Assembly (NCBI RefSeq): GCF_009696275.1
Contig: NZ_VUMI01000017.1
Span: 1-64,000, forward strand
Direction of reading: 5' to 3'
DNA: 64,000 nt
Source of the DNA: Eisenbergiella porci
GTDB taxonomy: Bacteria; Bacillota; Clostridia; Lachnospirales; Lachnospiraceae
The number at the start of each line of letters is the position of its first letter. The stretch's first letter is position 1. This document shows positions 1 to 64,000 of this stretch, in pieces. The position numbers were made by a program, and so were the translations under genes. The notes under the pieces were generated by a model. It was not told the DNA's origin and made no database searches. It saw only the letters and a list, made by a program, of their open reading frames with translations.

Positions 1-85
1 TTCTACCCTCCTTGCGCCGCCCTGCGCTCTTGTTATCCTCTGTTTTGGGTCAAAAAACAGAACCAACACCACAAAACCCGCATTT

Positions 86-1859
<1,774 letters not shown>

Positions 1860-1863
<4 letters not shown>

Positions 1864-2015
1864 GCGGTTTTCCTCCTTTCGCCTAACAGCTCCTTGTAGC
1901 AAATTCCCACACAGCGCCGCCCCTTGCCATAAGCACATCCATAGCAGGGCGAATCGGGGGCAGGTGCCGGTCTTGCCTCCGGTACCTGCCGCCCAGCGGG
2001 TTTCTGCTGCATCAT
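1860..2015 (-). CDS. Small cysteine-rich mobile-element protein
   Basis: This is a 51-residue protein with the cysteine pattern CYGCAYGKGRRCVGICYKEL near its C-terminus, which suggests a small metal-binding fold. It lies between the CD1107-type gene (stop at 2035) and topB, overlapping the topB TTG start by 4 bases. That spacing is typical of translational coupling. The start is the first of two adjacent ATGs (2015, 2012) and its ribosome site is weak. No function is known; small Cys-rich proteins occur at this place in related elements. A read-through frame extends further upstream inside the CD1107 gene, but only this part looks like a protein. Confidence 0.55.
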
Positions 2016-2034
2016 TCGTTCCAGTCCGGGATTA

Positions 2035-4041
2035 TTAGAAAACAAGGTCATCGTCGCCCTCGATAGGAATGTCCTCGTTATCCTCCTCATAAAGCCTGCG
2101 CTGTTCGGCTTCTTCTTCCTCGGACAATTCTTCATGGGATGTTTCCTCAAGCATGGCGGTTTCTTCGTCCTCATTGACCATCGGTTCCTCCGGCCCTTCA
2201 AACTCGAAATCGTCAATATCCTCTGCATCGTCCAGCTCATGCTTCGGCTTATAGACCTTGAAATAGTAGCCCAGGCCGCCAGCGGCCAGAGCGATCACCA
2301 CAACTACCAGCATCATGCTGTTGCCGCCTTTTTCCGCAGGCTGTTCCGGTTCTTCCAAAGGGGTTTCCGGTTCAACAGGTTCTTCCGGTTCCTGTGTAAC
2401 AGGCTCTGTCGGGGTCGTATCAACCGGTGCCGTTGTCTGGCTGTTTTCATCCTTCTGCGCCAGTGCCATCAGGTCACTTTCTGTCACGACATTCAGGAAA
2501 TACACATTTTCGCCCTCACGCTGCTTGTCGATGATGAGATAGAAAATGTTTTCGTTGGGGGTGGTAATGGTGTAGAACTCCTTTCCCTCATCATCGGTAG
2601 CATTATCAACCACCGTAGCGTTGCCAGCAGGTGTAAAAGGATTTGCTTCGGTTTCTTCCTCCGTATCCGTTTCCGCAGCAGAGGCATCCTTTACCGTATC
2701 GGTCTTAGTAACGGTACTGCCGGTGCTGCCGGTAGGCTTGGCAGTCTGCCCGGTGGAAACTGTGCCGCCGCTTTGGGTCAAAGTGGTGCCGCTGCCGGAA
2801 GGTGTTACTGTGGTGGAAGGAGCAGTCGGAACCGTAGTGGTTCCAACAGAAGAATTGCCAGTGTCTTTCTCAGGTTCCTCATAATAAGGATTGTTGAGTT
2901 GCGTCATGCGGCTTTTATTGCCTGCATGGTCGATGGCCTGAATCGTGATTTTTTCGTAATCGTCGGCATAGTCCTTCAGCCTGATGTCCAATGTGCCATT
3001 GGTCAGCTTGGAGAAGGAATTGCCGCAGACGTAAATCTTATATACACCTGATAAATCATCGTTCGCTTCCACACGGAGCAGTTCATCATCAATCCCGACA
3101 CGGACAGTCGGGGCTTCCCGGTCAAAGACTTCGATGTAACGATTCTTGGTATGCGCCTTACCGTTTTTATCGGTAACAGTCACATAAATGGTGCAGTTTT
3201 CAGAGATTTCCAGATACATCTTATCCGTATCAATCAGATCATCGGTCAGATCAATCCAGCTTCCTCCGCTATTGATCTTGGCTTTCACGTTTTCCCAGCC
3301 GGTTTCGTTTACGTCCTTGATACGGATTTCCACGTCAGCCTTATCGGTGTACCAGCCGTCCGATTCCAGAATGGAGATCGTAAACTTGGGGTCGGCCTGT
3401 TCCACACCCACACACGGGGTCAGGTCATTTTTGCAGATGGAGCAATCTGTATTGACCGCACCGGCAACGCACTTTTCCGTACAGGTGCAAGTTTCTGGTT
3501 CATCAGGTTCTTCCGGTTCCGTGGGTTCCACCGGCTCCGTAGGCTGATCGGGTTCGGTAGGAGGTTCCGTTTCTGCCGCTATGCCCACACACTGGGTCAC
3601 ATCCTGCAAGCAAAGGGTACATTCCTGATTGACAGCATCTGGCAGGCACAGATTGACACAAAGACAGCTTACCGGCTCCAGTGCTGCCGGTGGTGCGATG
3701 CACAAGTCCATATCAGCGGCACAGGCTGGGCACTGTGCATCATGGGCATCCTTCGTGCATTGCACTTCGCAGAAACAAGGCAGGTTTTCCGGCTCTGCCG
3801 TAATTCCGGCGCAATTCTCCGCAGTTTCTTTGCATACCGGGCATTCCAGGTTGGGCACTTCCTCCGTGCATTTCGTTTCACAGATGCAGGCCGCAAGAGC
3901 ATCATTTCCCGACACCGTATCCACTTCTGTCGCATTTGCCGAAGCCATCCCCAAAAGGGGCACGGTCATAAGGAGCATGAAGAGCATCAGGCAGACAGAC
4001 CCGATAAATCTTTTATTCCGTTTCGTATTCCACATTTTCAT
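2035..4041 (-). CDS. CD1107-family (DUF4366) cell-surface mobile-element protein
   Basis: This 668-residue protein of the conjugation operon has no established molecular role. A signal peptide covers about residues 10-36 (hydrophobic VCLMLFMLLMTVPLLGMASA). Four repeats follow, each with the pattern CxCxxxC-x8-CxxC-x6-C (starting CICETKC, CFCEVQC, CLCVNLC and CTCTEKC). The fourth is separated from the others by a Pro-Glu-Thr linker. Next come a folded region, a Thr/Ser/Gly-rich stretch, a membrane helix (about residues 590-612, MLVVVVIALAAGGLGYYF) and a very acidic cytoplasmic tail. The ATG at 4041 has GAGGG upstream and overlaps the DUF4315 gene by 29 bases, so the two are translationally coupled. 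It is probably exposed on the donor cell surface. Confidence 0.85.
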   Translation of the reverse strand: MKMWNTKRNKRFIGSVCLMLFMLLMTVPLLGMASANATEVDTVSGNDALAACICETKCTEEVPNLECPVCKETAENCAGITAEPENLPCFCEVQCTKDAHDAQCPACAADMDLCIAPPAALEPVSCLCVNLCLPDAVNQECTLCLQDVTQCVGIAAETEPPTEPDQPTEPVEPTEPEEPDEPETCTCTEKCVAGAVNTDCSICKNDLTPCVGVEQADPKFTISILESDGWYTDKADVEIRIKDVNETGWENVKAKINSGGSWIDLTDDLIDTDKMYLEISENCTIYVTVTDKNGKAHTKNRYIEVFDREAPTVRVGIDDELLRVEANDDLSGVYKIYVCGNSFSKLTNGTLDIRLKDYADDYEKITIQAIDHAGNKSRMTQLNNPYYEEPEKDTGNSSVGTTTVPTAPSTTVTPSGSGTTLTQSGGTVSTGQTAKPTGSTGSTVTKTDTVKDASAAETDTEEETEANPFTPAGNATVVDNATDDEGKEFYTITTPNENIFYLIIDKQREGENVYFLNVVTESDLMALAQKDENSQTTAPVDTTPTEPVTQEPEEPVEPETPLEEPEQPAEKGGNSMMLVVVVIALAAGGLGYYFKVYKPKHELDDAEDIDDFEFEGPEEPMVNEDEETAMLEETSHEELSEEEEAEQRRLYEEDNEDIPIEGDDDLVF

Positions 4042-4279
4042 GGTTGGTTCCCTCGCTTTCCATAAAATCAGGCGTCCCGGCCTGAGAGGTGCGGAACGCC
4101 TTGATGAATGCTGCCAGTTCTTCCGGGTCTACATCCAGCCCACGAACCATACCGACAATCTCTGTGTTTTCCAGTTCTGTTTTCTGCTGTTCCAGTTCCC
4201 GGAGCCGGGTCTGCTGGGCAGCAATCTTGTTCTTGGTCTTGTCGATCTCCGACAAGACTTTCTGCAACTTAGGGTTCAA
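4013..4279 (-). CDS. DUF4315 family protein
   Basis: This 88-residue protein is mostly a coiled coil (residues 5-45, with heptad-like leucines in KIAAQQTRLRELEQQK). A conserved segment, VRGLDVDPEELAAFIKAF, follows. It is always found next to the CD1107- and CD1108-type genes in this class of element, and its function is unknown. The start is a TTG at 4279 with GGAGGT 7 bases upstream. Its end overlaps the start of the CD1107-type gene, and the NlpC/P60 gene ends 16 bases upstream, so all belong to one operon. Confidence 0.85.
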   Translation of the reverse strand: MNPKLQKVLSEIDKTKNKIAAQQTRLRELEQQKTELENTEIVGMVRGLDVDPEELAAFIKAFRTSQAGTPDFMESEGTNHENVEYETE

Positions 4280-4295
4280 TCGTAAGACCTCCTTT

Positions 4296-6059
4296 TTAAT
4301 TCAATCGCCCGAAAGCGTAAAAATGCTGTGACCAGTAGCTGCTGTCAGTCCGTGCGTACTGGATCGGTGACCCACAATGGATCATCATATTGTCGCCAAC
4401 GTATATTCCCACATGGCTCACAGGGCCGGATGAGTTATAAGTGCCCGTAAAGAAAATGATGTCGCCCGGTTTTGCTTCGCTTGGGGAGATGTGGGCACAC
4501 TGGTTAAAGATGCCCTGGGCAGTGGTACGGGGCAGGTTGTGGACGCCGCTGTTGGTAAACACATAGCAGACAAAACCGCTGCAATCAAAGCTGGTGCTTG
4601 GACTGGAGCCGCCCCAGACGTAAGGATAGCCCAGGTATTTTTCTGCTTCTGTAATAAGAGCGGCAAATTCCGGGTCTGCCAGTGCTTCGCCCGGAATATC
4701 GTAATCCTCACCGGCGCTTTCATTGGCATAAATGTCATTTCCGAACAGATAAGGCTTATTGCCTTTCATGGAAAGAGTTGCCGCATAACGCTCTTTCTGT
4801 TCCTCCGTCAAGCCCTCCACGGCAACCGTGCCAAATCCTTTGTTCCGCAGGGTCACATAGAGAATTGTATACTCATAAGGGACTTCCACTTCATAGGTGT
4901 ATTCCTCTGTGGTGGTTTCGCCGGTTTCCGGGTCAGTGCTGGTGGTCGTGCCGGTACGGGTTTCTGTCCGGTAGCGGATTTCCGCTACTTCACGGGTGGT
5001 CAGGCTGTACTGCTTTTCAAAGACTGCTTCCAGCTCCGCCTGCACCTGTTCAGGGGTAAAAGCGTCAAATTTGGCGGTCAGATAGGAAATCAGCTCATTG
5101 GGATTGTGGCCCACGCTGTCCACATCGTAGCGGTATTCGTCATAGCCGGAATACGTGCTTTCGATGTTCGCTAACTTCCGTTGCAGCTCGCTTTCCAGAG
5201 CGGTGTAATTAGCTTCCGTCTGGATAATGTCGGGATCTTCCGAAGTGTAGGAAGTGCCCAGGATGGAACCAATGGCTCCCTCCATCATCACAGAGCAGGA
5301 AGAAAGGGACGAGAACACCATAATAACCAACAATGCCAGAATGCCAAAGACCATAAGGCCGCCCTTGTGGTTCTTAACGGCATTTACAACCGCCTGACCT
5401 GCGGAGCTGATGACTTCCTTGGCCTTCTTGGTTGCCGCAACGCCCTGACCCGCGTTTTTCTGGGCTTTTCGGAACTCCTTGGCATATTGACGCTTGATAC
5501 GCCGTTTCTGAAAGAAACTCTTGACCGTATTCTGCTGTAACTCTGGGTTGTCCCGAACAGTGGCACGAAAGGCAGCTTCCGCATTGGCCTTGTTTACCTT
5601 GACTTCCAGTTTCTCCACCCGTTTATAAGGAGCATTCAAATGGTGTTTCCTTGCTGCATGGGTGGCTGCGGTGGCGGCACCTTCAGCAGCCAGTTCCGTC
5701 CGGTGGGCAGCTTTGGTGCCGACGTTTTCTTCCTCCACCTGATGGAGCTTGGAATGGACGGCAGCGCTGGCACTCTGAGCCATGCGGCGGCTCGCTTTTT
5801 TCGGCAGGGCTTCCTTGCCACGCTTTTTCTCTACTTCCTCAAAGCGGAGCGTATGCTTCAGCTTGCTTTTTTGGGGGTCAAGTTCCTTTTGCAGACGCAA
5901 TTTTTTCTTCTTGGGGATTTTCTTCTGCGCCTGTTCCAGCTTTTTGCCCAGGACTTCCGCCTTATGTTCCGCACGGGCGGCACGTTCCTCCGGGGTAAAA
6001 GTTAGCCGTTTACTGCGTTCTACATCGTCAGCGTCATAGATATTGGATTTTTTTCTCAT
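4296..6059 (-). CDS. CD1108-family NlpC/P60 cell-wall hydrolase of the conjugation machinery
   Basis: This 587-residue protein is predicted to cut peptidoglycan locally so that the mating channel can cross the wall, as VirB1-like or Tn916 Orf14-like proteins do. The N-terminal 220 residues are very basic and rich in coiled coil and lie in the cytoplasm. One membrane helix follows (about 232-255, GILALLVIMVFSSLSSC). The outer part ends in an NlpC/P60 domain (about 470-587) with the catalytic cysteine in FDCSGFVCYVF and histidine in VSHVGIYVGD. The ATG at 6059 has AAGGAGGT 7 bases upstream and begins 12 bases after the VirB4 stop. Confidence 0.87.
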   Translation of the reverse strand: MRKKSNIYDADDVERSKRLTFTPEERAARAEHKAEVLGKKLEQAQKKIPKKKKLRLQKELDPQKSKLKHTLRFEEVEKKRGKEALPKKASRRMAQSASAAVHSKLHQVEEENVGTKAAHRTELAAEGAATAATHAARKHHLNAPYKRVEKLEVKVNKANAEAAFRATVRDNPELQQNTVKSFFQKRRIKRQYAKEFRKAQKNAGQGVAATKKAKEVISSAGQAVVNAVKNHKGGLMVFGILALLVIMVFSSLSSCSVMMEGAIGSILGTSYTSEDPDIIQTEANYTALESELQRKLANIESTYSGYDEYRYDVDSVGHNPNELISYLTAKFDAFTPEQVQAELEAVFEKQYSLTTREVAEIRYRTETRTGTTTSTDPETGETTTEEYTYEVEVPYEYTILYVTLRNKGFGTVAVEGLTEEQKERYAATLSMKGNKPYLFGNDIYANESAGEDYDIPGEALADPEFAALITEAEKYLGYPYVWGGSSPSTSFDCSGFVCYVFTNSGVHNLPRTTAQGIFNQCAHISPSEAKPGDIIFFTGTYNSSGPVSHVGIYVGDNMMIHCGSPIQYARTDSSYWSQHFYAFGRLN

Positions 6060-6070
6060 GGCAGACCTCC

Positions 6071-8503
6071 TTATGCTGCCAAATCCGCAGGCTTCGTTGT
6101 CATGACTTTATAAAGCTGGGTATCCACCGGGAACTTATCTACAAACGGGATGATTTTATCCCCGAAGAACAGCAGGCCCTCACCGGCACCGCTGTTTGTG
6201 ATGTGGGTCAATTCCTTTGGAGAAATCGCCAGACGCTGTGCCAGAATGTTTCGGTCACTGGCAGCCTGATTGAGCATCAGGATGAAATCACTGTTTTCCA
6301 GAATGTTTTCAATCTCCGGGCTGTCCAACAGATCTTTCACATTCTGCGTCAGGGCTGTCGGTATGCCATTCCATTTCCGGAATCTTTTGTAGATTTCGGC
6401 GGTATAGGCGGCTGTCTGCGGCTCCTTCAGGAGTAAGTGAAATTCGTCCAGGTAAATTCTGGTGGTTTTCCCTGCATAACGATTTACCGTGGTGCGCTGC
6501 CAGATGTTATTCTGAACGGTCAGCATACCCGGCTTTTTCAGGTTTTGCCCCAGGGCGCTGATGTTATAGCAGACCACCCGGTTATTGATGTTGACGTTGG
6601 TGCGATGGTTCAGATAAGACAGGGAGCCGGTCACATACAATTCCATCGCTGTGGCAAGTTCCTGTGCCTGGGGTTCCTGCTGTGCCCTCAGACAATCGTA
6701 AAGGTCGCCCAGAACCGGCATATTCTCCGGCACGGGGTTCTTGATGTATTCCCGGTAGACTTTGGGGATACAGCGGTCAATGACGGATTTCTCAATCGGC
6801 TTTAAGCCGCCCTGGGAAGCAGACAGGATCAGCTCACAGAAGGACATGATAAAATCCGCTTTCATCAACAGCGGGTTTTCACCGGTATCGGTGGAAAGGT
6901 CAATATCCATAGGGTTGATATAATCGTCACTGTCCGGGGCCAGCCGGATAATCTGTCCGCCAAGCTGTTCCACCAGCGAAGTGTATTCATTTTCAGCATC
7001 CAAAAACAGCAGATCGTCATTGGTATGCAGATACACATCGGCAGCCTCCCTCTTACACGAGAAGGACTTGCCAGAACCAGGAGTCCCCAGTACCACACCA
7101 TTGGGACATTTCAGCTTCTTTCGGTCTGCCAGTATCATACGCCCGGTGGTAGCGTTCAGGCCGTAGTAGACGCCACCCGGCTGGAACACTTCACAGGCAC
7201 GGAACGGCAAAAAGATTGCCGTCCCGCTGGTGGTAAGCCCACGCTGGATTTCCACCTGATTGATACCGATAGGCAGCGCAGACATAAAGCCCTGTTCCTG
7301 CTGATAATCCAAACGGATCAAATCGCAGTTGTGGGTGTTGGCGATGCCATTGGCAGAGTAAATCAGGTTCTCCAATTTCTGGCGGCTGGTGGCCGCATGG
7401 ACAATCAGGATCGTGACCAGGAACATCTTTTCATCGTGGTTCTGCAAATCCTCCAGAAGTTTCTGGGCTTCTTTGCCGAAGGTAACAAGGTCAGGCGGCA
7501 GAATATCCATATCGAAACCGGAGCGCACGGCTCGTTTCTGTTCGTCGATCTTTGCCTTATCCAGATCACTCAGCTTACGCTTGACGGTTTTCAATGCGGC
7601 ATTCTGGTCGAGAGCCTTGGCATGGATGCTGACGATCTGACTTCCTTCCATATTTAAAAGGTCGTTCAGCAGTGTGTCATAAATCTTGGTTGCCCGTATC
7701 TGCAAAAAAGAAACCGCACCGAAAGATGCTCCGCTGCGGAAGTAGCGCCCGTCCTTAAAGAAGAAGGAACTGGGAGCAATATAGTCTTTACTGGAAAGCC
7801 CGGTGTGGTTCAAGGAGTCCCAGTTGAAACGGAATTTACGGGTTTCCTCCAGATTCAGGCACTTATGCAGGGTGGCAAGGCGTTCATACCCACTCATGGA
7901 ACGGGCTGCAACGTTCAGGGAACGGAAGTGGCCTACCACATCGTTATCAATCTGTCCCAATCGGGAACGGGCCTGCTTTACATCATCCGCTTCAATGGTA
8001 TAGGTCAGGCAGATGCGCCGTTCATAACGGCTTTTGGAAACCTGACGCACCAGCATATCGCTGTATTCCTTACGGATAGCATCAAACTGGTCGCCCTTCG
8101 GATTGATGGCAAGCATCTTTTGATATTCGCTTAAGTCTGCCGGATAGCAGATGACGGAAAGTTCAAATCCCACCGCAGGGCCGAAATAATTGACCAACTT
8201 GCAGTACAGCTCAAACAGCACAGCCTTTTCATCGTCCGATGCTTCGGAGTAGTTGATGTCCTCGCAGAGAACACTTTTACTGTAAAGCCGGTTCGTGATG
8301 CGGCAGATGCCATCCTGGTACATTTCTTCGTAGGGAATGGTCTGCTGGGCTGTCAGGGCAATCTTACCTTCTTTTTTTGCCCTGCGGATTGCCTTTTCGA
8401 CCCGCTTTTTGTCCGCAGGTGTCAGCTTGGTGTCGGGACGGATCACCAGATGTTCCCAGCCCACGGCTGTTCTTGCCAGTGGTTTTGTTCGGAATGGAAA
8501 CAA
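6071..8503 (-). CDS. VirB4/TraE-type conjugation ATPase (first element)
   Basis: This 810-residue cytoplasmic ATPase energises assembly and transport through the type IV secretion channel. The N-terminal half is the CagE/TrbE/VirB4 type. Walker A is GTPGSGKSFS near residue 472, and the Walker B region is RIYLDEFHLLL near 681. The start is a TTG at 8503 with an ideal AAAGGAGGT 8 bases upstream, so the gene overlaps the 3' end of the PrgI gene by about 140 bases in another frame. It resembles the second VirB4 of the window (59471) only in general layout, which shows that two different transfer systems are present. Confidence 0.92.
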   Translation of the reverse strand: MFPFRTKPLARTAVGWEHLVIRPDTKLTPADKKRVEKAIRRAKKEGKIALTAQQTIPYEEMYQDGICRITNRLYSKSVLCEDINYSEASDDEKAVLFELYCKLVNYFGPAVGFELSVICYPADLSEYQKMLAINPKGDQFDAIRKEYSDMLVRQVSKSRYERRICLTYTIEADDVKQARSRLGQIDNDVVGHFRSLNVAARSMSGYERLATLHKCLNLEETRKFRFNWDSLNHTGLSSKDYIAPSSFFFKDGRYFRSGASFGAVSFLQIRATKIYDTLLNDLLNMEGSQIVSIHAKALDQNAALKTVKRKLSDLDKAKIDEQKRAVRSGFDMDILPPDLVTFGKEAQKLLEDLQNHDEKMFLVTILIVHAATSRQKLENLIYSANGIANTHNCDLIRLDYQQEQGFMSALPIGINQVEIQRGLTTSGTAIFLPFRACEVFQPGGVYYGLNATTGRMILADRKKLKCPNGVVLGTPGSGKSFSCKREAADVYLHTNDDLLFLDAENEYTSLVEQLGGQIIRLAPDSDDYINPMDIDLSTDTGENPLLMKADFIMSFCELILSASQGGLKPIEKSVIDRCIPKVYREYIKNPVPENMPVLGDLYDCLRAQQEPQAQELATAMELYVTGSLSYLNHRTNVNINNRVVCYNISALGQNLKKPGMLTVQNNIWQRTTVNRYAGKTTRIYLDEFHLLLKEPQTAAYTAEIYKRFRKWNGIPTALTQNVKDLLDSPEIENILENSDFILMLNQAASDRNILAQRLAISPKELTHITNSGAGEGLLFFGDKIIPFVDKFPVDTQLYKVMTTKPADLAA

Positions 8504-8855
8504 GTTGTTCTACCTCCTTTTCATAGCGTTCCTGCCGCTCCAAAGCAGCAAAGCGATTCTGTGTCCGGTACGGTCTGGCTGCCGGTACAATCAGACGGAC
8601 ACGAATGATATTCTTCAGGATTTTCTCCAAAGGCTGGCCGTTCTTCTCATACAGACCAAAGAGCATGAATGGCGCAGCCAGGGCAATCAGCATAAGGAGC
8701 GCTATGTCGTTGCCCAAAGGCTGGCGCAGCAAAAAGTATGCGCCCACACCGGTCACTCCGGCCAGGGAAAAGCAGATGATCTGGCGTTTCGTCATGCCAA
8801 AGGCTACTTTATCCTTCACTTCGGTCAAATCCTTAGTTATGGTTACATAGGCCAA
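8364..8855 (-). CDS. PrgI family membrane protein
   Basis: This short inner-membrane component of Gram-positive conjugation systems plays a VirB3-like role beside VirB4. Two membrane helices lie close together at about residues 25-45 and 50-68 (IICFSLAGVTGVGAYFLL and IALLMLIALAAPFMLFGLY). The conserved YEKNGQPLEKI and a basic tail follow. Two TTG codons are possible starts. I chose 8855 (reading as MAYVTITKDLTEVK, like relatives) because AGGAGG lies 7 bases before it, while the TTG at 8861 is too close. The C-terminal 45 residues, which overlap the VirB4 start, are basic and look poorly conserved. Confidence 0.85.
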   Translation of the reverse strand: MAYVTITKDLTEVKDKVAFGMTKRQIICFSLAGVTGVGAYFLLRQPLGNDIALLMLIALAAPFMLFGLYEKNGQPLEKILKNIIRVRLIVPAARPYRTQNRFAALERQERYEKEVEQLVSIPNKTTGKNSRGLGTSGDPSRHQADTCGQKAGRKGNPQGKKRR

Positions 8856-8878
8856 TTTCAAACCTCCTATTTCTCAGA

Positions 8879-9748
8879 TTAGTGGGCGTTCAGGATACTC
8901 TTTGCCACGGAGCCGGTCTTAAACAAACTGAAACACAATAGCACCGTGTATGCGGCGCAGCTCCAAATGGCTGAGTGCAAATCTCCGCCCAGCGTTAATG
9001 CGTTGACCAGTACAGCGTAAATTCCCAAACAGATCATAATGAGAAAGCCCTGCAAGCCGAGAGCGACAAGCCCACGCACATAGTTCGTTCCGATGTTGCC
9101 CCATTCACGGTTCATAAATGTGGCAAACGGCACCGGGCCAACACTGGCATAGATATAGATTTCAATCATACGGCCATAGAGAATGACCGTGATAATCAGG
9201 CCCATGGCTTTCATGGCAAAGGATACAATCCAGGTTTCCAGCATGAGTGCGAACAGATCACCCAGCTCCATTGCCTGGAGCTGGGTGGTAATATCCGCTA
9301 TCGCTGTGGAAATATCAATGCTGGCGTTGGTGTTGATGACACCAGCGCTCCTTTGCACCATGGTCTGTGCGACATCGAAAATCGCTATGATGAAATCAAA
9401 GGTATGATTAACGATGATTGCCGCCGCTGCTGACTTGAAAGCCCACTTGAAAAAATCAAAGGTATCGACTTCGTGCATATTGTTCTTGTCGATAATCATT
9501 GAAATCAGCTCATACGTCAGGACGGCGGCTATTACAAGCCCCGCTAAGGGCACAACCACGTTCCGGGATAGCGATAAGATAATAGAAAAGACGTCGGAGT
9601 TCCATGTTTCCGGCGTCTTTCCCACCTCAGTTGCTATCGTGGCGACTTTTGTGTTCACATCGCTAAACATATTCGACAGATTGCCAGTGATGGCTCCGAT
9701 TAAGAAGTCTTTCAGCCACTGTTCAATGGCGTCGATTATGCTTTGCAT
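8879..9748 (-). CDS. VirB6/TrbL-like conjugation membrane protein
   Basis: This 289-residue polytopic protein has about six membrane segments (for example VVVPLAGLVIAAVLTYELISM, AMGLIITVILYGRMIEIYIY and LIMICLGIYAVLVNALTL) and an amphipathic N-terminus. It fits the VirB6/TrbL channel component that stands between Maff-2 and PrgI in these elements. The ATG at 9748 has no strong ribosome site, so its translation probably depends on coupling to the upstream Maff-2 gene. That gene is now broken (see 9768), which may lower expression of everything downstream. Confidence 0.82.
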   Translation of the reverse strand: MQSIIDAIEQWLKDFLIGAITGNLSNMFSDVNTKVATIATEVGKTPETWNSDVFSIILSLSRNVVVPLAGLVIAAVLTYELISMIIDKNNMHEVDTFDFFKWAFKSAAAAIIVNHTFDFIIAIFDVAQTMVQRSAGVINTNASIDISTAIADITTQLQAMELGDLFALMLETWIVSFAMKAMGLIITVILYGRMIEIYIYASVGPVPFATFMNREWGNIGTNYVRGLVALGLQGFLIMICLGIYAVLVNALTLGGDLHSAIWSCAAYTVLLCFSLFKTGSVAKSILNAH

Positions 9749-9767
9749 AAGCCGCTACCCGTGCCGA

Positions 9768-9850
9768 TTAAACGGAGATCAGGGAAGAAAGCAGAGGCAC
9801 AACCTTCAAGCCAAGCAGCATGACACCGCCACCGGCCATGAGCTGTGTTA
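9768..9850 (-). pseudogene. Maff-2 family protein, 3' remnant
   Basis: Reading leftward, the frame LGITQLMAGGGVMLLGLKVV followed by PLLSSLISV and a stop at 9768-9770 matches the C-terminus of Maff-2 proteins, the small two-helix membrane proteins encoded just before the VirB6-like gene. The match ends near 9850. Upstream there is a stop codon in frame and unrelated sequence belonging to the serine-recombinase element. No 5' half was seen elsewhere in the window. An element has evidently integrated into this gene. Confidence 0.65.
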
Positions 9851-9928
9851 TCCCCAATTAGTAGGAACAATACAGCTTTCTGGCGGGCGGCGGCACGTCA
9901 AGAAATATATATGGAGTTTTTAAAGAAC

Positions 9929-9945
9929 CTCCCCGGAGCGGGGAG
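9929..9945 (-). terminator. Hairpin after recombinase gene
   Basis: The short palindrome CTCCCCG-CTC-CGGGGAG lies directly after the stop of the recombinase at 9949 on the minus strand. A TTCTTTAAAAA tract follows. It is probably a transcription terminator, or part of the element end. Confidence 0.45.
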
Positions 9946-9948
9946 CGG

Positions 9949-11613
9949 TCAGCCTGTGACCTGCTCCACTTCCGGTATGGGTTTGAGATTAAAATGAATT
10001 TCGATAGAAATGTGTCTTGTCTTATCGCTGCCTATGGTTTCATGGACAACGATTTCTTTAATCAGGCGGTTTAAGGTGGAAGCGTCCAGTTCGGTGATGT
10101 CCCGGTATTCCTGTATGGATTCCACCCACTGCCTTGCGTCCACGGCAAGCCGGATTTCATCGGCAAGGTGCTTCCTGCCTTTCTCGACTTTTGCCTTTAA
10201 TTCCGCCTGTTCCTTCTGCGTCTTTTCCAGCAGGAGATTGAAGTTTGCGTCTGTGATTCGTCCGGCAACCATGTCCTCATAGAGCCGCAGCACCATCTTT
10301 TCCAACACTTCAATCCGTTCCTCGTCTTTGGCAAGGGTGCGCTCCATCGCTTCCCTCTGGCCTTTCTGCTCGGCTTCGCAGGTGTCGGTCAGCCGCCCGG
10401 CCACCGCTTCACTGTCGGTCAGGGCAGCGGCGGCGCACTCCCGGATTTTATTCAGCACAAGGGCATAGAGCGTGTCATAATCAATCCGGTGCTGGGTGCA
10501 GTGCTGTTTCCCAAAGGCATTGTAAGTCTTGCAGGAATAAATCCTCTGGGGGTGCTTGGCATTGGTGTAGCGGACAGTCAGGGACTTTCCGCACTCACCA
10601 CATTTGAGAAGTCCGGCAAACAGGCTCGGCTCCCCGGACTGCCCCGGCCGCTGGCGGGATTTCAGCTTCTCCTGCACGATGGCAAAACTCTTTTTGTCCA
10701 CCAGCGGCTCATGCGTCCCTTCCACCACAATCCAGTCCTCCGGCTTCTTGTCCCGGATAGTGCCGATTTTAAAGCGGTACTCGGTCTTTTGGGAAGCGAT
10801 TGCGCCGGTGTAGACGGGGTTCATCAGGATTTCCTTAATCACTGTAAAATCCCAGATGTACCGCCCATTCTCCGGGTCTTTCTTCTCCCATTTGGTGCGG
10901 ATGTTCCTGTGCCCACGCTGCCGGTTCCACCATGTGGGGCAGGGGTGCTTTTCTTCCTCCAGCCTGCGCCGGATGTAGTTGGGGCCGTGCCCGTCCAGCG
11001 CATACCCGAAAATCAGCCGGACAACCGGGGCGGTTTCCTCGTCTACCAGCAGGCGGTTCCTGTCCTCCGGGTCTTTTTTGTAGCCGAAGGGGGCAAGGCA
11101 GCCGGTGAACTGGCCTTTCTGGGCTTTCAGCACATAGGAAGAATGGACTTTCTTGGAAATATCCTTGCTGTACATCTCATTCAGGATATTTTTGAAGGGC
11201 GCAATGTCGTTGTTGTCCCGCATGGTGTCGATACCGTCATTCATGGCGATATAGCGCACGCCGTTCCTTGGGAAGAAGTCCTCGATAAGCTGCCCGGTCT
11301 GCAAGTAGTTCCGCCCTAACCTTGATAAATCTTTCGTAATGACAAGGTTTATCTGCTTCCGCTCAATGGCCTTCAACATCCGTTTCAGGTCGGGGCGTTC
11401 CATGTTCAGGCCGGTGAAGCCGTCGTCCTGATAGACTGCCGCAACCTCCCATCCCTGCTTTTCACAGAACTTTTCCAGCATATCCCGCTGGTTTGCGATG
11501 CTGGCACTCTCGCCCTGAAGGTCATCGTCTTTCGAGAGCCTGCAATAGATAGCTGCCCGGAATCCCCCGGCAAGCGCCGTGCCAATCACGTCATAATCTA
11601 ATCCGTTCATCAT
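9949..11613 (-). CDS. Large serine recombinase (TnpX/TndX type) of the mobilizable element
   Basis: This 554-residue site-specific recombinase is expected to excise and insert the element at its left end. The catalytic domain has the active serine in YCRLSKDDD (residue 27), then DDGFTGLNMERP and ITKDLSRLGRNYLQTG. The recombinase domain (about 170-300) is followed by a zinc ribbon (CGECGKSL ... CKTY ... HCTQH), a long coiled coil (about 410-490) and a C-terminal DUF4368-like strand (KEIVVHETIG ... ISIEIHFN). All key parts are present. It lies 7 bases after the small gene at 11620, and its 3' end points at the broken Maff-2 gene, which supports its role in that insertion. Confidence 0.93.
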   Translation of the reverse strand: MMNGLDYDVIGTALAGGFRAAIYCRLSKDDDLQGESASIANQRDMLEKFCEKQGWEVAAVYQDDGFTGLNMERPDLKRMLKAIERKQINLVITKDLSRLGRNYLQTGQLIEDFFPRNGVRYIAMNDGIDTMRDNNDIAPFKNILNEMYSKDISKKVHSSYVLKAQKGQFTGCLAPFGYKKDPEDRNRLLVDEETAPVVRLIFGYALDGHGPNYIRRRLEEEKHPCPTWWNRQRGHRNIRTKWEKKDPENGRYIWDFTVIKEILMNPVYTGAIASQKTEYRFKIGTIRDKKPEDWIVVEGTHEPLVDKKSFAIVQEKLKSRQRPGQSGEPSLFAGLLKCGECGKSLTVRYTNAKHPQRIYSCKTYNAFGKQHCTQHRIDYDTLYALVLNKIRECAAAALTDSEAVAGRLTDTCEAEQKGQREAMERTLAKDEERIEVLEKMVLRLYEDMVAGRITDANFNLLLEKTQKEQAELKAKVEKGRKHLADEIRLAVDARQWVESIQEYRDITELDASTLNRLIKEIVVHETIGSDKTRHISIEIHFNLKPIPEVEQVTG

Positions 11614-11619
11614 AACCGT

Positions 11620-11817
11620 TTACCCACACAATCCAGACGGAACACGGTCACTTTGAACCTCGTCTTTATTATATCTCATTTCTTGCGTTTTAGCAAGATA
11701 TTCTTTATCTGTTTTTCTGGTGTGTTTCTGTGCGATAAGGCTCACGAAAACGTCCGTAGCGTCCAGTTCGCCGTCAAATACTGTGGTGACATGAATCTCT
11801 GTTTTATTTTTCGCCAT
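11620..11817 (-). CDS. Small recombinase-linked protein
   Basis: This 65-residue protein (KTEIHVTTVFDGELDATDVF, then a basic segment) precedes the serine recombinase. Small proteins at this position are common in this element family, but their role is unknown. A recombination directionality or accessory function is possible but not shown. The ATG at 11817 has GGAGG 10 bases upstream and no earlier start has a comparable site. The 250 bases between it and the VapE-type gene (11818-12070) contain no convincing gene. Confidence 0.6.
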   Translation of the reverse strand: MAKNKTEIHVTTVFDGELDATDVFVSLIAQKHTRKTDKEYLAKTQEMRYNKDEVQSDRVPSGLCG

Positions 11818-12070
11818 AGGCAGTTGTCCTCCATACATGAAATAAGCCAGACAGGGGATAGCGGCAACGAAGTCCGGCAACGGGCTTCAAAAAACCTTGG
11901 AGCTAATCCTTGTCTGGCAGTTGGGTTATTTTATACTTTTTCTTTTATTTTTCTGTTGCTTTGGTTGTTAAAGGGGAGAAAAGCCCGCAGTTACGGGATT
12001 TTTCCCGGCAACCGGGTCGGCAACGGGATAGCAACGGAGTGTGCAACGGGCTGTCCCTGCCCGGATTTTT

Positions 12071-13426
12071 TCAGAATGGAAGCTCCATCTGTTCCGGCAC
12101 CGGCGTAAATCCTTCCGGGATTTTTTCCGTCCCGTTGCCGCTGTCCGTTGCCGGTTCTGTCCGTGCGTTTTCCCGTTCCCATCCTTTCTGCCTGCCGTAC
12201 CCGGCAAACATCCGGGGGTTGGAGAAATAATTCCAGCCAGTGATGCACTGGTTCATTATCTCGTTGATTTCCCGTATCTCCCATTGTTTCGGCTCGTCAA
12301 AGTCATGGTTCAGGGCTTCTTTGTAAAGCTGTTTGGAGCAGACGGTATCGCCGGGGTAGCTGTCAAGGAAAGCCTGTATCATACCGGCCTTGGTGTCCTC
12401 CGGCATGAAGTCCCGCTGGTGTTCCTTTAAATGGCGCACCATTTCCGGGCTGAATGTCAGCTTCCACCTGCCGCTCCTGTAAATCTCCATCGCTTCCGCC
12501 CATACCTGATTCAGATAGGCTCTGGAAGCGGCTTCGTCCTCTAAAATGTGTGTTTCCGCCTGTTCCGGGCATACCTGTATAGGAATGAAGCGGCGGTTTC
12601 CTGAACGGTCAAGGGGCAGGAAGTCAAGGGCATTGGATGTCCCGCCGAACACGCACTGCCTTGGACGGTCTGCCGGGTGGGTTTCATAGGGTATCTTGTA
12701 GACTTCCTTCTGGCGGCTCAAAAATGACTTGATTTCCTCTATGCTCCTGGCGTTTGCGGTGGCAATCATCTCCGACATCTCGATTATCCAGTGGCCTTGG
12801 AGTTTGCGGTATACGTTGTCATCGTCCAGCTTCCGCAGGTCATCGGAGAACCACTCGTCTTTGACTGCCAGCAGGCGGAAGAAGGTGGACTTCCCGGCTC
12901 CCTGCCCGCCCACCAGACAGAGCATGACTTCAAACTTGCAGCCGGGGGAAAATGCCCGGTGGATGGCTCCCAACAAAAACAGGCGCAGGGATTGGAAAGT
13001 ATACTCGTCCTCACCGGCTCCCAGAAAGTGACGCAGGCAGGAGCGTATCCGTTCGGTTCCGTCCCATGTCAGGCCGTTTAAATAATCCCGGACAGGGTGG
13101 TAGCTGTTCTCATCGGCGGCAAGGGCGGCGGCGTCCTGTATCTTTTTCTCGCTTGTCAGGCCATAGGTCTTTTCCAGATACAGCCGGATATATTTCATGT
13201 CCGTGTCGGTCATGGGGCTTCCGGCAGTTCTTTTGTAGCCGATTGGCTTTAAAATATCGGTGCGGTCGGTCAGCAGGTTGTAGGCAACCGCCCCGGAAAG
13301 GAGCGGGTCGCACTGGAACACGGTCAGGCAGTTGCTCATGCTGTTGCGGAAGCCGCCTTTTTCGGTGGTTTCCAGCATGGCCTTCACTTCCTCAACGCTC
13401 CGGGGCGGCTCTGCGCTGTCTGCCAT
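12071..13426 (-). CDS. VapE/VirE-type helicase (virulence-associated E family)
   Basis: This ATPase of the VapE family acts with a primase in replication of mobile DNA. Walker A is VGGQGAGKSTFFRL in the middle, followed by the DDNVYRKLQGHWIIEMSEM segment typical of the family and the arginine-finger-like region RSGNRRFIPI. The assigned ATG (13426) has AGGAAA upstream. A TTG at 13480 with GAGG close by would add 18 residues. Either way it overlaps the CHC2 primase gene by 35 bases or more. Primase plus helicase suggests that the element replicates after transfer. Confidence 0.85.
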   Translation of the reverse strand: MADSAEPPRSVEEVKAMLETTEKGGFRNSMSNCLTVFQCDPLLSGAVAYNLLTDRTDILKPIGYKRTAGSPMTDTDMKYIRLYLEKTYGLTSEKKIQDAAALAADENSYHPVRDYLNGLTWDGTERIRSCLRHFLGAGEDEYTFQSLRLFLLGAIHRAFSPGCKFEVMLCLVGGQGAGKSTFFRLLAVKDEWFSDDLRKLDDDNVYRKLQGHWIIEMSEMIATANARSIEEIKSFLSRQKEVYKIPYETHPADRPRQCVFGGTSNALDFLPLDRSGNRRFIPIQVCPEQAETHILEDEAASRAYLNQVWAEAMEIYRSGRWKLTFSPEMVRHLKEHQRDFMPEDTKAGMIQAFLDSYPGDTVCSKQLYKEALNHDFDEPKQWEIREINEIMNQCITGWNYFSNPRMFAGYGRQKGWERENARTEPATDSGNGTEKIPEGFTPVPEQMELPF

Positions 13427-14039
13427 GTTCGCTGTTTCCTGCCGTATCTGGGGCGGTAAATTCTGCCATCCGTCTTTCAAGGTTCCTCACTTCCTTTCCG
13501 TGTCCTGTGATAAGGGCTGCCCGCTCCTGAATGTCCCCGGAGAGAAGCACGTCCATCAGGTATTCCACCCGGCTCATGTTCTGCAGGGCTTCCACAAACC
13601 GGGGGTTCCACGCTTCATCCGGCTGGCGTGGGGCGTATTCCTCCTTCCAGCGGCGCAGGAGATGGTAATAGTCGGACAGCACCCGGAAGCAGTGCCGCTC
13701 CATGTGCCTGAATTTCTGTTCCTCCGTTTCTTTTCGCAAGCGTGGCCTTATGGGCTGCTTTTTGCCGTTCCTCCCATCCTCATAAGGGATAGAGAAGTCC
13801 TGTGCCAGCATAAGGGCGGCTTCTTTGCTGCTGATACCATGGAGCCGGGAAACAAAATCTATCACGTCCCCGGTGGCTCCGCAGCCGAAACAGTAAAAGC
13901 GGCGGTCAACCTTCATGCTTGGGTTCTTATCGTTGTGGAACGGGCAGACGCACATCCCGTTCCGGTTTACTTTGATTCCATAACGCTCCGCAGCCTGCCT
14001 TGTGGTGACGGACTGCTTCACGGCTTCAAATACGTTCAA
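13392..14039 (-). CDS. CHC2 zinc-finger primase-like protein
   Basis: This 215-residue protein has an N-terminal DnaG-type zinc-binding domain (CVCPFHNDKNPSM then FYCFGCGATGDVIDFV), the single-strand template-binding part of bacterial primases. No toprim catalytic domain follows. The C-terminal half is helical and charged, so it probably acts with the VapE-type ATPase encoded next. The start is a TTG at 14039 with AGGAGG 8 bases upstream. Its end overlaps the next gene. Confidence 0.83.
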   Translation of the reverse strand: MNVFEAVKQSVTTRQAAERYGIKVNRNGMCVCPFHNDKNPSMKVDRRFYCFGCGATGDVIDFVSRLHGISSKEAALMLAQDFSIPYEDGRNGKKQPIRPRLRKETEEQKFRHMERHCFRVLSDYYHLLRRWKEEYAPRQPDEAWNPRFVEALQNMSRVEYLMDVLLSGDIQERAALITGHGKEVRNLERRMAEFTAPDTAGNSEHGRQRRAAPER

Positions 14040-14107
14040 TAGGCGTTCCCTCCTGATAATGAAAAAGGCACCTGCCAGCGATTTCAAATCACAAAACAAG
14101 TGCCTGT

Positions 14108-15715
14108 TTAAAGTTCCATATTCTGTTGTTTCTGTGTCCGGGGCGGCTTCTGTGTCCGGGGCGGCTTCTGTTTCCCTGCCTGCTCCTGCCGGATGCGTTC
14201 CTGCCGCCCTTTCAGGCTCTCCTGTACGGATGGTTTCTTCCCCGGCTCGGCGGTCTGGCGGTACTGCTCGGATGGCAAAACCTGATTCAGCCAGTGGCGC
14301 ACGTCACGCAGCACCTTCACATCTGCCTGAACCGCTTCCAGTTCCTTCTTTTGTCCGGGCAGGGCGGCGGCAAGCTGTTCCCGTTCCGCTTCCAAATCTT
14401 TGCGGGAGTAGGAATTGCCTTTCAGGTTGGCTTTCAAATACCGGATGGCGGCATTATAAGCGTCCAGTTCCTCCCGGTGGCTCTCCGCAAACTTCTCCTT
14501 TTTCTTCTTCCAGCCGATGGCGGCATACTCCGCATGGACTGGCTTGGCGGCTTCGTATTTGTCAATGTAGGAGAGCATGGTATTGATGGCTTTTATCCGC
14601 TTCTCGCTTTTTTTCATGCTCCCCATGACGGAAACAGCGGTCTGGCCGATTTCATCCAGCCGGGTGTCAAGGCTCTCCACGGTGGAGATTCCCTTTTTCC
14701 GCAGGAAGTCCATCGCCGCCTGCACTTTATTGTAATCGGCAACGGTTCCTTTCAGCTTCCCTCTGGAAGTCCAGTCGGCACGTTCCCCACTCCGCTGTTC
14801 CAGATACCGGAATAACAGTTCCGGGAGTGTCGGCTCCTTCGCCTGCTCCAATGCTTCCAGTAATACAGCCTTTTTCTCTTTTAAGTCAGACAGCCATCCC
14901 TTTAGGCTCCGTACCATCTGCCGGATGGACTGCATGAGCCGGTTGGCGGTTTTGATGTCCCGGTTCAGATTGCCGATGTTGGTCTGGATTCCTTTCTTCT
15001 CCATCTGGCAGGCGGCCGCTCCCATGTGGACGGTAGGGATTTGGTCAATCCCCTGTCGGGCATAGGAGCGCAGGTCAAGCCGTTCCGGGCGGTCATTGGC
15101 TTCCAGATAGCGGTTGGCCGTGTCCGCCCATCCCTGCCGCCAGATTTCGGCGTACTTCCGGTTGTTCCAGTCTACTGTGTTCTCCTTATGGCTTTTCCAT
15201 CTGCCGGACGCAAGCCGGATGCGCTCCCCGTTCTTGTCAAGGTCGTACACTTTACGGCTCTTGGGGAGCCATTTGCCTTTTTCGTCCATCGCCCGCATGG
15301 TGAGCAGGATATGGGCGTGTGGGTTGCCGTCCCCCTTGTCATGGATGGCAAAGTCGGCAATCATGCCTTTGGAAACAAAAAACTCCCGGCAGTAGTCACG
15401 GATAAGGTCGGCGTACTGTCCCGGCGGGATTTCCCTTGGGATGGCAAGCACGAATCTCCGGGCAAGCTGGGAGTTCCATTGTTTTTCCTGCGCTTCGGCT
15501 GAGTTCCATAAAGTATTGCGGTCTGCAAACTCCGGCGGCACATGGGGCGGGAGCATGATTTCTTTGTGGGTGACTTCGTTCTTGTAGGGATAGTATTTCT
15601 GTTCCTGGTCATATTCAGAGAACAGCTTCTCGCCGCTCTGGTAGGCGGCGGCAGAAACAGCGGATTCATTGTTGCTCCGCTTGATGATGGTGATTTTACA
15701 ATGCGGGCATGGCAA
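14108..15715 (-). CDS. MobA/MobL family (MOBQ) relaxase
   Basis: This 535-residue DNA-nicking relaxase starts conjugative mobilization at oriT. The N-terminal 230 residues form the MobA/MobL domain. They include the tyrosine-bearing AAAYQSGEKL and the metal-binding histidine motif GNPHAHILLTMR. A long coiled-coil region (about 240-500) follows, and the tail ends in two copies of PPRTQK encoded by an 18-bp tandem repeat (about 14134-14169). The start is a TTG at 15715 with AAAGGAGG upstream. Its oriT is at 17042-17086, separated from it by the methyltransferase gene. Confidence 0.92.
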   Translation of the reverse strand: MPCPHCKITIIKRSNNESAVSAAAYQSGEKLFSEYDQEQKYYPYKNEVTHKEIMLPPHVPPEFADRNTLWNSAEAQEKQWNSQLARRFVLAIPREIPPGQYADLIRDYCREFFVSKGMIADFAIHDKGDGNPHAHILLTMRAMDEKGKWLPKSRKVYDLDKNGERIRLASGRWKSHKENTVDWNNRKYAEIWRQGWADTANRYLEANDRPERLDLRSYARQGIDQIPTVHMGAAACQMEKKGIQTNIGNLNRDIKTANRLMQSIRQMVRSLKGWLSDLKEKKAVLLEALEQAKEPTLPELLFRYLEQRSGERADWTSRGKLKGTVADYNKVQAAMDFLRKKGISTVESLDTRLDEIGQTAVSVMGSMKKSEKRIKAINTMLSYIDKYEAAKPVHAEYAAIGWKKKKEKFAESHREELDAYNAAIRYLKANLKGNSYSRKDLEAEREQLAAALPGQKKELEAVQADVKVLRDVRHWLNQVLPSEQYRQTAEPGKKPSVQESLKGRQERIRQEQAGKQKPPRTQKPPRTQKQQNMEL

Positions 15716-15857
15716 GAGTACGTCCTCCTTTCTCCCGGATTCGGGGCAAAAAAATAGCAGGATACCTTTTCAGATTTCCTGCTTGGGTGTGCCGTTGATG
15801 GGCGGCGGGTTATTTAATTTTTTAATAGTTTGTCAATTCGACAAATTGAAATTGAAT

Positions 15858-16691
15858 TTATAATTTCCCTGCAAATATCTCTGCATCAATAGTGATTTCT
15901 TTTGTTTTTTTTAAATCTATTCCATCTTTATTTACACAAAACAGTAGTGGAGTCATATCCGCAAAGGTTTTTATTTCCTCGGATGTCATTGTATACGTTG
16001 CTGAAACTTTCTTGTGATAAACAACGGAATACTTCTTTTGGAAATAATCTACGACAGCCGCATTAGAATATTGATTGCTTTTCAATTGTTCTTTTGCCGT
16101 CTCTCGAAGCTCCTTAAGATGAGCATTTCCCGGAATTACCTTAATTACATAACCGCCTTCTTTCAAAACTCTGTTAAATTCGGAATAGTTAGCAGGAGTA
16201 AAAATATCTAATATGCAATCTATCCTTTTGTCTTTTATGGGCATTTCTTCCAAATTTCCCACAAACCATTTGATAGAATTACTGAAATCACTTTTTGCTG
16301 CAAGCTGAACAGCATCTTTAGAAATATCAAATGCAATAATTTCTTTATCACCTGATACTTCTTTTATCTGCTTTGAATAATATCCTTCACCGCAGCCAAT
16401 ATCAAGTATTGTATCAATGCTGCTAAAGCTTTTTATAAGCTGCACCACTTCATTCAGGATATGTGAATAATAGCCTTTTTCTAAAACCTCCCGCCTAATT
16501 TGAAAAGTCTCTCTGCTATAATGTTTTGAAGATTTTGTTCCTACAGCAAAGTTCACATAACCCGTTTTTGAAATATCGAAACAATGATGATTAGAACAAA
16601 ATAAACTTTTTTGTTTCAATTTTAAATCTGTTTTACATATAGGACATTGAAAAACTTTTTCACTGTCACTAAATCTAAGTATTTTATTCAT
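15858..16691 (-). CDS. 23S rRNA (guanine-N1)-methyltransferase, RlmA/TlrB type
   Basis: This 277-residue SAM-dependent methyltransferase has the RlmA layout. The N-terminal zinc site is CPIC (C16, C19) with C32 and H36 in CSNHHC, with the same spacing as in RlmA. The SAM motif TILDIGCGEGYYSKQI lies near residue 94. RlmA-II/TlrB enzymes methylate G748 of 23S rRNA and reduce binding of tylosin or mycinamicin-type macrolides. Which guanine this enzyme modifies is not known. The gene is about 25-30% G+C in sampled stretches, while the neighbouring relaxase reaches about 60%, so it was acquired separately. The ATG at 16691 has CGGAGGG upstream and a regulatory leader lies before it. Confidence 0.85.
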   Translation of the reverse strand: MNKILRFSDSEKVFQCPICKTDLKLKQKSLFCSNHHCFDISKTGYVNFAVGTKSSKHYSRETFQIRREVLEKGYYSHILNEVVQLIKSFSSIDTILDIGCGEGYYSKQIKEVSGDKEIIAFDISKDAVQLAAKSDFSNSIKWFVGNLEEMPIKDKRIDCILDIFTPANYSEFNRVLKEGGYVIKVIPGNAHLKELRETAKEQLKSNQYSNAAVVDYFQKKYSVVYHKKVSATYTMTSEEIKTFADMTPLLFCVNKDGIDLKKTKEITIDAEIFAGKL

Positions 16692-16746
16692 TATTCCCTC
16701 CGTTATTATATTACTTGCCCAATAAGCGAGCTATGCAATACGGATT

Positions 16747-16768
16747 CACCGCAACATAACCCGCGGTG
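16747..16768 (-). promoter_or_regulatory. Attenuator hairpin between leader peptide and methyltransferase
   Basis: Immediately after the stop codon of the 8-codon leader, CACCGC pairs perfectly with GCGGTG across a 10-base loop. Further on, CCGTATT (about 16737-16743) can pair with AATAACGG, which overlaps the ribosome site of the methyltransferase. No T-run is obvious, so translational rather than transcriptional attenuation is the more likely mode. The folding was judged by eye. Confidence 0.5.
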
Positions 16769-16795
16769 TTATCTTAATCTCATATGCGCTGTCAT
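16769..16795 (-). CDS. Macrolide-sensing leader peptide MTAHMRLR
   Basis: An 8-codon open frame, ATG to TAA, encodes MTAHMRLR and has an excellent GGAGGTGAG ribosome site. Leaders with an Arg-Leu-Arg (+x+) motif are known to arrest ribosomes carrying a macrolide and so switch on resistance genes: the mef/mel leader MTASMRLR and the ErmD leader, which begins MTHSMRLR. The match here is close enough to infer the same role for the methyltransferase gene that follows 77 bases downstream. Induction itself is inferred, not shown. Confidence 0.75.
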   Translation of the reverse strand: MTAHMRLR

Positions 16796-16831
16796 ATTCT
16801 CACCTCCAAACTCCGATTTGTCACCGGCTCC

Positions 16832-16860
16832 ATTATACGCTATCTCATAAAAAAAGTATA
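16832..16860 (-). promoter_or_regulatory. Promoter of leader-methyltransferase unit
   Basis: A perfect -10 TATAAT (16832-16837) lies 17 bases from a weak -35 TATACT (16855-16860). Transcription would start about 30 bases before the MTAHMRLR leader. Confidence 0.6.
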
Positions 16861-17041
16861 GCCGAATTTCAGCAAACTTGTCAGATGGAAACAACTTGCA
16901 ACGCAAGATAATTCCGGGCGGCAAGTCCACAAAGGGGTAGCTGGCGTAAGCCAGCGCAGGGGAAGGGTAACTTCCCCTGTGATGATTGGAGCAGATTGAA
17001 AATCTACGGAAATCATCTGCTGTCCGCAGGACGCCTCCGGC

Positions 17042-17086
17042 AGGGCGCAATGCACCACTTCCCGAAGTGGTGTATAATTGCGCCCT
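17042..17086. other. oriT, IncQ/MOBQ-like
   Basis: An inner inverted repeat (CACCACTT at 17053-17060, AAGTGGTG at 17065-17072) is followed by TATAATTGCGCCCT. The outer arms AGGGCGCAA (17042-17050) and TTGCGCCCT (17078-17086) are also perfectly complementary. The layout of an inverted repeat followed a few bases later by TGCGCCCT is that of the RSF1010/R1162 oriT, which is cut within this core by a MobA relaxase of the same MOBQ class as the one at 14108. Nicking would be in or next to TGCGCCCT. Confidence 0.75.
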
Positions 17087-17126
17087 CTTTCAGAGGGGGA
17101 AGCCACGCTTACCGCTCTGGAAGCTA

Positions 17127-17447
17127 TTATGACCGTTCCCGGTCTGGCTCTTTTCTCTTGGAATGGGGCGTTTTCTCCCTCGTCTGCGCCTTTGCTTCCG
17201 CCAGCCTGCGCCGGATTGAATTGTCCCGCTTCTGGATAAACCGCTGTCTGGTGTCAGCGATAAAGCGGCGGCACTCCGGCTCCGGGATAGCGTCCAGCTT
17301 TCGGATTGTGCTTTCCACAATCTCCCTCGCCTGCCTGTCACGAATGACCGGCACGATTTCCCGAAGTCCGGCAAGAGTTTCCTGTTTCGTGGCGGCGGCG
17401 TACTGGTAAACCATAGCCAGCTCGTCCTTTGAAAATTTCACATTCAT
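17127..17447 (-). CDS. Small helical, basic protein next to oriT
   Basis: This 106-residue protein (LAMVYQYAAATKQETLAGLREI near the N-terminus and a strongly basic C-terminus) is encoded right beside the oriT. I do not recognise a named family. Its position and charge would suit a relaxosome or mobilization accessory protein, but this is inference. The ATG overlaps the TGA of the DUF3847 gene (ATGA) and has GGAGG upstream, so the two are co-translated. Confidence 0.65.
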   Translation of the reverse strand: MNVKFSKDELAMVYQYAAATKQETLAGLREIVPVIRDRQAREIVESTIRKLDAIPEPECRRFIADTRQRFIQKRDNSIRRRLAEAKAQTREKTPHSKRKEPDRERS

Positions 17448-17743
17448 TCCGTGTCCTCCTTTTCTGTGCCGGTTCCGGCAAATATCTGTTCTATGAGCTG
17501 CCGGGTGCTGTCCCGATGAAAGAGCAGCTTCAAGAACAGTTTGACCTGTTCCTCCGGCAAAAGCTCCGGGTGGGGCAGGTATCTTTCCAACTCCGCCCCT
17601 CTGGTACAGAGCCGGTGCGTCCGCTCTTTTCGGGTCAGCGTCTTTATCTGGTGTTCCAGAATCTTTTCCTCATGCTGCGCCCTCCGCAACTTTGCTTCGG
17701 TTTTCTCTATTTCCTGATTGAGTTTTTCCAGCTTTTCACTCAT
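17444..17743 (-). CDS. DUF3847 family protein
   Basis: This 99-residue protein has an N-terminal coiled coil (EKLEKLNQEIEKTEAKLRRA) and a conserved LCTRGAELERYLPHPELL segment typical of DUF3847 proteins of mobilizable elements. Its function is unknown. The ATG at 17743 has GGAGGG 8 bases upstream. The gene begins 5 bases after the upstream stop and overlaps the next gene by 4 bases, as part of a four-gene operon (18266 to 17127). Confidence 0.75.
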   Translation of the reverse strand: MSEKLEKLNQEIEKTEAKLRRAQHEEKILEHQIKTLTRKERTHRLCTRGAELERYLPHPELLPEEQVKLFLKLLFHRDSTRQLIEQIFAGTGTEKEDTE

Positions 17744-17747
17744 AGCG

Positions 17748-18077
17748 TCAGCCCTCCGTTCTGGGAATGAGTACATATATCTTGTTCGGCTCCCCAAAGC
17801 CTTGACGCACCCGCACAATCAGTCCGGCAGCTTCCAGCTCGTTTAAGGAACGCTTCACGGTCATGGTGCTGCGGGAGAGCGCCGCCGACAATTCCACAAT
17901 CGGGAAACAGATAAATAAAATCCCGTTCATGTCCTCTATGCCATTTGCCAGAACATCGTCCAGCATACGGGCGTACATGATTTTTGCGGTGCTGCTGATC
18001 GGGAGCCGCAGCATGGCTCTCGGCAGAGGCATACTGGGCGGCAGGGGTGTGTCAATCGTCATAAATTCATATTCCAT
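17748..18077 (-). CDS. Replication initiator-like winged-helix protein (RepA N-terminal type)
   Basis: This 109-residue protein resembles the N-terminal winged helix of RepA/replisome-organiser proteins: PLPRAMLRLPISSTAKIMYARML followed by the recognition region ALSRSTMTVKRSLNELEAAGLI. Full RepA proteins are longer, so it may be a stand-alone DNA-binding domain with a control role. Its ATG at 18077 follows the TGA of the upstream gene directly and has GGAGGA further upstream. It is probably important for replication or regulation of the mobilizable element. Confidence 0.7.
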   Translation of the reverse strand: MEYEFMTIDTPLPPSMPLPRAMLRLPISSTAKIMYARMLDDVLANGIEDMNGILFICFPIVELSAALSRSTMTVKRSLNELEAAGLIVRVRQGFGEPNKIYVLIPRTEG

Positions 18078-18266
18078 TCAGTTGGTGTCCTCCTTTTTCT
18101 GTTTTGAGCGTTTGGAAAGATAGCGGGGGCAAGCCACAATGACCGCCCGGAAGCTCTGCTTGCAATCATGCTGGCATTTCCGGCAAAGCTCGTTGTAGCT
18201 CCTGCGTCCACGCTCGTTTAAGAAGAAAGCAAGCTCTTTCTTCAACTTCTTTGACATTCTCGGCAT
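18078..18266 (-). CDS. Small basic cysteine-containing protein
   Basis: This 62-residue, strongly basic protein has four cysteines, CRKCQHDC and then C at about 46, which may bind a metal ion. It is the first gene of the four-gene mobilization/replication operon. The ATG at 18266 has AAGGAGG 5 bases upstream. No family is recognised. Confidence 0.6.
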   Translation of the reverse strand: MPRMSKKLKKELAFFLNERGRRSYNELCRKCQHDCKQSFRAVIVACPRYLSKRSKQKKEDTN

Positions 18267-18800
18267 AGTGCCTCCTTAATGAAAAATCCGCCCATGCTGG
18301 CGGTAACAGCCGCCGGTGGACGGATAGCAGATTTTTGTGTTGCATTTCGGGGCGATTTTCAGGGAAATTCAAGCCATAGAGCCGCCCGAAAATCCCCCGT
18401 GGTATTACGGGCAGGGTAGGCTATACCTTGCCCGATTGTTGGTTTTTGGTATCGTTTTGGTGTCCATTTTGCCGGTTCTCCCCGGTGTCGTTCCTGCCCC
18501 CGATTCTCACGGCGGCGTTTCGCTCCCCTTGGTACGCTCGCTGCGGTCAGGGTTCCTCCATTTCCCTGCCGCAGGTCACGGCGCTACATCTCCGGGGCGC
18601 ATATCCCACACAAGCCGGTCATTCGGTTGAATTGATTCACCGATGAACTACTTGTATGATAGAACATTTTTGTACCCTGCTCCGTATATCCATAAAGTAG
18701 GAAATCCAGCTGAAAATCGAAAATTTCCACGTTCTCGGAAATGGTGTGGTATAATCTTTAGAGAGCGGCGGGGGAGCCGCCGGAAAGGAGCCATTCGCCT
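18267..18800. other. Intergenic region with divergent control sequences
   Basis: These 530 bases between the minus-strand small operon and the plus-strand XRE gene hold no convincing gene. An extended -10, TGGTATAAT, lies around 18745-18753 and reads toward the XRE gene. A GC-rich AGCGGCGGGGGAGCCGCC hairpin and the ribosome site AAAGGAG follow. The left half (18,300-18,600) is GC-rich and may be an old coding remnant. Confidence 0.4.
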
Positions 18801-19613
18801 ATGAAATCACGCCTTAGCATACAGGAACGGCTAAAGGATTTACGCACAGAGAGAAAGCTGAAGCTGGAAGAACTATCAAACCTGACCGGCATTTCAAAGT
18901 CTGCCCTTGGCAGCTATGAAGCGGACGATTACAAAGAAATCAATCATGGCAACCTCGTTATTCTGGCGGACTTCTACGGGGTGTCCCTTGATTACCTGCT
19001 GTGCCGGACAGAAAACAGGGAGCAGGTAAACACGCCCTTAATGGAGCTGCACCTGAATGATGAAACAGTGGAGCTTTTGAAAAGCGGCAAAATCAATAAC
19101 CGTCTGCTCTGTGAGATTATCACCCACGGAAAGTTTGAGCGGCTGATGACCGATACGGAAATTTACATAGACGGTCATGCGACCGCCCGCTTCCGGGATA
19201 TGAACGAAGGGCTGGAAGAACAGCGGCTTGCCCTCATTCAGAAGCACCGCTATGTGGACGGGGATTTATATTCGGAAACGCTTCTTGCCGCCCAATTAGA
19301 GGAAGAAGATTTTTTCTGCCATATAACGCATAAAACATGGGATTCCATTCTCCACGATATACGGAAAGCCCATGAACACGACATTGACAGCACGCCGGAT
19401 TTCTCCCTCGCAAAGAAAATGGCGCAAGATATTCAAAACGCCCTGAAATTCCCCGGCGACCACCTGACAAAAATCTGGAAAGTCATTTTAAATATGCTGG
19501 GTATCGACTTTGACAAGCTGCCCCCTGATGAGCAGAAAGTCTTGAAAAAAGTGCTGGCAAAATCGCCGGTCATTAAAAACAATCCTTTGAATTTCCGGCG
19601 CAGGAGAAAATAA
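18801..19613 (+). CDS. XRE family transcriptional regulator with long C-terminal domain
   Basis: This 270-residue protein has an N-terminal helix-turn-helix (ERLKDLRTERKLKLEELSNL ... SKSALGSYE ... LVILADFYGVSLDYLLCR). The remaining 200 residues are helical, carry several His/Asp/Glu clusters and belong to no family I recognise. It is encoded opposite to the mobilization operon across a 530-base divergent region. It is therefore likely to control the transfer or replication genes of the mobilizable element, although its inducer cannot be deduced. Confidence 0.85.
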   Translation: MKSRLSIQERLKDLRTERKLKLEELSNLTGISKSALGSYEADDYKEINHGNLVILADFYGVSLDYLLCRTENREQVNTPLMELHLNDETVELLKSGKINNRLLCEIITHGKFERLMTDTEIYIDGHATARFRDMNEGLEEQRLALIQKHRYVDGDLYSETLLAAQLEEEDFFCHITHKTWDSILHDIRKAHEHDIDSTPDFSLAKKMAQDIQNALKFPGDHLTKIWKVILNMLGIDFDKLPPDEQKVLKKVLAKSPVIKNNPLNFRRRRK

Positions 19614-19657
19614 AAACTGCCGTTGTTGGAATTGCGGTTCCTGCAACGGCAGCGCCT

Positions 19658-20479
19658 TTATTCGCTGACATATTCTATATCAATCCTGAAATCCCCGCTG
19701 TCATAGCTGACAGCCAGCCCATAGCTTCCGATTTGAAGCGTTTCCTCGTCCTTGACCGGATAAAAGGCTTTTTGTTCTGCGTCAAAAAGAACAACTTCCT
19801 CCAATAGCTGCCCGTCAATCGTGTTTAGAATCTCCCTGATACAATCGTCACAAAAAACAGACTTCATCTTGTGGGCGCTGACAATCCGCCGCCCCCGGAA
19901 AATCTCTGCATAGCCGTCTTGTTCTCCCGGATATGATGTTACATGAATACTCGCTTCGCTGATTTCATCATAACCAAAGGACAGGCGCATACCGCCGTAT
20001 TCATCATCCGGGCTTTCGTCTGTGTGATACACGTCAAGGGAATAGGTTTCTCCTGTATTGACACAAACAAGAAATGCCTGTGCCGGATAGCTTTCCTGGC
20101 AGGTGGGGCAGCTCTCGGACGTGTTCGGAATGTACTGTATCAAATTCTCCATATCCCTGCCGTATTCACTGAATACCAAATCATGGCGGATAGTCTGGGC
20201 TATCTCGTCATACTCGTCCTCGGTGGCGGTGGCAAAGTAGGTTGCTATCATATTTAGTGTTTCTTCCACGTCCTGCTCATACTGGCGGTTGTTACGGATA
20301 TTCCCGATTGCAATTCCAGCCATACATAGAACCGCCGTGAACGCACACATAAGAAATGAGCCGCACCAGATACTTTGCTTATCTGACCGGCTTAGGTGTT
20401 GTGTGGAATCTTCCTCGTCCTCATAAACGAACCAAAATTCCCGCCATGTTTCCTTTACTTTTTCCCACATTCTTTTCAT
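19658..20479 (-). CDS. Membrane-anchored protein of unknown function
   Basis: This 273-residue protein has a charged N-terminal 40 residues and one membrane helix (about 38-60, GSFLMCAFTAVLCMAGIAIG). The large outer domain contains two Cys pairs (SCPTC and VFCDDCI) that could form disulfides or bind metal. No family is recognised. It has a good GAGGGC ribosome site and is encoded convergently with the XRE gene at 18801. It may sense or respond to an extracellular signal for the element, but nothing in the sequence proves this. Confidence 0.7.
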   Translation of the reverse strand: MKRMWEKVKETWREFWFVYEDEEDSTQHLSRSDKQSIWCGSFLMCAFTAVLCMAGIAIGNIRNNRQYEQDVEETLNMIATYFATATEDEYDEIAQTIRHDLVFSEYGRDMENLIQYIPNTSESCPTCQESYPAQAFLVCVNTGETYSLDVYHTDESPDDEYGGMRLSFGYDEISEASIHVTSYPGEQDGYAEIFRGRRIVSAHKMKSVFCDDCIREILNTIDGQLLEEVVLFDAEQKAFYPVKDEETLQIGSYGLAVSYDSGDFRIDIEYVSE

Positions 20480-20606
20480 CTCATGCCCTCCGTTTAGCTA
20501 TTAGCTAATATAACATAGTCTAACAGAATCTATGATAAATGACAATCATATTATAGGCTTATGGTGTACAAAATAATAACTGACAGCTAACAAACGGGTG
20601 GTGGCA

Positions 20607-20933
20607 ATGGAGAGAAAAGGATTAGGAAAGCGTATCAATGAGGTACGAAAAGACCGGGGCTTTACCGCAGACAAGCTCTCGGAATTATGCAATATCAACG
20701 CAACGTATCTTCGCCAGATTGAGGGCGGTGTGAAAATGCCCAGTCTGCCGGTATTCATAGATATTTGTAACTCCCTGCGGATTTCCCCTGATTATCTGCT
20801 TCAAGATGAATTGGAAGAAAACGAAATCAGCAAAATCAAGGAGCTGGAAGCACTCTGGAAAGACGTGTCGCCCAGCAAACAGGAGCTTGCCGTTGCTATG
20901 ATAAAAGCGGTGTTGGAGCATAATGAACAGTAG
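20607..20933 (+). CDS. Small XRE family regulator
   Basis: This 108-residue protein has a Cro/CI-type helix-turn-helix (GKRINEVRKDRGFTADKLSE, then INATYLRQIEGGVKMPSLP) and a short helical tail. The ATG at 20607 is preferred because GGTGGTGG lies just before it; a GTG 9 bases earlier is possible. It is transcribed away from the membrane-protein gene and ends in a strong terminator. It resembles regulators found in many Clostridial elements. Its target is unknown. Confidence 0.82.
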   Translation: MERKGLGKRINEVRKDRGFTADKLSELCNINATYLRQIEGGVKMPSLPVFIDICNSLRISPDYLLQDELEENEISKIKELEALWKDVSPSKQELAVAMIKAVLEHNEQ

Positions 20934-20935
20934 GA

Positions 20936-20970
20936 CAGCCAGCCGGTTCCGGCTGGCTGAATTGTTTTTT
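20936..20970 (+). terminator. Rho-independent terminator of the XRE gene
   Basis: A perfect 11-bp complement, CAGCCAGCCGG with CCGGCTGGCTG, is followed by ATTGTTTTTT, three bases after the stop codon of the XRE gene. Confidence 0.85.
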
Positions 20971-21059
20971 GTTTAAATGATATAGAAAAGCCCAGAACGG
21001 GCAACTTCACAGCTTCCCGCTCCGGGCAATATCCTTTTATTCTATGTTAAGAGGTGCCG

Positions 21060-21536
21060 TTATCCCTCGATGGCAATGTATTTCTTTTTTTCAGCTTCCG
21101 GTTCTTTCGCTTCTTCTTTTGGAATGTTAATCTTCAATACCCCGCTTTCATATTTTGCATGGATATCGTCCTCTTTCACATTCTCGCCGATGTAGAAAGA
21201 ACGGCTCATACTGCCTGCATAACGTTCCTGACGTACAAATTTGCCTGTTTCTTTTTCCTTCTCATCCTTGTCAAGGCCCTTTGCGGCGCTGATTACCAGA
21301 TAGCCGTCCTTCAGTTCCAGAGTAATCTCATCCTTCTTGAAACCAGGCAGGTCAATATCCACCTCATAATGGTCATCGTGCTCCTGCACATCCGTCTTCA
21401 TCATTTTTGCTGCATGGTGCCCGTATAACTTCCGCTCTGCTTTACGCATTGCTTTATCATCAAATGACGGGAACCCCCAAAAATCATCAAAAACATCATC
21501 AAATAAGTTTTCACCAAAAACACTAGGTAACATCAT
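21060..21536 (-). CDS. Small heat-shock protein, Hsp20/alpha-crystallin family
   Basis: This 158-residue ATP-independent chaperone holds unfolding proteins. The alpha-crystallin domain occupies about residues 45-140 (YEVDIDLPGFKKDEITLELK, YLVISAAK) and includes SGVLKINIPKEE. An IEG-like tail is present at the C-terminus. The N-terminus (LPSVFGENLFDDVFDDF) is typical of Clostridial members. It has GGAGCG before the ATG pair at 21536 and a CIRCE-controlled promoter about 130 bases upstream, so heat induction through HrcA is expected. Its place within mobile DNA suggests cargo. Confidence 0.92.
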   Translation of the reverse strand: MMLPSVFGENLFDDVFDDFWGFPSFDDKAMRKAERKLYGHHAAKMMKTDVQEHDDHYEVDIDLPGFKKDEITLELKDGYLVISAAKGLDKDEKEKETGKFVRQERYAGSMSRSFYIGENVKEDDIHAKYESGVLKINIPKEEAKEPEAEKKKYIAIEG

Positions 21537-21651
21537 AAGTCATCGCTCCTTTTTTAATGTTAAAACCGAATTGTCAATCAGAACCAAGAATACTTGGGAA
21601 GAAATCGGAACCTCTCATCTGTTCCGTTTCCCTTTCCTTTGTTCTATCTGT

Positions 21652-21693
21652 GTTATAGCACGCTTGTTAGCATTTGTCAATGGTGAGTGCTAA
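21652..21693 (-). promoter_or_regulatory. Promoter with CIRCE operator for hsp20
   Basis: On the minus strand TTAGCACTC-N9-AAATGCTAA (21667-21693) matches the CIRCE consensus in 16 of 18 positions. The -35 TTGACA (21675-21680) lies inside it, and the -10 TATAAC (21652-21657) follows after 17 bases. Binding of HrcA here would block polymerase. Confidence 0.8.
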
Positions 21694-21731
21694 TTTTTTT
21701 GTGAACTTTTTGTGTCCTCTTAAAAAGCGAA

Positions 21732-22577
21732 TCATAACCATTTTTTCTTTTTGAATTTCCAAATTAACGCTGCGACTGTCACAATGCTCACCAGAATTAC
21801 CAATGGATATCCATATTTCCATTTGAGTTCCGGTATATGTGAAAAATTCATCCCGTACCACCCTGCCAGAAGCGAAAGCGGGAGAAATATTACTGTCACC
21901 ACTGTAAAAATTTTCATCAGATCATTCTGCTCAATCGCCAGCTGGGATTGATATGCTTCCCGGAGCTGGGACACCATTTCCTGCAAATTCTTAACGGCAC
22001 TCAGGTAACGGTCCGTTCTATTCCTCAAAGTCATCAATCTGCGGACTCCGTCTTCGCTAAATAGTTGGTTGTCATTCACGGTCATTTCATCAAAAATGAA
22101 ATTAAGCTGCTCATAGTAGCGTTTCAGGCGCAACAGTTCCTGCCTCCATGCAGTAATGTATTTCAAATAGGATGCCTTGTCGCCGGACAGCACCTTGTCT
22201 TCATTATTGCTGATTTCTTCCTCAAGATTATTCAAAAAATCCATGTCTCCTTTCAGCAGTAACGAAAAAAAATGGTAGAAAAGCCGCTCATTTGTTGCTC
22301 CTTCTTCCCCTGTCATCGTATGCAGAATCATATTTGCTTTTTCTTCTGCCTCAGAGGTTTCACAAAATACCAGCAAATCCTTTCCGTCCAGATATAAGAG
22401 CATCTTAAAATCCTCTTTTTTTTCACTCTGAACATCGTACCAGTCAAATGCAAGGATATCGCAGTCCTTAAAACACTCAAAACTGTCCGTAATCTGTTCA
22501 TCAATATACCGAAGAATCTTTTTATCCATATAAGGAGCAGCTTCATCGGTGTTTGTAAATGAAAATACTTTGTACAT
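21732..22577 (-). CDS. CorA family divalent-cation transporter
   Basis: This 281-residue CorA-like Mg2+/metal channel subunit has a soluble N-terminal domain and a long stalk helix (about 130-215). Two C-terminal membrane helices follow, with the signature GMN in LAGWYGMNFSHIPE between them (about residue 243). The last segment is basic (KFKKKKWL), as in the family. The ATG at 22577 has GGAGG 4-5 bases upstream. It lies upstream of hsp20, but the CIRCE promoter lies between them, so hsp20 can be induced independently. The exact ion cannot be read from the sequence. Confidence 0.9.
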   Translation of the reverse strand: MYKVFSFTNTDEAAPYMDKKILRYIDEQITDSFECFKDCDILAFDWYDVQSEKKEDFKMLLYLDGKDLLVFCETSEAEEKANMILHTMTGEEGATNERLFYHFFSLLLKGDMDFLNNLEEEISNNEDKVLSGDKASYLKYITAWRQELLRLKRYYEQLNFIFDEMTVNDNQLFSEDGVRRLMTLRNRTDRYLSAVKNLQEMVSQLREAYQSQLAIEQNDLMKIFTVVTVIFLPLSLLAGWYGMNFSHIPELKWKYGYPLVILVSIVTVAALIWKFKKKKWL

Positions 22578-22632
22578 TTATCCTCCACGTCCTAACTTTG
22601 TTATATTTTCAATGTTGGAATATTGCTATTCT

Positions 22633-22890
22633 TCAGCAAGGAATTTTCGACTTTTTGATTCTATCTTCTGCTTCACCAGAAGAAGATTTTTCTCGTTCCA
22701 GTTCAATCACATCTGAAATATCACAATCCAACGCCCCGCAGATACGAAGCAGGGTTTCCATGCTGATATGCAATCCCTTTCCCATATTGGCAATCTGGTT
22801 TGTGGTGAGTCCTGCGGCAAGCCGCAAGTCCTCTTTTCTCATGTTCCGCTCTTTCAATGTATTCCAAAGCGGTTGATAGCTTATGTGCAT
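22633..22890 (-). CDS. Small XRE/Cro-type regulator
   Basis: This 85-residue protein has a helix-turn-helix of the YozG/Cro type (WNTLKERNMRKEDLRLAAGL then TTNQIANMGKGLHISMETLL) and CDISDVIELE at the end of the domain. It is encoded 55 bases before corA on the same strand. It may regulate the corA-hsp20 group or an element function, but no operator was identified. The intergenic region 22891-23110 shows no gene. Confidence 0.75.
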   Translation of the reverse strand: MHISYQPLWNTLKERNMRKEDLRLAAGLTTNQIANMGKGLHISMETLLRICGALDCDISDVIELEREKSSSGEAEDRIKKSKIPC

Positions 22891-23110
22891 TTATCGTCCT
22901 GCCTTTCTCCCAGTGCTGGGGTTCGTGCTTCCCATTATAGCAGTTTTCTTGCTAACTCGCAATATTTCTTGACGGCTCGCCGGTTCCGTCTGGATTGTGC
23001 TTTTCCTTTCCGCTTTTATTTACATCTAATTAGCCATAACCTGCTTGACACCCTGGGACTTTGCTTATGTGTGATAAAGAAGCAATAGAAGTGCAAAAAA
23101 TTTTGCCGTT

Positions 23111-23143
23111 CCTATCCGACACTTGGCCATTGTGTCGGATAGG
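23111..23143. repeat. Perfect 12-bp inverted repeat beyond recombinase gene
   Basis: CCTATCCGACAC (23111-23122) and GTGTCGGATAGG (23132-23143) are exact complements around a 9-base spacer. The repeat lies 8 bases past the stop of the truncated recombinase at 23152. It may be a terminator (a T-run follows 12 bases later on the minus strand) or part of an attachment site. Confidence 0.6.
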
Positions 23144-23151
23144 TCGGGCGG

Positions 23152-24621
23152 TTATTCGGGCAAGTCAATCTTGCCGACAAAGCTGTAATAAATCTCAATG
23201 TCCTGCCTGCGGGTGCCGTTCTCATCATAGCTGCACTCATGCACCACAATTTTCTCGATCATTTCCCGCAAGAGAGTGGGGGTCAGTTCTTCAAAGGCAA
23301 GGTGCTTGCGGACAATGCCCATAAATTTCTCGGCGTTGACGGTAGCTGCCTGTGACTTGTCCAGTTCGGCTTGCAGGGCGGCGGCTCTCTTTTTCAGCTC
23401 CGCTTGCTCGGCTTCGTAGTCAGCCGACAGTTCCATGAAACGCTCATCGCTGATTTTGCCGTTTACATTGTCCTCATACAGCCGCTTGATAATGCGGCTG
23501 ATTTCAGAAATGCGTTCCTGCGCCTGTTCAAGCTGCTTGATGGCTGCGGCGGTCTTTCGCTTGCCGCCGATCTCGTTCTGCTGGACAAGTAGTTTCACAA
23601 ACCGGCTCTCATGCTTGGCTGCGTATTCGGTCACTTGCCGGAGATTTGCCAGGACACCAGCGGTCAACAGATCGGTGCGGATAAAGTGCGCCGTACAGTT
23701 GCGGGTGCGCTTCTTGTAGCTGCCGCAGATGTAGCAGTCCTGTTTGCGGTCTTTGTTCTGATACCGCTGCTGATACAGCACATGGCCGCAGTCGGCGCAG
23801 AACAAAATCCCGGAGAACAGCCCCACTTCATCGTAGCGGTTCGGGCGTTTGCGCTGTTTGCGTAACTCCTGCACCCGTTCCCATGTTTCCTTGTCGATGA
23901 TCGGCTCATGGTGGTTCTCGAAAATGGCCTGCTTCTCGACGGGGTTCTCTATGCTGTGCTTGACCTTATAAGAAGGCTTTTCCGTTTTGAAGTTCACCAG
24001 ACATCCGGTGTACTCTCGGTTTTCGAGGATATGAACGACGGTGTTGGTCGCCCATTTGCACTCATAGCCTGGGTGATAACGGCGGGTGCTGCCTGTCCGC
24101 TGATATTCCAGCGTCCCCGGCGTGGGGATTTGCTGCTCCGTCAGCATACGGGCAATCTTGGTCGGGCCGTTCCCGGCAAGGCAAAGCTGGTAAATCTGCT
24201 GCACCACCGGGGCGGCTTCCTCGTCTATAATAAAATTCTCGTCCTCGTCCATCACATAGCCGTAAACCGGCTTGCTGGTAACAGGCTTGCCGCTCATGCC
24301 TTTTGACTTTTTCACTGCCTTGATTTTCTTGCTCGTATCTCTCACCAGCCATTCATTGAACAGATTTCGCAGCGGGGTAAAATCGTTGTCCATGCCCTCG
24401 CTGGCACTGTCCACATTATCGTTGACAGCGATAAAACGCACACCCTTTTGAGGGAACAGCATTTCCGTGTAAAACCCTACCTGCAAGTAGTTTCGCCCTA
24501 ACCGGCTCATGTCCTTGACGATGACCGTACCCACTTTCCCGGCTTCAATGTCCGCAAGCATGGCTTGAAATCCGGGCCGCTGGAAGTTCGCGCCGGAAAA
24601 ACCGTCGTCTCCTAATGTCAA
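23152..24621 (-). pseudogene. Large serine recombinase lacking its catalytic N-terminus
   Basis: The frame begins abruptly at DDGFSGANFQRPGF, a motif normally near residue 60, and continues normally to the C-terminus: KDMSRLGRNYLQVGF, the recombinase domain, a zinc ribbon (CADCGHVL ... CYICG), a coiled coil and the DUF4368-like end IEKIVVHECS. The catalytic serine and the first 55-60 residues are missing, so the protein cannot join DNA. Upstream of the breakpoint (about 24,605-24,620) lies the 3' end of the next element. That element therefore most likely inserted into this gene, and the missing 5' part should lie outside the window. Confidence 0.85.
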
Positions 24622-24637
24622 GATGAAACTAAAAAAA

Positions 24638-24678
24638 TTAAGGGATTATTTACACTTTTCGCTACCTTTCACCCTTAA
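24638..24678. repeat. Inverted repeat at presumed element end
   Basis: TTAAGGG (24638-24644) and CCCTTAA (24672-24678) face each other between the truncated recombinase and the mini-resolvase gene, whose stop codon lies in the repeat. A T7 run follows on the minus strand. It may be both a terminator and the edge of the attachment site of the second conjugative element. Confidence 0.4.
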
Positions 24679-25010
24679 ATCCCGCTTGTAATCAGCGTTG
24701 CGGTTTCAAACACTTCTATACCTGAACGGTTCAGGTCATCAAGGAATCTTCCAACCTGGATGTAATCCTTGCCCAGCCGGGACAGGTCTTTTACCAAAAG
24801 TGCATCTACCTTTCTTGCCCTTACGGAATCAAGAAACTGCATGATCCCAGGCCGGTCAAAGGTCAGGCCACTTTGTTCATCCTGCGACTGGCCGACAACA
24901 TTCAGCTTCCGCTTTTCTGCAAAACGGCGCAGGCTCTCCATCTGGATTTCTAAAGCATGGCTGTCCAGCGAAGCAACGCGGCCATACAGCCAGAAACACT
25001 TACGATTCAT
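24675..25010 (-). CDS. Mini serine-recombinase (resolvase N-terminal domain only)
   Basis: This 111-residue protein contains just the resolvase catalytic fold: YGRVAS with the active serine, QSGLTFDRPGIMQFL, and LLVKDLSRLGKDYIQVGRFL. The frame then ends in FETATLITSGI, with no DNA-binding zinc ribbon. It overlaps the end of the recombinase at 25000 by 11 bases. It may be a regulatory partner of the three large recombinases or a shortened relic. The last residues, lying at the element edge, may be a junction artefact. The central region keeps all conserved residues, which argues for a working domain. Confidence 0.7.
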   Translation of the reverse strand: MNRKCFWLYGRVASLDSHALEIQMESLRRFAEKRKLNVVGQSQDEQSGLTFDRPGIMQFLDSVRARKVDALLVKDLSRLGKDYIQVGRFLDDLNRSGIEVFETATLITSGI

Positions 25011-26634
25011 TCGTCGTGTCCGCCTTCGATTTCAGTTCTGCCAGCAACCGTTTGTACTCGTCCTGAAATTTCCAAACGATCTCAATAGAGGTGTCACTGT
25101 AAATGTAAATATGCTGGATCAGCAAATCCACCAGTTCTCGTGTCAGTGTTCTTACATTGGTATATGGCAGAACACTTTCGGCCGGGGATTTTTCGTCCGG
25201 CAACTGCCGCTTTTCGCTCTGTAATTCTCTGATTTTCTGTTCAAGGCGCCCGATATGTTCATCGCACTGCTTGCATCTGCGTTTATATTCTGGTTCATCA
25301 CATAAGCCAGATACCATATTTTCAAACGCACTCATTTTCTCCTGCTGGCGCATTTTAATGGAGTTTTCATGTGCCAGTATTTTTTGCTCAATCCTCTGAT
25401 TGTACCGATCAGCCTTATCAGATTGCCGCTGCCGTGCTTTCTCTGCCTTTCGGAGAAACTGTGCCATCGCACGAATGGAAGCAAGCACGGCCTGTTCCAA
25501 TTCCTTTTCGCTCATTTTATCCTGCGGGCATCCAATGTCCGGTTTTCTTCGGTAAGTCTGACAGATATAATATGGATTTGTTCCCTCCATGCGTGTCATT
25601 GCCAACCGGCAATGACCACAGCGGACCTTTCGGTAAAATATTCGGCTGCTTACTTTAGGCGGCGCTGAATGAGATGATGCAGACAGTTCTTTTGCTGCTT
25701 CAAAAAGTTCTTTTGAGATAATCGTAGGGATTGCCCCATCAACAACCGTCCACTGACTTTCCGCCACACGCTTTATATCATGGGACCCTACCTTTTTCCG
25801 CATGGTCTTTCCATAGACAGCCTTGCCGGTATATCGTTCATCATTGAGGATTTTTCGCACCGTTCCAGAAGTCCAATAGTTGCTGTCCTGATCGACACAA
25901 TTCCATTTCCGCGTTACAGATTGCGTTCGTTTGGTCTGCAAAGGGGTCAGAACACCTTCGACATTGAACTTCCGGGCTATCTCATGGGTAGACAAACCAC
26001 TGATGAATAAATCAAATATCCGCCGGACTGTGGCTGCCGCAGCTTCATCCACAAGCAGGGTGTGCTTATCTTCCGGCGATTTTTGATAGCCAAAGAAAGC
26101 AAATGGAGCAAGGTAGTAGCCTTTCTCCGCAAGCTGCTTCTTTGTGGAGCGAACCTTTTCCGAGAGTTCCTTGCTATACAGGTCATAAATCACATTGCGG
26201 AACGACACATCAATCAACCCTGCGGCGCCGTATTTGTGATCCTTGCTGTCGTAGCCATCATTGATTGCGATAAATCGGACATCCAAGAAGGGAAAGATCT
26301 GTTCCAGATAGTCGCCTACCACGATGTAGTCACGCCCAAAACGGGACATATCCTTGACGATGATGCAGTTGATTTTCCGATCCCTGACCTGCCGCAAAAG
26401 GCGCTTGACTGCGGGGCGCTCCATGTTCGTTCCAGAATAGCCATCATCACAAAATTCCAGAATCCGCGCTCCTGAAAATTCGGGGTGCTGTGCGATATAC
26501 TGATGGATGTAGGCCCGCTGGTTGACCACACTGTTGCTCTCATTTTTTTCATCCGACAAGTCGCCATCCTCTGCGGAAAGCCTGATGTAGACAGCAATCA
26601 CCAATTCCATAGCAGGCTTAAAATCCCTCTCCAT
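25000..26634 (-). CDS. Large serine recombinase 3 of tandem array
   Basis: This recombinase of about 544 residues has YIRLSAEDGDLSDEKNESNS with the active serine, DDGYSGTNMERP, VKDMSRFGRDYIVVGDYL, a recombinase domain, a zinc ribbon (CGHCRLAM ... CQTY ... GCPQ), a coiled coil and a C-terminal beta segment (HIYIYSDTSIEIVWKF). I chose the ATG at 26634 because AGGGGG lies 7 bases upstream; the GTG at 26640 is too close. It overlaps the end of the preceding recombinase by 17 bases, so the three are co-translated. Together they probably move the second conjugative element. Confidence 0.9.
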   Translation of the reverse strand: MERDFKPAMELVIAVYIRLSAEDGDLSDEKNESNSVVNQRAYIHQYIAQHPEFSGARILEFCDDGYSGTNMERPAVKRLLRQVRDRKINCIIVKDMSRFGRDYIVVGDYLEQIFPFLDVRFIAINDGYDSKDHKYGAAGLIDVSFRNVIYDLYSKELSEKVRSTKKQLAEKGYYLAPFAFFGYQKSPEDKHTLLVDEAAAATVRRIFDLFISGLSTHEIARKFNVEGVLTPLQTKRTQSVTRKWNCVDQDSNYWTSGTVRKILNDERYTGKAVYGKTMRKKVGSHDIKRVAESQWTVVDGAIPTIISKELFEAAKELSASSHSAPPKVSSRIFYRKVRCGHCRLAMTRMEGTNPYYICQTYRRKPDIGCPQDKMSEKELEQAVLASIRAMAQFLRKAEKARQRQSDKADRYNQRIEQKILAHENSIKMRQQEKMSAFENMVSGLCDEPEYKRRCKQCDEHIGRLEQKIRELQSEKRQLPDEKSPAESVLPYTNVRTLTRELVDLLIQHIYIYSDTSIEIVWKFQDEYKRLLAELKSKADTTNES

Positions 26635-28348
26635 ATTCACACCCCCTATACAGTAGTTTTTTCATTTCGTCCTGATATTTCAGGATAATATGTACCTGCT
26701 TGTCCTCATTCACATAAATCTTCTCAACCAATGCCAGAAGCATTTCCCGTCTCAGTTCCTTTTCCCCTTGGAACCTCGAAAAAGCAGCGAACCACTTGTT
26801 CTGTTTTGGGTTTGTTTCCGGCAGTTGAGCCTTTTCGTCCGCAAGCTGTTCCAAACGGCGTTCGATCAACGCATACTCATCATCATACCGGCTCTTCCCA
26901 AACAGATAGTCAGCCTGTGACACGATACCACTCGCATAGCTCTCAAAAAGGTTCTGGCGCAGGGTGTCGATCCGTTTTTGGCGGTCTTGGGCGGAATTGA
27001 TTTCATTATCAATCGACACTCTGTGAGTTCGGACGGCTGCCGATTTCTCTACCTTTTTGATGATTGACTCCACATCTGCCAGCAGAGAGATTTGCAGACG
27101 GATCACATGAAACACCGCAGCTTTCAGTTCATCCTCCGAAAGCCCTCCGGCGTTGGGGCAACCAATATCCAGAAGGGACGCATGGCGTGGGCAGATGAAG
27201 TTGAACGAAACATTTCGCCCCTTGTTATAAACACTCTTATAGCGGGTCATGTTGCGCTTACAGCAGGCGCAAACAACAAGCCCTTCAAAAATATTCTCAC
27301 TGTTGAAATGGGCATATTTCCCCAGGCGGCTGTGATATTCGTCCCGTCGTGCCTTCATAATCTCCTGTACGGCATCGAACAATTCCTGCGAGATGATGGC
27401 TTCATGCGTATTGGGAACGATGACCCATTCAGACGAGAGAATTATCTTTTGACGCTGGCCTGCATATAGCTTGGAGATTTTCTTGCCCTGTGCCATGTGA
27501 CCCAGATATACCGGGTTTTGAAGGATGTTTTTTACCGCCTGCGTCTGCCAGGGGTCATTCTGCGCATAGCGCATCGTGTAGATAATCCCCTGCAAATAGC
27601 GGTGATGGTTCGGGTTTGGAACCTTTTCTTCACTCAATATTCGGGCAATCCCCGCATTGCTCATCCCATCCTTTTTCATCTGGAATATCCGCTGGACCAC
27701 AGGCGCCGCTATCGGATCGACAATCAGCTTGTGCTTATCTTCGGGTGACTTCATATAGCCGTAGGCTGCGTAGTTCCCGATAAATTCGCCGTTCCGTTTT
27801 TTGATGTCCAATGCGGAAAAAACCTTATGAGAAATGTCCTTCGCATAAATGTCGTTCATCAGATTTTTCAGAGCTGCACTCATGGCGTCCCCACTGTCTG
27901 CCCGGACGCTGTCGTAGTTGTCATTGATGGAGATAAACCGAACTCCCATAAACGGCAGGACCTTTTCCAAAAAGTTTCCGGTTTCCAGGAAGTCACGGCC
28001 AAACCGGGACAGGTCTTTTACGATGATACAATCCACCCGGCCAGCTTTTACATCATCCATCATCCGTTGAAATCCTGCCCGTTCAAAATTGGTTCCGGTT
28101 TCTCCGTTGTCACGGTAACAATCGTATAATTCAAGGTCGGGATGCCTCGCAATATAGGCACACAGGTAATCTATCTGTGTTTGAAGGCTCTCGCTGTCCT
28201 TCCGGTCACGGGTATCCATAATGGACAGCCGCACATAGACAGCGACACGGTAGACCCGCAGCGATTTTTTCATTTGGGCGGCCATAGGGGACGGCAGTTG
28301 GCCGGTCTGCGCCGCAGCAATTTTGCTTCTCCGGCTTACTCTTGCCAT
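26618..28348 (-). CDS. Large serine recombinase 2 of tandem array
   Basis: This 576-residue recombinase has the active serine in YVRLSIMDTRDRKDSES, then the variant motif RDNGETGTNFERAGFQRM and VKDLSRFGRDFLETGNFL. The zinc ribbon is CACCKRNM ... CPRH ... GCPNAGG, and a coiled coil and C-terminal strand (KIYVNEDKQVHIILKY) follow. The N-terminal 28 residues are extra and basic. The AAGGAGG ribosome site lies inside the last codons of the preceding recombinase, whose TAA is directly followed by this ATG, a sign of tight coupling. It is clearly divergent from its neighbours, so the array did not arise by a recent duplication. Confidence 0.9.
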   Translation of the reverse strand: MARVSRRSKIAAAQTGQLPSPMAAQMKKSLRVYRVAVYVRLSIMDTRDRKDSESLQTQIDYLCAYIARHPDLELYDCYRDNGETGTNFERAGFQRMMDDVKAGRVDCIIVKDLSRFGRDFLETGNFLEKVLPFMGVRFISINDNYDSVRADSGDAMSAALKNLMNDIYAKDISHKVFSALDIKKRNGEFIGNYAAYGYMKSPEDKHKLIVDPIAAPVVQRIFQMKKDGMSNAGIARILSEEKVPNPNHHRYLQGIIYTMRYAQNDPWQTQAVKNILQNPVYLGHMAQGKKISKLYAGQRQKIILSSEWVIVPNTHEAIISQELFDAVQEIMKARRDEYHSRLGKYAHFNSENIFEGLVVCACCKRNMTRYKSVYNKGRNVSFNFICPRHASLLDIGCPNAGGLSEDELKAAVFHVIRLQISLLADVESIIKKVEKSAAVRTHRVSIDNEINSAQDRQKRIDTLRQNLFESYASGIVSQADYLFGKSRYDDEYALIERRLEQLADEKAQLPETNPKQNKWFAAFSRFQGEKELRREMLLALVEKIYVNEDKQVHIILKYQDEMKKLLYRGCEYGEGF

Positions 28349-30007
28349 TTATACCGCCTCCTTTTTGTTCAGTGCATCCCGATTCTTCATGTGCTGTTCG
28401 ATATAAAGAATCGTTGCCCGGTATTCATTCTGATGCTTAAAGATAACTTCAATACGATTTCCTTCATGGACATAAATGCGTTCAATAATCTTCACCAGAC
28501 TTTTGCGCTCCATCACATCCACATTACGGAATGATTTGAAATGGGTGATCCATTCGTTTTGCGCAGTCCCGGCCTTGTTGATGGCATCCAATTCCTGCTG
28601 GCGTCTTGTGATAGCAGCCGCAATCGCTTCGCATTTTTCTGTGTAGACCCGCTGATACTGCTTAAACTCCGCTTCACTCAACAGGTGATCCACAAAGTTC
28701 TCGTAAGCCGACATTTTGAACTGCATGGTCTGCTCATAATCTGCTTTCAGCTTATCAAGCTGACGGTCAATCTTTTTGGCCTGCATATCTTCAGCCGGGA
28801 GGGTGGCGATAAATTGTAAGGTTTTCTCAATACTCAAAACCGTTTCAAGATACGCATGAATGCTGTCCCGAACGGAATTTATCAGCAGCGCCTCACTGAT
28901 GCTGTGGGTACTGCACATCCTGCGGTCGGCCCGGTTGGTGGAACAGGTGTAATAGAAATACTTCTTCCCATTGGCGGGAACCGTTTTGCGAATCATGTTC
29001 TGCTTGCAATCTGCGCAGAACAATAGGCCAGCAAATGGGTAGACAGTTTTATGCTGCGTGGCAATTCTGGTGTCTGCCTGCAGCAAGCCATTGACGGTCT
29101 TGAAATCCACCTCGCTGATGATCGGCTCATGGGTATCTGTAACGCTGATCCATTCTTCCTGCGGCTTATCCAGCAGCTTCTTGATTTTGTAATTGGGGCG
29201 TCCGGTTTTGCCTTGCACCATCACCCCAATATAAAGGGGATTTTTCAGGATGCGCCCTACGGCCACCGCCGACCATTGTGACCGTGGGTTACGCTTAAAC
29301 CCGGACACATATTTCATGCCCAGAGATCGTTTGTACTCCGCAGGGCAGAGAACTCCGTCCGCATTCAGGCGGTCAGCGATCCCTTGCTGGCTCATTCCGT
29401 CCAGCTTCCAGCGAAAAATATCCCGCACAACGGCAGCCGCATAGTCGTCGATAATCAATTTATTCTTGTTATCCGGGGACTTCAAATAGCCGTAGGCCGC
29501 AAACGCGCCCACAAACTCACCCTTGCGTTTCTTGACTTCCAGGTGGCTTCGGATTTTTACCGAAATATCGCGGCTATATGAATCGTTCATCAAATTCTTG
29601 ATCGGCAGGAGAATCGTGCTGGCCTGCCCCTGTAAATTAGCGGTATCATAGCCGTCGTTGATTGCGATGAAACGCACATCATGGTCGGCAAACTCCTGTA
29701 AGACTTTCCCGGTTTCGATATAGTTTCTGCCCAAACGGGAGAGGTCTTTTACAACTACGCAGTTGACAACACCGGAGCGTACATCCTGCAACACTTCCTG
29801 AATCCCAGGACGAAAAAAATCAACGCCACTAAATCCGTCATCCTTCCTCTCGGCATGGATGCGGATTTCCGGCATTGATTTCAAAAATTCCGTTATGAAC
29901 TCACGCTGATTCTTGATGCTGTTGCTTTCCATTTTATCTCCGTCATCATCAGAAAGACGAAGATAGAGGTCGGCATTATAAACAGCTTCACCGGTGATTT
30001 TTTTCAT
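28349..30007 (-). CDS. Large serine recombinase 1 of tandem array
   Basis: This 552-residue recombinase is the first gene of the array. The active serine is in LYLRLSDDDGDKMESNS, followed by DDGFSGVDFFRPGIQ, VKDLSRLGRNYIETGKVL, a recombinase domain and a zinc ribbon (CADCKQNM ... CSTNRADRRMCSTH). A coiled coil (about 400-470) and the end ERIYVHEGNRIEVIFKH complete it. The ATG at 30007 has GGAGGC 7 bases upstream. All conserved residues are present. The 130 bases upstream, to the DUF6870-like gene, contain no further gene. Confidence 0.9.
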   Translation of the reverse strand: MKKITGEAVYNADLYLRLSDDDGDKMESNSIKNQREFITEFLKSMPEIRIHAERKDDGFSGVDFFRPGIQEVLQDVRSGVVNCVVVKDLSRLGRNYIETGKVLQEFADHDVRFIAINDGYDTANLQGQASTILLPIKNLMNDSYSRDISVKIRSHLEVKKRKGEFVGAFAAYGYLKSPDNKNKLIIDDYAAAVVRDIFRWKLDGMSQQGIADRLNADGVLCPAEYKRSLGMKYVSGFKRNPRSQWSAVAVGRILKNPLYIGVMVQGKTGRPNYKIKKLLDKPQEEWISVTDTHEPIISEVDFKTVNGLLQADTRIATQHKTVYPFAGLLFCADCKQNMIRKTVPANGKKYFYYTCSTNRADRRMCSTHSISEALLINSVRDSIHAYLETVLSIEKTLQFIATLPAEDMQAKKIDRQLDKLKADYEQTMQFKMSAYENFVDHLLSEAEFKQYQRVYTEKCEAIAAAITRRQQELDAINKAGTAQNEWITHFKSFRNVDVMERKSLVKIIERIYVHEGNRIEVIFKHQNEYRATILYIEQHMKNRDALNKKEAV

Positions 30008-30137
30008 AGCAATGCCTCCAATCGTATTTTTGGATTAGACCCAACAACGATTGGAGTGCAAATTTAGTCCGCTCTTATTATACCGCAGGATTGAACCGGC
30101 GTCCAGGTATTTTTGCGGTTCCATTCGTGTCAAAGTC

Positions 30138-30401
30138 CTAAAGGGAACGCAGATAGCTTTCAAACTGTTCTTCCAGGGTGGTATGCTCCGCCGATTCTGA
30201 AAAACCGATTTTGACTATGATTTTCCCGTGACGGAAGCAATATGGATTATGAACCTGCCGGATAAAGTCAAGAATCCTTTCCTCTTTCGGCAGGTCCGTA
30301 TCGACAGCGACCTCCCGAATGTCCATAAGCTGTGCCGGATCAACCGTTTTGATGTCCACCTGGGAAAGTGCGTCCAGTTCTGACAAAGTTGGTATCTTCA
30401 A
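30138..30401 (-). CDS. DUF6870-like small protein
   Basis: This 87-residue protein (VAVDTDLPKEERILDFIRQV then NPYCFRHGKIIVKIGFSES) resembles a conserved family of unknown function that is frequently found beside recombinase genes of Clostridial elements. It starts at a TTG (30401) with AAAGGAGG 8 bases upstream. It lies between the MazF-like gene and the recombinase array on the same strand, and could be a small accessory or regulatory factor of the integration module. Confidence 0.65.
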   Translation of the reverse strand: MKIPTLSELDALSQVDIKTVDPAQLMDIREVAVDTDLPKEERILDFIRQVHNPYCFRHGKIIVKIGFSESAEHTTLEEQFESYLRSL

Positions 30402-30457
30402 ACAGGCCCCTCCTTTCTGCCTTTACCATCCTATTCAGAAGGGAACCCATCCTATGC

Positions 30458-30808
30458 CTATGGGTTCAACCCAATGCTGATTGCCAGTGCCACATCCACC
30501 TCCAGCATTTTTTCCTTGCTGATCTGCCCGATATAGCCACGGAGCCGCTTTCGGTCGATTGTTCGCAGTTGCTCCAACAGCAATAGCGAGGTGGGAGCAA
30601 GCCCCGGCACATTTTCCAGCAGAATATGTGTCGGCAGGCTGTTCTTGGCTTTCCTGCTGGTGATGGCCGCCGCAACGATGGTAGGGCTGAAATGGTTCCC
30701 CACATTGTTTTGGATAATAAGGACAGGACGAATGCCGCCCTGTTCGGAGCCGACCACCGGGTTCAGGTCTGCATAGAACAGATCGCCGCGCCGGATAGCC
30801 TTTCGCAT
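30458..30808 (-). CDS. MazF/PemK-family toxin-like endoribonuclease
   Basis: This 116-residue protein of the PemK/MazF family has the typical RRGDLFYADLNPVVGSEQGG start, RPVLIIQNN, then SFLPTH-like SLPTHILLEN and LLLLEQLRTIDRKRL. Members cut mRNA and normally pair with an antitoxin encoded upstream. No antitoxin gene is visible here: the 545 bases upstream have no convincing frame. The start at 30808 has AGGAGG 5 bases upstream. It may serve element maintenance with an antitoxin elsewhere, or act in regulation. Confidence 0.85.
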   Translation of the reverse strand: MRKAIRRGDLFYADLNPVVGSEQGGIRPVLIIQNNVGNHFSPTIVAAAITSRKAKNSLPTHILLENVPGLAPTSLLLLEQLRTIDRKRLRGYIGQISKEKMLEVDVALAISIGLNP

Positions 30809-31353
30809 AAATTGACCTCCTGAATATAAGTAAGCCGGAAACAGGGCAGGCCAAAAGACCTGCCCCATATCCAGCGAAATACAAAATCCGATTTGTTTTC
30901 TTGCTATGTGCCATTTGTCCTTGACACCCCGCACATACTGGGAAGTCATCGAGCGGCCGGCAGCGTACCGGCCCACGGGAATTTCACCCCTCCGAGGATC
31001 TCTCCGAGCTGCCCCCATTGCGTGATCCTGCGGTCAAGCAGGGCTGTGGCTGGACAGGAGTACCATTATACCCCTTGCCGGTCATGGCCTCGCCGGGTGC
31101 TGCCCGGTTGTGACAGGCTGCCGTTACTCGCTCATACGGGACAGGATTGTACGCAAGACCAATTATATGATAATCAGGTGGGATCTGCTCATCTTGTCCG
31201 TATATCATGGCGCGGCCCCTGAGTCGGCTTTTGCTCCTCGCACTGACAAGGGGGAAGTTACTGATGAATGAGTATGCGGTTGTCAAGGTCCAGGCGAAAG
31301 GAGAACTCTCAAAAAGAATGCCTTTCACCTATCGTCCTGAAAACCGGGGGGTG
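30809..31353. other. Intergenic region without a convincing gene
   Basis: These 545 bases lie between the sigma-like and MazF-like genes. Several frames are open (for example minus 30984-31328) but have neither a ribosome site nor protein-like composition. GC-rich imperfect palindromes occur around 31,040-31,140. It may hold the promoter for mazF and the recombinase group, but I cannot point to one with confidence. Confidence 0.35.
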
Positions 31354-31863
31354 TCACCCCTGTTCCGCAAAAAATTTTTTTAATTTTCGGATTGCCAGGT
31401 CCAGCGACTTTGCAACCACCTGATGGCTCCTTCCTTCCAGTCTGCCAATCTGCCGGATGGATAAGCCCTTAAAAACATACAGACAGAACCGCCGCTTTTG
31501 AATTTCTGTAAGTACATCCGCAGCAAAGAGTTTTTCAAACGCTCTCCGTGCATACAGGCGGTTTTGAAACTCGGTCAGCTTTTCCTCCCATTCTTCGTCC
31601 AAAGGGCGGGTGGCACAGATCTTTGTTTCCTCCAAGCCGGTAAGGGAGTCATCTTTTCGGGTCTGGGCGCTCTCAGCCCGATCCTGCTCATAGTAGATTT
31701 GATCGGACAGTGCCTTCAGTTCCGCAAAGTCCTTTTCCGTTTTGCCAGGATTCTCCTTCAGATAATCTTCCAGAGTGATTTCCAAAATCTCATTATGAAA
31801 GCGATAAACAATGTTTGGGCTGTTTTTGTTTATCGCATAGTCGCTTTTGCGATAATCATACAT
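31354..31863 (-). CDS. Sigma-70-like regulator of the conjugative element
   Basis: This 169-residue protein has a C-terminal sigma region-4-type helix-turn-helix (LTEIQKRRFCLYVFKGLSIR then QIGRLEGRSHQVVAKSLDLA) and an N-terminal part starting MYDYRKSDYAINKNSPNIVY, which is typical of the sigma-like proteins carried by gut conjugative elements. A normal region 2 is not obvious, so it may be an activator rather than a true sigma factor. The ATG at 31863 has GGAGGT 7 bases upstream. It probably controls element genes such as the recombinases. Confidence 0.8.
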   Translation of the reverse strand: MYDYRKSDYAINKNSPNIVYRFHNEILEITLEDYLKENPGKTEKDFAELKALSDQIYYEQDRAESAQTRKDDSLTGLEETKICATRPLDEEWEEKLTEFQNRLYARRAFEKLFAADVLTEIQKRRFCLYVFKGLSIRQIGRLEGRSHQVVAKSLDLAIRKLKKFFAEQG

Positions 31864-32563
31864 CTTTCTACCTCCGATTTGTTTTTGGTTGAAAACAAAT
31901 CGGAGGCGGCGGCCCCCTATTACGTTGTTCGGGGATCCGAAAATGAAAGCGGCTGACTCTGTATCGGGATACAAAATCAGCCGCTTTCTGGGTATTTGCA
32001 TTGAGAAGTCCAACAGGGTAGGCAGCACCGGCAGGCGGGGGCTTGTCCCCGCTGGGGGAAAACTCCCGCGCACAAAAGCACCGACCAACACCTATTGAAA
32101 TTTGTCCATTGAAAGCCGTGTGTCGTTGATACGGGACAAAAAGCAACTTCTCAATGCTGTGGATAAAATTGTCCATAGCATCGCTACTCCTTGCCCGCCA
32201 TTATGCGGACGGCACACAGGCGGCTGGCATCATCCCCTTTCTTTTCCTCGTGTAGCAGCATCTTGCTGCCGCCTTTGCTGATATTCAGTTATCACTGCGA
32301 AAAAGTTCGTGTTTTGTCGCTTCAAAATAAAACAGCAGTCTTTATCCAACATTAGATAAAGACCGCTGTTCTATGGACCACTGTTCATCTGCGCTGCGAT
32401 AGATCATAGGCCTCACCTCACTCAATCTGCTTAACAGGGATATGAGATAAACTGCCACATTATCAATGTATCAGACAAGTTTCTTCCTGATTTCATTAGA
32501 AAATGTAAAGTCTCCCATAATACCTACAGTAGTCGCCCTTGTTTATCAACAGCAACTATGCTT
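31864..32563. other. Intergenic region with hairpin at 32328-32375
   Basis: These 700 bases separate the sigma-like gene from the cargo array. Open frames exist (minus 32176-31868 and a 29-codon frame from 32181), but they look like conserved non-coding sequence read by chance. A strong hairpin, AACAGCAGTCTTTATC with GATAAAGACCGCTGTT (one mismatch), lies at 32328-32375. It could terminate transcription at the end of cassette A in either direction. Confidence 0.45.
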
Positions 32564-32989
32564 TTACTGTTTATTTGCTTCAATTTTATATCCCACACGG
32601 AAAACAGTTTTGATATAGATGGGGTGTTTGGGATCAGGCTCCAGCTTGTTTCGTAGACGCCAGATCGTGTTGTCTACGGTGTTGGTACCTAATTCATAGT
32701 CCTCGCCCCAGGCCGCATTGTAGAGCTGCTCCCGACTGAACACACGACCAGGGCAGCGGGCCATACAGTAAAGGATGGAGAACTCTCCGTAGTTCAGGCG
32801 GATTTCCACACCGGCCTTCGTGACCCGACGCTGTTCTGGAAATATCTGAATATCTCCCAGCGTCAGGGCAGAAGGATCAAGGTCAGCAGCATGGAGAATC
32901 TGAACATCTTTTCCTTGCAAAGCCCCCATGATGGACCGAAAAATGCTTCCGTCTGGGTCGGAAATTCGTATTACGATTATTTGCTCCAT
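32564..32989 (-). CDS. OmpR/PhoB-type winged-helix regulator, copy A
   Basis: This protein of about 141 residues has the DNA-binding winged helix of OmpR/PhoB regulators (LNYGEFSILYCMARCPGRVF then SREQLYNAAWGEDYELGTNT and VDNTIWRLRNKLEPDPKHPI). It has no phospho-acceptor receiver domain, only a short N-terminal segment (IVIRISDPDGSIFRSIMGAL). The ATG at 32989 has AGGGGGTGA upstream; a GTG 9 bases earlier is less well placed. It is the last gene of cassette A, just after the DtxR-like gene. Near-identical copies end cassettes B (40976) and C (46943). Confidence 0.85.
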   Translation of the reverse strand: MEQIIVIRISDPDGSIFRSIMGALQGKDVQILHAADLDPSALTLGDIQIFPEQRRVTKAGVEIRLNYGEFSILYCMARCPGRVFSREQLYNAAWGEDYELGTNTVDNTIWRLRNKLEPDPKHPIYIKTVFRVGYKIEANKQ

Positions 32990-33016
32990 GCTGCTCACCC
33001 CCTTTCAAGTTTTCCT

Positions 33017-33385
33017 TCAAAACCGCTTTTGTGCGGCTTCTTTTAATCGCTGAAAACTTTCATCGCTAATGAGATGCTCCATCCGGCAGGCGTCAGCCTC
33101 CGCTATCTTGGGGTCAACACCCGCTGCGATAAGCTGCTCAGTAAAAAAACAATGGCGCTCGTAGATTTTTTCGGCAACCTTGCGGCCCACATCGGTCAGA
33201 TGGAGAATGTAATCCTCGTCCATCGTGAGAAAGCCGCCGTCCCGCAGGGCAGCCACCGCATGGCACACGCTGGGCTTTGATACCTCCATGTGCCGGGCCA
33301 CATCTACGGAGCGTACCATGCCGAGTTTCATTTGGAGAACAAGGATAGTTTCCAGATAGTCCTCCCTGGACGCATGAAGTTTCAT
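33017..33385 (-). CDS. DtxR/MntR-family metal-dependent repressor
   Basis: This 122-residue regulator has the DtxR layout: an N-terminal winged helix (REDYLETILVLQMKLGMVRS then VDVARHMEVSKPSVCHAVAAL) and a dimer/metal-binding segment (ERHCFFTEQLIAAGV, ADACRMEHLISDESFQRL). It lacks the SH3-like third domain, as MntR-type members do. It is likely to sense Fe2+ or Mn2+ and repress the ABC/ECF genes encoded with it. It starts 24 bases after the ABC gene at 33410 and has GGGAGA before its ATG. Remnants of the same gene lie beside the other two winged-helix copies. Confidence 0.88.
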   Translation of the reverse strand: MKLHASREDYLETILVLQMKLGMVRSVDVARHMEVSKPSVCHAVAALRDGGFLTMDEDYILHLTDVGRKVAEKIYERHCFFTEQLIAAGVDPKIAEADACRMEHLISDESFQRLKEAAQKRF

Positions 33386-33409
33386 AGAACATCTCCCTTC
33401 TAAAACAAC

Positions 33410-35143
33410 TTACACAGCCCAACCAAGACTCTCCTGTTGGATATGGAACAGTTTATGGTACAATCCATTCTTTTTCATCAATTCATCATGTGTGCCATGC
33501 TCCACCAGTCTACCGTTATCAAGAACGAGAATTTGGTCGGCATCCACAACGGTACGAAGTCGGTGAGCAATCATAATGACCGTCTTACCCTCTACCAGTT
33601 TTGCAATGGCCCGCTGGATTAAAACCTCGTTCTCCGGGTCGAGAGATGCTGTTGCTTCATCAAGAAGAATAATCGGAGCATCTTTCAGTAATGCACGGGC
33701 AACGGAAATACGCTGACGCTCACCACCAGAAAGAGTACTGCCGTTTTCTCCGAGGACAGTCTGATAACCGTCCGGCAATCGCTGGATAAATTCGTCACAG
33801 TACGCCGCCTTTGCCGCCGCCATAACCTGTTCCTCGGTAGCGTTCATGTTACCTACGCGGATATTATTAAAAACAGTGTCATTGAACAGGGTCACATCCT
33901 GAAATACAAAGGACATACAGCGCATCAGGTGTTCTGGCTCAATGGTTCTGACATCCATACCACCAATGGTAATCTGGCCCTTTCTTACATCCCAAAAGCG
34001 GGCAATCAGTTTGGAAATCGTACTCTTTCCACTGCCGGAAGGGCCTACCAGGGCTGTTATACTTCCAGCAGGAATAGAGCAAGACACATCCTTGATAACA
34101 TCGTCACAGTTATATCCGAAAGTGACGCTTTTCAGTTCAATGTCATACTTGGATACATCCTTATCTTCGCCCTCCATAGAGGGCGTGGTCAGCAGGGTAC
34201 GCATACGGTTGGTAACAGTCCCCAAATGAAACAGAGAGGTTAACTGCGAAAGGATAGCAAGGATTGGGCCGTAAATCTGCGTGGAGAACATGAACAGCAC
34301 CAGCAAAGGAAGCAGTTCAATTTGACTACCAGTTATCAGTACCGTTCCAATAAAAATGGTGATACCAAGACCTGCTTGCAGAACCAGGCTGGCTCCCTGA
34401 ACCAGAATACCAGAGGCCAGTTCCACCCTGATGGCGATTTTTCTCATGGCTTGGAGTGCTTTGTCCAGCGTGGAGAAACGGGAACCGCTAAGGCCGCAGG
34501 ACTTAATAATTTTGATACCTTCCAGGTATTCCTGAATCTGGCTGGACGCCTCCAACTTCACATCCACCTGTTTGTCAAACAGACGGAGTTGCAGCTTTCG
34601 CCCGCACCAGATGATGAGAAATGTAACCGGCATCGTGCAGAAAATCGCAAGGGCCATTCTCCAGTCAAAAAATGCCAGACAAATACAGGTCAGGGTAACA
34701 GAGATAATATTTGCGATCAGCGGCGGAATGGTACTGCTGAGCATGGATTCCATGCTGCTGCAATCCGCCATCATGTTTGTGGTAATATCAGATAAATCTT
34801 TTGTGTTAAAGAAGCTCATGGGGAGTTTGCGAAGATGTTCTGCGATCCGAAGTCTGGTCGTGCTGGCCTCTTTATAAGAAGCAATGTAGGTTTTTCTATA
34901 ATCATTTTTTGCAGACAGGAATACCAGAATAGCCGCAACCACTCCCAGTCCCAGCAGCTTCCACAGTGCGTCCCATGAAATTGCTTCTCCGGTGAACGGT
35001 TTCAGCAGTTCCCAAAAAAGTAGGCAGGCTACCATTGAAGGAAGCAGCAGTGCAATATTGGTTATTGTGCAGGCTGTAATTGCTTTTTTTAAGTCGGAGT
35101 AGCCTTTCTCCGATAGCATTAACTTTTCTTTCAGCTTACTCAT
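33410..35143 (-). CDS. ABC half-transporter, YbtQ/IrtB-like, cassette A
   Basis: This 577-residue protein has an N-terminal six-helix exporter-fold membrane domain (to about 320) fused to one ATPase. Walker A is GPSGSGKSTISKL, the signature is LSGGERQRISVARAL and Walker B is IILLDEATASLDPE. Pairs of such half-transporters next to iron regulators include the siderophore importers YbtPQ and IrtAB. The linkage here to DtxR, ECF and AraC genes makes metallophore uptake the best guess, although export cannot be excluded. Its ATG overlaps the end of the partner gene region (35147), as expected for a heterodimer. Confidence 0.85.
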   Translation of the reverse strand: MSKLKEKLMLSEKGYSDLKKAITACTITNIALLLPSMVACLLFWELLKPFTGEAISWDALWKLLGLGVVAAILVFLSAKNDYRKTYIASYKEASTTRLRIAEHLRKLPMSFFNTKDLSDITTNMMADCSSMESMLSSTIPPLIANIISVTLTCICLAFFDWRMALAIFCTMPVTFLIIWCGRKLQLRLFDKQVDVKLEASSQIQEYLEGIKIIKSCGLSGSRFSTLDKALQAMRKIAIRVELASGILVQGASLVLQAGLGITIFIGTVLITGSQIELLPLLVLFMFSTQIYGPILAILSQLTSLFHLGTVTNRMRTLLTTPSMEGEDKDVSKYDIELKSVTFGYNCDDVIKDVSCSIPAGSITALVGPSGSGKSTISKLIARFWDVRKGQITIGGMDVRTIEPEHLMRCMSFVFQDVTLFNDTVFNNIRVGNMNATEEQVMAAAKAAYCDEFIQRLPDGYQTVLGENGSTLSGGERQRISVARALLKDAPIILLDEATASLDPENEVLIQRAIAKLVEGKTVIMIAHRLRTVVDADQILVLDNGRLVEHGTHDELMKKNGLYHKLFHIQQESLGWAV

Positions 35144-35146
35144 AGA

Positions 35147-36961
35147 TCACACCGCCTTTCCTGTACTGATTTTCCAGTTGATCGACTCTGTATAGCTGCT
35201 CCACATCTGTGTGTATTTTCCACCCTTCTTCAGCAACTCGTCATGGGTGCCGGATTCAATCAGGTGTCCTTTTTCCATGACAAGGATCTGGTCTGCGTTA
35301 CGAATCGTGGACAGACGATGGGCAATCATTACAACCGTTTTATTCTGGATTAGCTTTTCAAAGGCTTTTTGAATCAGGTACTCATTTTCCGGGTCGCTGA
35401 ATGCGGTTGCCTCGTCCAGTACGATGATAGGGGCATCCTTTACGATAGCCCTTGCAATGGCAATCCGTTGGCGTTCACCACCTGAGAGATGAACGCCGGT
35501 GCTTCCAATCACAGTCTGATAACCGTTTGGAAGTTGCTCGATAAATTCGTGGCATCTTGCCGCCTTTGCCGCCGCAATCACCTGTTCCTCCGTAGCATCT
35601 GGATTTCCCATGCGGATGTTATCCAGAATGCTCTGCTTAAAGAGGAATGTATCCTGAAATACAAAGCTGACCTTATCCATCAGCGCGTCCAGCGGAATGT
35701 CCCGAATGTCAATACCGCCGATTTGGATACTTCCGTCCGTCACATCATAAAATCGGGAGATCAGGTTGGCTATGGTACTCTTACCTCCACCGGAAGGACC
35801 AACAACGGCTGTTACTTTGCCCTGAGGCGCAAGGAAAGAAACATGAGCCAGGGCCTTGACCTGAGAATCAGCTTCATAGGAAAAGCTGACATCCTGAAAA
35901 GCAATATCATAGTTTCGGATTTCAACTGCCGTATTCTTTTCCGGCAAGACTGGGATACGCAAGATTTCATCCATGCGCTCTACACTGCCGTCAATCTGCG
36001 TGAAGGACTCCGAGATATACATGATCTTATTCAGGATGCCGGAAATCGCATGGACAATAATCAGGTAGAAAATGAATGTCAGCGAATACTCCCTGAAATC
36101 CGTGGTGTGCATTCCAATCAGAACACCCACCGGAATTAAAAACAGATAAATATTGTTGATGATTGTGGTAAATGCAGGCATACAGTTTTGCCAGCCCAAT
36201 GCGTATTCCAGCACGAAAGAGGTATAGTCCTTAATAGATTTGCTCAACCGCTTAAAAGAATCTGCGGTCTGATTAAATGCTTTGATCTCCGGCATACCTC
36301 GCACATATTCCACAGAGGCGCTGTTCATGTTCTCCTGGGCGGTCTGAAAACGGTGCATTTTTTCCTTTGCTTCACCGTTGAAGCCCGCAAACTGAACGAT
36401 GAAGGCCAGAACAATACCAACCAGACAAACCACACCATACCGCCAGTCAATCCCAAGAAGAATGATGACTAAAACAAGCGGTGCGACCAAAGAGGCGACG
36501 AAATCCGGGAGCTGGTGGGCAATAAATTTCTCAACGCTTTCAATGTTTTCGTCCATGATTTTTCTCAGTTTGCCGCTGCCCAAGGTCAAATGATACCCAA
36601 GAGGAATGTGCATAATGTGATTGGAAAACGCCACCTTCAATTCATAAAGTGTTCCAAACGCTGCAATGTGTGAACACAATAGGGCAAAAAAGTAAAATAC
36701 GATGTTTCCCAAAATACCAGTCAGGGCAAGCCAGCCCCAGGTTGAGATTGCAGAAACATTCAAGAGCGACATATCCGGGTAAACAAACAGGATTTCCCGA
36801 ATAATGTGATAAATTGATAAATAAGGCGCAAAAGAACAAATTGCTGCCAGCGCAGCCAAAAACCCAGATAGAAACAAAAGCCATTTATGACCCGAAGCTA
36901 ATTCCAGGCAACGTGCCAGTCCAGTCTTCGCCTTCGGCTGTTTCTTATTTTGCTGTGTCAC
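35147..36961 (-). CDS. ABC half-transporter, YbtP/IrtA-like, cassette A
   Basis: This 604-residue partner of the gene at 33410 has six membrane helices, then Walker A (GPSGGGKSTIANLI), the signature LSGGERQRIAIARAI and Walker B (IIVLDEATAFSDPENE). The D-loop reads FSD rather than the usual SLD, a possible sign of an asymmetric heterodimer. It starts with a GTG at 36961, only 3 bases after the ECF ATPase stop, with AAGGAGG further upstream. It is therefore in one operon with the ECF module. Confidence 0.85.
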   Translation of the reverse strand: MTQQNKKQPKAKTGLARCLELASGHKWLLFLSGFLAALAAICSFAPYLSIYHIIREILFVYPDMSLLNVSAISTWGWLALTGILGNIVFYFFALLCSHIAAFGTLYELKVAFSNHIMHIPLGYHLTLGSGKLRKIMDENIESVEKFIAHQLPDFVASLVAPLVLVIILLGIDWRYGVVCLVGIVLAFIVQFAGFNGEAKEKMHRFQTAQENMNSASVEYVRGMPEIKAFNQTADSFKRLSKSIKDYTSFVLEYALGWQNCMPAFTTIINNIYLFLIPVGVLIGMHTTDFREYSLTFIFYLIIVHAISGILNKIMYISESFTQIDGSVERMDEILRIPVLPEKNTAVEIRNYDIAFQDVSFSYEADSQVKALAHVSFLAPQGKVTAVVGPSGGGKSTIANLISRFYDVTDGSIQIGGIDIRDIPLDALMDKVSFVFQDTFLFKQSILDNIRMGNPDATEEQVIAAAKAARCHEFIEQLPNGYQTVIGSTGVHLSGGERQRIAIARAIVKDAPIIVLDEATAFSDPENEYLIQKAFEKLIQNKTVVMIAHRLSTIRNADQILVMEKGHLIESGTHDELLKKGGKYTQMWSSYTESINWKISTGKAV

Positions 36962-36963
36962 TC

Positions 36964-38442
36964 CTAACCCTCCTTTTGGTCATACCCAATTTTCTCTAAA
37001 AGAAGCCCTGCTCCTCTGATTTGAAAGTCGTCGGTAATGCAGCCATTTTCAAGGCGCATTGCCCGCTCGCAACAGGCAAGCGCACACTCTGCGTCATGGG
37101 TAATGACGATAATGGTACGCCCCATCTTCGCCAGTTTGCGGATCATCCGGCTGACATTCCGCATATTCGTGCCGTCCAGCCCACTTGTAGGTTCGTCAAG
37201 TATGATAATAGGTGCTTCGTGTATCAGAGCTACGCCAAGAGCCAGCCTCTGCTTTTGCCCTCCTGACAGCGTAGAGGGATGCTGTTTGATGAACGGTGTC
37301 AGTTCCAGGGCTTCCAGAATTTCTTCTGCCGCTTGCTTCCGCTCCGGGCTGACCTCTGAGCCAGTAGTCAGTTCATCCAGTAAATCTTCACCAAAAAGCT
37401 GGCTGTCTAAATCTTGGGGAATGTACCAGACCTTTCCCAATCGGCCTTTTGGTCTGCAATGCTTTCCAAATAAAATAACTTCACCGGATTTCTCTTTCAA
37501 AAGCCCTGCCAAGATTCGTCCTATTGTGCTTTTGCCCGTCCCGTTGGGGCCAATCAGGGCAATCACTTCTCCTTTACGGCATTGAAAGTCTATATCCTTT
37601 GCTACAATCGTTTCACCAAAATAGTGGTTTAGCTTTTTCACTTCCAGGACAACCTCGCTGGTCGCCGCAGACGGGATTTCCATATACTCAATCTGATGCA
37701 GGTCAGGAATTCGAAGCCCCAATGTCTGGATTTTCTGATTAGTTAGAGCCTTCATCTGCGGTGCGGTAAATTCCCGCACAATTTTTCCTTTCTGCACACA
37801 CAGGAAACGGTCTGCCAGATCCATTAAGTAATAAAGCCGGTGTTCCGCTATGATAATGGTTTTTCCCTGCTGTTTCAGATTGCGGATGATGTCTGCAAAG
37901 CGATAAGTAGATGCAATATCCAGATTGGCAGAAGGTTCATCCATGACATAGATTTCCGGGTCAATCGCCTCTGCCGATGCAATCGCAACTTTCTGGCGCA
38001 TTCCATAAGACAGGCTGTGCAAACTATGTTCCAGAATGTTCTGAATTTTAATGTCAGCCGCCGCCCGGTGAACATGATTCCGAATTTCCTCATGGGAATA
38101 ACCGTAATTTTCACAGCCAAAAGCCACCTCACCGGCCACCTCATTGGCAAAGAACTGGCTCCTGGGGTCTTGGAATACATTTCCTACGATTTTGCCGCGC
38201 TCCCATGCCGGAATTTCTTTCAGTGATTTCCCATCCACGAAAACCTCCCCACTTAATTCTCCCTCATAAAAGTAGGGAATCAACCCATTAATCACTCTTG
38301 TCAAAGAACTTTTTCCACTTCCTGATGGTCCAGTCATAACAATGACCTCTCCGGCGGCAATGTCTAACGATATATGTTCCAGTTGATTTCCGTTCCCACC
38401 ATAGGAAAAGGTCAGGTCACGGATCATTATTTCTTTTCCCAT
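36964..38442 (-). CDS. ECF transporter double ATPase (EcfA-EcfA fusion), cassette A
   Basis: This 492-residue protein carries two ABC ATPase domains. The first has Walker A TGPSGSGKSSLTRV, a degenerate signature, LSYGMRQKVAIA, in place of LSGGQ, and Walker B IYVMDEPSANLD. The second has GPNGTGKSTIGRI, LSGGQKQRLALG and IIILDEPTSGLDG. It would power uptake with the T component (38453) and S component (39151). The ATG at 38442 (SD AGGAGG, 6 bases) is preferred to a longer frame that overlaps the EcfT gene. The degenerate first signature suggests that only one site hydrolyses ATP normally. Confidence 0.9.
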   Translation of the reverse strand: MGKEIMIRDLTFSYGGNGNQLEHISLDIAAGEVIVMTGPSGSGKSSLTRVINGLIPYFYEGELSGEVFVDGKSLKEIPAWERGKIVGNVFQDPRSQFFANEVAGEVAFGCENYGYSHEEIRNHVHRAAADIKIQNILEHSLHSLSYGMRQKVAIASAEAIDPEIYVMDEPSANLDIASTYRFADIIRNLKQQGKTIIIAEHRLYYLMDLADRFLCVQKGKIVREFTAPQMKALTNQKIQTLGLRIPDLHQIEYMEIPSAATSEVVLEVKKLNHYFGETIVAKDIDFQCRKGEVIALIGPNGTGKSTIGRILAGLLKEKSGEVILFGKHCRPKGRLGKVWYIPQDLDSQLFGEDLLDELTTGSEVSPERKQAAEEILEALELTPFIKQHPSTLSGGQKQRLALGVALIHEAPIIILDEPTSGLDGTNMRNVSRMIRKLAKMGRTIIVITHDAECALACCERAMRLENGCITDDFQIRGAGLLLEKIGYDQKEG

Positions 38443-38452
38443 TCCATTCCTC

Positions 38453-39154
38453 CTATAAAAGACAGCAGCACACGGTAGCTCCCACGCTGACAACAATCAA
38501 AATGCAATCCAGCGCAGCAATCCGGCTGACATAGTAACTTTCTTTCTTGTAGGGGCTTTCAATTCCTCTAACTATGGCAGAAGCGGCCAGCTCATCCGCA
38601 ATCTTTAAGGAGCGGAATACCATCGGGACAATGGCGTATTCCAATGTATCCATTGGGTGCCTCAATACATTGCCGACCGATTTTAAGAAACCACGAATTT
38701 TCATGGCTTCTTTGACATCTCCAAATTCATACAGTACAGTCGGAGCAAAACGGAGCATGACAATCAATACAAGCATGATATGGGTTGGGATTGGCATTTT
38801 TCGCAGACTGGCTGTTAGTTTTCCAGACGGAATTTTAGCCAGAAGATATGCTGGCATAGCGGGGAGTAACAGTTTGTAAATCATGCTGAGCAGTAACGGA
38901 GAGGGGATACTGATCTGATATTTTGTTTCGATCATCAGCCATACAATCGCCACCAAATAGACCGAAAAACATCCCAAGGCCTGTTTATATAGGCCGAACC
39001 AGCAGAGGATTAAAAAAATCAAAAAGGTAAAAATCCCATGTCCTAAAAAACTTGTTGTAAGGAAGGTCACGATGCAGGCGCACAGCGTAAGGAAAAGAAC
39101 TGTGCGCCCATCAATCTGGTCGATTCGTTTTTGCTTTTTTTCTCCGGCCATCAT
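38453..39154 (-). CDS. ECF transporter T component, cassette A
   Basis: This 233-residue membrane protein has about five to six helices and a cytoplasmic coupling segment near the C-terminal third (AMKIRGFLKSVGNVLRHPMD), with the conserved Ala-Arg-Gly-type motif in ASAIVRGIESPYKKES. It links the ATPases to the substrate-binding S subunit. The start ATGATG overlaps the S gene stop by 4 bases, so the two are coupled. Confidence 0.87.
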   Translation of the reverse strand: MMAGEKKQKRIDQIDGRTVLFLTLCACIVTFLTTSFLGHGIFTFLIFLILCWFGLYKQALGCFSVYLVAIVWLMIETKYQISIPSPLLLSMIYKLLLPAMPAYLLAKIPSGKLTASLRKMPIPTHIMLVLIVMLRFAPTVLYEFGDVKEAMKIRGFLKSVGNVLRHPMDTLEYAIVPMVFRSLKIADELAASAIVRGIESPYKKESYYVSRIAALDCILIVVSVGATVCCCLL

Positions 39155-39762
39155 CCTACAATACCTGCTTTTTGGAAATGCTTTCTGAGCAACCGCTGGC
39201 CGAACAATGTACCAAGAATTGCAAGAGCCGCAGTAATGACAACACCCAGAAGCATCAGCGCTGGAGAAGTCACCATTGAGAGCTGCATATTCAAAGTATT
39301 TGCATCAAAACCGCTGCTTGCTGCCATTTCCTGATAGCTGTCCCAAGACCACCACAGCGGTACAGCACAGCCTACAAAATTTCCGATTGAGTTGACCATC
39401 CAACCAATTCGATTACGAACTGCACTTCGGTATGTATTCTTGCCAACCATGCATAACTCAGCAACGAGGGCTACAATCAAGAAATAAGGAACCAAGAACA
39501 TATAACCCATAACACCTTGGATTAGTCCATAAACAGCAGCCCAAGCAAACAACAACCCATGTTTGTTGATGCGATTTGCCGCAACCAAATAAAATGTTGC
39601 TCCAATAAAGGCATCAATACCAGCAGAGCCGTATAAATATACTGCTGGGAAAGGCAATGTAACCATACCAATCACCATTGCAATTGCGAAATTGATGACC
39701 ATCATTGCGGCAATCGTCATAATATCTCGAACGCCAATTTTTTTCTTTACCGTTTGTTCCAT
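39151..39762 (-). CDS. ECF transporter S component (MptD-like), cassette A
   Basis: This 203-residue membrane protein with about five to six helices resembles the MptD family of putative ECF substrate-binding subunits (IMTIAAMMVINFAIAMVIGM, ... GTLFGQRLLRKHFQKAG). The substrate is not known. Its partner genes for iron-type regulation point to a metallophore or a similar small molecule rather than a vitamin. The ATG at 39762 has AAGGAGGT 8 bases upstream. A perfect 18-bp hairpin lies 20 bases further upstream. Confidence 0.8.
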   Translation of the reverse strand: MEQTVKKKIGVRDIMTIAAMMVINFAIAMVIGMVTLPFPAVYLYGSAGIDAFIGATFYLVAANRINKHGLLFAWAAVYGLIQGVMGYMFLVPYFLIVALVAELCMVGKNTYRSAVRNRIGWMVNSIGNFVGCAVPLWWSWDSYQEMAASSGFDANTLNMQLSMVTSPALMLLGVVITAALAILGTLFGQRLLRKHFQKAGIVG

Positions 39763-39782
39763 CTTTGAAACCTCCTTAAAAT

Positions 39783-39826
39783 AAAATGACAGTGTAGTTA
39801 GCAACAACTAACTACACTGTCATTTT
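39783..39826 (-). promoter_or_regulatory. 18-bp perfect palindrome with operator AGTTAG-N6-CTAACT
   Basis: AAAATGACAGTGTAGTTA (39783-39800) and TAACTACACTGTCATTTT (39809-39826) are fully complementary around an 8-base loop, between the AraC gene and the first ECF gene. Its centre holds AGTTAG-CAACAA-CTAACT (39796-39813), which recurs upstream of the AraC gene and of cassette C's S component. It probably acts as an operator, perhaps also as an RNA hairpin. Confidence 0.65.
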
Positions 39827-39894
39827 ACACCGGTTTGCAGTCTCTAACTACTCCAAAGGGAAAAGTAAATCAAAAAAACAGCCCAAAAGTTAAT

Positions 39895-40845
39895 TCATTT
39901 TTTTACTTTACGGTAATCCTTTGGAAGCATTCCAAACACTTCTTGAAAAGCTTTCGCGAACTTACTAATATTTGAATATCCAAGTCCACCAGCTATTTGG
40001 GTGATGGATTGATCTGTTTCCTGTAAATAAACAGCCGCAAGATTCATTTTGTAATTCTTGATATGCGCATAGGGAGTGTCACCATAAATCTGTTTGAAAA
40101 TTGCCTGAAATGTGACCTTGCTCATTGGCTCTTTTCGCAAGAGTTCTTCTATTGATAGTTTTTTGTCGAGGTTTTCTATAAGCTGATGTCGGATGCGCTT
40201 AATGATTTCAATTTGCTCTTTGGAATAATATGTTGCTTCATACTGATCTTCAATCCGCAGTTGTTTGATATGATAAAAGAGTTCCAATAATTTAATACGG
40301 AAGTAATCTTTTCCTTCCATGCCTTTTGCAGCGTATAATTCATCAAAGATATGTAACAATCGCTGTGGTGTCCGGCATAAAAACCACTTTTTTTCTATTT
40401 CCAATTCTTGTCCAAGATTTAAGACATCAATATTATAGTAAGAAAAAATTTGTTTTGTTTTCGCATCAATAGAATCTTTATCAATCACACAACTCAATCC
40501 AACACTATATCCAAAAGGAAAAGAATATGCCGCAGGAACATTAGCAAGAGCATTGATACATAATTCTCCTTCTTTCATGTGAAAAACCTTATTATTCCTT
40601 AATTCAAACTCAACGCGTCCCTTTTGGTAATGACGAATTTCAATGATATTTTTATTGGGAATCGGTTCATGAAAAATATCTGAACAGTTAAAATCCATAA
40701 AAATTAAATTGATACCAGGGAATAATGAGTAATCATATAAAGTTCCAGTCCCATTGCATTTATATTTTACTTGAACATAATCATCATATTTATCAGAAAT
40801 TACAGCACATTCCCCGTACCATTCTGACTTACGGTGTTCTACCAT
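39895..40845 (-). CDS. AraC family transcriptional regulator, cassette A
   Basis: This 316-residue regulator ends in the double helix-turn-helix of the AraC family (LSIEELLRKEPMSKVTFQAI ... MNLAAVYLQETDQSITQIAG then GYSNISKFAKAFQEVFGMLP). An N-terminal cupin-like sensor domain is suggested by the EPIPNKNIIEIRHY and beta-rich pattern. By analogy with YbtA of the yersiniabactin locus, it may sense an internalised metallophore and activate the transport genes. The ATG at 40845 has GAGGG 8 bases upstream. Sampled sequence is about 32% G+C, lower than in the backbone. Confidence 0.87.
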   Translation of the reverse strand: MVEHRKSEWYGECAVISDKYDDYVQVKYKCNGTGTLYDYSLFPGINLIFMDFNCSDIFHEPIPNKNIIEIRHYQKGRVEFELRNNKVFHMKEGELCINALANVPAAYSFPFGYSVGLSCVIDKDSIDAKTKQIFSYYNIDVLNLGQELEIEKKWFLCRTPQRLLHIFDELYAAKGMEGKDYFRIKLLELFYHIKQLRIEDQYEATYYSKEQIEIIKRIRHQLIENLDKKLSIEELLRKEPMSKVTFQAIFKQIYGDTPYAHIKNYKMNLAAVYLQETDQSITQIAGGLGYSNISKFAKAFQEVFGMLPKDYRKVKK

Positions 40846-40865
40846 ACCATTCCCTCTTTTTATTA

Positions 40866-40914
40866 AGTTAGCATTGACTAATTATATGTTAATCTGTTTT
40901 TTTATGAGTGTCAA
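40866..40914 (-). promoter_or_regulatory. Promoter and operator of cassette A araC
   Basis: AGTTAG-CATTGA-CTAATT (40866-40883) is followed by ATATGTTA, just as at 54943. On the minus strand TTGACA (40909-40914) and TAACAT (40886-40891) are separated by 17 bases and fit a promoter whose start region is covered by the operator. Confidence 0.55.
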
Positions 40915-40975
40915 GGTAAAAAGTTTCTTAAAAACATCAAAAGGGCTGTGCTTTTCAGCAGCAGCCCCCTTGATA

Positions 40976-41395
40976 TTAACTCAATTCAATTTTGTACCCT
41001 ATCCGAAAAACGGTCTTGATGTAGATGGGGTGTTTTGGGTCAGGCTCCAGCTTTTGCCGTAGGCGCCAGATCGTGTTGTCTACGGTGTTGGTACCTAATT
41101 CATAGTCCTCGCCCCAGGCCGCATTGTAGAGCTGCTCCCGGCTAAATACACGCCCAGGGCAGCGGGCCATACAGTAAAGGATGGAGAACTCTCCGTAGTT
41201 CAGGCATATCTCCGCACCGGCCTTTGTAACCCGACGCTGCTCTGGAAATATCTGAATATCTCCCAGAGTCAGGGCAGAAGGATCAAGGTCAGCAGCATGG
41301 AGAACCTGAACATCTTTCCCCTGTAAGGCTCTCAGGATGGATTGAAAGACACTCCCATCCGGATCGGATGTTCGTATTACGATTATTTGTTCCAT
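40976..41395 (-). CDS. OmpR/PhoB-type winged-helix regulator, copy B
   Basis: This protein of about 139 residues is almost the same as copies A and C: the core INYGEFSILYCM-type helix reads LNYGEFSILYCMARCPGRVF, then VDNTIWRLRQKLEPD. Roughly ten substitutions separate it from copy A, mostly in the first 35 residues. It again lacks a receiver domain. The ATG at 41395 has GGGGGTGAG upstream. It is the last gene of cassette B and is followed by a decayed DtxR segment on its upstream side, so the whole regulator pair was copied and one half was lost. Confidence 0.83.
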   Translation of the reverse strand: MEQIIVIRTSDPDGSVFQSILRALQGKDVQVLHAADLDPSALTLGDIQIFPEQRRVTKAGAEICLNYGEFSILYCMARCPGRVFSREQLYNAAWGEDYELGTNTVDNTIWRLRQKLEPDPKHPIYIKTVFRIGYKIELS

Positions 41396-41422
41396 GCTGC
41401 TCACCCCCTTTCAGTTTTGCCT

Positions 41423-41541
41423 TCAAGACTGCTTTTCTGCGGCTTCTTTTAATCGCTGAAAACTTTCATCGCTAATAAGATGCCCCATTCGGCAGGCATC
41501 ACCCTACGCTGTCGTGGGGTCAACGCCGGCTATGAGGAGCG
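41423..41541 (-). pseudogene. Remnant of DtxR-like gene, cassette B
   Basis: This stretch aligns base by base with the 3' third of the DtxR-like gene at 33017-33140, including the region for GCGGCTTCTTTTAATCGCTG. It is interrupted by substitutions and the similarity ends near 41541. It shows that the wHTH-plus-DtxR pair was duplicated as a unit. The remaining bases to the MATE gene (41542-41656) show no gene. Confidence 0.75.
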
Positions 41542-41656
41542 GTAATGAACTCCTAAAATAAGCAGAAGCCGCTTACTTCTATTAAATGTTAAGGTTTTGC
41601 TGTAATCACTGCCATCACCTTATTGATAAAACCTCTTGACAGTACGCAAGTTTACA

Positions 41657-43024
41657 TTAGTGATTTTCACGAATCGAAACGTTGGGGAAACGGTATTTTT
41701 TGATTATAATAATTGCCAGTCCAGCAGAAATCACATCAGACAAAGGCTGCAATATATAAAGTCCGGTTTGTTTCCATAATGCGGTCAACAAGAAAAGCAA
41801 CGGAAAGTAGAAAATCCCCTGTCTCGATATTGAAATAAGCAAAGCTCGAAAATATTGCCCCACATTCTGCATATACATACTCGATACAGCATAAAACCCA
41901 AGAAGTGGGAAAGAAATACACTGCAAACGCAATATAAGAGATGCAATCGCTATGACCTCTAAATCGGTGGATAGCAATCCAGCTAATTGCGGTGCAAAGA
42001 TGGCTAAAAATACTGCTGAAACAATCATCAACGCAGTTCCAATTTTGACTGTCATCCAGAATGCCTTTTTAACACGGTCATACTGTTTTGCACCAAAATT
42101 TATGGCACAAATCGGTTGAAAGCCTTGTCCAAAACCAATCATGAGCATATATCCAATCGCTGCAATACGGGCAGAAACAGTTAAAGCTGCAATAACAGTC
42201 TCCCCAAACCCTGCTGCCACTTGATTGAGTGCCACAGATGTAATGCCTGTAATTCCTTCTCTTGCAAAATTCGGCGCGCCTCCAGCAAAAATATGGTATA
42301 GCCGTTTTTTCTTAAAACTTACATACAACAAGCTAACCGGAATATTTCCCTGTGTGTGGGAGTGAATAAAAAAATATACACAACTCAACACTTGTCCGAT
42401 CAATGTAGCCCATCCGGCGCCAACGATCGACATTTGAAATCCAAAAATCAAAATTGGATCTAATATCATGTTTGCTGCCATTCCAATCAGCAAGCCAATC
42501 ATTGCATCTTTTACATTTCCACACAGTCGAAATTGATTATAGACAGTTGTGGAGAAAAGGGAGAATGGAATTGCCAGCAGCATAATTTTCAAGTAGTCGG
42601 TAGAATACAAAAGAAGCTGTTCAGAAGCATTTCCCCCCAGAAAAGCAGCAAATGGTCGTGCAAACGGATAGCCAATCAGCGTCAAAATGATTCCTGCCCC
42701 AACAGCCAGAGCAACACCATCTGAAGAAATAATCTGCGCTTCGGTATCGTTCTTAGCTCCCAAAGCACGGGACATAACATTCCCACTGCCATAGCCAAAC
42801 CAGAATCCCAGTGCCTGTATCAGTGACACAAAAGAAAATGCTACTCCAATGGCAGCTGTCATGCTCTTATTATCCAGCTGTCCAACCCAAAAAGTATCAG
42901 CTAAGTTATAAATAACAGTTACCATCATACCAAGCATTGTTGGAATTGCCATTTTTATAATGAGCGGCAGTAATGGTTCAGAAATCATACGTTGTCTTCT
43001 TTGTTCCTTACTTTCTGTTTTCAA
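41657..43024 (-). CDS. MATE family efflux transporter
   Basis: This 455-residue membrane protein has the 12-helix layout of MATE exporters. The family pattern PTMLGMMVTVIYNLADTFWV is near residue 30, and a second repeat starts after about residue 235. It most resembles Gram-positive members such as MepA-like proteins, which expel cationic drugs using Na+ or H+. The start is a TTG at 43024 with AAGGAGGG 5 bases upstream. It begins 11 bases after the phosphotransferase-like gene and is probably controlled with it by the TetR-type regulator. Confidence 0.88.
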   Translation of the reverse strand: MKTESKEQRRQRMISEPLLPLIIKMAIPTMLGMMVTVIYNLADTFWVGQLDNKSMTAAIGVAFSFVSLIQALGFWFGYGSGNVMSRALGAKNDTEAQIISSDGVALAVGAGIILTLIGYPFARPFAAFLGGNASEQLLLYSTDYLKIMLLAIPFSLFSTTVYNQFRLCGNVKDAMIGLLIGMAANMILDPILIFGFQMSIVGAGWATLIGQVLSCVYFFIHSHTQGNIPVSLLYVSFKKKRLYHIFAGGAPNFAREGITGITSVALNQVAAGFGETVIAALTVSARIAAIGYMLMIGFGQGFQPICAINFGAKQYDRVKKAFWMTVKIGTALMIVSAVFLAIFAPQLAGLLSTDLEVIAIASLILRLQCISFPLLGFYAVSSMYMQNVGQYFRALLISISRQGIFYFPLLFLLTALWKQTGLYILQPLSDVISAGLAIIIIKKYRFPNVSIRENH

Positions 43025-43034
43025 TGCGCCCTCC

Positions 43035-45533
43035 TTAGTTGACCTTTGCAGCTTCGCCTTTTGTACCGTTTACTCGGATGATATCGCCATCCTGAAATTT
43101 ACTTGTTGCACAGCCTACTCCCAACACAGCCGGTATACCATATTCACGAGCGACGATAGCCGCATGGGAAAGGGCGGCGCCCGTATCTGCTACAACTGCA
43201 CCAGCAAGTGTAAACAAGGGCGTCCATTCTGGATCAGTTAATCTGCAAACAAGCACATCTCCTTTTTCCAGCTTATAGAATTCTTCCGGCCCATTTATAA
43301 TGCAGGCTTTTCCTATAGCCTCACCAACGCTGCCGCTTACGCCTTTCAACACATCTCCATGATCAGGAAAAACCAACAATTTGGCTCGTTCCCATACTTT
43401 TTCTGCTAGAGGACGTTTGCGTTTGCGCCGATTGATTTTCTCTTGATCTTCTGCACTAAGATTTCCGCGTCTGCACATTGAAATTACTTCTTTCAGAAAT
43501 AAATATGCCAAACTATCAAAATAATTCTCATCACCCGAACTAAGGAAAGAAGCCCTGGCTAACACTCGTCGCATAATATAAAATGCAGTTTCCCACATAT
43601 ACTGACTTTCTTCTCTCGCAACATGGAAGTATCTAAGATTTGCTACATCATGTATAAATTTTGCGTATTTTTTTGCACCGAGCTTCTCACGCAGTTGTTC
43701 CATAAGCATTGTGTGCCGCTGTGGAATTTCCTGCTGTTGCTCCAATGCAAGCAGCGGGCGAACAATATGCAGTATGCGATCTGGATTTTCAAGAAAACTT
43801 TTTGCATGGAGGCAGTAACAGTTAAAATCAGAAGTGTAACCATGCTCTTGTAAAAATGCTTGGAACAGAGGGATCGCTTCTGGAAAATCACTGCATAGGT
43901 CAGCATAATTCTCCCCGTCTGCAATAGACTTTACAATTTTCGGATATTTTTTTAACTCACTCGCAAGAGTTGTCATATCCCGTGCGGCAACAGATGTGCG
44001 ATTATTCAGGTTTTGCAGCAAATCAAAGCTGGTATACTTACAATTGATTTTTTTGACTGCCTTTTCGCATTTGGCCGATGCAAAATAACCGGAAAACAGG
44101 GAATAGTAAAAGCGAGAGTAAGAAAGTCTGCGAACATAGTCGCAAATATTTTCTATTGCAGCGCCACATTCGGAAAGTCCCATTGTTTCTACGGATAATG
44201 CTTTGTATTGCTCCAATTCTTTTGTGAAATCCTGCAATTGCTGTTCCAATATCTGACAGCAATGTTCAAAATCCTTCAGCTCCCGGACTACCTTTGCAAA
44301 ATTAAAAATATTTTTTGTAATTTTCTTGTCGGCAGGCGGCAATATTTCAATCCCATCATCGTCCATCAGCGGCTGCATAGACATAACAATGCCTGCCTGG
44401 GCAAAAATGACAGACTTTTGATTATTGATGATAGCTGTCATATCGCTGTCAAAGGGATAAAAAGCATCCGGAAATTTTTCAAGCAGAAAAGACATATCTT
44501 TTTGATAGGATTTTGTTATTTTACACTTTTTTAAGTATGGTTCGATTTGCGCTTCATCTACATGGTCGGAGCTGTTTGTGTTCAATGTAGTGACAGCTCG
44601 GGCCTGCAAAATATAAATGCTCCCCCTGCAAATCGCCCATTCAATATCCATAGGGCAGCCATAATGTTGCTCAATACGAATTGCCTGCTCACAAAGGGCA
44701 TGAATTTCTATATCATTCAGCGCCCGTTTTCTTTGCCTGTCCTCTGATACAGAAACTTCCTTTGTTCCTTGTTCTGCATAGAGAATTTCTATTGTCTTTT
44801 GTCCGATCGTCGATTGCAGAAGTTTACCGTTTTTGCTGCAGATGTATGTATCAGGCGTAACATGGCCTGATACAACAGCTTCTCCTAATCCGTAAGACGC
44901 ATTGATTTGAATTTCTTTCGGATTCTGGGAAACAGGATTGACCGTAAACAAAACTCCGGCTGTTTCGCTCTCTATCATTTCTTGAATGACTACGGCCAGT
45001 GCAATGTTGTTCTGACCATAGCCGCGTGTCTGGCGGTAAAAAACAGCGCGGTCCCCCCACAGAGAGGCATAACAACATATAATTTGTTTTAACACATCTG
45101 AAAGACCAATTACATTCAAATATGTTTCCTGCTGTCCGGCAAAACTGGACTCTGGCAAATCCTCTGCTGTTGCCGAAGAACGAACAGCAACACGAATGGG
45201 GGTACTTCCACATTTTGCAGAAAGGCTGTGATAAGCTGCCTGAACTTCACTCACAATTTCGGCGGGAAGTGTACCGGATAAAATTTTCCTGCGAAACAGC
45301 GCTGCCGCTGATCGAAGTTTTTCCGGATCATTTTGTGCCTCATTCATGGTTTGTAAAAATAGTTCATTTAAGCCGTTTTCTTTCAAGAATAGGCGGTAAG
45401 CATCCGATGTTACCACAAAACCCGGCGGAACTGCAATGCCGGCAGATACCATTTCACCTAAATTAGCCCCTTTCCCGCCTACAATCAAAACATCATCCTT
45501 ATGAATTTTTTCAAATTTTTTCACCAATTCCAT
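43035..45533 (-). CDS. Rifampicin phosphotransferase-like protein (PEP-synthase family)
   Basis: This 832-residue protein has the three-part layout of rifampicin phosphotransferases. An ATP-grasp-like N-terminal domain (IVGGKGANLGEMVSAGIAVP, RSSATAEDLPESSFAGQQET; to about 320) is followed by a long middle domain. The C-terminal swivelling His domain has the phospho-carrier histidine in GAALSHAAIVAREYGIPA. Length and order fit RPH enzymes, which inactivate rifamycins by phosphorylation. Related PEP-utilising enzymes with other substrates cannot be excluded. The gene has GAGGTGAG before its ATG and starts 4 bases after the TetR stop, so the two share an operon. Confidence 0.82.
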   Translation of the reverse strand: MELVKKFEKIHKDDVLIVGGKGANLGEMVSAGIAVPPGFVVTSDAYRLFLKENGLNELFLQTMNEAQNDPEKLRSAAALFRRKILSGTLPAEIVSEVQAAYHSLSAKCGSTPIRVAVRSSATAEDLPESSFAGQQETYLNVIGLSDVLKQIICCYASLWGDRAVFYRQTRGYGQNNIALAVVIQEMIESETAGVLFTVNPVSQNPKEIQINASYGLGEAVVSGHVTPDTYICSKNGKLLQSTIGQKTIEILYAEQGTKEVSVSEDRQRKRALNDIEIHALCEQAIRIEQHYGCPMDIEWAICRGSIYILQARAVTTLNTNSSDHVDEAQIEPYLKKCKITKSYQKDMSFLLEKFPDAFYPFDSDMTAIINNQKSVIFAQAGIVMSMQPLMDDDGIEILPPADKKITKNIFNFAKVVRELKDFEHCCQILEQQLQDFTKELEQYKALSVETMGLSECGAAIENICDYVRRLSYSRFYYSLFSGYFASAKCEKAVKKINCKYTSFDLLQNLNNRTSVAARDMTTLASELKKYPKIVKSIADGENYADLCSDFPEAIPLFQAFLQEHGYTSDFNCYCLHAKSFLENPDRILHIVRPLLALEQQQEIPQRHTMLMEQLREKLGAKKYAKFIHDVANLRYFHVAREESQYMWETAFYIMRRVLARASFLSSGDENYFDSLAYLFLKEVISMCRRGNLSAEDQEKINRRKRKRPLAEKVWERAKLLVFPDHGDVLKGVSGSVGEAIGKACIINGPEEFYKLEKGDVLVCRLTDPEWTPLFTLAGAVVADTGAALSHAAIVAREYGIPAVLGVGCATSKFQDGDIIRVNGTKGEAAKVN

Positions 45534-45536
45534 TCT

Positions 45537-46145
45537 TTATCTCACCTCGTCAATTTTCCGTATATAGCGCTTGCAGTTTTCGCTGATAAATGTTTTCAAT
45601 AGTACCTGTGCATATTGCTCATCTATCAGATCCAGGTTTGAATAAAGTATTAAGGTTCCCTTTATGACATTTATAATTCCCTTTATATCAAGAGTAATGG
45701 GTAAATCATGTTTTTCCCAATAATCTGATAAATGCTGCAGCACAGTATTTACTTGAGCATATAGCTTTTCTCGCTCTGGCAGCTCCTTGTCAATGCAAAA
45801 ACGGAAAATATCAGCATACATCTGGCTCTTCTCAGCTTTTTGCTTTAGATCCCATGATGTGCGAAAAATTGCTTCACTGACGAAGAAAACAGGATTTTCT
45901 AAAGATAGATCAAACTGCTTTTCAATAAGTTTCATTTTTTGTTTGTTTCGGTAACAAATTAACTCCATTACAAAATCATCTTTGTCAGAAAAGAAAGTAT
46001 AAAATCCTCCCTGCGCAATTCCAGCCCGCTTTGCTAATTCTCGAATGCTAATCTTCCGCACACCCTCATGGAATAACTCTAACCCAGCCTCTAATAGCTG
46101 AGTGTGTATCTTTTCGCGTTCTTTTTCGGTATATGCTTTTCCCAT
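45537..46145 (-). CDS. TetR/AcrR family regulator
   Basis: This 202-residue repressor has an N-terminal helix-turn-helix (KIHTQLLEAGLELFHEGVRK then ISIRELAKRAGIAQGGFYTF) and a helical ligand domain. It heads the operon tetR-rph-mate and probably represses it from the palindrome at 46161-46189. GGAGGT lies 8 bases before the ATG. The ligand is unknown; a drug or membrane stress is likely from the operon content. Confidence 0.88.
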   Translation of the reverse strand: MGKAYTEKEREKIHTQLLEAGLELFHEGVRKISIRELAKRAGIAQGGFYTFFSDKDDFVMELICYRNKQKMKLIEKQFDLSLENPVFFVSEAIFRTSWDLKQKAEKSQMYADIFRFCIDKELPEREKLYAQVNTVLQHLSDYWEKHDLPITLDIKGIINVIKGTLILYSNLDLIDEQYAQVLLKTFISENCKRYIRKIDEVR

Positions 46146-46160
46146 AATTTATACCTCCAT

Positions 46161-46220
46161 CTATGAACAAATCAAAAAAATGTTCATAGGTATGGTAGCA
46201 CAAACTCCTCATTGTGTCAA
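46161..46220 (-). promoter_or_regulatory. TetR promoter with operator palindrome
   Basis: CTATGAACA (46161-46169) and TGTTCATAG (46181-46189) form a perfect 9-bp palindrome with an 11-base spacer. Upstream on the minus strand lie -35 TTGACA (46215-46220) and a -10-like TACCAT (46192-46197), separated by 17 bases. The repressor would bind just downstream of the start site. Confidence 0.6.
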
Positions 46221-46311
46221 GTAACCAGAAGAACGGGAATGGTACATCACAAACCGCATTTAGGCTGTCTATAGCTTTCGTAATAAGCAGTTTAGGCTCA
46301 TTTTTAGCTTG

Positions 46312-46564
46312 CTACGAATAATTTATGACTGCTGTGTCTGGATGAATCAAAATTACCGGAACCTGCTTCTTCCGTGCATACCGGACACACTGCATTGTCC
46401 CGGATCGCAGATTTCGCTCATCATCATAAACCGCCACCAGGTAGCTGGCCTGATCCACCATGTAGCAATTTCGCTTGATATAGCTCTCACGGCAATCCTC
46501 GTTTCCAATGACTTCTTTCCTGCTGCAATGTTGCAGGATGAACTCCATCCGGCGCTTACTGCGC
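46312..46564 (-). pseudogene. SLOG-family gene, 3' fragment
   Basis: This fragment encodes the C-terminal 80 or so residues of the SLOG/DUF1273 protein found whole at 55253 (IGNEDCRESYIKRNCYMVDQ, ARKKQVPVILIHPDTA). The homologous part ends at 46564, where IS3 sequence begins. A longer minus-strand frame continues into the IS remnant only by chance. Confidence 0.8.
46331..46564. repeat. 234-bp direct repeat, left copy (pairs with 55275-55508)
   Basis: This sequence matches 55275-55508 with an offset of exactly 8944 bases and only a few substitutions. Both copies come from a SLOG gene and have the same orientation. They bracket cassette C and could support its loss by homologous recombination. 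Confidence 0.85.
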
Positions 46565-46572
46565 GGGCCCCA

Positions 46573-46912
46573 CACTCCGACCAAGGTTGGCAATACCAGC
46601 ATAAGCAGTATCAGCGTATGCTTCGTGAGAAAGGTATTCGGTAGAGTATGAGTCGCAAGGGCAACTGCCTTGACAATGCTGTTATAGAAAACTTCTTTGG
46701 CTTGCTTAAAAGTGAGGTGCTGTATCTGCAAAAATTTGAGTCCATAGAACACTTCAAGCGGGAACTGCTAGACTATCTCGACTACTATAACAACCGCCGC
46801 ATCAAAGCAAAGCTGAAGGGCTTGCCGCCTGCAATTCACAGACAACAAGCCCTTTCGACTGCTTAAACAATTTTTACTTTCAATTATTGTCTAACTTTTT
46901 GGGGTCACTTCA
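46573..46912 (+). mobile_element. IS3-family remnant (IS150-like), 5'-truncated
   Basis: The plus-strand frame from HSDQGWQYQHKQYQ to 46866 contains the end of an IS3-family OrfB transposase: [19 protein letters not shown] with the last catalytic glutamate and [21 protein letters not shown] stop codon interrupts it before SMSRKGN (about 46645). The right terminal repeat TGTCTAACTTTTTGGGGTCA lies at 46889-46912, so the right end of the IS is intact. Everything 5' of about 46573 is gone and the SLOG fragment is joined there. Confidence 0.82.
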
Positions 46913-46942
46913 CGACTGGCCACACCCAGCGATTTTGATAAT

Positions 46943-47359
46943 CTATTTTTCAATTTTATATCCCACACGGAAAACGGTCTTGATGTAGATGGGGTGTTTT
47001 GGGTCAGGCTCCAGCTTGTTTCGTAGACGCCAGATCGTGTTGTCTACGGTGTTGGTGCCTAATTCATAGTCCTCGCCCCAGGCCGCATTGTAGAGCTGCT
47101 CCCGACTGAACACACGACCAGGGCAGCGGGCCATACAGTAAAGGATGGAGAACTCTCCGTAGTTCAGACATATCTCCGCACCGGCCTTTGTAACCCGACG
47201 CTGCTCTGGAAATATCTGAATATCTCCCAGAGTTAGGGCAGAAGGATCAAGGTCAGTAGCATGGAGAATCTGAACATCTTTTTCTTGTAAGACCCCCATG
47301 ATAGACCGAAAAATGCTTCCGTCTGGGTCGGAAGTACGGATGACGATGATCTGCTCCAT
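46943..47359 (-). CDS. OmpR/PhoB-type winged-helix regulator, copy C
   Basis: This protein of about 138 residues is the third copy of the receiver-less winged-helix regulator (SILYCMARCPGRVFSREQLY, VDNTIWRLRNKLEPDPKHPI). It ends cassette C and lies 30 bases from the IS3 terminal repeat. The ATG at 47359 follows GGGGGTGCG. Over most of the gene it is about 95% identical in DNA to copies A and B by eye. The remainder up to 47537 holds only a faint trace of the DtxR segment (about 47428-47478). Confidence 0.83.
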   Translation of the reverse strand: MEQIIVIRTSDPDGSIFRSIMGVLQEKDVQILHATDLDPSALTLGDIQIFPEQRRVTKAGAEICLNYGEFSILYCMARCPGRVFSREQLYNAAWGEDYELGTNTVDNTIWRLRNKLEPDPKHPIYIKTVFRVGYKIEK

Positions 47360-47537
47360 GCCGCGCACCCCCTTTTAAGCACATTTTCAAGATTATCTTT
47401 CTGTTACCCCACAGCATACATCAATTAGATGGAGATAGCGATTCTCGTCCAGTGTAAGAAAGCTATCCGCCCCGATTACACATTTGGAGTGGAAACCTCA
47501 ATGAATCGGGCTATATCCTTTATGTATCACCCTCAAG

Positions 47538-49289
47538 TCATCCGTCAATGCTCCAGCCCTCTGCCTGCTCACGGATCGCAATGAAGCGCCGATATAGTCC
47601 CTCCTGCTGAACAAGCTGCTGATGTGTGCCTTTCTGAACAACCTGACCTTTATCCACCACTAAAATCTGGTCAGCGTGTTCAATCGTTGCCAAACGGTGG
47701 GCGATAACGATAACCGTTTTTCCAATGGTCAGTTCACTGATTGCCTGCTGGATCAGATGCTCATTTTCGGGGTCAATACTTGCTGTTGCCTCATCAAGAA
47801 TGACAATGTTGGCATTTTTCAAAATGGCACGGGCAATAGAAATGCGCTGTTTTTCTCCACCAGATAGCGTAGAGCCACCCTCACCGATCACCGTTTCATA
47901 TCCATCGGGAAGATCCATAATGAAGTCGTGACACCAAGCCTTTTTCGCCGCCTCTATAATTTCTTCCTTCGTTGCACCTGGATTGCCGAAACGGATGTTG
48001 TTTTCAATGGTATCGTGGAACAGATAGACCTTTTGAAAGACCATCGAAATATTGCGGAGCAAGCTGTCACAAGTCATATTCCGCACATCCTCACCGCCTA
48101 CTGTGACCTCACCGCTGTCCACATCATAGAAACGGGCAATCAGGTTACAAATCGTGGTCTTGCCGCTGCCAGATGGCCCTACAATGGCCGTAGTGCTGCC
48201 CTGCGGGATGAAAAAACTGATATTCCGCAAAACAGGAACTTTATCGTAGGAGAATGTCACATCATGGAAAGCGATGTCTGTGTTGTGCAAAGAAATATCT
48301 TTCCCGTCTTTGTCTATCATGTCGGCGTGTTCAATGCCGTCCAGTTTATCCAGTGTAGTATCAATGACCTCCAATACATGGGCGGCATTATTCATGGCTT
48401 CCACACTTCCAAAAATCATAAAAGAGAACATATCCAGCATGAGCATTGTAGGAAGTTCCATACTGCCGTTATAGGTCAGCAGAGCGGCCACAGATACAAT
48501 GGCAATGGAGGCCGCTTTCAGCGAAAACAGGTGTAGGCAGTTGAAGGGCATATATTCCACTTCAATTTTGATGTTGATTTTCTTACTGTCGTTGTATGCT
48601 TTGCGGATACCGGCAATCGACACGCCTTCCTGCTTAAAGGCCTTCACCACTTGCATCCCTCGCAGATACTCAATGGAGCTTTCCACCATATCGTCCTGCG
48701 TTTTTTGGTGGGCGGGCGCATTTTTGCGGCTGCGTGCCTCCAGCAGATGAAGAAACAGGGCAGACAGAAGGACGCCGGCCAGAGCAATTCCTCCAGCCAA
48801 AGGACTGCAAAATACAAGGAACAGTATCAGGACAATCACGGTAATATAGCCGTTGACTACGGTATTTACCATATTCATGGCATACATTTCCATAAACGAG
48901 AGATCGGTCGTTGCAGCTGCCGACAACTCGCCGATATTGTTCTTATTGAAAAATCCCAGCGACACCCGTTTCAAAATGTCTCCCAGTCGTATTCTCTCGT
49001 CAGCGGTTGCTTCATAACCGACACTTTCCTGCGTGATGGCCCGGAGATATGAGAATAAGTATCGACCCAATACAGCTAAAATCATGGCCCCCAGCATGAT
49101 CCAGATGTCCCGACCCTCCAATGGCTTAACGCCATTGAAGTCATCCAGAACAGCACTCAGCCCCTCCGCAGCCAGCATAATAGGAATTGCGGTAAAAATG
49201 CTGTGAATGAAAGCGTAGATAAACCCGATGTAAATACGCCGTTTATATTTACCAGTCCACTGGATCAGCCGATTTACAATCCGAAACAT
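47538..49289 (-). CDS. ABC half-transporter, YbtQ/IrtB-like, cassette C
   Basis: This 583-residue fusion of a six-helix membrane domain and one ATPase has Walker A GPSGSGKTTICNL, the signature LSGGEKQRISIARAI and Walker B IVILDEATASIDPE. I chose the ATG at 49289 because GGGGGAAAC lies before it and the partner gene ends at 49291; upstream frame extensions overlap that gene. It forms a pair with the gene at 49291. The similarity to cassette A is in layout and motifs rather than at DNA level, so the two islands diverged long ago or were acquired separately. Confidence 0.86.
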   Translation of the reverse strand: MFRIVNRLIQWTGKYKRRIYIGFIYAFIHSIFTAIPIMLAAEGLSAVLDDFNGVKPLEGRDIWIMLGAMILAVLGRYLFSYLRAITQESVGYEATADERIRLGDILKRVSLGFFNKNNIGELSAAATTDLSFMEMYAMNMVNTVVNGYITVIVLILFLVFCSPLAGGIALAGVLLSALFLHLLEARSRKNAPAHQKTQDDMVESSIEYLRGMQVVKAFKQEGVSIAGIRKAYNDSKKINIKIEVEYMPFNCLHLFSLKAASIAIVSVAALLTYNGSMELPTMLMLDMFSFMIFGSVEAMNNAAHVLEVIDTTLDKLDGIEHADMIDKDGKDISLHNTDIAFHDVTFSYDKVPVLRNISFFIPQGSTTAIVGPSGSGKTTICNLIARFYDVDSGEVTVGGEDVRNMTCDSLLRNISMVFQKVYLFHDTIENNIRFGNPGATKEEIIEAAKKAWCHDFIMDLPDGYETVIGEGGSTLSGGEKQRISIARAILKNANIVILDEATASIDPENEHLIQQAISELTIGKTVIVIAHRLATIEHADQILVVDKGQVVQKGTHQQLVQQEGLYRRFIAIREQAEGWSIDG

Positions 49290-49290
49290 A

Positions 49291-51057
49291 TCAGTTTCCC
49301 CCTTTCCCGGAACCGGCAGACCAGTTCTGCGCTCCGATATGCGCCTCCCACATATCCCGATAGAGAGCGTCGCCATCTAAAAGCTGCTGATGAGTGCCCG
49401 TATTCTCAACCTGCCCGTTTTGCAGAACGATAATCTGATTGGCATTCTTGATGGTGGACAGACGATGTGCGATTACGAGCAATGTTTTTCCTTTTGTCAA
49501 AGCAGCAATGGACTGCTGGATTTTTTCTTCGTTCTCTTGATCGGTGAACGCAGTTGCCTCGTCCAAAATCACGATAGGTGCATTTTTCAAAATCATGCGG
49601 GCAATAGAAATGCGCTGTTTTTCACCGCCCGAAAGCCGGTTTCCCGCATCCCCGGCCATCGTGTCATAGCCATTGTCCAATTTCTGTATAAATTCATCAC
49701 AGCAGGCTGCTTTTGCCGCCGCATATACTTCTTCGTCCGTAGCATCAGGGTTTCCAAGCCGGATGTTTTCCTTGATGGAGCAGTTGAACAGAAAGTTATC
49801 CTGTGTAACAAAACTGACAATATCGGCAAGTTGGGCCAGCGGCATACTGCGAATGTCTACACCACCAATGGTGATTTTCCCATCGTTCACATCCCAAAAA
49901 CGAGCAATCAGGCGTTTGATGGTGGACTTGCCTCCACCGGATGGACCGACAAGCGCCGTAAACTTTCCCTCCGGGATTTTCAGATTGATATGAGAAAGCA
50001 CCTGTTTACCGTTTTCTTTATCATAAGAGAACGAAACATTCTGAAGTTGAATATCTTTGGAGCGCATCTCCACTGGCTTTCCAGTATCGGGCAGTTCCTC
50101 CACATGGAGCAACTCATCCACATCGTGGACAGCGTATTCAATCGCCTTCGTCTCATTGACATAAGTGGTGAAGTTCATGAGCGGGCCTACAATGCCCAGC
50201 GAGAGGATCAGGCACATTGCAAGATCCTGCGGCGTGAGGCTACCGTTCCAGTAGAGATACATACCAATCGGAAGCGTTCCCAAAAAAGTGGACGGTAGCA
50301 CAGCAGAAACAAAGTTCATCACCTTCCAGGAACTTTGATACCATTTGAGGGTGTAGTCCTTGAAATATTTAACCGCCTTTGTGAATTTTTCATAGGAACT
50401 GGAGGACTGATTAAACGCCTTGATAACTTCAATACCCTCCACATACTCCACAATCACGCCATTTACATAGTTGCTCGACTCCATGTAATCGGCATAGAGC
50501 TTGTTAAAATTCTTCATCATCATAGCAAAAGCAATCAGGACGAAAGGCAGCGTGGCCAGCATCGCCAGCGCCATACGCCAGTCGATGCAGACCAGATAGA
50601 CAAAGACTGCCACGGGGAGCAGCAGGTTGGAGATACACTCCGGGATCATGTGGGCCAGCGGCAGCTCAATTGTTTCCACTCGATCCACCAGTACGCTTTT
50701 CAGCTTTCCAACAGACTCTCCGATGACTGTTCCCAGCGGTGCTTTCATCAGCCGCTGGGCAAGAGCCAAACGAATATTCTCCAAAATGGTGTAGGCGGAT
50801 ATGTGGGACAGGCTCGTTGAAACACCATAGAACAAGAAGCGTATCGCATAAGCGCCAAGTCCAATCCAGCACCATCTCCAAACCTCTGCCATCACAGGTG
50901 AGCCGCCGATAAAGAGCGTGATAATCTGGTAAACGCTCCAATAGGGTATCAGTCCGGCAACCACACTAATGATCGCACATAAGACGGACAGGACAATCTT
51001 GCCCCGGCACTGTGAAGCAAAGGAAAACACAACAGAAATCCAGCTTTTTTGCTTCAT
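49291..51057 (-). CDS. ABC half-transporter, YbtP/IrtA-like, cassette C
   Basis: This 588-residue partner half-transporter has six membrane helices, then Walker A GPSGGGKSTIKRLI, the signature LSGGEKQRISIARMIL and Walker B IVILDEATAFTDQENE. The D-loop reads FTD, as an atypical site, like the FSD of its counterpart in cassette A. AGGAGG lies 7 bases before the ATG at 51057, while an ATG at 51063 is too close. An inverted repeat is found just upstream (51084-51112). Confidence 0.86.
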   Translation of the reverse strand: MKQKSWISVVFSFASQCRGKIVLSVLCAIISVVAGLIPYWSVYQIITLFIGGSPVMAEVWRWCWIGLGAYAIRFLFYGVSTSLSHISAYTILENIRLALAQRLMKAPLGTVIGESVGKLKSVLVDRVETIELPLAHMIPECISNLLLPVAVFVYLVCIDWRMALAMLATLPFVLIAFAMMMKNFNKLYADYMESSNYVNGVIVEYVEGIEVIKAFNQSSSSYEKFTKAVKYFKDYTLKWYQSSWKVMNFVSAVLPSTFLGTLPIGMYLYWNGSLTPQDLAMCLILSLGIVGPLMNFTTYVNETKAIEYAVHDVDELLHVEELPDTGKPVEMRSKDIQLQNVSFSYDKENGKQVLSHINLKIPEGKFTALVGPSGGGKSTIKRLIARFWDVNDGKITIGGVDIRSMPLAQLADIVSFVTQDNFLFNCSIKENIRLGNPDATDEEVYAAAKAACCDEFIQKLDNGYDTMAGDAGNRLSGGEKQRISIARMILKNAPIVILDEATAFTDQENEEKIQQSIAALTKGKTLLVIAHRLSTIKNANQIIVLQNGQVENTGTHQQLLDGDALYRDMWEAHIGAQNWSAGSGKGGN

Positions 51058-51083
51058 TTCCATTCCTCCTTTAGCAAAATAAT

Positions 51084-51112
51084 AGAGAGCATCAATCGAC
51101 TTGATACTCTCT
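51084..51112 (-). promoter_or_regulatory. Inverted repeat upstream of cassette C ABC pair
   Basis: AGAGAGCATCAA (51084-51095) pairs with TTGATACTCTCT (51101-51112) in 11 of 12 positions. It lies between the AraC gene stop and the ABC genes, so it could be an operator or an attenuator. It differs from the AGTTAG operator. Confidence 0.45.
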
Positions 51113-51168
51113 AAGTATTGCAGATATTCATGTTGTCCGCCACTCTGCCCGGCCGGGTTTTACTCCAT

Positions 51169-52125
51169 TCAGATTTTTATTTTTCGATATTCCAGAGGTG
51201 TTTTTCCTTTTATCTTCTTGAACGCTTCGGAAAACTTGCTGGTGTTTGTATAGCCAACTTTTCCAGCAATCATCGTAATCGGCTCATCTGTCTGTGTCAA
51301 AAGTGAAGCTGCCAAATCCATGCGATAATTCCGCATATAAGTATAAATGGCGATGCCATACACACCCTTAAAGCATTGCTTTAGAGCAGAAGTAGAAATA
51401 TCAAACTTTTCAGACAGTTCCTCCATTGTGAAATGGCGATCCGGCTCGTTTGTCATAAACGACATGATTGCCTTGACTTTCTCTACCTGCGTTTTATAAA
51501 AATAGGGTCGCTCCACACCTAAAACCGTAGGGTCTACCGTTTTGAGCGTGACCAACAATTCTAACACCTTTACCCTCAGATATTCCAGCCGGATATTTTC
51601 CGGCGCCTGATACAGTTCCGAAATCACATGATCAGGAACGGAATTTCCGTGCATAATGAATGGTCGAGTCTTTAAGGTGAATTGCTGCTCGATTTGCTCC
51701 AAATCAATGGAAAACAGGGACAGAAGATCACCCAAACCCTCTACCGCTTCGGGAACAGAAATCGTAACCGTGATCCCGTGGTAATGGCTTACGGGAAAAC
51801 TGCAATGGTTGTTTTCCGTGGCAGAACTGTCCAGCATAATATCGCCGGACGCAAGGTAAAGATAAGCACCATTGCTGACTTCCCACTCGACACGGCCTTC
51901 TCTGCAGTGGTGAATTGCAAAGGTGTGCGTATTATTTTCAAACTTTCTTGACGGGCAGCATTCCATGTGAAAATCATTATACATAACCCCTATTCCGGGA
52001 TATACCTCATAATAGGTTGCTGTCCCATCTCCTGTTTCGTTTTTCATCTGATAAACCGAACAGGATTCATCCCGGCAGAGCAAATTCATATTTTGCTGCG
52101 AAAAAAACAGGTCGCTTCTATTCAA
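51169..52125 (-). CDS. AraC family transcriptional regulator, cassette C
   Basis: This 318-residue regulator ends in an AraC double helix-turn-helix (FTMEELSEKFDISTSALKQC ... MDLAASLLTQTDEPITMIAG then VGYTNTSKFSEAFKKIKGKT). The N-terminal domain is beta-rich and has RKFENNTHTFAIHHCREGRV. A TTG at 52125 with GAGGTGAT upstream, overlapping the ECF ATPase end region, gives a length like its counterpart in cassette A (316). A later ATG at 52089 is possible. Unlike cassette A, it sits inside the operon between the ECF and ABC genes. Confidence 0.85.
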   Translation of the reverse strand: MNRSDLFFSQQNMNLLCRDESCSVYQMKNETGDGTATYYEVYPGIGVMYNDFHMECCPSRKFENNTHTFAIHHCREGRVEWEVSNGAYLYLASGDIMLDSSATENNHCSFPVSHYHGITVTISVPEAVEGLGDLLSLFSIDLEQIEQQFTLKTRPFIMHGNSVPDHVISELYQAPENIRLEYLRVKVLELLVTLKTVDPTVLGVERPYFYKTQVEKVKAIMSFMTNEPDRHFTMEELSEKFDISTSALKQCFKGVYGIAIYTYMRNYRMDLAASLLTQTDEPITMIAGKVGYTNTSKFSEAFKKIKGKTPLEYRKIKI

Positions 52126-52132
52126 ACTGGGA

Positions 52133-53596
52133 TCACCTCGATTCAATAAAAAAGTTTTTGAGACGCGTAAACCCTGCGGCATCCAGCGCATAGTGTTCCA
52201 GCACAACACCATGCTCCAAATGCAGAACATGAGTACAGCAACTGACGATCAACTCATAATCGTGGGTGATAACAAGAGAGGTCTTTCCCATCTCCTGTAC
52301 CGCTATAAGTTCCTCGGCCACTTCCTTCATGTGCTGTAAATCCAGACCGCTGGTAGGTTCATCCAGCACCAAAACCTTACGCTCGGAAACAAGGGCGGTG
52401 GCAATCGCCACTCGCTGCTTCTGACCACCGGAGAGCGCCATCGGGTGTCGTTCCTTAAGCTGCAACAAATCCAATCGGTCAAGAATTGTATCTACCTTAT
52501 CTGAAACTGGCTCTGCCATGCTGATGAGCATTTCTTCCTCTGTGCTTTCCGTAAACAACTGGTGGTTAACGTCCTGCATGACCATATAGCACAGGGACAG
52601 CCTCTGTTTTCTATTATACGGTTTCCCATCCACTTTCACAATGCCCTTACAGTGTTTCTCCAATCCGCAAAGGCATCTGGCCAAGGTGGATTTTCCGGCT
52701 CCGTTATGGCCGATCACCGCGATAATACCCGCCTGCGGCAGTGAAAGACTATCAATATCCAGCGCGTCCCTCTGCTTTGTATAAGCAAAATGAAAGTTCT
52801 CACATTCGATAGAACCACTGCTTGCAACAGGATGTGCTGTCACAGGGAACGCACAGAGGTCAAAAGGCCGCAGTCCCATTTCTACCTGTTGCGCTGCGGA
52901 CAGTTTCAAGGCGTCCGAGGCCAGATAATCTTTTTCAATTTTTCCGTCTTTCAAATAGATAACACGGTCTATCAGCTCTTTCAGATAATAGAGCCTATGT
53001 TCCGCAATAATAACTGTTTTCCCTTGCTGTTTCCAAATCTGGATCATCCGGCGCAGATCTTTTGTGGCTGACATATCCAGATTAGAAGATGGTTCGTCCA
53101 GAACGATGATGGGCGGATTACTTGCCGACACAGAGGCACAAGCAATTTTCTGCTTTTCTCCGCCGGAAAGAGAAAAGATATTTTTTCCCAACAGATTGTC
53201 CATATCAAACTGCTGGGCAGTCGATTTCACCCGATGAATGATTTCTTCTTCAGGCAAGCCCTGATTTTCACATCCAAAGGCCAGTTCACTGGTGGAGTCC
53301 ACCGTAAAAAACTGCGTGCGGGGATTTTGAAAAACGCTTCCCACATATTTCGCTGTTTCATAGAGCGGAAGTCTGCTGATGTTCTTGCCATCCAGCAGAA
53401 CTTCGCCGCTCAATTCACCTTCATAATAATTCGGGATCAGTCCATTCACCAGACGGGTCAAAGTTGTTTTTCCACATCCGGATTGTCCACACAAAAGGAT
53501 AACTTGCCCGTCTGGGATGATTAAATCAATGTTTACAAGCCCACCGACATCTGTTCCCCCGGCATATCGAAAATTGATATTGCGAAGTTCAATCAT
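52133..53596 (-). CDS. ECF transporter double ATPase, cassette C
   Basis: This 487-residue protein has two ABC domains: GQSGCGKTTLTRLV, LSGGEKQKIACASVSA and IIVLDEPSSNLDM, then GHNGAGKSTLARCL, LSGGQKQRVAIATALV and VLVLDEPTSGLDL. Both signatures look intact, unlike the first one of cassette A. The ATG at 53596 has GGAGG upstream and lies 13 bases after the EcfT gene. It would energise the ECF complex of cassette C. Confidence 0.9.
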   Translation of the reverse strand: MIELRNINFRYAGGTDVGGLVNIDLIIPDGQVILLCGQSGCGKTTLTRLVNGLIPNYYEGELSGEVLLDGKNISRLPLYETAKYVGSVFQNPRTQFFTVDSTSELAFGCENQGLPEEEIIHRVKSTAQQFDMDNLLGKNIFSLSGGEKQKIACASVSASNPPIIVLDEPSSNLDMSATKDLRRMIQIWKQQGKTVIIAEHRLYYLKELIDRVIYLKDGKIEKDYLASDALKLSAAQQVEMGLRPFDLCAFPVTAHPVASSGSIECENFHFAYTKQRDALDIDSLSLPQAGIIAVIGHNGAGKSTLARCLCGLEKHCKGIVKVDGKPYNRKQRLSLCYMVMQDVNHQLFTESTEEEMLISMAEPVSDKVDTILDRLDLLQLKERHPMALSGGQKQRVAIATALVSERKVLVLDEPTSGLDLQHMKEVAEELIAVQEMGKTSLVITHDYELIVSCCTHVLHLEHGVVLEHYALDAAGFTRLKNFFIESR

Positions 53597-53609
53597 AGAC
53601 TCCTTCCTC

Positions 53610-54332
53610 CTAACAAATAAAGAAACCGACCCAACAGGGTATCGCCAGCAGGAAGAAGAAAATGTCCAAAGGCCCAAAGCCAATTTTGCAAATATTTGTC
53701 CGCTTCTGTGGCGCTCCAAGCCCTCGTGTGAGAGCCGCTGCAGACAGTTCTTCTCCGATTTTGGCAACCGACATCATCAGAGGAACTACCCGGTATTCCA
53801 GCATCTTCATGGGACTGCGGAGAGTAGTGATACCACGCATCTTCATGGCATCCCGTATGGCTGTATATTCTTCTTTTACAGTCGGAAAAAATCGGAACAC
53901 TACGGATACAGGAATCACAATCGTCTGTGGCGTGTGCATCCTTTCCATTGCAGCAACAAATTCGCTGACCGTTGTCGTACTCACCAGATAGTATCCCATG
54001 ATAAATCCAGGGAGCATATGCGTATAGATCCCAACTGCGGCTCCCAGGATAAAATTCCATGTACCAGTGAGCAGCGGTAACACCGTTAATTCCAACGCAA
54101 ACAAAATAGCGTATGTAACTGAAAATCTGGCTGCGGCCACCCATTTCCTTGAAAGGAGTAGAAAAATAATCGGACAAGCCATGAGGCACGGGCGAACCAT
54201 GTTCATAAATCCTCCCGTGCCGCCAGTAATCATAATGGTGCTGACAGTTACAGTCAAAAATAGTTTTGTCCTCGGATCGGTGGGAATAACAGTTTTACTT
54301 TCAAATTTTAGCCCTGTAACCGCCGCATCCAT
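53610..54332 (-). CDS. ECF transporter T component, cassette C
   Basis: This 240-residue membrane protein has five to six helices and the coupling motif AALTRGLGAPQKRTN near the C-terminus. It is the equivalent of the gene at 38453 in cassette A. Its ATG overlaps the S gene stop (TGATGG), so it is co-translated with it. Confidence 0.87.
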   Translation of the reverse strand: MDAAVTGLKFESKTVIPTDPRTKLFLTVTVSTIMITGGTGGFMNMVRPCLMACPIIFLLLSRKWVAAARFSVTYAILFALELTVLPLLTGTWNFILGAAVGIYTHMLPGFIMGYYLVSTTTVSEFVAAMERMHTPQTIVIPVSVVFRFFPTVKEEYTAIRDAMKMRGITTLRSPMKMLEYRVVPLMMSVAKIGEELSAAALTRGLGAPQKRTNICKIGFGPLDIFFFLLAIPCWVGFFIC

Positions 54333-54922
54333 CAGGCAATCCCCGCCTTCTCAAAATGTTTCTTCAACACGACCTTGCCAAGAAGTGCCCCAAAAATACC
54401 GCCGATAAAGGTTACAACGAACAAAACAGGGAACATCCAATTTGGGGTGTAGGACATAAGCGAATCAACATACTCCTGTCCGTAACTGCTTACAAGCGAA
54501 GCAAAGAACTCTGTGCGGGTGAGGAACATCCGGCTCACATAGCCCATGATCCAAAGGGAAAACACACCATTGGCAAGGAGTGTGCATTTCCAACTTTGAT
54601 ACTTTCCGATCCGCAAAATTACATCTCCCAGAACACCAAAGATGATACCAAAAATTAGAACCAACACGCCGCTACCCATGACCAAATTGATTAGACCGAG
54701 GATAATGCCAGTCAGAGATACCATGCCGAATTTTTTGACCTTCGTTAAGTACAGCATAAATGGAATACCGCACAGTACAGGGCACACCAATCCTAACAGT
54801 GGGATAAAGATAGGGATATATCCCAGCATCATGCCCGCAAAGAAAATGACAAAATAAATGGCGGTGAAAATGCCTACGTTGATAAGGTCTTTGGCTTGTA
54901 GTTTGTTACTTCTTGCTTCCAT
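54332..54922 (-). CDS. ECF transporter S component (MptD-like), cassette C
   Basis: This 196-residue membrane protein of the MptD family has about six helices (VGIFTAIYFVIFFAGMMLGY, ... FGALLGKVVLKKHFEKAGIA). The C-terminal KHFEKAG matches KHFQKAG of the cassette A protein, which supports a common origin. It is the first gene of the cassette C operon. The ATG at 54922 has GGAGGT 9 bases upstream. The operator at 54943 lies just before it. Confidence 0.8.
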   Translation of the reverse strand: MEARSNKLQAKDLINVGIFTAIYFVIFFAGMMLGYIPIFIPLLGLVCPVLCGIPFMLYLTKVKKFGMVSLTGIILGLINLVMGSGVLVLIFGIIFGVLGDVILRIGKYQSWKCTLLANGVFSLWIMGYVSRMFLTRTEFFASLVSSYGQEYVDSLMSYTPNWMFPVLFVVTFIGGIFGALLGKVVLKKHFEKAGIA

Positions 54923-55252
54923 TCTCTACATACCTCCATTGCAGTTAGGTATAGCTAACTATATGTTACAAAAATTACGGATTGTGATTCCGTGTAATCT
55001 AAGTTTATCATAATCCAAATGGCTTATGCCACTCTAAATAGTTTGAAAATACTCCATTTGGCTTTTGTGTTTCTTTTTGATATCATTAAAAGTTTTTCTT
55101 TGCTGATAAGATAAACGGAGTTATAAATTGAAAATCTTTTGCTCGATGTTCCACCCAGCAAAAGCGGATAAACAACTCTCATACGACTGACTTTTGAGAT
55201 AAGTAAGATGTCCAATACAATCAACAATTCCGTACACGGCGTCCTTGATGGG
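54923..55252 (-). promoter_or_regulatory. Promoter region of cassette C with operator at 54943-54960
   Basis: AGTTAG-GTATAG-CTAACT (54943-54960) is followed by ATATGTTA, as at 40866. The -10-like TAACAT lies at 54963-54968, with no good -35, consistent with an activator-dependent promoter. The rest (54970-55252) is A+T-rich and shows no gene. Confidence 0.5.
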
Positions 55253-55795
55253 TTATATTGGATAAGTTATATTGGCTGTGTCTGGATGAATCAAAATTAC
55301 CGGAACCTGCTTCTTCCGTGCATACCGGACACACTGCATTGTCCCGGATCGCAGATTTCGCTCATCATCATAAACCGCCACCAGGTAGCTGGCCTGATCC
55401 ACCATGTAGCAATTCCGCTTGATATAACTCTCACGGCAATCCTCGTTTCCAATGACTTCTTTCCTGCTGCAATGTTGCAGGATGAACTCCATCCGGCGCT
55501 TGCTGCGCTGATCCCACTTGGTGTCATGGCCGACAAACGGAAGGGCTACGATCAATTCAATATCACCATATCCTGGCTGCTCCTTCAAGCGGAGAATTTC
55601 TTCCGCCGCCCACATATCTACTCCCAGAGCGCCGCCAACATAAAAGCGCCGGACAGATTCTTCATCATGCAGTTTCTGAAAAACCTCCCGCATGGCTTTT
55701 TTAATTTTTTTGCAGAGAGAGTAATCCTCCGCATACTTAAATTTGAAGCGGCTTGGACGGTGCCCAGTAATGGCACAAGCGTATGTTTTTTCCAA
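55253..55795 (-). CDS. SLOG family (DUF1273/YpsA-like) protein
   Basis: This 180-residue Rossmann-like nucleotide-binding protein contains the SLOG signature ACAITGHRPSRFKF near the N-terminus, YVGGALGVDMWAAEEIL in the middle and YLVAVYDDERNLRSGTMQCV later. SLOG proteins are thought to bind nucleotide-derived ligands, and many belong to defence or stress systems. Its exact role is unknown. A TTG at 55795 with GGGGTG 6 bases upstream gives the family's usual start. Its 3' part is duplicated at 46331-46564. A minus-strand -10 TATAAT lies at 55877-55882. Confidence 0.83.
   Translation of the reverse strand: MEKTYACAITGHRPSRFKFKYAEDYSLCKKIKKAMREVFQKLHDEESVRRFYVGGALGVDMWAAEEILRLKEQPGYGDIELIVALPFVGHDTKWDQRSKRRMEFILQHCSRKEVIGNEDCRESYIKRNCYMVDQASYLVAVYDDERNLRSGTMQCVRYARKKQVPVILIHPDTANITYPI
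55275..55508. repeat. 234-bp direct repeat, right copy (pairs with 46331-46564)
   Basis: This is the intact-gene copy of the SLOG-derived repeat. Together with the left copy it brackets an 8944-bp unit containing cassette C and the IS3 remnant. Confidence 0.85.
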
Positions 55796-55946
55796 AAACT
55801 TCACCCCACTTTGACTTTCACGCATATAAACAGAAAATAACGCAATTAAAACGGCGTAAAGCGGCATATTAGCAATATTATAACACATACTATGTTCATT
55901 ATCCAGGCGTTTCATCTGCTATCCTTGTATGTAGCGAGGTGAGGAT

Positions 55947-56261
55947 ATGGATGAAGAATTTATCCGCAATCGGATCACCGAATTGCGTTTGAAAAAGGGC
56001 GAGTCAGAGTATCAAATGAGTTTGGCTTTAGGGCAGAATCGGAGTTATATTCAAGGGATTTCATCCGGTCGTTCCCTCCCGTCAATGGCTCAATTTCTGA
56101 AAATCTGCGATTACTTTGAGATCACCCCGTTGCAGTTTTTTGATACCGAGGCAGTCAATCCCCAACTGATCCGAAAAGCAATGAACGGAATGAGAAAACT
56201 CAAGGACGAAGATCTGATTATGCTGATTGGCTTTATCAACCGGCTGCAATCCGATGACTGA
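55947..56261 (+). CDS. XRE family regulator of the conjugative element
   Basis: This 104-residue protein has a helix-turn-helix (NRITELRLKKGESEYQMSLA then LGQNRSYIQGISSGRSLPSM) and a short C-terminal helical part. It is the only plus-strand gene of this block and is transcribed divergently from the SLOG gene. GAGGTGAGG lies before the ATG. It is likely to control element genes. A strong terminator follows it. Confidence 0.83.
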   Translation: MDEEFIRNRITELRLKKGESEYQMSLALGQNRSYIQGISSGRSLPSMAQFLKICDYFEITPLQFFDTEAVNPQLIRKAMNGMRKLKDEDLIMLIGFINRLQSDD

Positions 56262-56297
56262 CGGCAGGGGTTACGGCCCCTGTCCGTCTTATTTTTT
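56260..56297 (+). terminator. Terminator of the XRE gene
   Basis: GACGGCAGGGG pairs with CCCCTGTCCGTC (one bulged base) around TTACGG and is followed by TTATTTTTT. It begins at the stop codon of the gene at 55947. Confidence 0.8.
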
Positions 56298-56358
56298 GCA
56301 ATTTGGGGCCAGCCATTACTTTTTTCTTCATCCGTAAGTATCTGTTTACCTGTACGGT

Positions 56359-56889
56359 TCAAGGGGGTATAAAAATGGACTGCCCCCCAGTCCACATACA
56401 AATCGGGCGGCAATTCTGCCGCCCGATTTTTGTTTCAAAGCCATCTGCAAAGGAGTAGGAATCCGCTGTCAGCAAAGTGGCAGACTGCTCCCCAGGTGTA
56501 GGATCAGGGGCTTCACAGGCATCCGCAGGGGCGCTTTCCGGCTGCACCGCCGGGGGTTCATCAAACGCATCATCTTCCGGCACAGGGACATTTTCCGGCT
56601 CGTCAGGGCAGGGCAAGTCAGAGCATAAGGTATAGAGGTTGCTGGTCTGGCCGCCGTTCTTACGCTCGTCAAACCGGGCCTGCTTGACGATATATCCCGC
56701 TTTCACCAGCTCATCCAGCGCCCGCTTTACAGTGGACACCCCATAGCCGCACTTGGCGGCTATGGTCTTGATAGAGGGAAAACACTCGCCCTCTTTATTG
56801 CAATGCAGAACCAGGACTTGCAGTACAAGCCGCGCTCTTGGTTTCAGGCCAGAAGAAAACGCTCTCTCCATATACTCAAACTTTGCCAT
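56359..56889 (-). CDS. Winged-helix replication/regulation protein
   Basis: This 176-residue protein has an N-terminal winged helix of the type used by replication initiators and helix-turn-helix regulators (RARLVLQVLVLHCNKEGECF then KTIAAKCGYGVSTVKRALDE), followed by an acidic, Pro-rich tail. The ATG at 56889 has GGGAGG upstream. Two hairpins (56371-56393 with a T5 tail on the minus strand, and 56400-56429) lie inside the last codons. The final 20 residues may therefore be read-through beyond an older end. Confidence 0.72.
   Translation of the reverse strand: MAKFEYMERAFSSGLKPRARLVLQVLVLHCNKEGECFPSIKTIAAKCGYGVSTVKRALDELVKAGYIVKQARFDERKNGGQTSNLYTLCSDLPCPDEPENVPVPEDDAFDEPPAVQPESAPADACEAPDPTPGEQSATLLTADSYSFADGFETKIGRQNCRPICMWTGGQSIFIPP
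56371..56429 (-). terminator. Double hairpin at end of winged-helix gene
   Basis: TGGACTG pairs with CAGTCCA and is followed by TTTTTA on the minus strand. Next to it, AAATCGGGCGGCA (56400-56412) pairs perfectly with TGCCGCCCGATTT (56417-56429). Both overlap the 3' end of the gene at 56359. Confidence 0.55.
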
Positions 56890-56918
56890 ATTCCAATCCT
56901 CCCAATCATGTCTTACTG

Positions 56919-57950
56919 TTACAGGCGCTTTTCTCCTGCAATATACTTCTCCATCAGCGGCCGGTAGATCTGCCCGTTGACCCGTTTTGCAAACAGGTCG
57001 TGGGATGCCGCCGCAATCTGCACATCCTCCCCAAAGAGTTCCGTACAGTATTCCTGAATTTCCTGCGGTACACAGATCGCTACCGGGCGCACTTCCAACG
57101 AACCGCACTCGGACAACGCCTTGTGGAACGCCGGAATCTCATAAGGCAGGACACTCCCGCACAGGAGCCGGTGATCCGCGTCACGGAAAATAGAGGTGGG
57201 TGTCTGCATCACACCGCAATCATAGATGATAAACTGATACGCCTTATCCAGCTCATTGGTCAGGTAGCAGTCGATCCCATCAATGGTGTAATGCTCCCCA
57301 TCCGGCGCCGCTTCGTAGATGTTCAGCAGGAGCTGCAAGTGGCGGTTCTGATTGACTTCGATATACGCCACCTCCGCACCTCTGGCCGCCAACCAGGACG
57401 CCAGGTTAAAGGCCGTCACCGTTACGCCGCTTCTGCGCTGCGAACCGGCCACGGCAATACGGATATTCCGGGCGTTCCAGCGGTACGGAATGATCTCATC
57501 CGGCTCCGGTGCTTTCTCACGCTGAGTAGCTGGCTGTTCGTAGACGGGAGCCTTTACCACATACCGTTGCATCCCATCCTCGGAAAGCGCTTCTGTCAGC
57601 TCGTCCAAGGCGTCCTCCATCGTTTCACCCGTAACCAGATTCACAACACCGATGGACAGTAACCGCTGTACCTCGCCGTTCACATCCTCGCAGCCGGAGA
57701 GGATGACGATGATCCGGGCGGAGAACATCATCTGAAAGGATTGCAGGGCAAGGGTAAAATCATTGCCGCTTTCCTCGATACACGCCGCATCCACCACAAA
57801 GAATTTGGCGTTAGCGTAATTGCGCATATCTTTGGTAACGAAACTTTTCAGGCTGAACCGGCCGACCAGTTTCTTGGCGGGCAGAGTCATATTCCGCACA
57901 GCGGCGTCGATCAGACTGCTTTTCTGGTTACTCGTCAAGTATAACAGCAT
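56919..57950 (-). CDS. ParA/CpaE-like ATPase-fold protein
   Basis: This 343-residue protein has a MinD/ParA/CpaE layout. A receiver-like N-terminal half (SARIIVILSGCEDVNGEVQR) is followed by an ATPase half from about residue 170 (IRIAVAGSQRRSGVTVTAFN). The Walker A loop reads GSQRRSGVTVTA, in which the expected GKT/GKS lysine is missing. Nucleotide hydrolysis is therefore doubtful. The later motif FIIYDCGVMQ resembles Walker B or switch II. It may act as a partition-like or pole-positioning factor for the conjugation machine. The ATG at 57950 has GGGAGGT 9 bases upstream and overlaps the 49-residue gene. Confidence 0.72.
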   Translation of the reverse strand: MLLYLTSNQKSSLIDAAVRNMTLPAKKLVGRFSLKSFVTKDMRNYANAKFFVVDAACIEESGNDFTLALQSFQMMFSARIIVILSGCEDVNGEVQRLLSIGVVNLVTGETMEDALDELTEALSEDGMQRYVVKAPVYEQPATQREKAPEPDEIIPYRWNARNIRIAVAGSQRRSGVTVTAFNLASWLAARGAEVAYIEVNQNRHLQLLLNIYEAAPDGEHYTIDGIDCYLTNELDKAYQFIIYDCGVMQTPTSIFRDADHRLLCGSVLPYEIPAFHKALSECGSLEVRPVAICVPQEIQEYCTELFGEDVQIAAASHDLFAKRVNGQIYRPLMEKYIAGEKRL

Positions 57951-58077
57951 AGGATTCACCTCCCGTATTTTCAACGCTGGTTTTGTCATCCGCCCCACCG
58001 GTCAGCAAGAGGACGATGCCCACAATTACAATCACAATGTAGATAAACAGTTCAATCAGCTTGTTTCGGTTATTCAT
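57928..58077 (-). CDS. 49-residue single-pass membrane protein
   Basis: This small frame starts at an ATG (58077) with AGGGG upstream. It encodes a basic N-terminus (MNNRNKL), one membrane helix (LIELFIYIVIVIVGIVLLLT) and a short tail. It overlaps the ParA-like gene by 23 bases and follows the peptidase gene after 11 bases. Its place between two conjugation genes, together with its good ribosome site, indicates a real gene. Function unknown. Confidence 0.65.
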   Translation of the reverse strand: MNNRNKLIELFIYIVIVIVGIVLLLTGGADDKTSVENTGGESYAVILDE

Positions 58078-58088
58078 ATCGCACCCCT

Positions 58089-58913
58089 TTAGTAGATCGC
58101 CCACAAGGGACCGCCTGCTGCGGCGCCCTTTCTGGCCTCATCCAGAATGATGGATATATCCCATTCCTGTTCGCTTCGCTTTTTACTGGCAGGATCGGCC
58201 ACCAGGATTTTTCCTTCAGAGGTCACTCCACGCAGCACCATAAAGTGACCGCTGGATGTGAAGTGGCCTTTCGACATGAGTGCCACAATCAATTTCCCGG
58301 ATGCCAAAGCATCCACCACAGCTTGCGGGTCATCGGTGCTGATGCTTTCCCATTGAAGCCCAAAGCCCTCCGCAGCCCCCGGTATCAACGAGTGATAGGA
58401 CCCGTTGCCGGAACACCAATAGCCGTTCTGATACGCCCATTCTGCCATTGTGGGGGGATCAACGGTCTGGTCTGTCAGGCTGGATACCACAATCGCCATA
58501 GAGGTCGGGCCACATCCATAACCGCCGATATTATCGGTTCCATACGGAAGATCGGCCCAACGCTCATCCAACTGATTGTAGTAGACAACTTCGGTTGCCC
58601 CATCCGTAAAGATGACACCCTCATAGCTCTGGCCGCTACCGTCTACATAGTCTTTCTCATAAATGCCGAGCTGCTGGTTGTAGCCATATTCTTTCTGAAA
58701 ATCCTCCACTACGCTTACCTCATCTCCAATCAGCCATTGGGACAGCACGGAAAAGGGGCTGGTAATGAGATACAGAATGAAGGCAATCAAAAGCAAAAGC
58801 CCCAGAACCGGGGCCAGGATCAGAAACAGGATTTTTTTCCGGCTTTCGGAGTCGGTGGCGGCTTTTGCTGCCACCTGCGCCAGAATTTTTGCAGTCAACG
58901 GATCAACAGCCAA
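58089..58913 (-). CDS. C39-like cysteine peptidase domain protein, membrane anchored
   Basis: This 274-residue protein has one membrane helix near residues 32-55 (LFLILAPVLGLLLLIAFILY) and an outer peptidase C39-like (papain-fold) domain. The catalytic cysteine is in GGYGCGPTSMAIV, histidine in SSGHFMVLRGV and aspartate in ILVADPAS. It replaces the NlpC/P60 enzyme of the first element as the probable wall-opening or processing enzyme. A TTG at 58913 with GGAGGTG 6 bases upstream is the likely start, and earlier ATGs lie too close to the ribosome site. It begins within the spacer after the DUF6075 gene. Confidence 0.8.
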   Translation of the reverse strand: MAVDPLTAKILAQVAAKAATDSESRKKILFLILAPVLGLLLLIAFILYLITSPFSVLSQWLIGDEVSVVEDFQKEYGYNQQLGIYEKDYVDGSGQSYEGVIFTDGATEVVYYNQLDERWADLPYGTDNIGGYGCGPTSMAIVVSSLTDQTVDPPTMAEWAYQNGYWCSGNGSYHSLIPGAAEGFGLQWESISTDDPQAVVDALASGKLIVALMSKGHFTSSGHFMVLRGVTSEGKILVADPASKKRSEQEWDISIILDEARKGAAAGGPLWAIY

Positions 58914-58930
58914 AAAAATCACCTCCATCA

Positions 58931-59410
58931 TCAGTCCGGTTCCATACCGGGGGTCTCCATCATCTGCTCCATTTGCAGATTGAACGCCTCCCGCCGCTTA
59001 CCGGCACTGTCGTCAATTTCAAACTCTTTTTCGCCTTTATCATTTTCCCGGATAGATACCATGCAGTCTCCATTGGCGATGAAGCAGGCCGTAAAGAGCG
59101 CCCGAATCGCCGGGGCGGGCATCCGTGAAATCTCAAAGGGGGTCGCGGCACACTTGCTGTTCCAGGAAAAGAGGTTATAGGCGGCATCCGCCGTTATCTT
59201 CATCCAGTCATAGTCAAATTCCTCTTTCCGCATCATCTTGTCAAAGCTGATCCCCTCTGGGCAGAGGTAGCGATCCATTTTTTCAAAAAGAGCCGGATGA
59301 GAAGCCATCAGGAACAGGGCAGCATGGTAGGAAGCGTCCAAATCACCGCCCCGACAGCGTATGGCTGCCATCTTGTTGACCAGGTGTTCATATCGTTCCG
59401 CATGATTCAT
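58931..59410 (-). CDS. DUF6075 family protein
   Basis: This 159-residue cytoplasmic protein (YHAALFLMASHPALFEKMDR, CPEGISFDKMMRKEEFDYDWM) is found in the conjugation operons of gut elements; its role is unknown. The ATG at 59410 has AGGAGGT 8 bases upstream. It lies 60 bases after the VirB4 gene and is part of the same operon. Confidence 0.75.
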   Translation of the reverse strand: MNHAERYEHLVNKMAAIRCRGGDLDASYHAALFLMASHPALFEKMDRYLCPEGISFDKMMRKEEFDYDWMKITADAAYNLFSWNSKCAATPFEISRMPAPAIRALFTACFIANGDCMVSIRENDKGEKEFEIDDSAGKRREAFNLQMEQMMETPGMEPD

Positions 59411-59470
59411 CTGAAAACCTCCTGCGTGAAATAAGTAAGGCGGTCGGGATTGCTCCCGGCCGCCACCGAA

Positions 59471-61297
59471 TTACCGGCCGCCAGCCTTGCCCATATAGGA
59501 AAACTTGTAAGCCGGAATCTCAAAGTTTACATGAAGTCGCTTGGACCCGATGATAAAGAGCGCGTGTCCGCGCCGCTTGCTCTCCAACAATTCCTGCTCC
59601 GCGTCCGTCAGGTTATAGAGGTCTGTGGTTTCCTGAAGGTTTTTGCCGTCGCAGCCCATCAGGATTTTATAGCACGGAATATCCAAAAGGGCCTGCCCGT
59701 ACATTTTGACCTCCGGGGCCAGGAAATCCACCACGGAATGAGAAATGATTGCCAGTCCAGCTTCATACTTTCTTGCCCGCTTCTCCACATTGCGAAGGAA
59801 CACCAGGGATTGCGGAACCTGCGGGTCGATCATCAGATATGCCTCGTCACATACCAGCAGGCAACGCTCATTCCGGTCGCGGCTCATTTCCTCCCAGCAC
59901 CAGCTCAACAGGTTCAGATACTGCGTGCGCTTGACATTATCCGACGCATTTTGCAGGTCGTGGGTATCCAGGCAAATAAACCGGGAATTGGCTTCCAGCG
60001 TGGTGTGGCCGTTCCACAGAAAACTGTCGCTGCCCGCTGCGGCATCGTACAGCAGCATTGCCAGATCACGATATACCAGATTCTCCTTGTTGGCCTCCGC
60101 TTTCTTTTCCAGCAGGGCGTGAAGGTCGGACAAAATGGGGAAATCCGTGGCCTTGAGCTGCCGAATATCCGTTTCCCAGAAGATGCCGAACTGGTTGTAG
60201 AGTTCAATGATCGTCTGCTTGAGAACCGCTTTCTGCATATCCGTCAGGCTGGGCAGATACAGGGAAAATTCAATCTCCAGCGTTTTCATATGCAGCGCCA
60301 TATCAGACATTCCGTTTCCTTCATCGGTATAGAGTTTGTCGGTTTCATCGTCATCGTCACGGGGCGCCGGTCTGATCTGCAAGAGATTGGACCGGCCGTT
60401 CTTGCCGCCGCCAGCATTGAGCCAGCTTCCGTTCAGGTTTCGGCACATATCCTTGTACTCGGATTCCGGGTCGATGCACAGGATTTTCGTCCCTTTCATG
60501 TATTCCGAAAGCATGATGTGCTTCACAACGGTACTCTTGCCGACACCGGCCACGCCCATAATCACAAAGCTGCTGTTGGTGCGGTCGTTCCCACGTTCCC
60601 AGGTGTCCAGGATGACCAGACCGCCGTTGCTGTCCTTTGCAAAATAATAGCCCCGGCCATCGTTGTAGCCGGAGCTGGCAAAGGGAAAACCGCCCACAAA
60701 GGTACTCATGGGAATAATGCGGGACACGATGCTGTCCACCGTGGAGTTGGCCGGATAGGTGGGAGAAATGCTCTGAAACCCTTCCTTTTGGAGATTGGCA
60801 AGGGTGCGTACCTTGCACTTCTGGATGTTGAAGGCACTCTCCACACGGCGGCATACCTTTGTGAAGTTGGCTTCATCCTGTGCAATCGGCATCACGGTCA
60901 GCGACATCATGGCGACCGTTTCGCCCTCCTGGTCGATCCGCTGCATGATTCTCTCGCCATCCTCGGCGGCTTTCTCGGCGCGCTGCCGGGTCAGCGGGTC
61001 TTTGGCGCTGTCAGCGGCGCCACGCTGCTGGACAATGCTTTTGGAGATTGCGGAAATGAGCGCGCCATTATCAATGGGGGTAATCCCCACCGAAACGATT
61101 GTGCTGGGAATGTTGGTGATCTTGGAAAGCCACCCCATATCCACCTTCTGCGGATAGCGGATGGCGCCGTACACCTTGCCCAGATTTTCACCGATGACCA
61201 GACTGTTCCGCTTGATTTCCAGCCCCATCGGGGTAATGACATTTAACAGCGCTTCATTGACAGGAAACGCTTCTTCTTTTTTCTTAGAACCTAACAA
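59471..61297 (-). CDS. VirB4-type conjugation ATPase (second element)
   Basis: This ATPase of about 608 residues has Walker A GVAGVGKSTVVKHI near residue 247, a Walker B-like CLLVCDEAYLMIDPQVPQ near 478, and RARKYEAGLAIISHSVVDF. It is shorter than the VirB4 at 6071 and lacks the long N-terminal domain of that protein. The missing part may be supplied by the protein at 62259. A TTG at 61297, with GGAGGTGG upstream, overlaps the 3' end of the PAPS-reductase-like gene by 7 bases. It powers the second type IV secretion system in this window. Confidence 0.88.
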   Translation of the reverse strand: MLGSKKKEEAFPVNEALLNVITPMGLEIKRNSLVIGENLGKVYGAIRYPQKVDMGWLSKITNIPSTIVSVGITPIDNGALISAISKSIVQQRGAADSAKDPLTRQRAEKAAEDGERIMQRIDQEGETVAMMSLTVMPIAQDEANFTKVCRRVESAFNIQKCKVRTLANLQKEGFQSISPTYPANSTVDSIVSRIIPMSTFVGGFPFASSGYNDGRGYYFAKDSNGGLVILDTWERGNDRTNSSFVIMGVAGVGKSTVVKHIMLSEYMKGTKILCIDPESEYKDMCRNLNGSWLNAGGGKNGRSNLLQIRPAPRDDDDETDKLYTDEGNGMSDMALHMKTLEIEFSLYLPSLTDMQKAVLKQTIIELYNQFGIFWETDIRQLKATDFPILSDLHALLEKKAEANKENLVYRDLAMLLYDAAAGSDSFLWNGHTTLEANSRFICLDTHDLQNASDNVKRTQYLNLLSWCWEEMSRDRNERCLLVCDEAYLMIDPQVPQSLVFLRNVEKRARKYEAGLAIISHSVVDFLAPEVKMYGQALLDIPCYKILMGCDGKNLQETTDLYNLTDAEQELLESKRRGHALFIIGSKRLHVNFEIPAYKFSYMGKAGGR

Positions 61298-62256
61298 TGA
61301 TCCACCTCCAACTGTTGATTGCGGTAAGGCACCCCAATGTAGTCCAGCACAGCGCCGCACCCCAATTTGTTGATGCAGTAATCATACTGCTGGGGATGCG
61401 TCACCTGCATAAGCTGAAATCGGTTCGGCTCATGCTCCAGATGAACGCCGTACATACAATACATACACCCCGATCTGGAAACACCAGTGGTTTTCAGAAT
61501 CGGGGTGCCGTTCTTCTTGCGGCTTTCAACAATGTCCCCATATATGGGGGCATAGGGAATGCCGGTCATTTTCAGATACCGCAAAATATCTTCTTCCAGC
61601 CAGAACGCAAGGGGCTGGCTGAGAGGCCGCTGGCGCTCGAAGCCGTTGCAGCCAAACTTGATCCAGGATTGCTCCCGCAGCTTGCTTTCGCAGACCAGGA
61701 CACCCGTAATCGGGTGCCGCCCGGACTGCCTTTCAAATTTGTTCAATGGCGCTTTTTTCATGTGGTAACAACACCTTGCCGAAATCTTGAAGGGAGCGTC
61801 CAAAAGGTATTTGTAATTCTCGCAGTTGTAGATCGACTTCTTTCCGTTCTTGTCCAGCAGTTCTCCATTGATTCTCGCCAGACGGTAAGGTTGTCCCTTT
61901 CTTGCGCCATTGATAACATCCGAGATCTCTTTGGAGATGATCGGATAGCCGTACTTCTCAAGAATCTGAGTGAACGGATAGCGCGGGCGAAGCCAAATAA
62001 CATTGTCCTTCGTTTTTACGAAATCGCGCAGTTCGGGGTATTCCAACCCCGTGTCAACATACACAGCAGGAATATCAGGGTAGACCCGCCGTGCCAGATC
62101 AAGCAGCACGGTGGAGTCTTTACCGCCCGAAAAGCTGATAAAGACCTGCCCATCGTACCGCATATACCATTCCATGATTCTCGTCTGCGTAACTCTGATT
62201 TTTCTTTCGAGGCTCCAACCCTGCATGATTTTCAAATCCTGCCGGGTGTGCTTCAT
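61291..62256 (-). CDS. PAPS-reductase-like ATP-PPi loop protein
   Basis: This 321-residue protein belongs to the phosphoadenosine phosphosulfate reductase/PP-loop superfamily. The ATP-binding PP-loop is ISFSGGKDSTVLLDLARRVY, and AVYVDTGLEYPEL follows. A CMYCMYG cluster lies near the C-terminus, with further paired cysteines around 190 (ARCCYHMKKAP). It is fully embedded in the conjugation operon, overlapping the VirB4 gene. A classical sulfate-reduction role is unlikely there. DNA or RNA modification, or sulfur transfer as in DndC-like enzymes, is possible. The ATG at 62256 lies 3 bases after the upstream stop, and its ribosome site is weak. Confidence 0.8.
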   Translation of the reverse strand: MKHTRQDLKIMQGWSLERKIRVTQTRIMEWYMRYDGQVFISFSGGKDSTVLLDLARRVYPDIPAVYVDTGLEYPELRDFVKTKDNVIWLRPRYPFTQILEKYGYPIISKEISDVINGARKGQPYRLARINGELLDKNGKKSIYNCENYKYLLDAPFKISARCCYHMKKAPLNKFERQSGRHPITGVLVCESKLREQSWIKFGCNGFERQRPLSQPLAFWLEEDILRYLKMTGIPYAPIYGDIVESRKKNGTPILKTTGVSRSGCMYCMYGVHLEHEPNRFQLMQVTHPQQYDYCINKLGCGAVLDYIGVPYRNQQLEVDHC

Positions 62257-62258
62257 AC

Positions 62259-63014
62259 TTAGACAACACCTACACTTTCCAAAATCGGGATCGCAGCATT
62301 GATGCGGGAATCCTCCAAATGCACATAGGCGGGGTTGTTGACCAGGTTGCACAGCCGGACAATATCCTGCTGCTCTAAAATCTCGGTCTGAATGCCGCTG
62401 TCCGAAAAATATCCGCCAAGCAGCTTGAGCTTCTGAAGCAGATCGCGCTCAACGCCATCGCTTACCCTATCCCAAATCTTGATGTAGAATTGCCGCTCCA
62501 CAACCTCGCCGGAAAGAGCAAAGGAGCCCATTTCCACGATTTCCTGCTTCAGCAGTTCCTTTTGCTTCACATCGGAAGAAGAAGTGAGTGTGGCAGACAG
62601 CTCCGACAACAGCGGAGAAATATCTACCGGGCGGGATACAGCAAGAAGCTGAAACGGGTACTGTGCGCTGGACAGGCTCACCGTAAGCTGCTTGGCAATC
62701 AGCCGCTTTTCGTTTTTGCTGAACAGTTCTGTGCTGATCGGGTAGATCTTCAGATATGCCAGAGCCAGATTGTCACGGGTATAGAGGAAGTTCCCCCGAA
62801 TATCCTTCACATTCACAAACTCATTGGCGGTGATCTGGGCCAGTTCTTCCTTGTCCTTGTTCTTCGATTTTTTGTGTTTGGCCGACAACTTCAGAAAAAT
62901 CAGCGTCCCACCGCCCAGCAGCGCACAGACGCAGATCATAATGATCGGCAAAAGCAATTTATCGACCTCGCTTTCTTTGCCATAAAAATAGGCCCTGCTT
63001 TTCAGCAGAGCCAT
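62259..63014 (-). CDS. Membrane protein resembling the VirB4 N-terminal domain
   Basis: This 251-residue protein has one membrane helix near the N-terminus (LLLPIIMICVCALLGGGTLIF). The soluble part, FLYTRDNLALAYLKIYPIST and FQLLAVSRPVDISPLLSEL, recalls the N-terminal CagE/TrbE part of VirB4 proteins. It may be the separate N-terminal half of the VirB4 at 59471. The ATG at 63014 lies 3 bases after the upstream stop. A TTG at 62957 with GAGGTCGA upstream has a better ribosome site and would start just at the membrane helix. Confidence 0.65.
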   Translation of the reverse strand: MALLKSRAYFYGKESEVDKLLLPIIMICVCALLGGGTLIFLKLSAKHKKSKNKDKEELAQITANEFVNVKDIRGNFLYTRDNLALAYLKIYPISTELFSKNEKRLIAKQLTVSLSSAQYPFQLLAVSRPVDISPLLSELSATLTSSSDVKQKELLKQEIVEMGSFALSGEVVERQFYIKIWDRVSDGVERDLLQKLKLLGGYFSDSGIQTEILEQQDIVRLCNLVNNPAYVHLEDSRINAAIPILESVGVV

Positions 63015-63017
63015 GTG

Positions 63018-63380
63018 TTACAGTTCCAAATCTTCTTCATCTTCACTTTCTTCGCCGTACCCAAAATCCAACTCGTCCGATTCAAAAGAAAAGCTGTGGT
63101 CGGAGATGCAGTCCAGGGCATCGCTGGCGTTCAGCTCATCGAAATGCTCTCGGAAGAATGCCAAATCATCCTCGTCGGCGCGCACAGTTTCGCCCTCTCT
63201 ATAAAGATAGGTCTGGATTTTGGCTTCGATAGTGTCCCCCAGGGGCCACAGCGAAAGGGCCTCGGAGATTTCATCACAGTCCAGCAGTTCATCCAGCCCA
63301 TCCGGGCGGCCGGGGACAAAATATTCTGTCATCAGAGAGTTAGGGGCATCCAGAGTCACCACCGAAAACATTTTGCTCAT
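63018..63380 (-). CDS. Acidic protein of unknown function in conjugation operon
   Basis: This 120-residue protein has a beta-rich start (MFSVVTLDAPNSLMTEYFVP) and a very acidic C-terminus (FGYGEESEDEEDLEL). No family is recognised. The ATG overlaps the stop of the DUF3846 gene (ATGA), so the two are co-translated. High acidity is common among proteins that imitate or avoid DNA, but nothing more can be said. Confidence 0.7.
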   Translation of the reverse strand: MSKMFSVVTLDAPNSLMTEYFVPGRPDGLDELLDCDEISEALSLWPLGDTIEAKIQTYLYREGETVRADEDDLAFFREHFDELNASDALDCISDHSFSFESDELDFGYGEESEDEEDLEL

Positions 63381-63820
63381 CGGTCTGCCTCCATGTCCTC
63401 TCCGGCTCCAGTGTCCATGTCCCATCCCTTGCCGAACATGAGGTTCATAAACTCTTTCATGTCGGCGGCCGACCGAACTTCAAAGGATACTGCTGTGGGG
63501 GTCGGCTGCGGAAAATACTCCTGATACATGGCGATCTGTTCATCGGTCAGAGAAATGCCCCGCCCCTCCGGGGTATCGCCGTAGAGGAAAAAAGTCCCGT
63601 GAATGGTATCCGGCCCGTACTGTCGGTTCTCCGGCAGACCTGTCAGTTTCCCGGACGCATTGCAGCAGAGAACCGTTTCGCAGGGCAGAGGAATACACTC
63701 AATATCCCCGCCCACAAGTTCCTGCCGGTGTTCCAGAGAATCCTCCAGCATGGCCGTATAAGGCGTGCGCCCAGGTTCAAACACCATAATCCGAATCGTT
63801 CTGTTGTCGTTCATATCCAT
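63377..63820 (-). CDS. DUF3846 family protein
   Basis: This 147-residue protein (RIMVFEPGRTPYTAMLEDSL, VGGDIECIPLPCETVLCCNA) matches the DUF3846 layout. Such proteins are widespread in conjugative elements and have no known function. The ATG at 63820 has AAGGAG 8 bases upstream and follows the next gene's stop by 9 bases. Confidence 0.85.
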   Translation of the reverse strand: MDMNDNRTIRIMVFEPGRTPYTAMLEDSLEHRQELVGGDIECIPLPCETVLCCNASGKLTGLPENRQYGPDTIHGTFFLYGDTPEGRGISLTDEQIAMYQEYFPQPTPTAVSFEVRSAADMKEFMNLMFGKGWDMDTGAGEDMEADR

Positions 63821-63829
63821 TCTCCTTTT

Positions 63830-64000
63830 TTACGGATTGCCCGGTGCGATATGCCAATCATCATAGAGGGAGCCGCTGATCGTTACATCATCGGTGAGAT
63901 TCATGGCGAGCATCCCCGCAGGCGTCCAAATATCCATCACATGAGTATTGACCGTGTAGCTCCCGTCCGGGAACCAAACCGGCGAAAAATGCACCCGCTG
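63830..64000 (-). CDS. C-terminal part of a large element protein (runs off the window)
   Basis: The last 56 codons of a gene extending past the right edge read FSPVWFPDGSYTVNTHVMDI, then WTPAGMLAMNLTDDVTISGS, LYDDWHIAPGNP and stop. The composition suggests a beta-rich surface or secreted protein. The rest of the gene lies outside the window and no family can be assigned firmly. Confidence 0.6.
   Translation of the reverse strand, partial: QRVHFSPVWFPDGSYTVNTHVMDIWTPAGMLAMNLTDDVTISGSLYDDWHIAPGNP

Follow-up and report, generated by a model that had tools for sequence, protein, structure and literature searches.

What is an eight-codon reading frame doing directly ahead of an RlmA-type methyltransferase gene? 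The window analysed here, a stretch of DNA of 64,000 nucleotides, raises this question on its minus strand, where ribosome site GGAGG (16807–16803) is followed by a 7-base spacer, an ATG (16795–16793), the codons ACA GCG CAT ATG AGA TTA AGA and the stop codon TAA (16771–16769), encoding MTAHMRLR. Directly 3′ of the TAA lies the hairpin CACCGCgggttatgttGCGGTG (16768–16747, CACCGCGGGTTATGTTGCGGTG), which has 6 bp, or 8 bp in the computed fold when two inner G-U pairs are counted. The end of the hairpin is separated by 45 bases from the GGAGG of the methyltransferase gene (16701–16697), whose ATG is at 16691. The preliminary description had named the 8-codon frame, its ribosome site, the MRLR end, the hairpin and the methyltransferase that follows, all of which are exact by sequence reading; its interval 16747–16795 is exactly leader plus hairpin, and the strand, which it did not give, is minus.

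The frame is short, has its own ribosome site, and lies on the same strand as, and upstream of, the methyltransferase gene. Specifically, residues R6, L7 and R8 at the C-terminal end of the peptide form an R/K-x-R/K arrest motif. The pattern GGAG-N5-9-ATGACNNNNNNNATGMGNYTNMGN-TRR has one match in the 64-kb window and none in 100 dinucleotide shuffles, and an Rfam search gave no match at the leader at gathering scores. The promoter-like site upstream (Table 1) is weak, because the region contains two such sites against a shuffle mean of 0.9. MTAHMRLR is best read from its letters as a macrolide-arrest-type leader, which would place the gene under macrolide induction. Taken as a whole, positions 16807–16691 are likely to constitute a macrolide-sensing translational attenuator that induces a mobile RlmA(II)-type enzyme predicted to methylate G748, with a drug of the tylosin type as the most probable inducer.

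Table 1. Positions of the leader, the attenuator helices, the methyltransferase gene and neighbouring genes in the window
Feature	Positions	Strand	Basis and remarks
Large serine recombinase	9949..11613	-	Pfam Resolvase/Recombinase
MobQ/MobA_MobL relaxase	14108..15715	-	NCBIfam MobQ, 238.2 bits (cut-off 200); just 3′ of the methyltransferase gene
RlmA(II)-type 23S rRNA guanine-N1 methyltransferase, 277 aa	15858..16691	-	Domain profiles and tree
Methyltransferase ribosome site GGAGG	16697..16701	-	Sequence
Helix 3:4	16699..16744	-	Outer arms 16744-16733 and 16710-16699
Competing helix 1′:3	16726..16764	-	16764-16755 GCGGGTTATG with 16735-16726 CATAGCTCGC
Helix 1:2 (CACCGC..GCGGTG)	16747..16768	-	Fold and alignment; the hairpin of the preliminary description
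Leader ORF MTAHMRLR, with stop	16769..16795	-	Sequence; arrest predicted where Leu7 occupies the P site and Arg8 the A site
Leader ribosome site GGAGG	16803..16807	-	Sequence
Promoter-like CTGACA-18-TATACT	16855..16884	-	Consensus scan, 10/12 matches; additional TATAAT at 16837-16832
TTRAP, DUF3847 and DeoR/RepA_N-like genes	17127..18077	-	Pfam; upstream of the cargo slot

The methyltransferase matches the RlmA zinc ribbon (PF21302, 50.7 bits, cut-off 27), a methyltransferase domain (PF13847, 52.5 bits, cut-off 27) and E. coli RlmA (1p91, 106.7 bits). Its best NCBIfam match is the RlmA(I) (G745) equivalog PRK11088, with 177.2 bits far under the cut-off of 303. In a tree of 63 rows, some of which carry warnings for long branches and uneven make-up, the enzyme falls into a nine-row clade with RlmA of S. 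mitis, S. infantis, S. parasanguinis and S. suis (100/98), and Proteobacteria form a separate group (100/100) that includes four Bacillota rows. The zinc ribbon, the methyltransferase domain and the streptococcal clade support the RlmA/TlrB-type identity proposed before, and Streptomyces fradiae TlrB presumably belongs to the same enzyme family. The assembly contains no second RlmA zinc ribbon protein; its further match to the enzyme (32% over 80 residues, E 4.9e-8) is without the RlmA zinc ribbon. The 23S rRNA of the assembly contains the helix-35 loop CCGTTGAAAA, in which we take the base at position 748 to be G. Gram-positive RlmA(II) methylates G748 (PMC6851288, part of the article), and we infer that the window enzyme would do the same.

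The preliminary description had suggested looking for the leader beside RlmA genes of other genomes, and the search found it repeatedly. RlmA homologues at E up to 1e-40 occur in 20 of 397 family-sample genomes, and 19 of the 20 stand behind a leader of this class; 18 were read directly, and in the remaining one (G197) leader and gene are split between two contigs whose ends overlap. The lone exception (G242, locus L109) has a 54% identical RlmA; on its minus strand at about 2316–2368, ATGAGATTAAGAT is fused to the gene start, and the attenuator looks deleted. The leader-bearing loci form three groups, namely the window type with MTAHMRLR, a group with MTAYMRLR whose proteins are 64–65% identical to the window enzyme, and a group with MVTFMRLR (45%). 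A covariance model of the leader region, built from seven sequences and run with strict search filters at which weak matches are lost, matched 4 of 391 class-level and 11 of 392 order-level genomes, its own genome in both. These matches make up 14 distinct places in five families (f1, f3, f38, f52, f62), every one before an RlmA homologue (13 by tblastn, and G197 by its first codons, as the contig ends there). L107 was not given a count of its own because its contig begins within the attenuator.

A loose leader pattern matched in 122 of 397 genomes and was excluded from the counts; many of these matches are, by eye, chance or the starts of ribosomal protein S16. A pattern scan of viral contigs gave three contigs, of which L148 is the same gene as L086, and L149 and L150 were rejected as leaders, as they end in TGG, admitted by the TRR of the pattern. 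As a side observation, L223 (G1284) has a broken RlmA-like remnant with one internal stop near an intact gene with the leader MSTHFMRLR. Separately, small staphylococcal plasmids, mostly of about 2.5–3 kb, encode an RlmA-like methyltransferase (about 36% identical); on pWHA09 (L097), only this gene and rep are annotated, and no leader was found on pWHA09, read across the gene start, or on pSA-01 (L098).

Which drug would such a leader read? The preliminary description had likened it to the RLR leaders of mef and ermD, a likeness that extends to the Arg6-Leu7-Arg8 register of ErmDL and breaks down at residue 4, which is His in the window leader and Tyr or Phe in its relatives. According to part of the ErmDL study (PMC8298421), ErmDL (MTHSMRLR) mediates telithromycin arrest via R-L-R, but erythromycin-dependent arrest relies on the N-terminal part and allows Ser4 to be exchanged for Ala or Gly only. 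When the tlrB leader is aligned on R-x-R, Phe stands at the place of the window His4. Because residue 4 is His, Tyr or Phe and tlrB has Phe, we consider tylosin-type sensing by the window leader likelier than erythromycin-type sensing. An erythromycin-type leader would be mismatched, since RlmA(II) protects against tylosin-type drugs. The tylosin reading hangs on one residue, of which the window His would be the least clear-cut form.

We regard it as rather unlikely that the leader instead senses erythromycin-class (14/15-membered) macrolides and ketolides, as mef and ermD leaders do, in which case the enzyme would have a resistance spectrum wider than tylosin or would act as a helper next to mef. 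This reading draws on an MRLR core identical to that of mef and ermD leaders (PMC4335068 Table 3, part of the article), on the dependence of ketolide arrest of ErmDL on R-L-R, and on the mef-type genes near RlmA in three genomes; it conflicts with His, Tyr or Phe at the residue where erythromycin arrest of ErmDL allows only Ala or Gly for Ser4 (PMC8298421, likewise in part), and with tlrB, which has Phe in the same register and for which, in the cited part of PMC6851288, tylosin but not sub-inhibitory erythromycin is an inducer.

To ask how far this residue follows the downstream gene, we scanned upstream of RlmA at 72 loci, at 16 loci of one order and at 158 loci (some genomes repeated), with a hydrophobic residue before the motif required in the 158-locus scan and not in the other two. 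In the 72-locus scan, an SD-led ORF ending in +x+ is present at 13 loci, and all six ATG-started ones belong to the RlmA-leader class. Together with the family-sample and covariance-model loci, the scans yielded eight distinct clear RlmA leaders, MTAHMRLR, MTAYMRLR, MVTFMRLR, MSTHFMRLR, MNTQFMRLR, MIIQFIRLR, MIIQFIRYR and MGIRFIRIR, among which MNTQFMRLR and MIIQFIRLR have GTG starts. In each of the eight, the residue two before the first Arg is aromatic or His, and in all six distinct mef/msr/erm peptides in Table 3 of PMC4335068 it is Ser or Ala (Fisher p = 0.0003, shared descent ignored). Three kinds of candidate were left out of this comparison: L214 (...FIRLRLR), with no in-frame start codon; L209, doubtful, a GTG-started MYPAATNHPGKIRVR with a close GGAGG and a stop 79 bases before the gene; and background-like GTG- or TTG-started +x+ ORFs at L010, L011, L014, L028, L198, L202 and L207, of which those at L010 and L011 have Phe at the critical place. 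L209 has Lys there and is a counter-example if it is a real leader; with L209 counted p is 0.0014, and with His additionally discounted 0.007, shared descent again ignored. The excluded frames at L010 and L011 (Streptococcus infantis and S. oralis) read M[L/P]SSPFFARLKL from a TTG start, with a GGAGG, 56 bases before the rlmA match.

From this pattern we draw a tentative rule, one that we hold to be possible rather than probable: the residue two before the first Arg would set the arresting macrolide class, with Ser or Ala for erythromycin-type drugs (mef/msr/erm) and Phe, Tyr or His for tylosin-type drugs (RlmA(II)), such that each leader would read the drug its gene defeats and both sensors could share resistance islands as separate channels. 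We have lowered the weight of the rule because of the Lys in L209. Also, the Phe-Ile-Arg codons of tlrB-like leaders look by eye complementary to the ribosome site of the gene, and Phe in these leaders may be kept for RNA pairing; in the window type, the corresponding leader codons lie outside the three helices described below. The authors of the tlrB study suspect one of the first six leader residues for arrest specificity (PMC6851288, cited part).

How could an arrested ribosome open the methyltransferase gene? The RNA behind the leader stop can be drawn as three helices, and the hairpin seen in the preliminary description (helix 1:2) is present, as just one among these competing helices. 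Helix 3:4 takes up the GGA of the methyltransferase ribosome site, while helix 1′:3, which can be extended by pairing 16753–16749 with 16743–16739, is incompatible with both 1:2 and 3:4. Across seven distinct sequences, all lettered cells of helix 1:2 are paired, as are 93.1% of the cells in the 19 pairs of helix 3:4 and 99.1% of the 112 cells of helix 1′:3 (one cell unpaired); slid controls are paired at 32–48% for the OFF structure (1:2 plus 3:4) and 28–51% for 1′:3. Nearly all changes within the alternative helices preserve pairing. For example, helix 1:2 has an outer C-G pair in the window type, whose place is taken by U-A in the 64% group (L103/L151) and, when the gap is placed by hand, by A-U in the 45% group (L007/L114); hand placement is needed because the aligner set its single gap at that column. 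Automatic covariation is weak, with one pair changed on both sides, a count that 340 of 500 shuffles equal, and none in 1′:3.

The mechanism that we propose for this stretch runs as follows. Without drug, the ribosome would translate MTAHMRLR and depart, and helix 1:2 would form upon transcription and be kinetically trapped, leaving segment 3 free for segment 4 and the methyltransferase ribosome site closed. With drug, the ribosome would halt where Leu7 occupies the P site and Arg8 the A site, and its front edge would lie 15–16 bases further on, so that the 5′ arm of helix 1:2 (ACCGCG) is covered. GGTTATG, left uncovered, would then pair with segment 3 (CATAGCT) while segment 4 has yet to be transcribed, which would keep the ribosome site open, and the induced enzyme would methylate G748, blunting tylosin-type drugs. 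Both the stalling and the switching are inferred from the leader and from the helices that can be drawn.

Computed folding describes the states between which such a switch would act. OFF lies below ON by 1.5 to 6.8 kcal/mol for the window, L099, L102, L007 and L114, and 1.4 kcal/mol above it for L103; helix 3:4 of the window is weaker (-9.2 kcal/mol, with one extra C-A mismatch) than that of the relatives (-10.3 to -15.7 kcal/mol). When Leu7 occupies the P site, the ribosome masks the RNA through ACCGCG, and GGTTATG, AGTTATG or AGTTGTG stays free. With this mask, helix 1′:3 reaches 0.91–1.00 in nascent RNA of all seven attenuators, and without a ribosome it is already dominant in six of the seven. 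In full-length RNA, the mask raises the openness of the ribosome site in none of the seven (window, 0.70 without and 0.70 with mask; L099, 0.31 and 0.26; L102, 0.28 and 0.26; L103, 0.54 and 0.47; L151, 0.72 and 0.30; L007, 0.75 and 0.25; L114, 0.79 and 0.27). We rejected equilibrium folding as proof of the switch, as the switch does not appear in it, and for the same reason the direction of the switch rests on kinetic trapping of helix 1:2. The computed path barrier for leaving this helix is 11–15 kcal/mol in six distinct attenuators; that helix 1:2 would form first and stay is the weakest step of the model.

The absence of ribosome-site opening at equilibrium could also mean that the main control is transcription attenuation or mRNA protection, as in mef/mel and in part in tlrB. 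The nearest functional precedents, mef/mel and tlrB, employ terminators (PMC4335068 and PMC6851288, both in part), and a mef(A) leader on another contig (L156) is followed by a hairpin and then a T-run. Between the leader stop and the gene in the window, however, there is no terminator-like site (the two sites found are both located ahead of the leader). The three attenuator types shown also have no T-run of at least 5 in front of the gene, in contrast to six of six other RlmA leader stretches, and we hold this alternative to be quite improbable here. In these other stretches, by eye, the T-run directly follows an inverted repeat in L185, L187, L204 and L210, and a shorter or broken T-run follows the repeat in L200 and L220.

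The leader and attenuator hardly vary across the three groups although the enzymes are only 45–64% identical. That the leader is a chance ORF, its conservation only apparent from recent spread of identical copies, is very hard to credit, for although the copies within each group are 99.5–100% identical, so that their number says little, the three groups retain leader codons 5–8, the hairpins and the spacing, and similarly designed leaders stand before RlmA in Priestia and in other genomes of the same phylum.

The leader and gene together are, judged from sequence comparison, a mobile unit found in differing mobile contexts. Within each group, in comparisons of 5, 15 and 6 loci, leader plus gene share 99.5–100% DNA identity across 938 bases, and near-identical copies cross genera in all three groups and five families in the MVTFMRLR group. 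Upstream of the leader ATG, only 19–26 bases are shared (7–14 before GGAGG) among L103, L104, L106 and L108 and between the window and L086, while the MVTFMRLR group has at least 63 upstream bases in common. In the window, the relaxase next to the gene also matches Pfam MobA_MobL (301.1 bits), and the RepA_N match in 17127..18077 is under its cut-off (20.3 of 30 bits). The neighbourhood further includes primase-like and VapE-like genes, with TraG-, TrbL- and NlpC-like genes further down. Window positions 16960–16793 are 73.5% identical to Enterococcus plasmid DNA, in which a GNAT gene occupies the slot. A DNA search of the whole 1161-base stretch against plasmid and phage collections matched three plasmids and no phage; the plasmid matches are confined to backbone that lies ahead of the leader, and for the leader stretch by itself there is no plasmid match at E up to 1. 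The window holds three large serine recombinases (9949–11613, 23152–24621 and 25000–26640), which suggests nested mobile elements. A pemK RNA (RF02913, 68.4 bits) lies at 30973–31069 on the minus strand.

Elsewhere, neighbours were listed for seven stretches (L152–L158), partly scored, together with single genes of L007, L086, L105 and L003, and they fit drug resistance. On L158, two IS91-type units that are 99.96% identical over 2560 bases flank the leader and gene, and on L154 the pair adjoins a relaxase and a coupling protein. L156 encodes Mef(A) (888.1 bits, cut-off 675) 1.6 kb from RlmA; this Mef(A) has the leader MTASMRLR, with MTAYMRLR-rlmA close by on the same contig. In one genome (L007 = L112 = L168), a mef-like pump (541.7 bits, below the cut-off of 675) lies immediately upstream of RlmA, and a mef-like gene is also near RlmA in L158, bringing mef-type neighbours to three genomes. 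L157 encodes ANT(6) (449.9 bits, cut-off 420).

Further observations concern the same surroundings. The mef-like gene of L158 (minus strand, about 8714–8830) has a leader-like, GTG-started MLICVR behind a good ribosome site; a hairpin-like stretch and then a T-run come after this frame. A radical-SAM RlmN/Cfr-like protein is encoded near RlmA in L158 (6209–7324), L105 (2605–3660), L086 (152–1090) and L103; the three that were scored reach 261–270 bits for RlmN (cut-off 290) and 172–198 for Cfr (cut-off 530). On L205 (Priestia megaterium pBMV_1), an msr-type ABC-F gene lies closely behind the RlmA gene.

If our reading is right, a mobile RlmA(II) gene found in several bacterial families would be an inducible resistance determinant and not a housekeeping enzyme, and resistance testing without induction could overlook it; the resistance itself is a prediction. 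The question of tylosin specificity raised in the tlrB paper (PMC6851288, cited part) would be narrowed to one named leader position, and the attenuator would be a simple three-segment RNA design without a terminator. The preliminary description had expected leader control of an RlmA/TlrB-type gene to be new or rare, an expectation overtaken by published work: tylosin induces B. subtilis tlrB (yxjB) by way of the 9-aa leader MIIQFIRYR, and 180 R/K-X-R/K leaders are predicted before tlrB homologues (PMC6851288, cited part). A literature text search found MIIQFIRYR only, and not MTAHMRLR, MTAYMRLR, MVTFMRLR or MSTHFMRLR, which the 180 leaders in the supplement of PMC6851288 may include; among the papers listed for RlmAII and mobile elements, none concerns this leader-gene unit. 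What is new here is a mobile RlmA(II)-type gene with probable leader control and a different, terminator-less attenuator, and the residue pattern among leaders; the logic is that of tlrB.

Among known systems, the mef(E)/mel leader MTASMRLR shares with the window leader the 8 codons, M-T-A-x-M-R-L-R, the ribosome site and the stop after the last Arg, and differs in having Ser4 instead of His, an efflux gene downstream and transcription attenuation with a terminator (PMC4335068, cited part). ErmDL/ErmKL (MTHSMRLR...) have the same Arg6-Leu7-Arg8 register and a methyltransferase downstream, whereas Erm methylates A2058 and erythromycin arrest requires Ser4 (or Ala/Gly) (PMC8298421, cited part). 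The RlmA(II)/TlrB enzymes of streptococci are of the same family and share the clade of the window enzyme, and the streptococcal RlmA copies L008–L014 are without an ATG-started leader of the window kind. Closest is B. subtilis tlrB, which has in common with the window an RlmA(II) enzyme, a leader ending in R-x-R, an aromatic residue (in the window, His) two before the first Arg, and a hairpin that could close the ribosome site of the gene. In tlrB, according to the cited part of its description (PMC6851288), there is an intrinsic terminator, and the sequestering hairpin includes the leader R-x-R codons; none of the seven loci examined that have a tlrB-like leader (L185, L187, L200, L204, L210, L211 and L220) was matched by the covariance model. 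The window, in contrast, has no terminator and combines a mobile gene with a separate three-segment stretch behind the leader stop.
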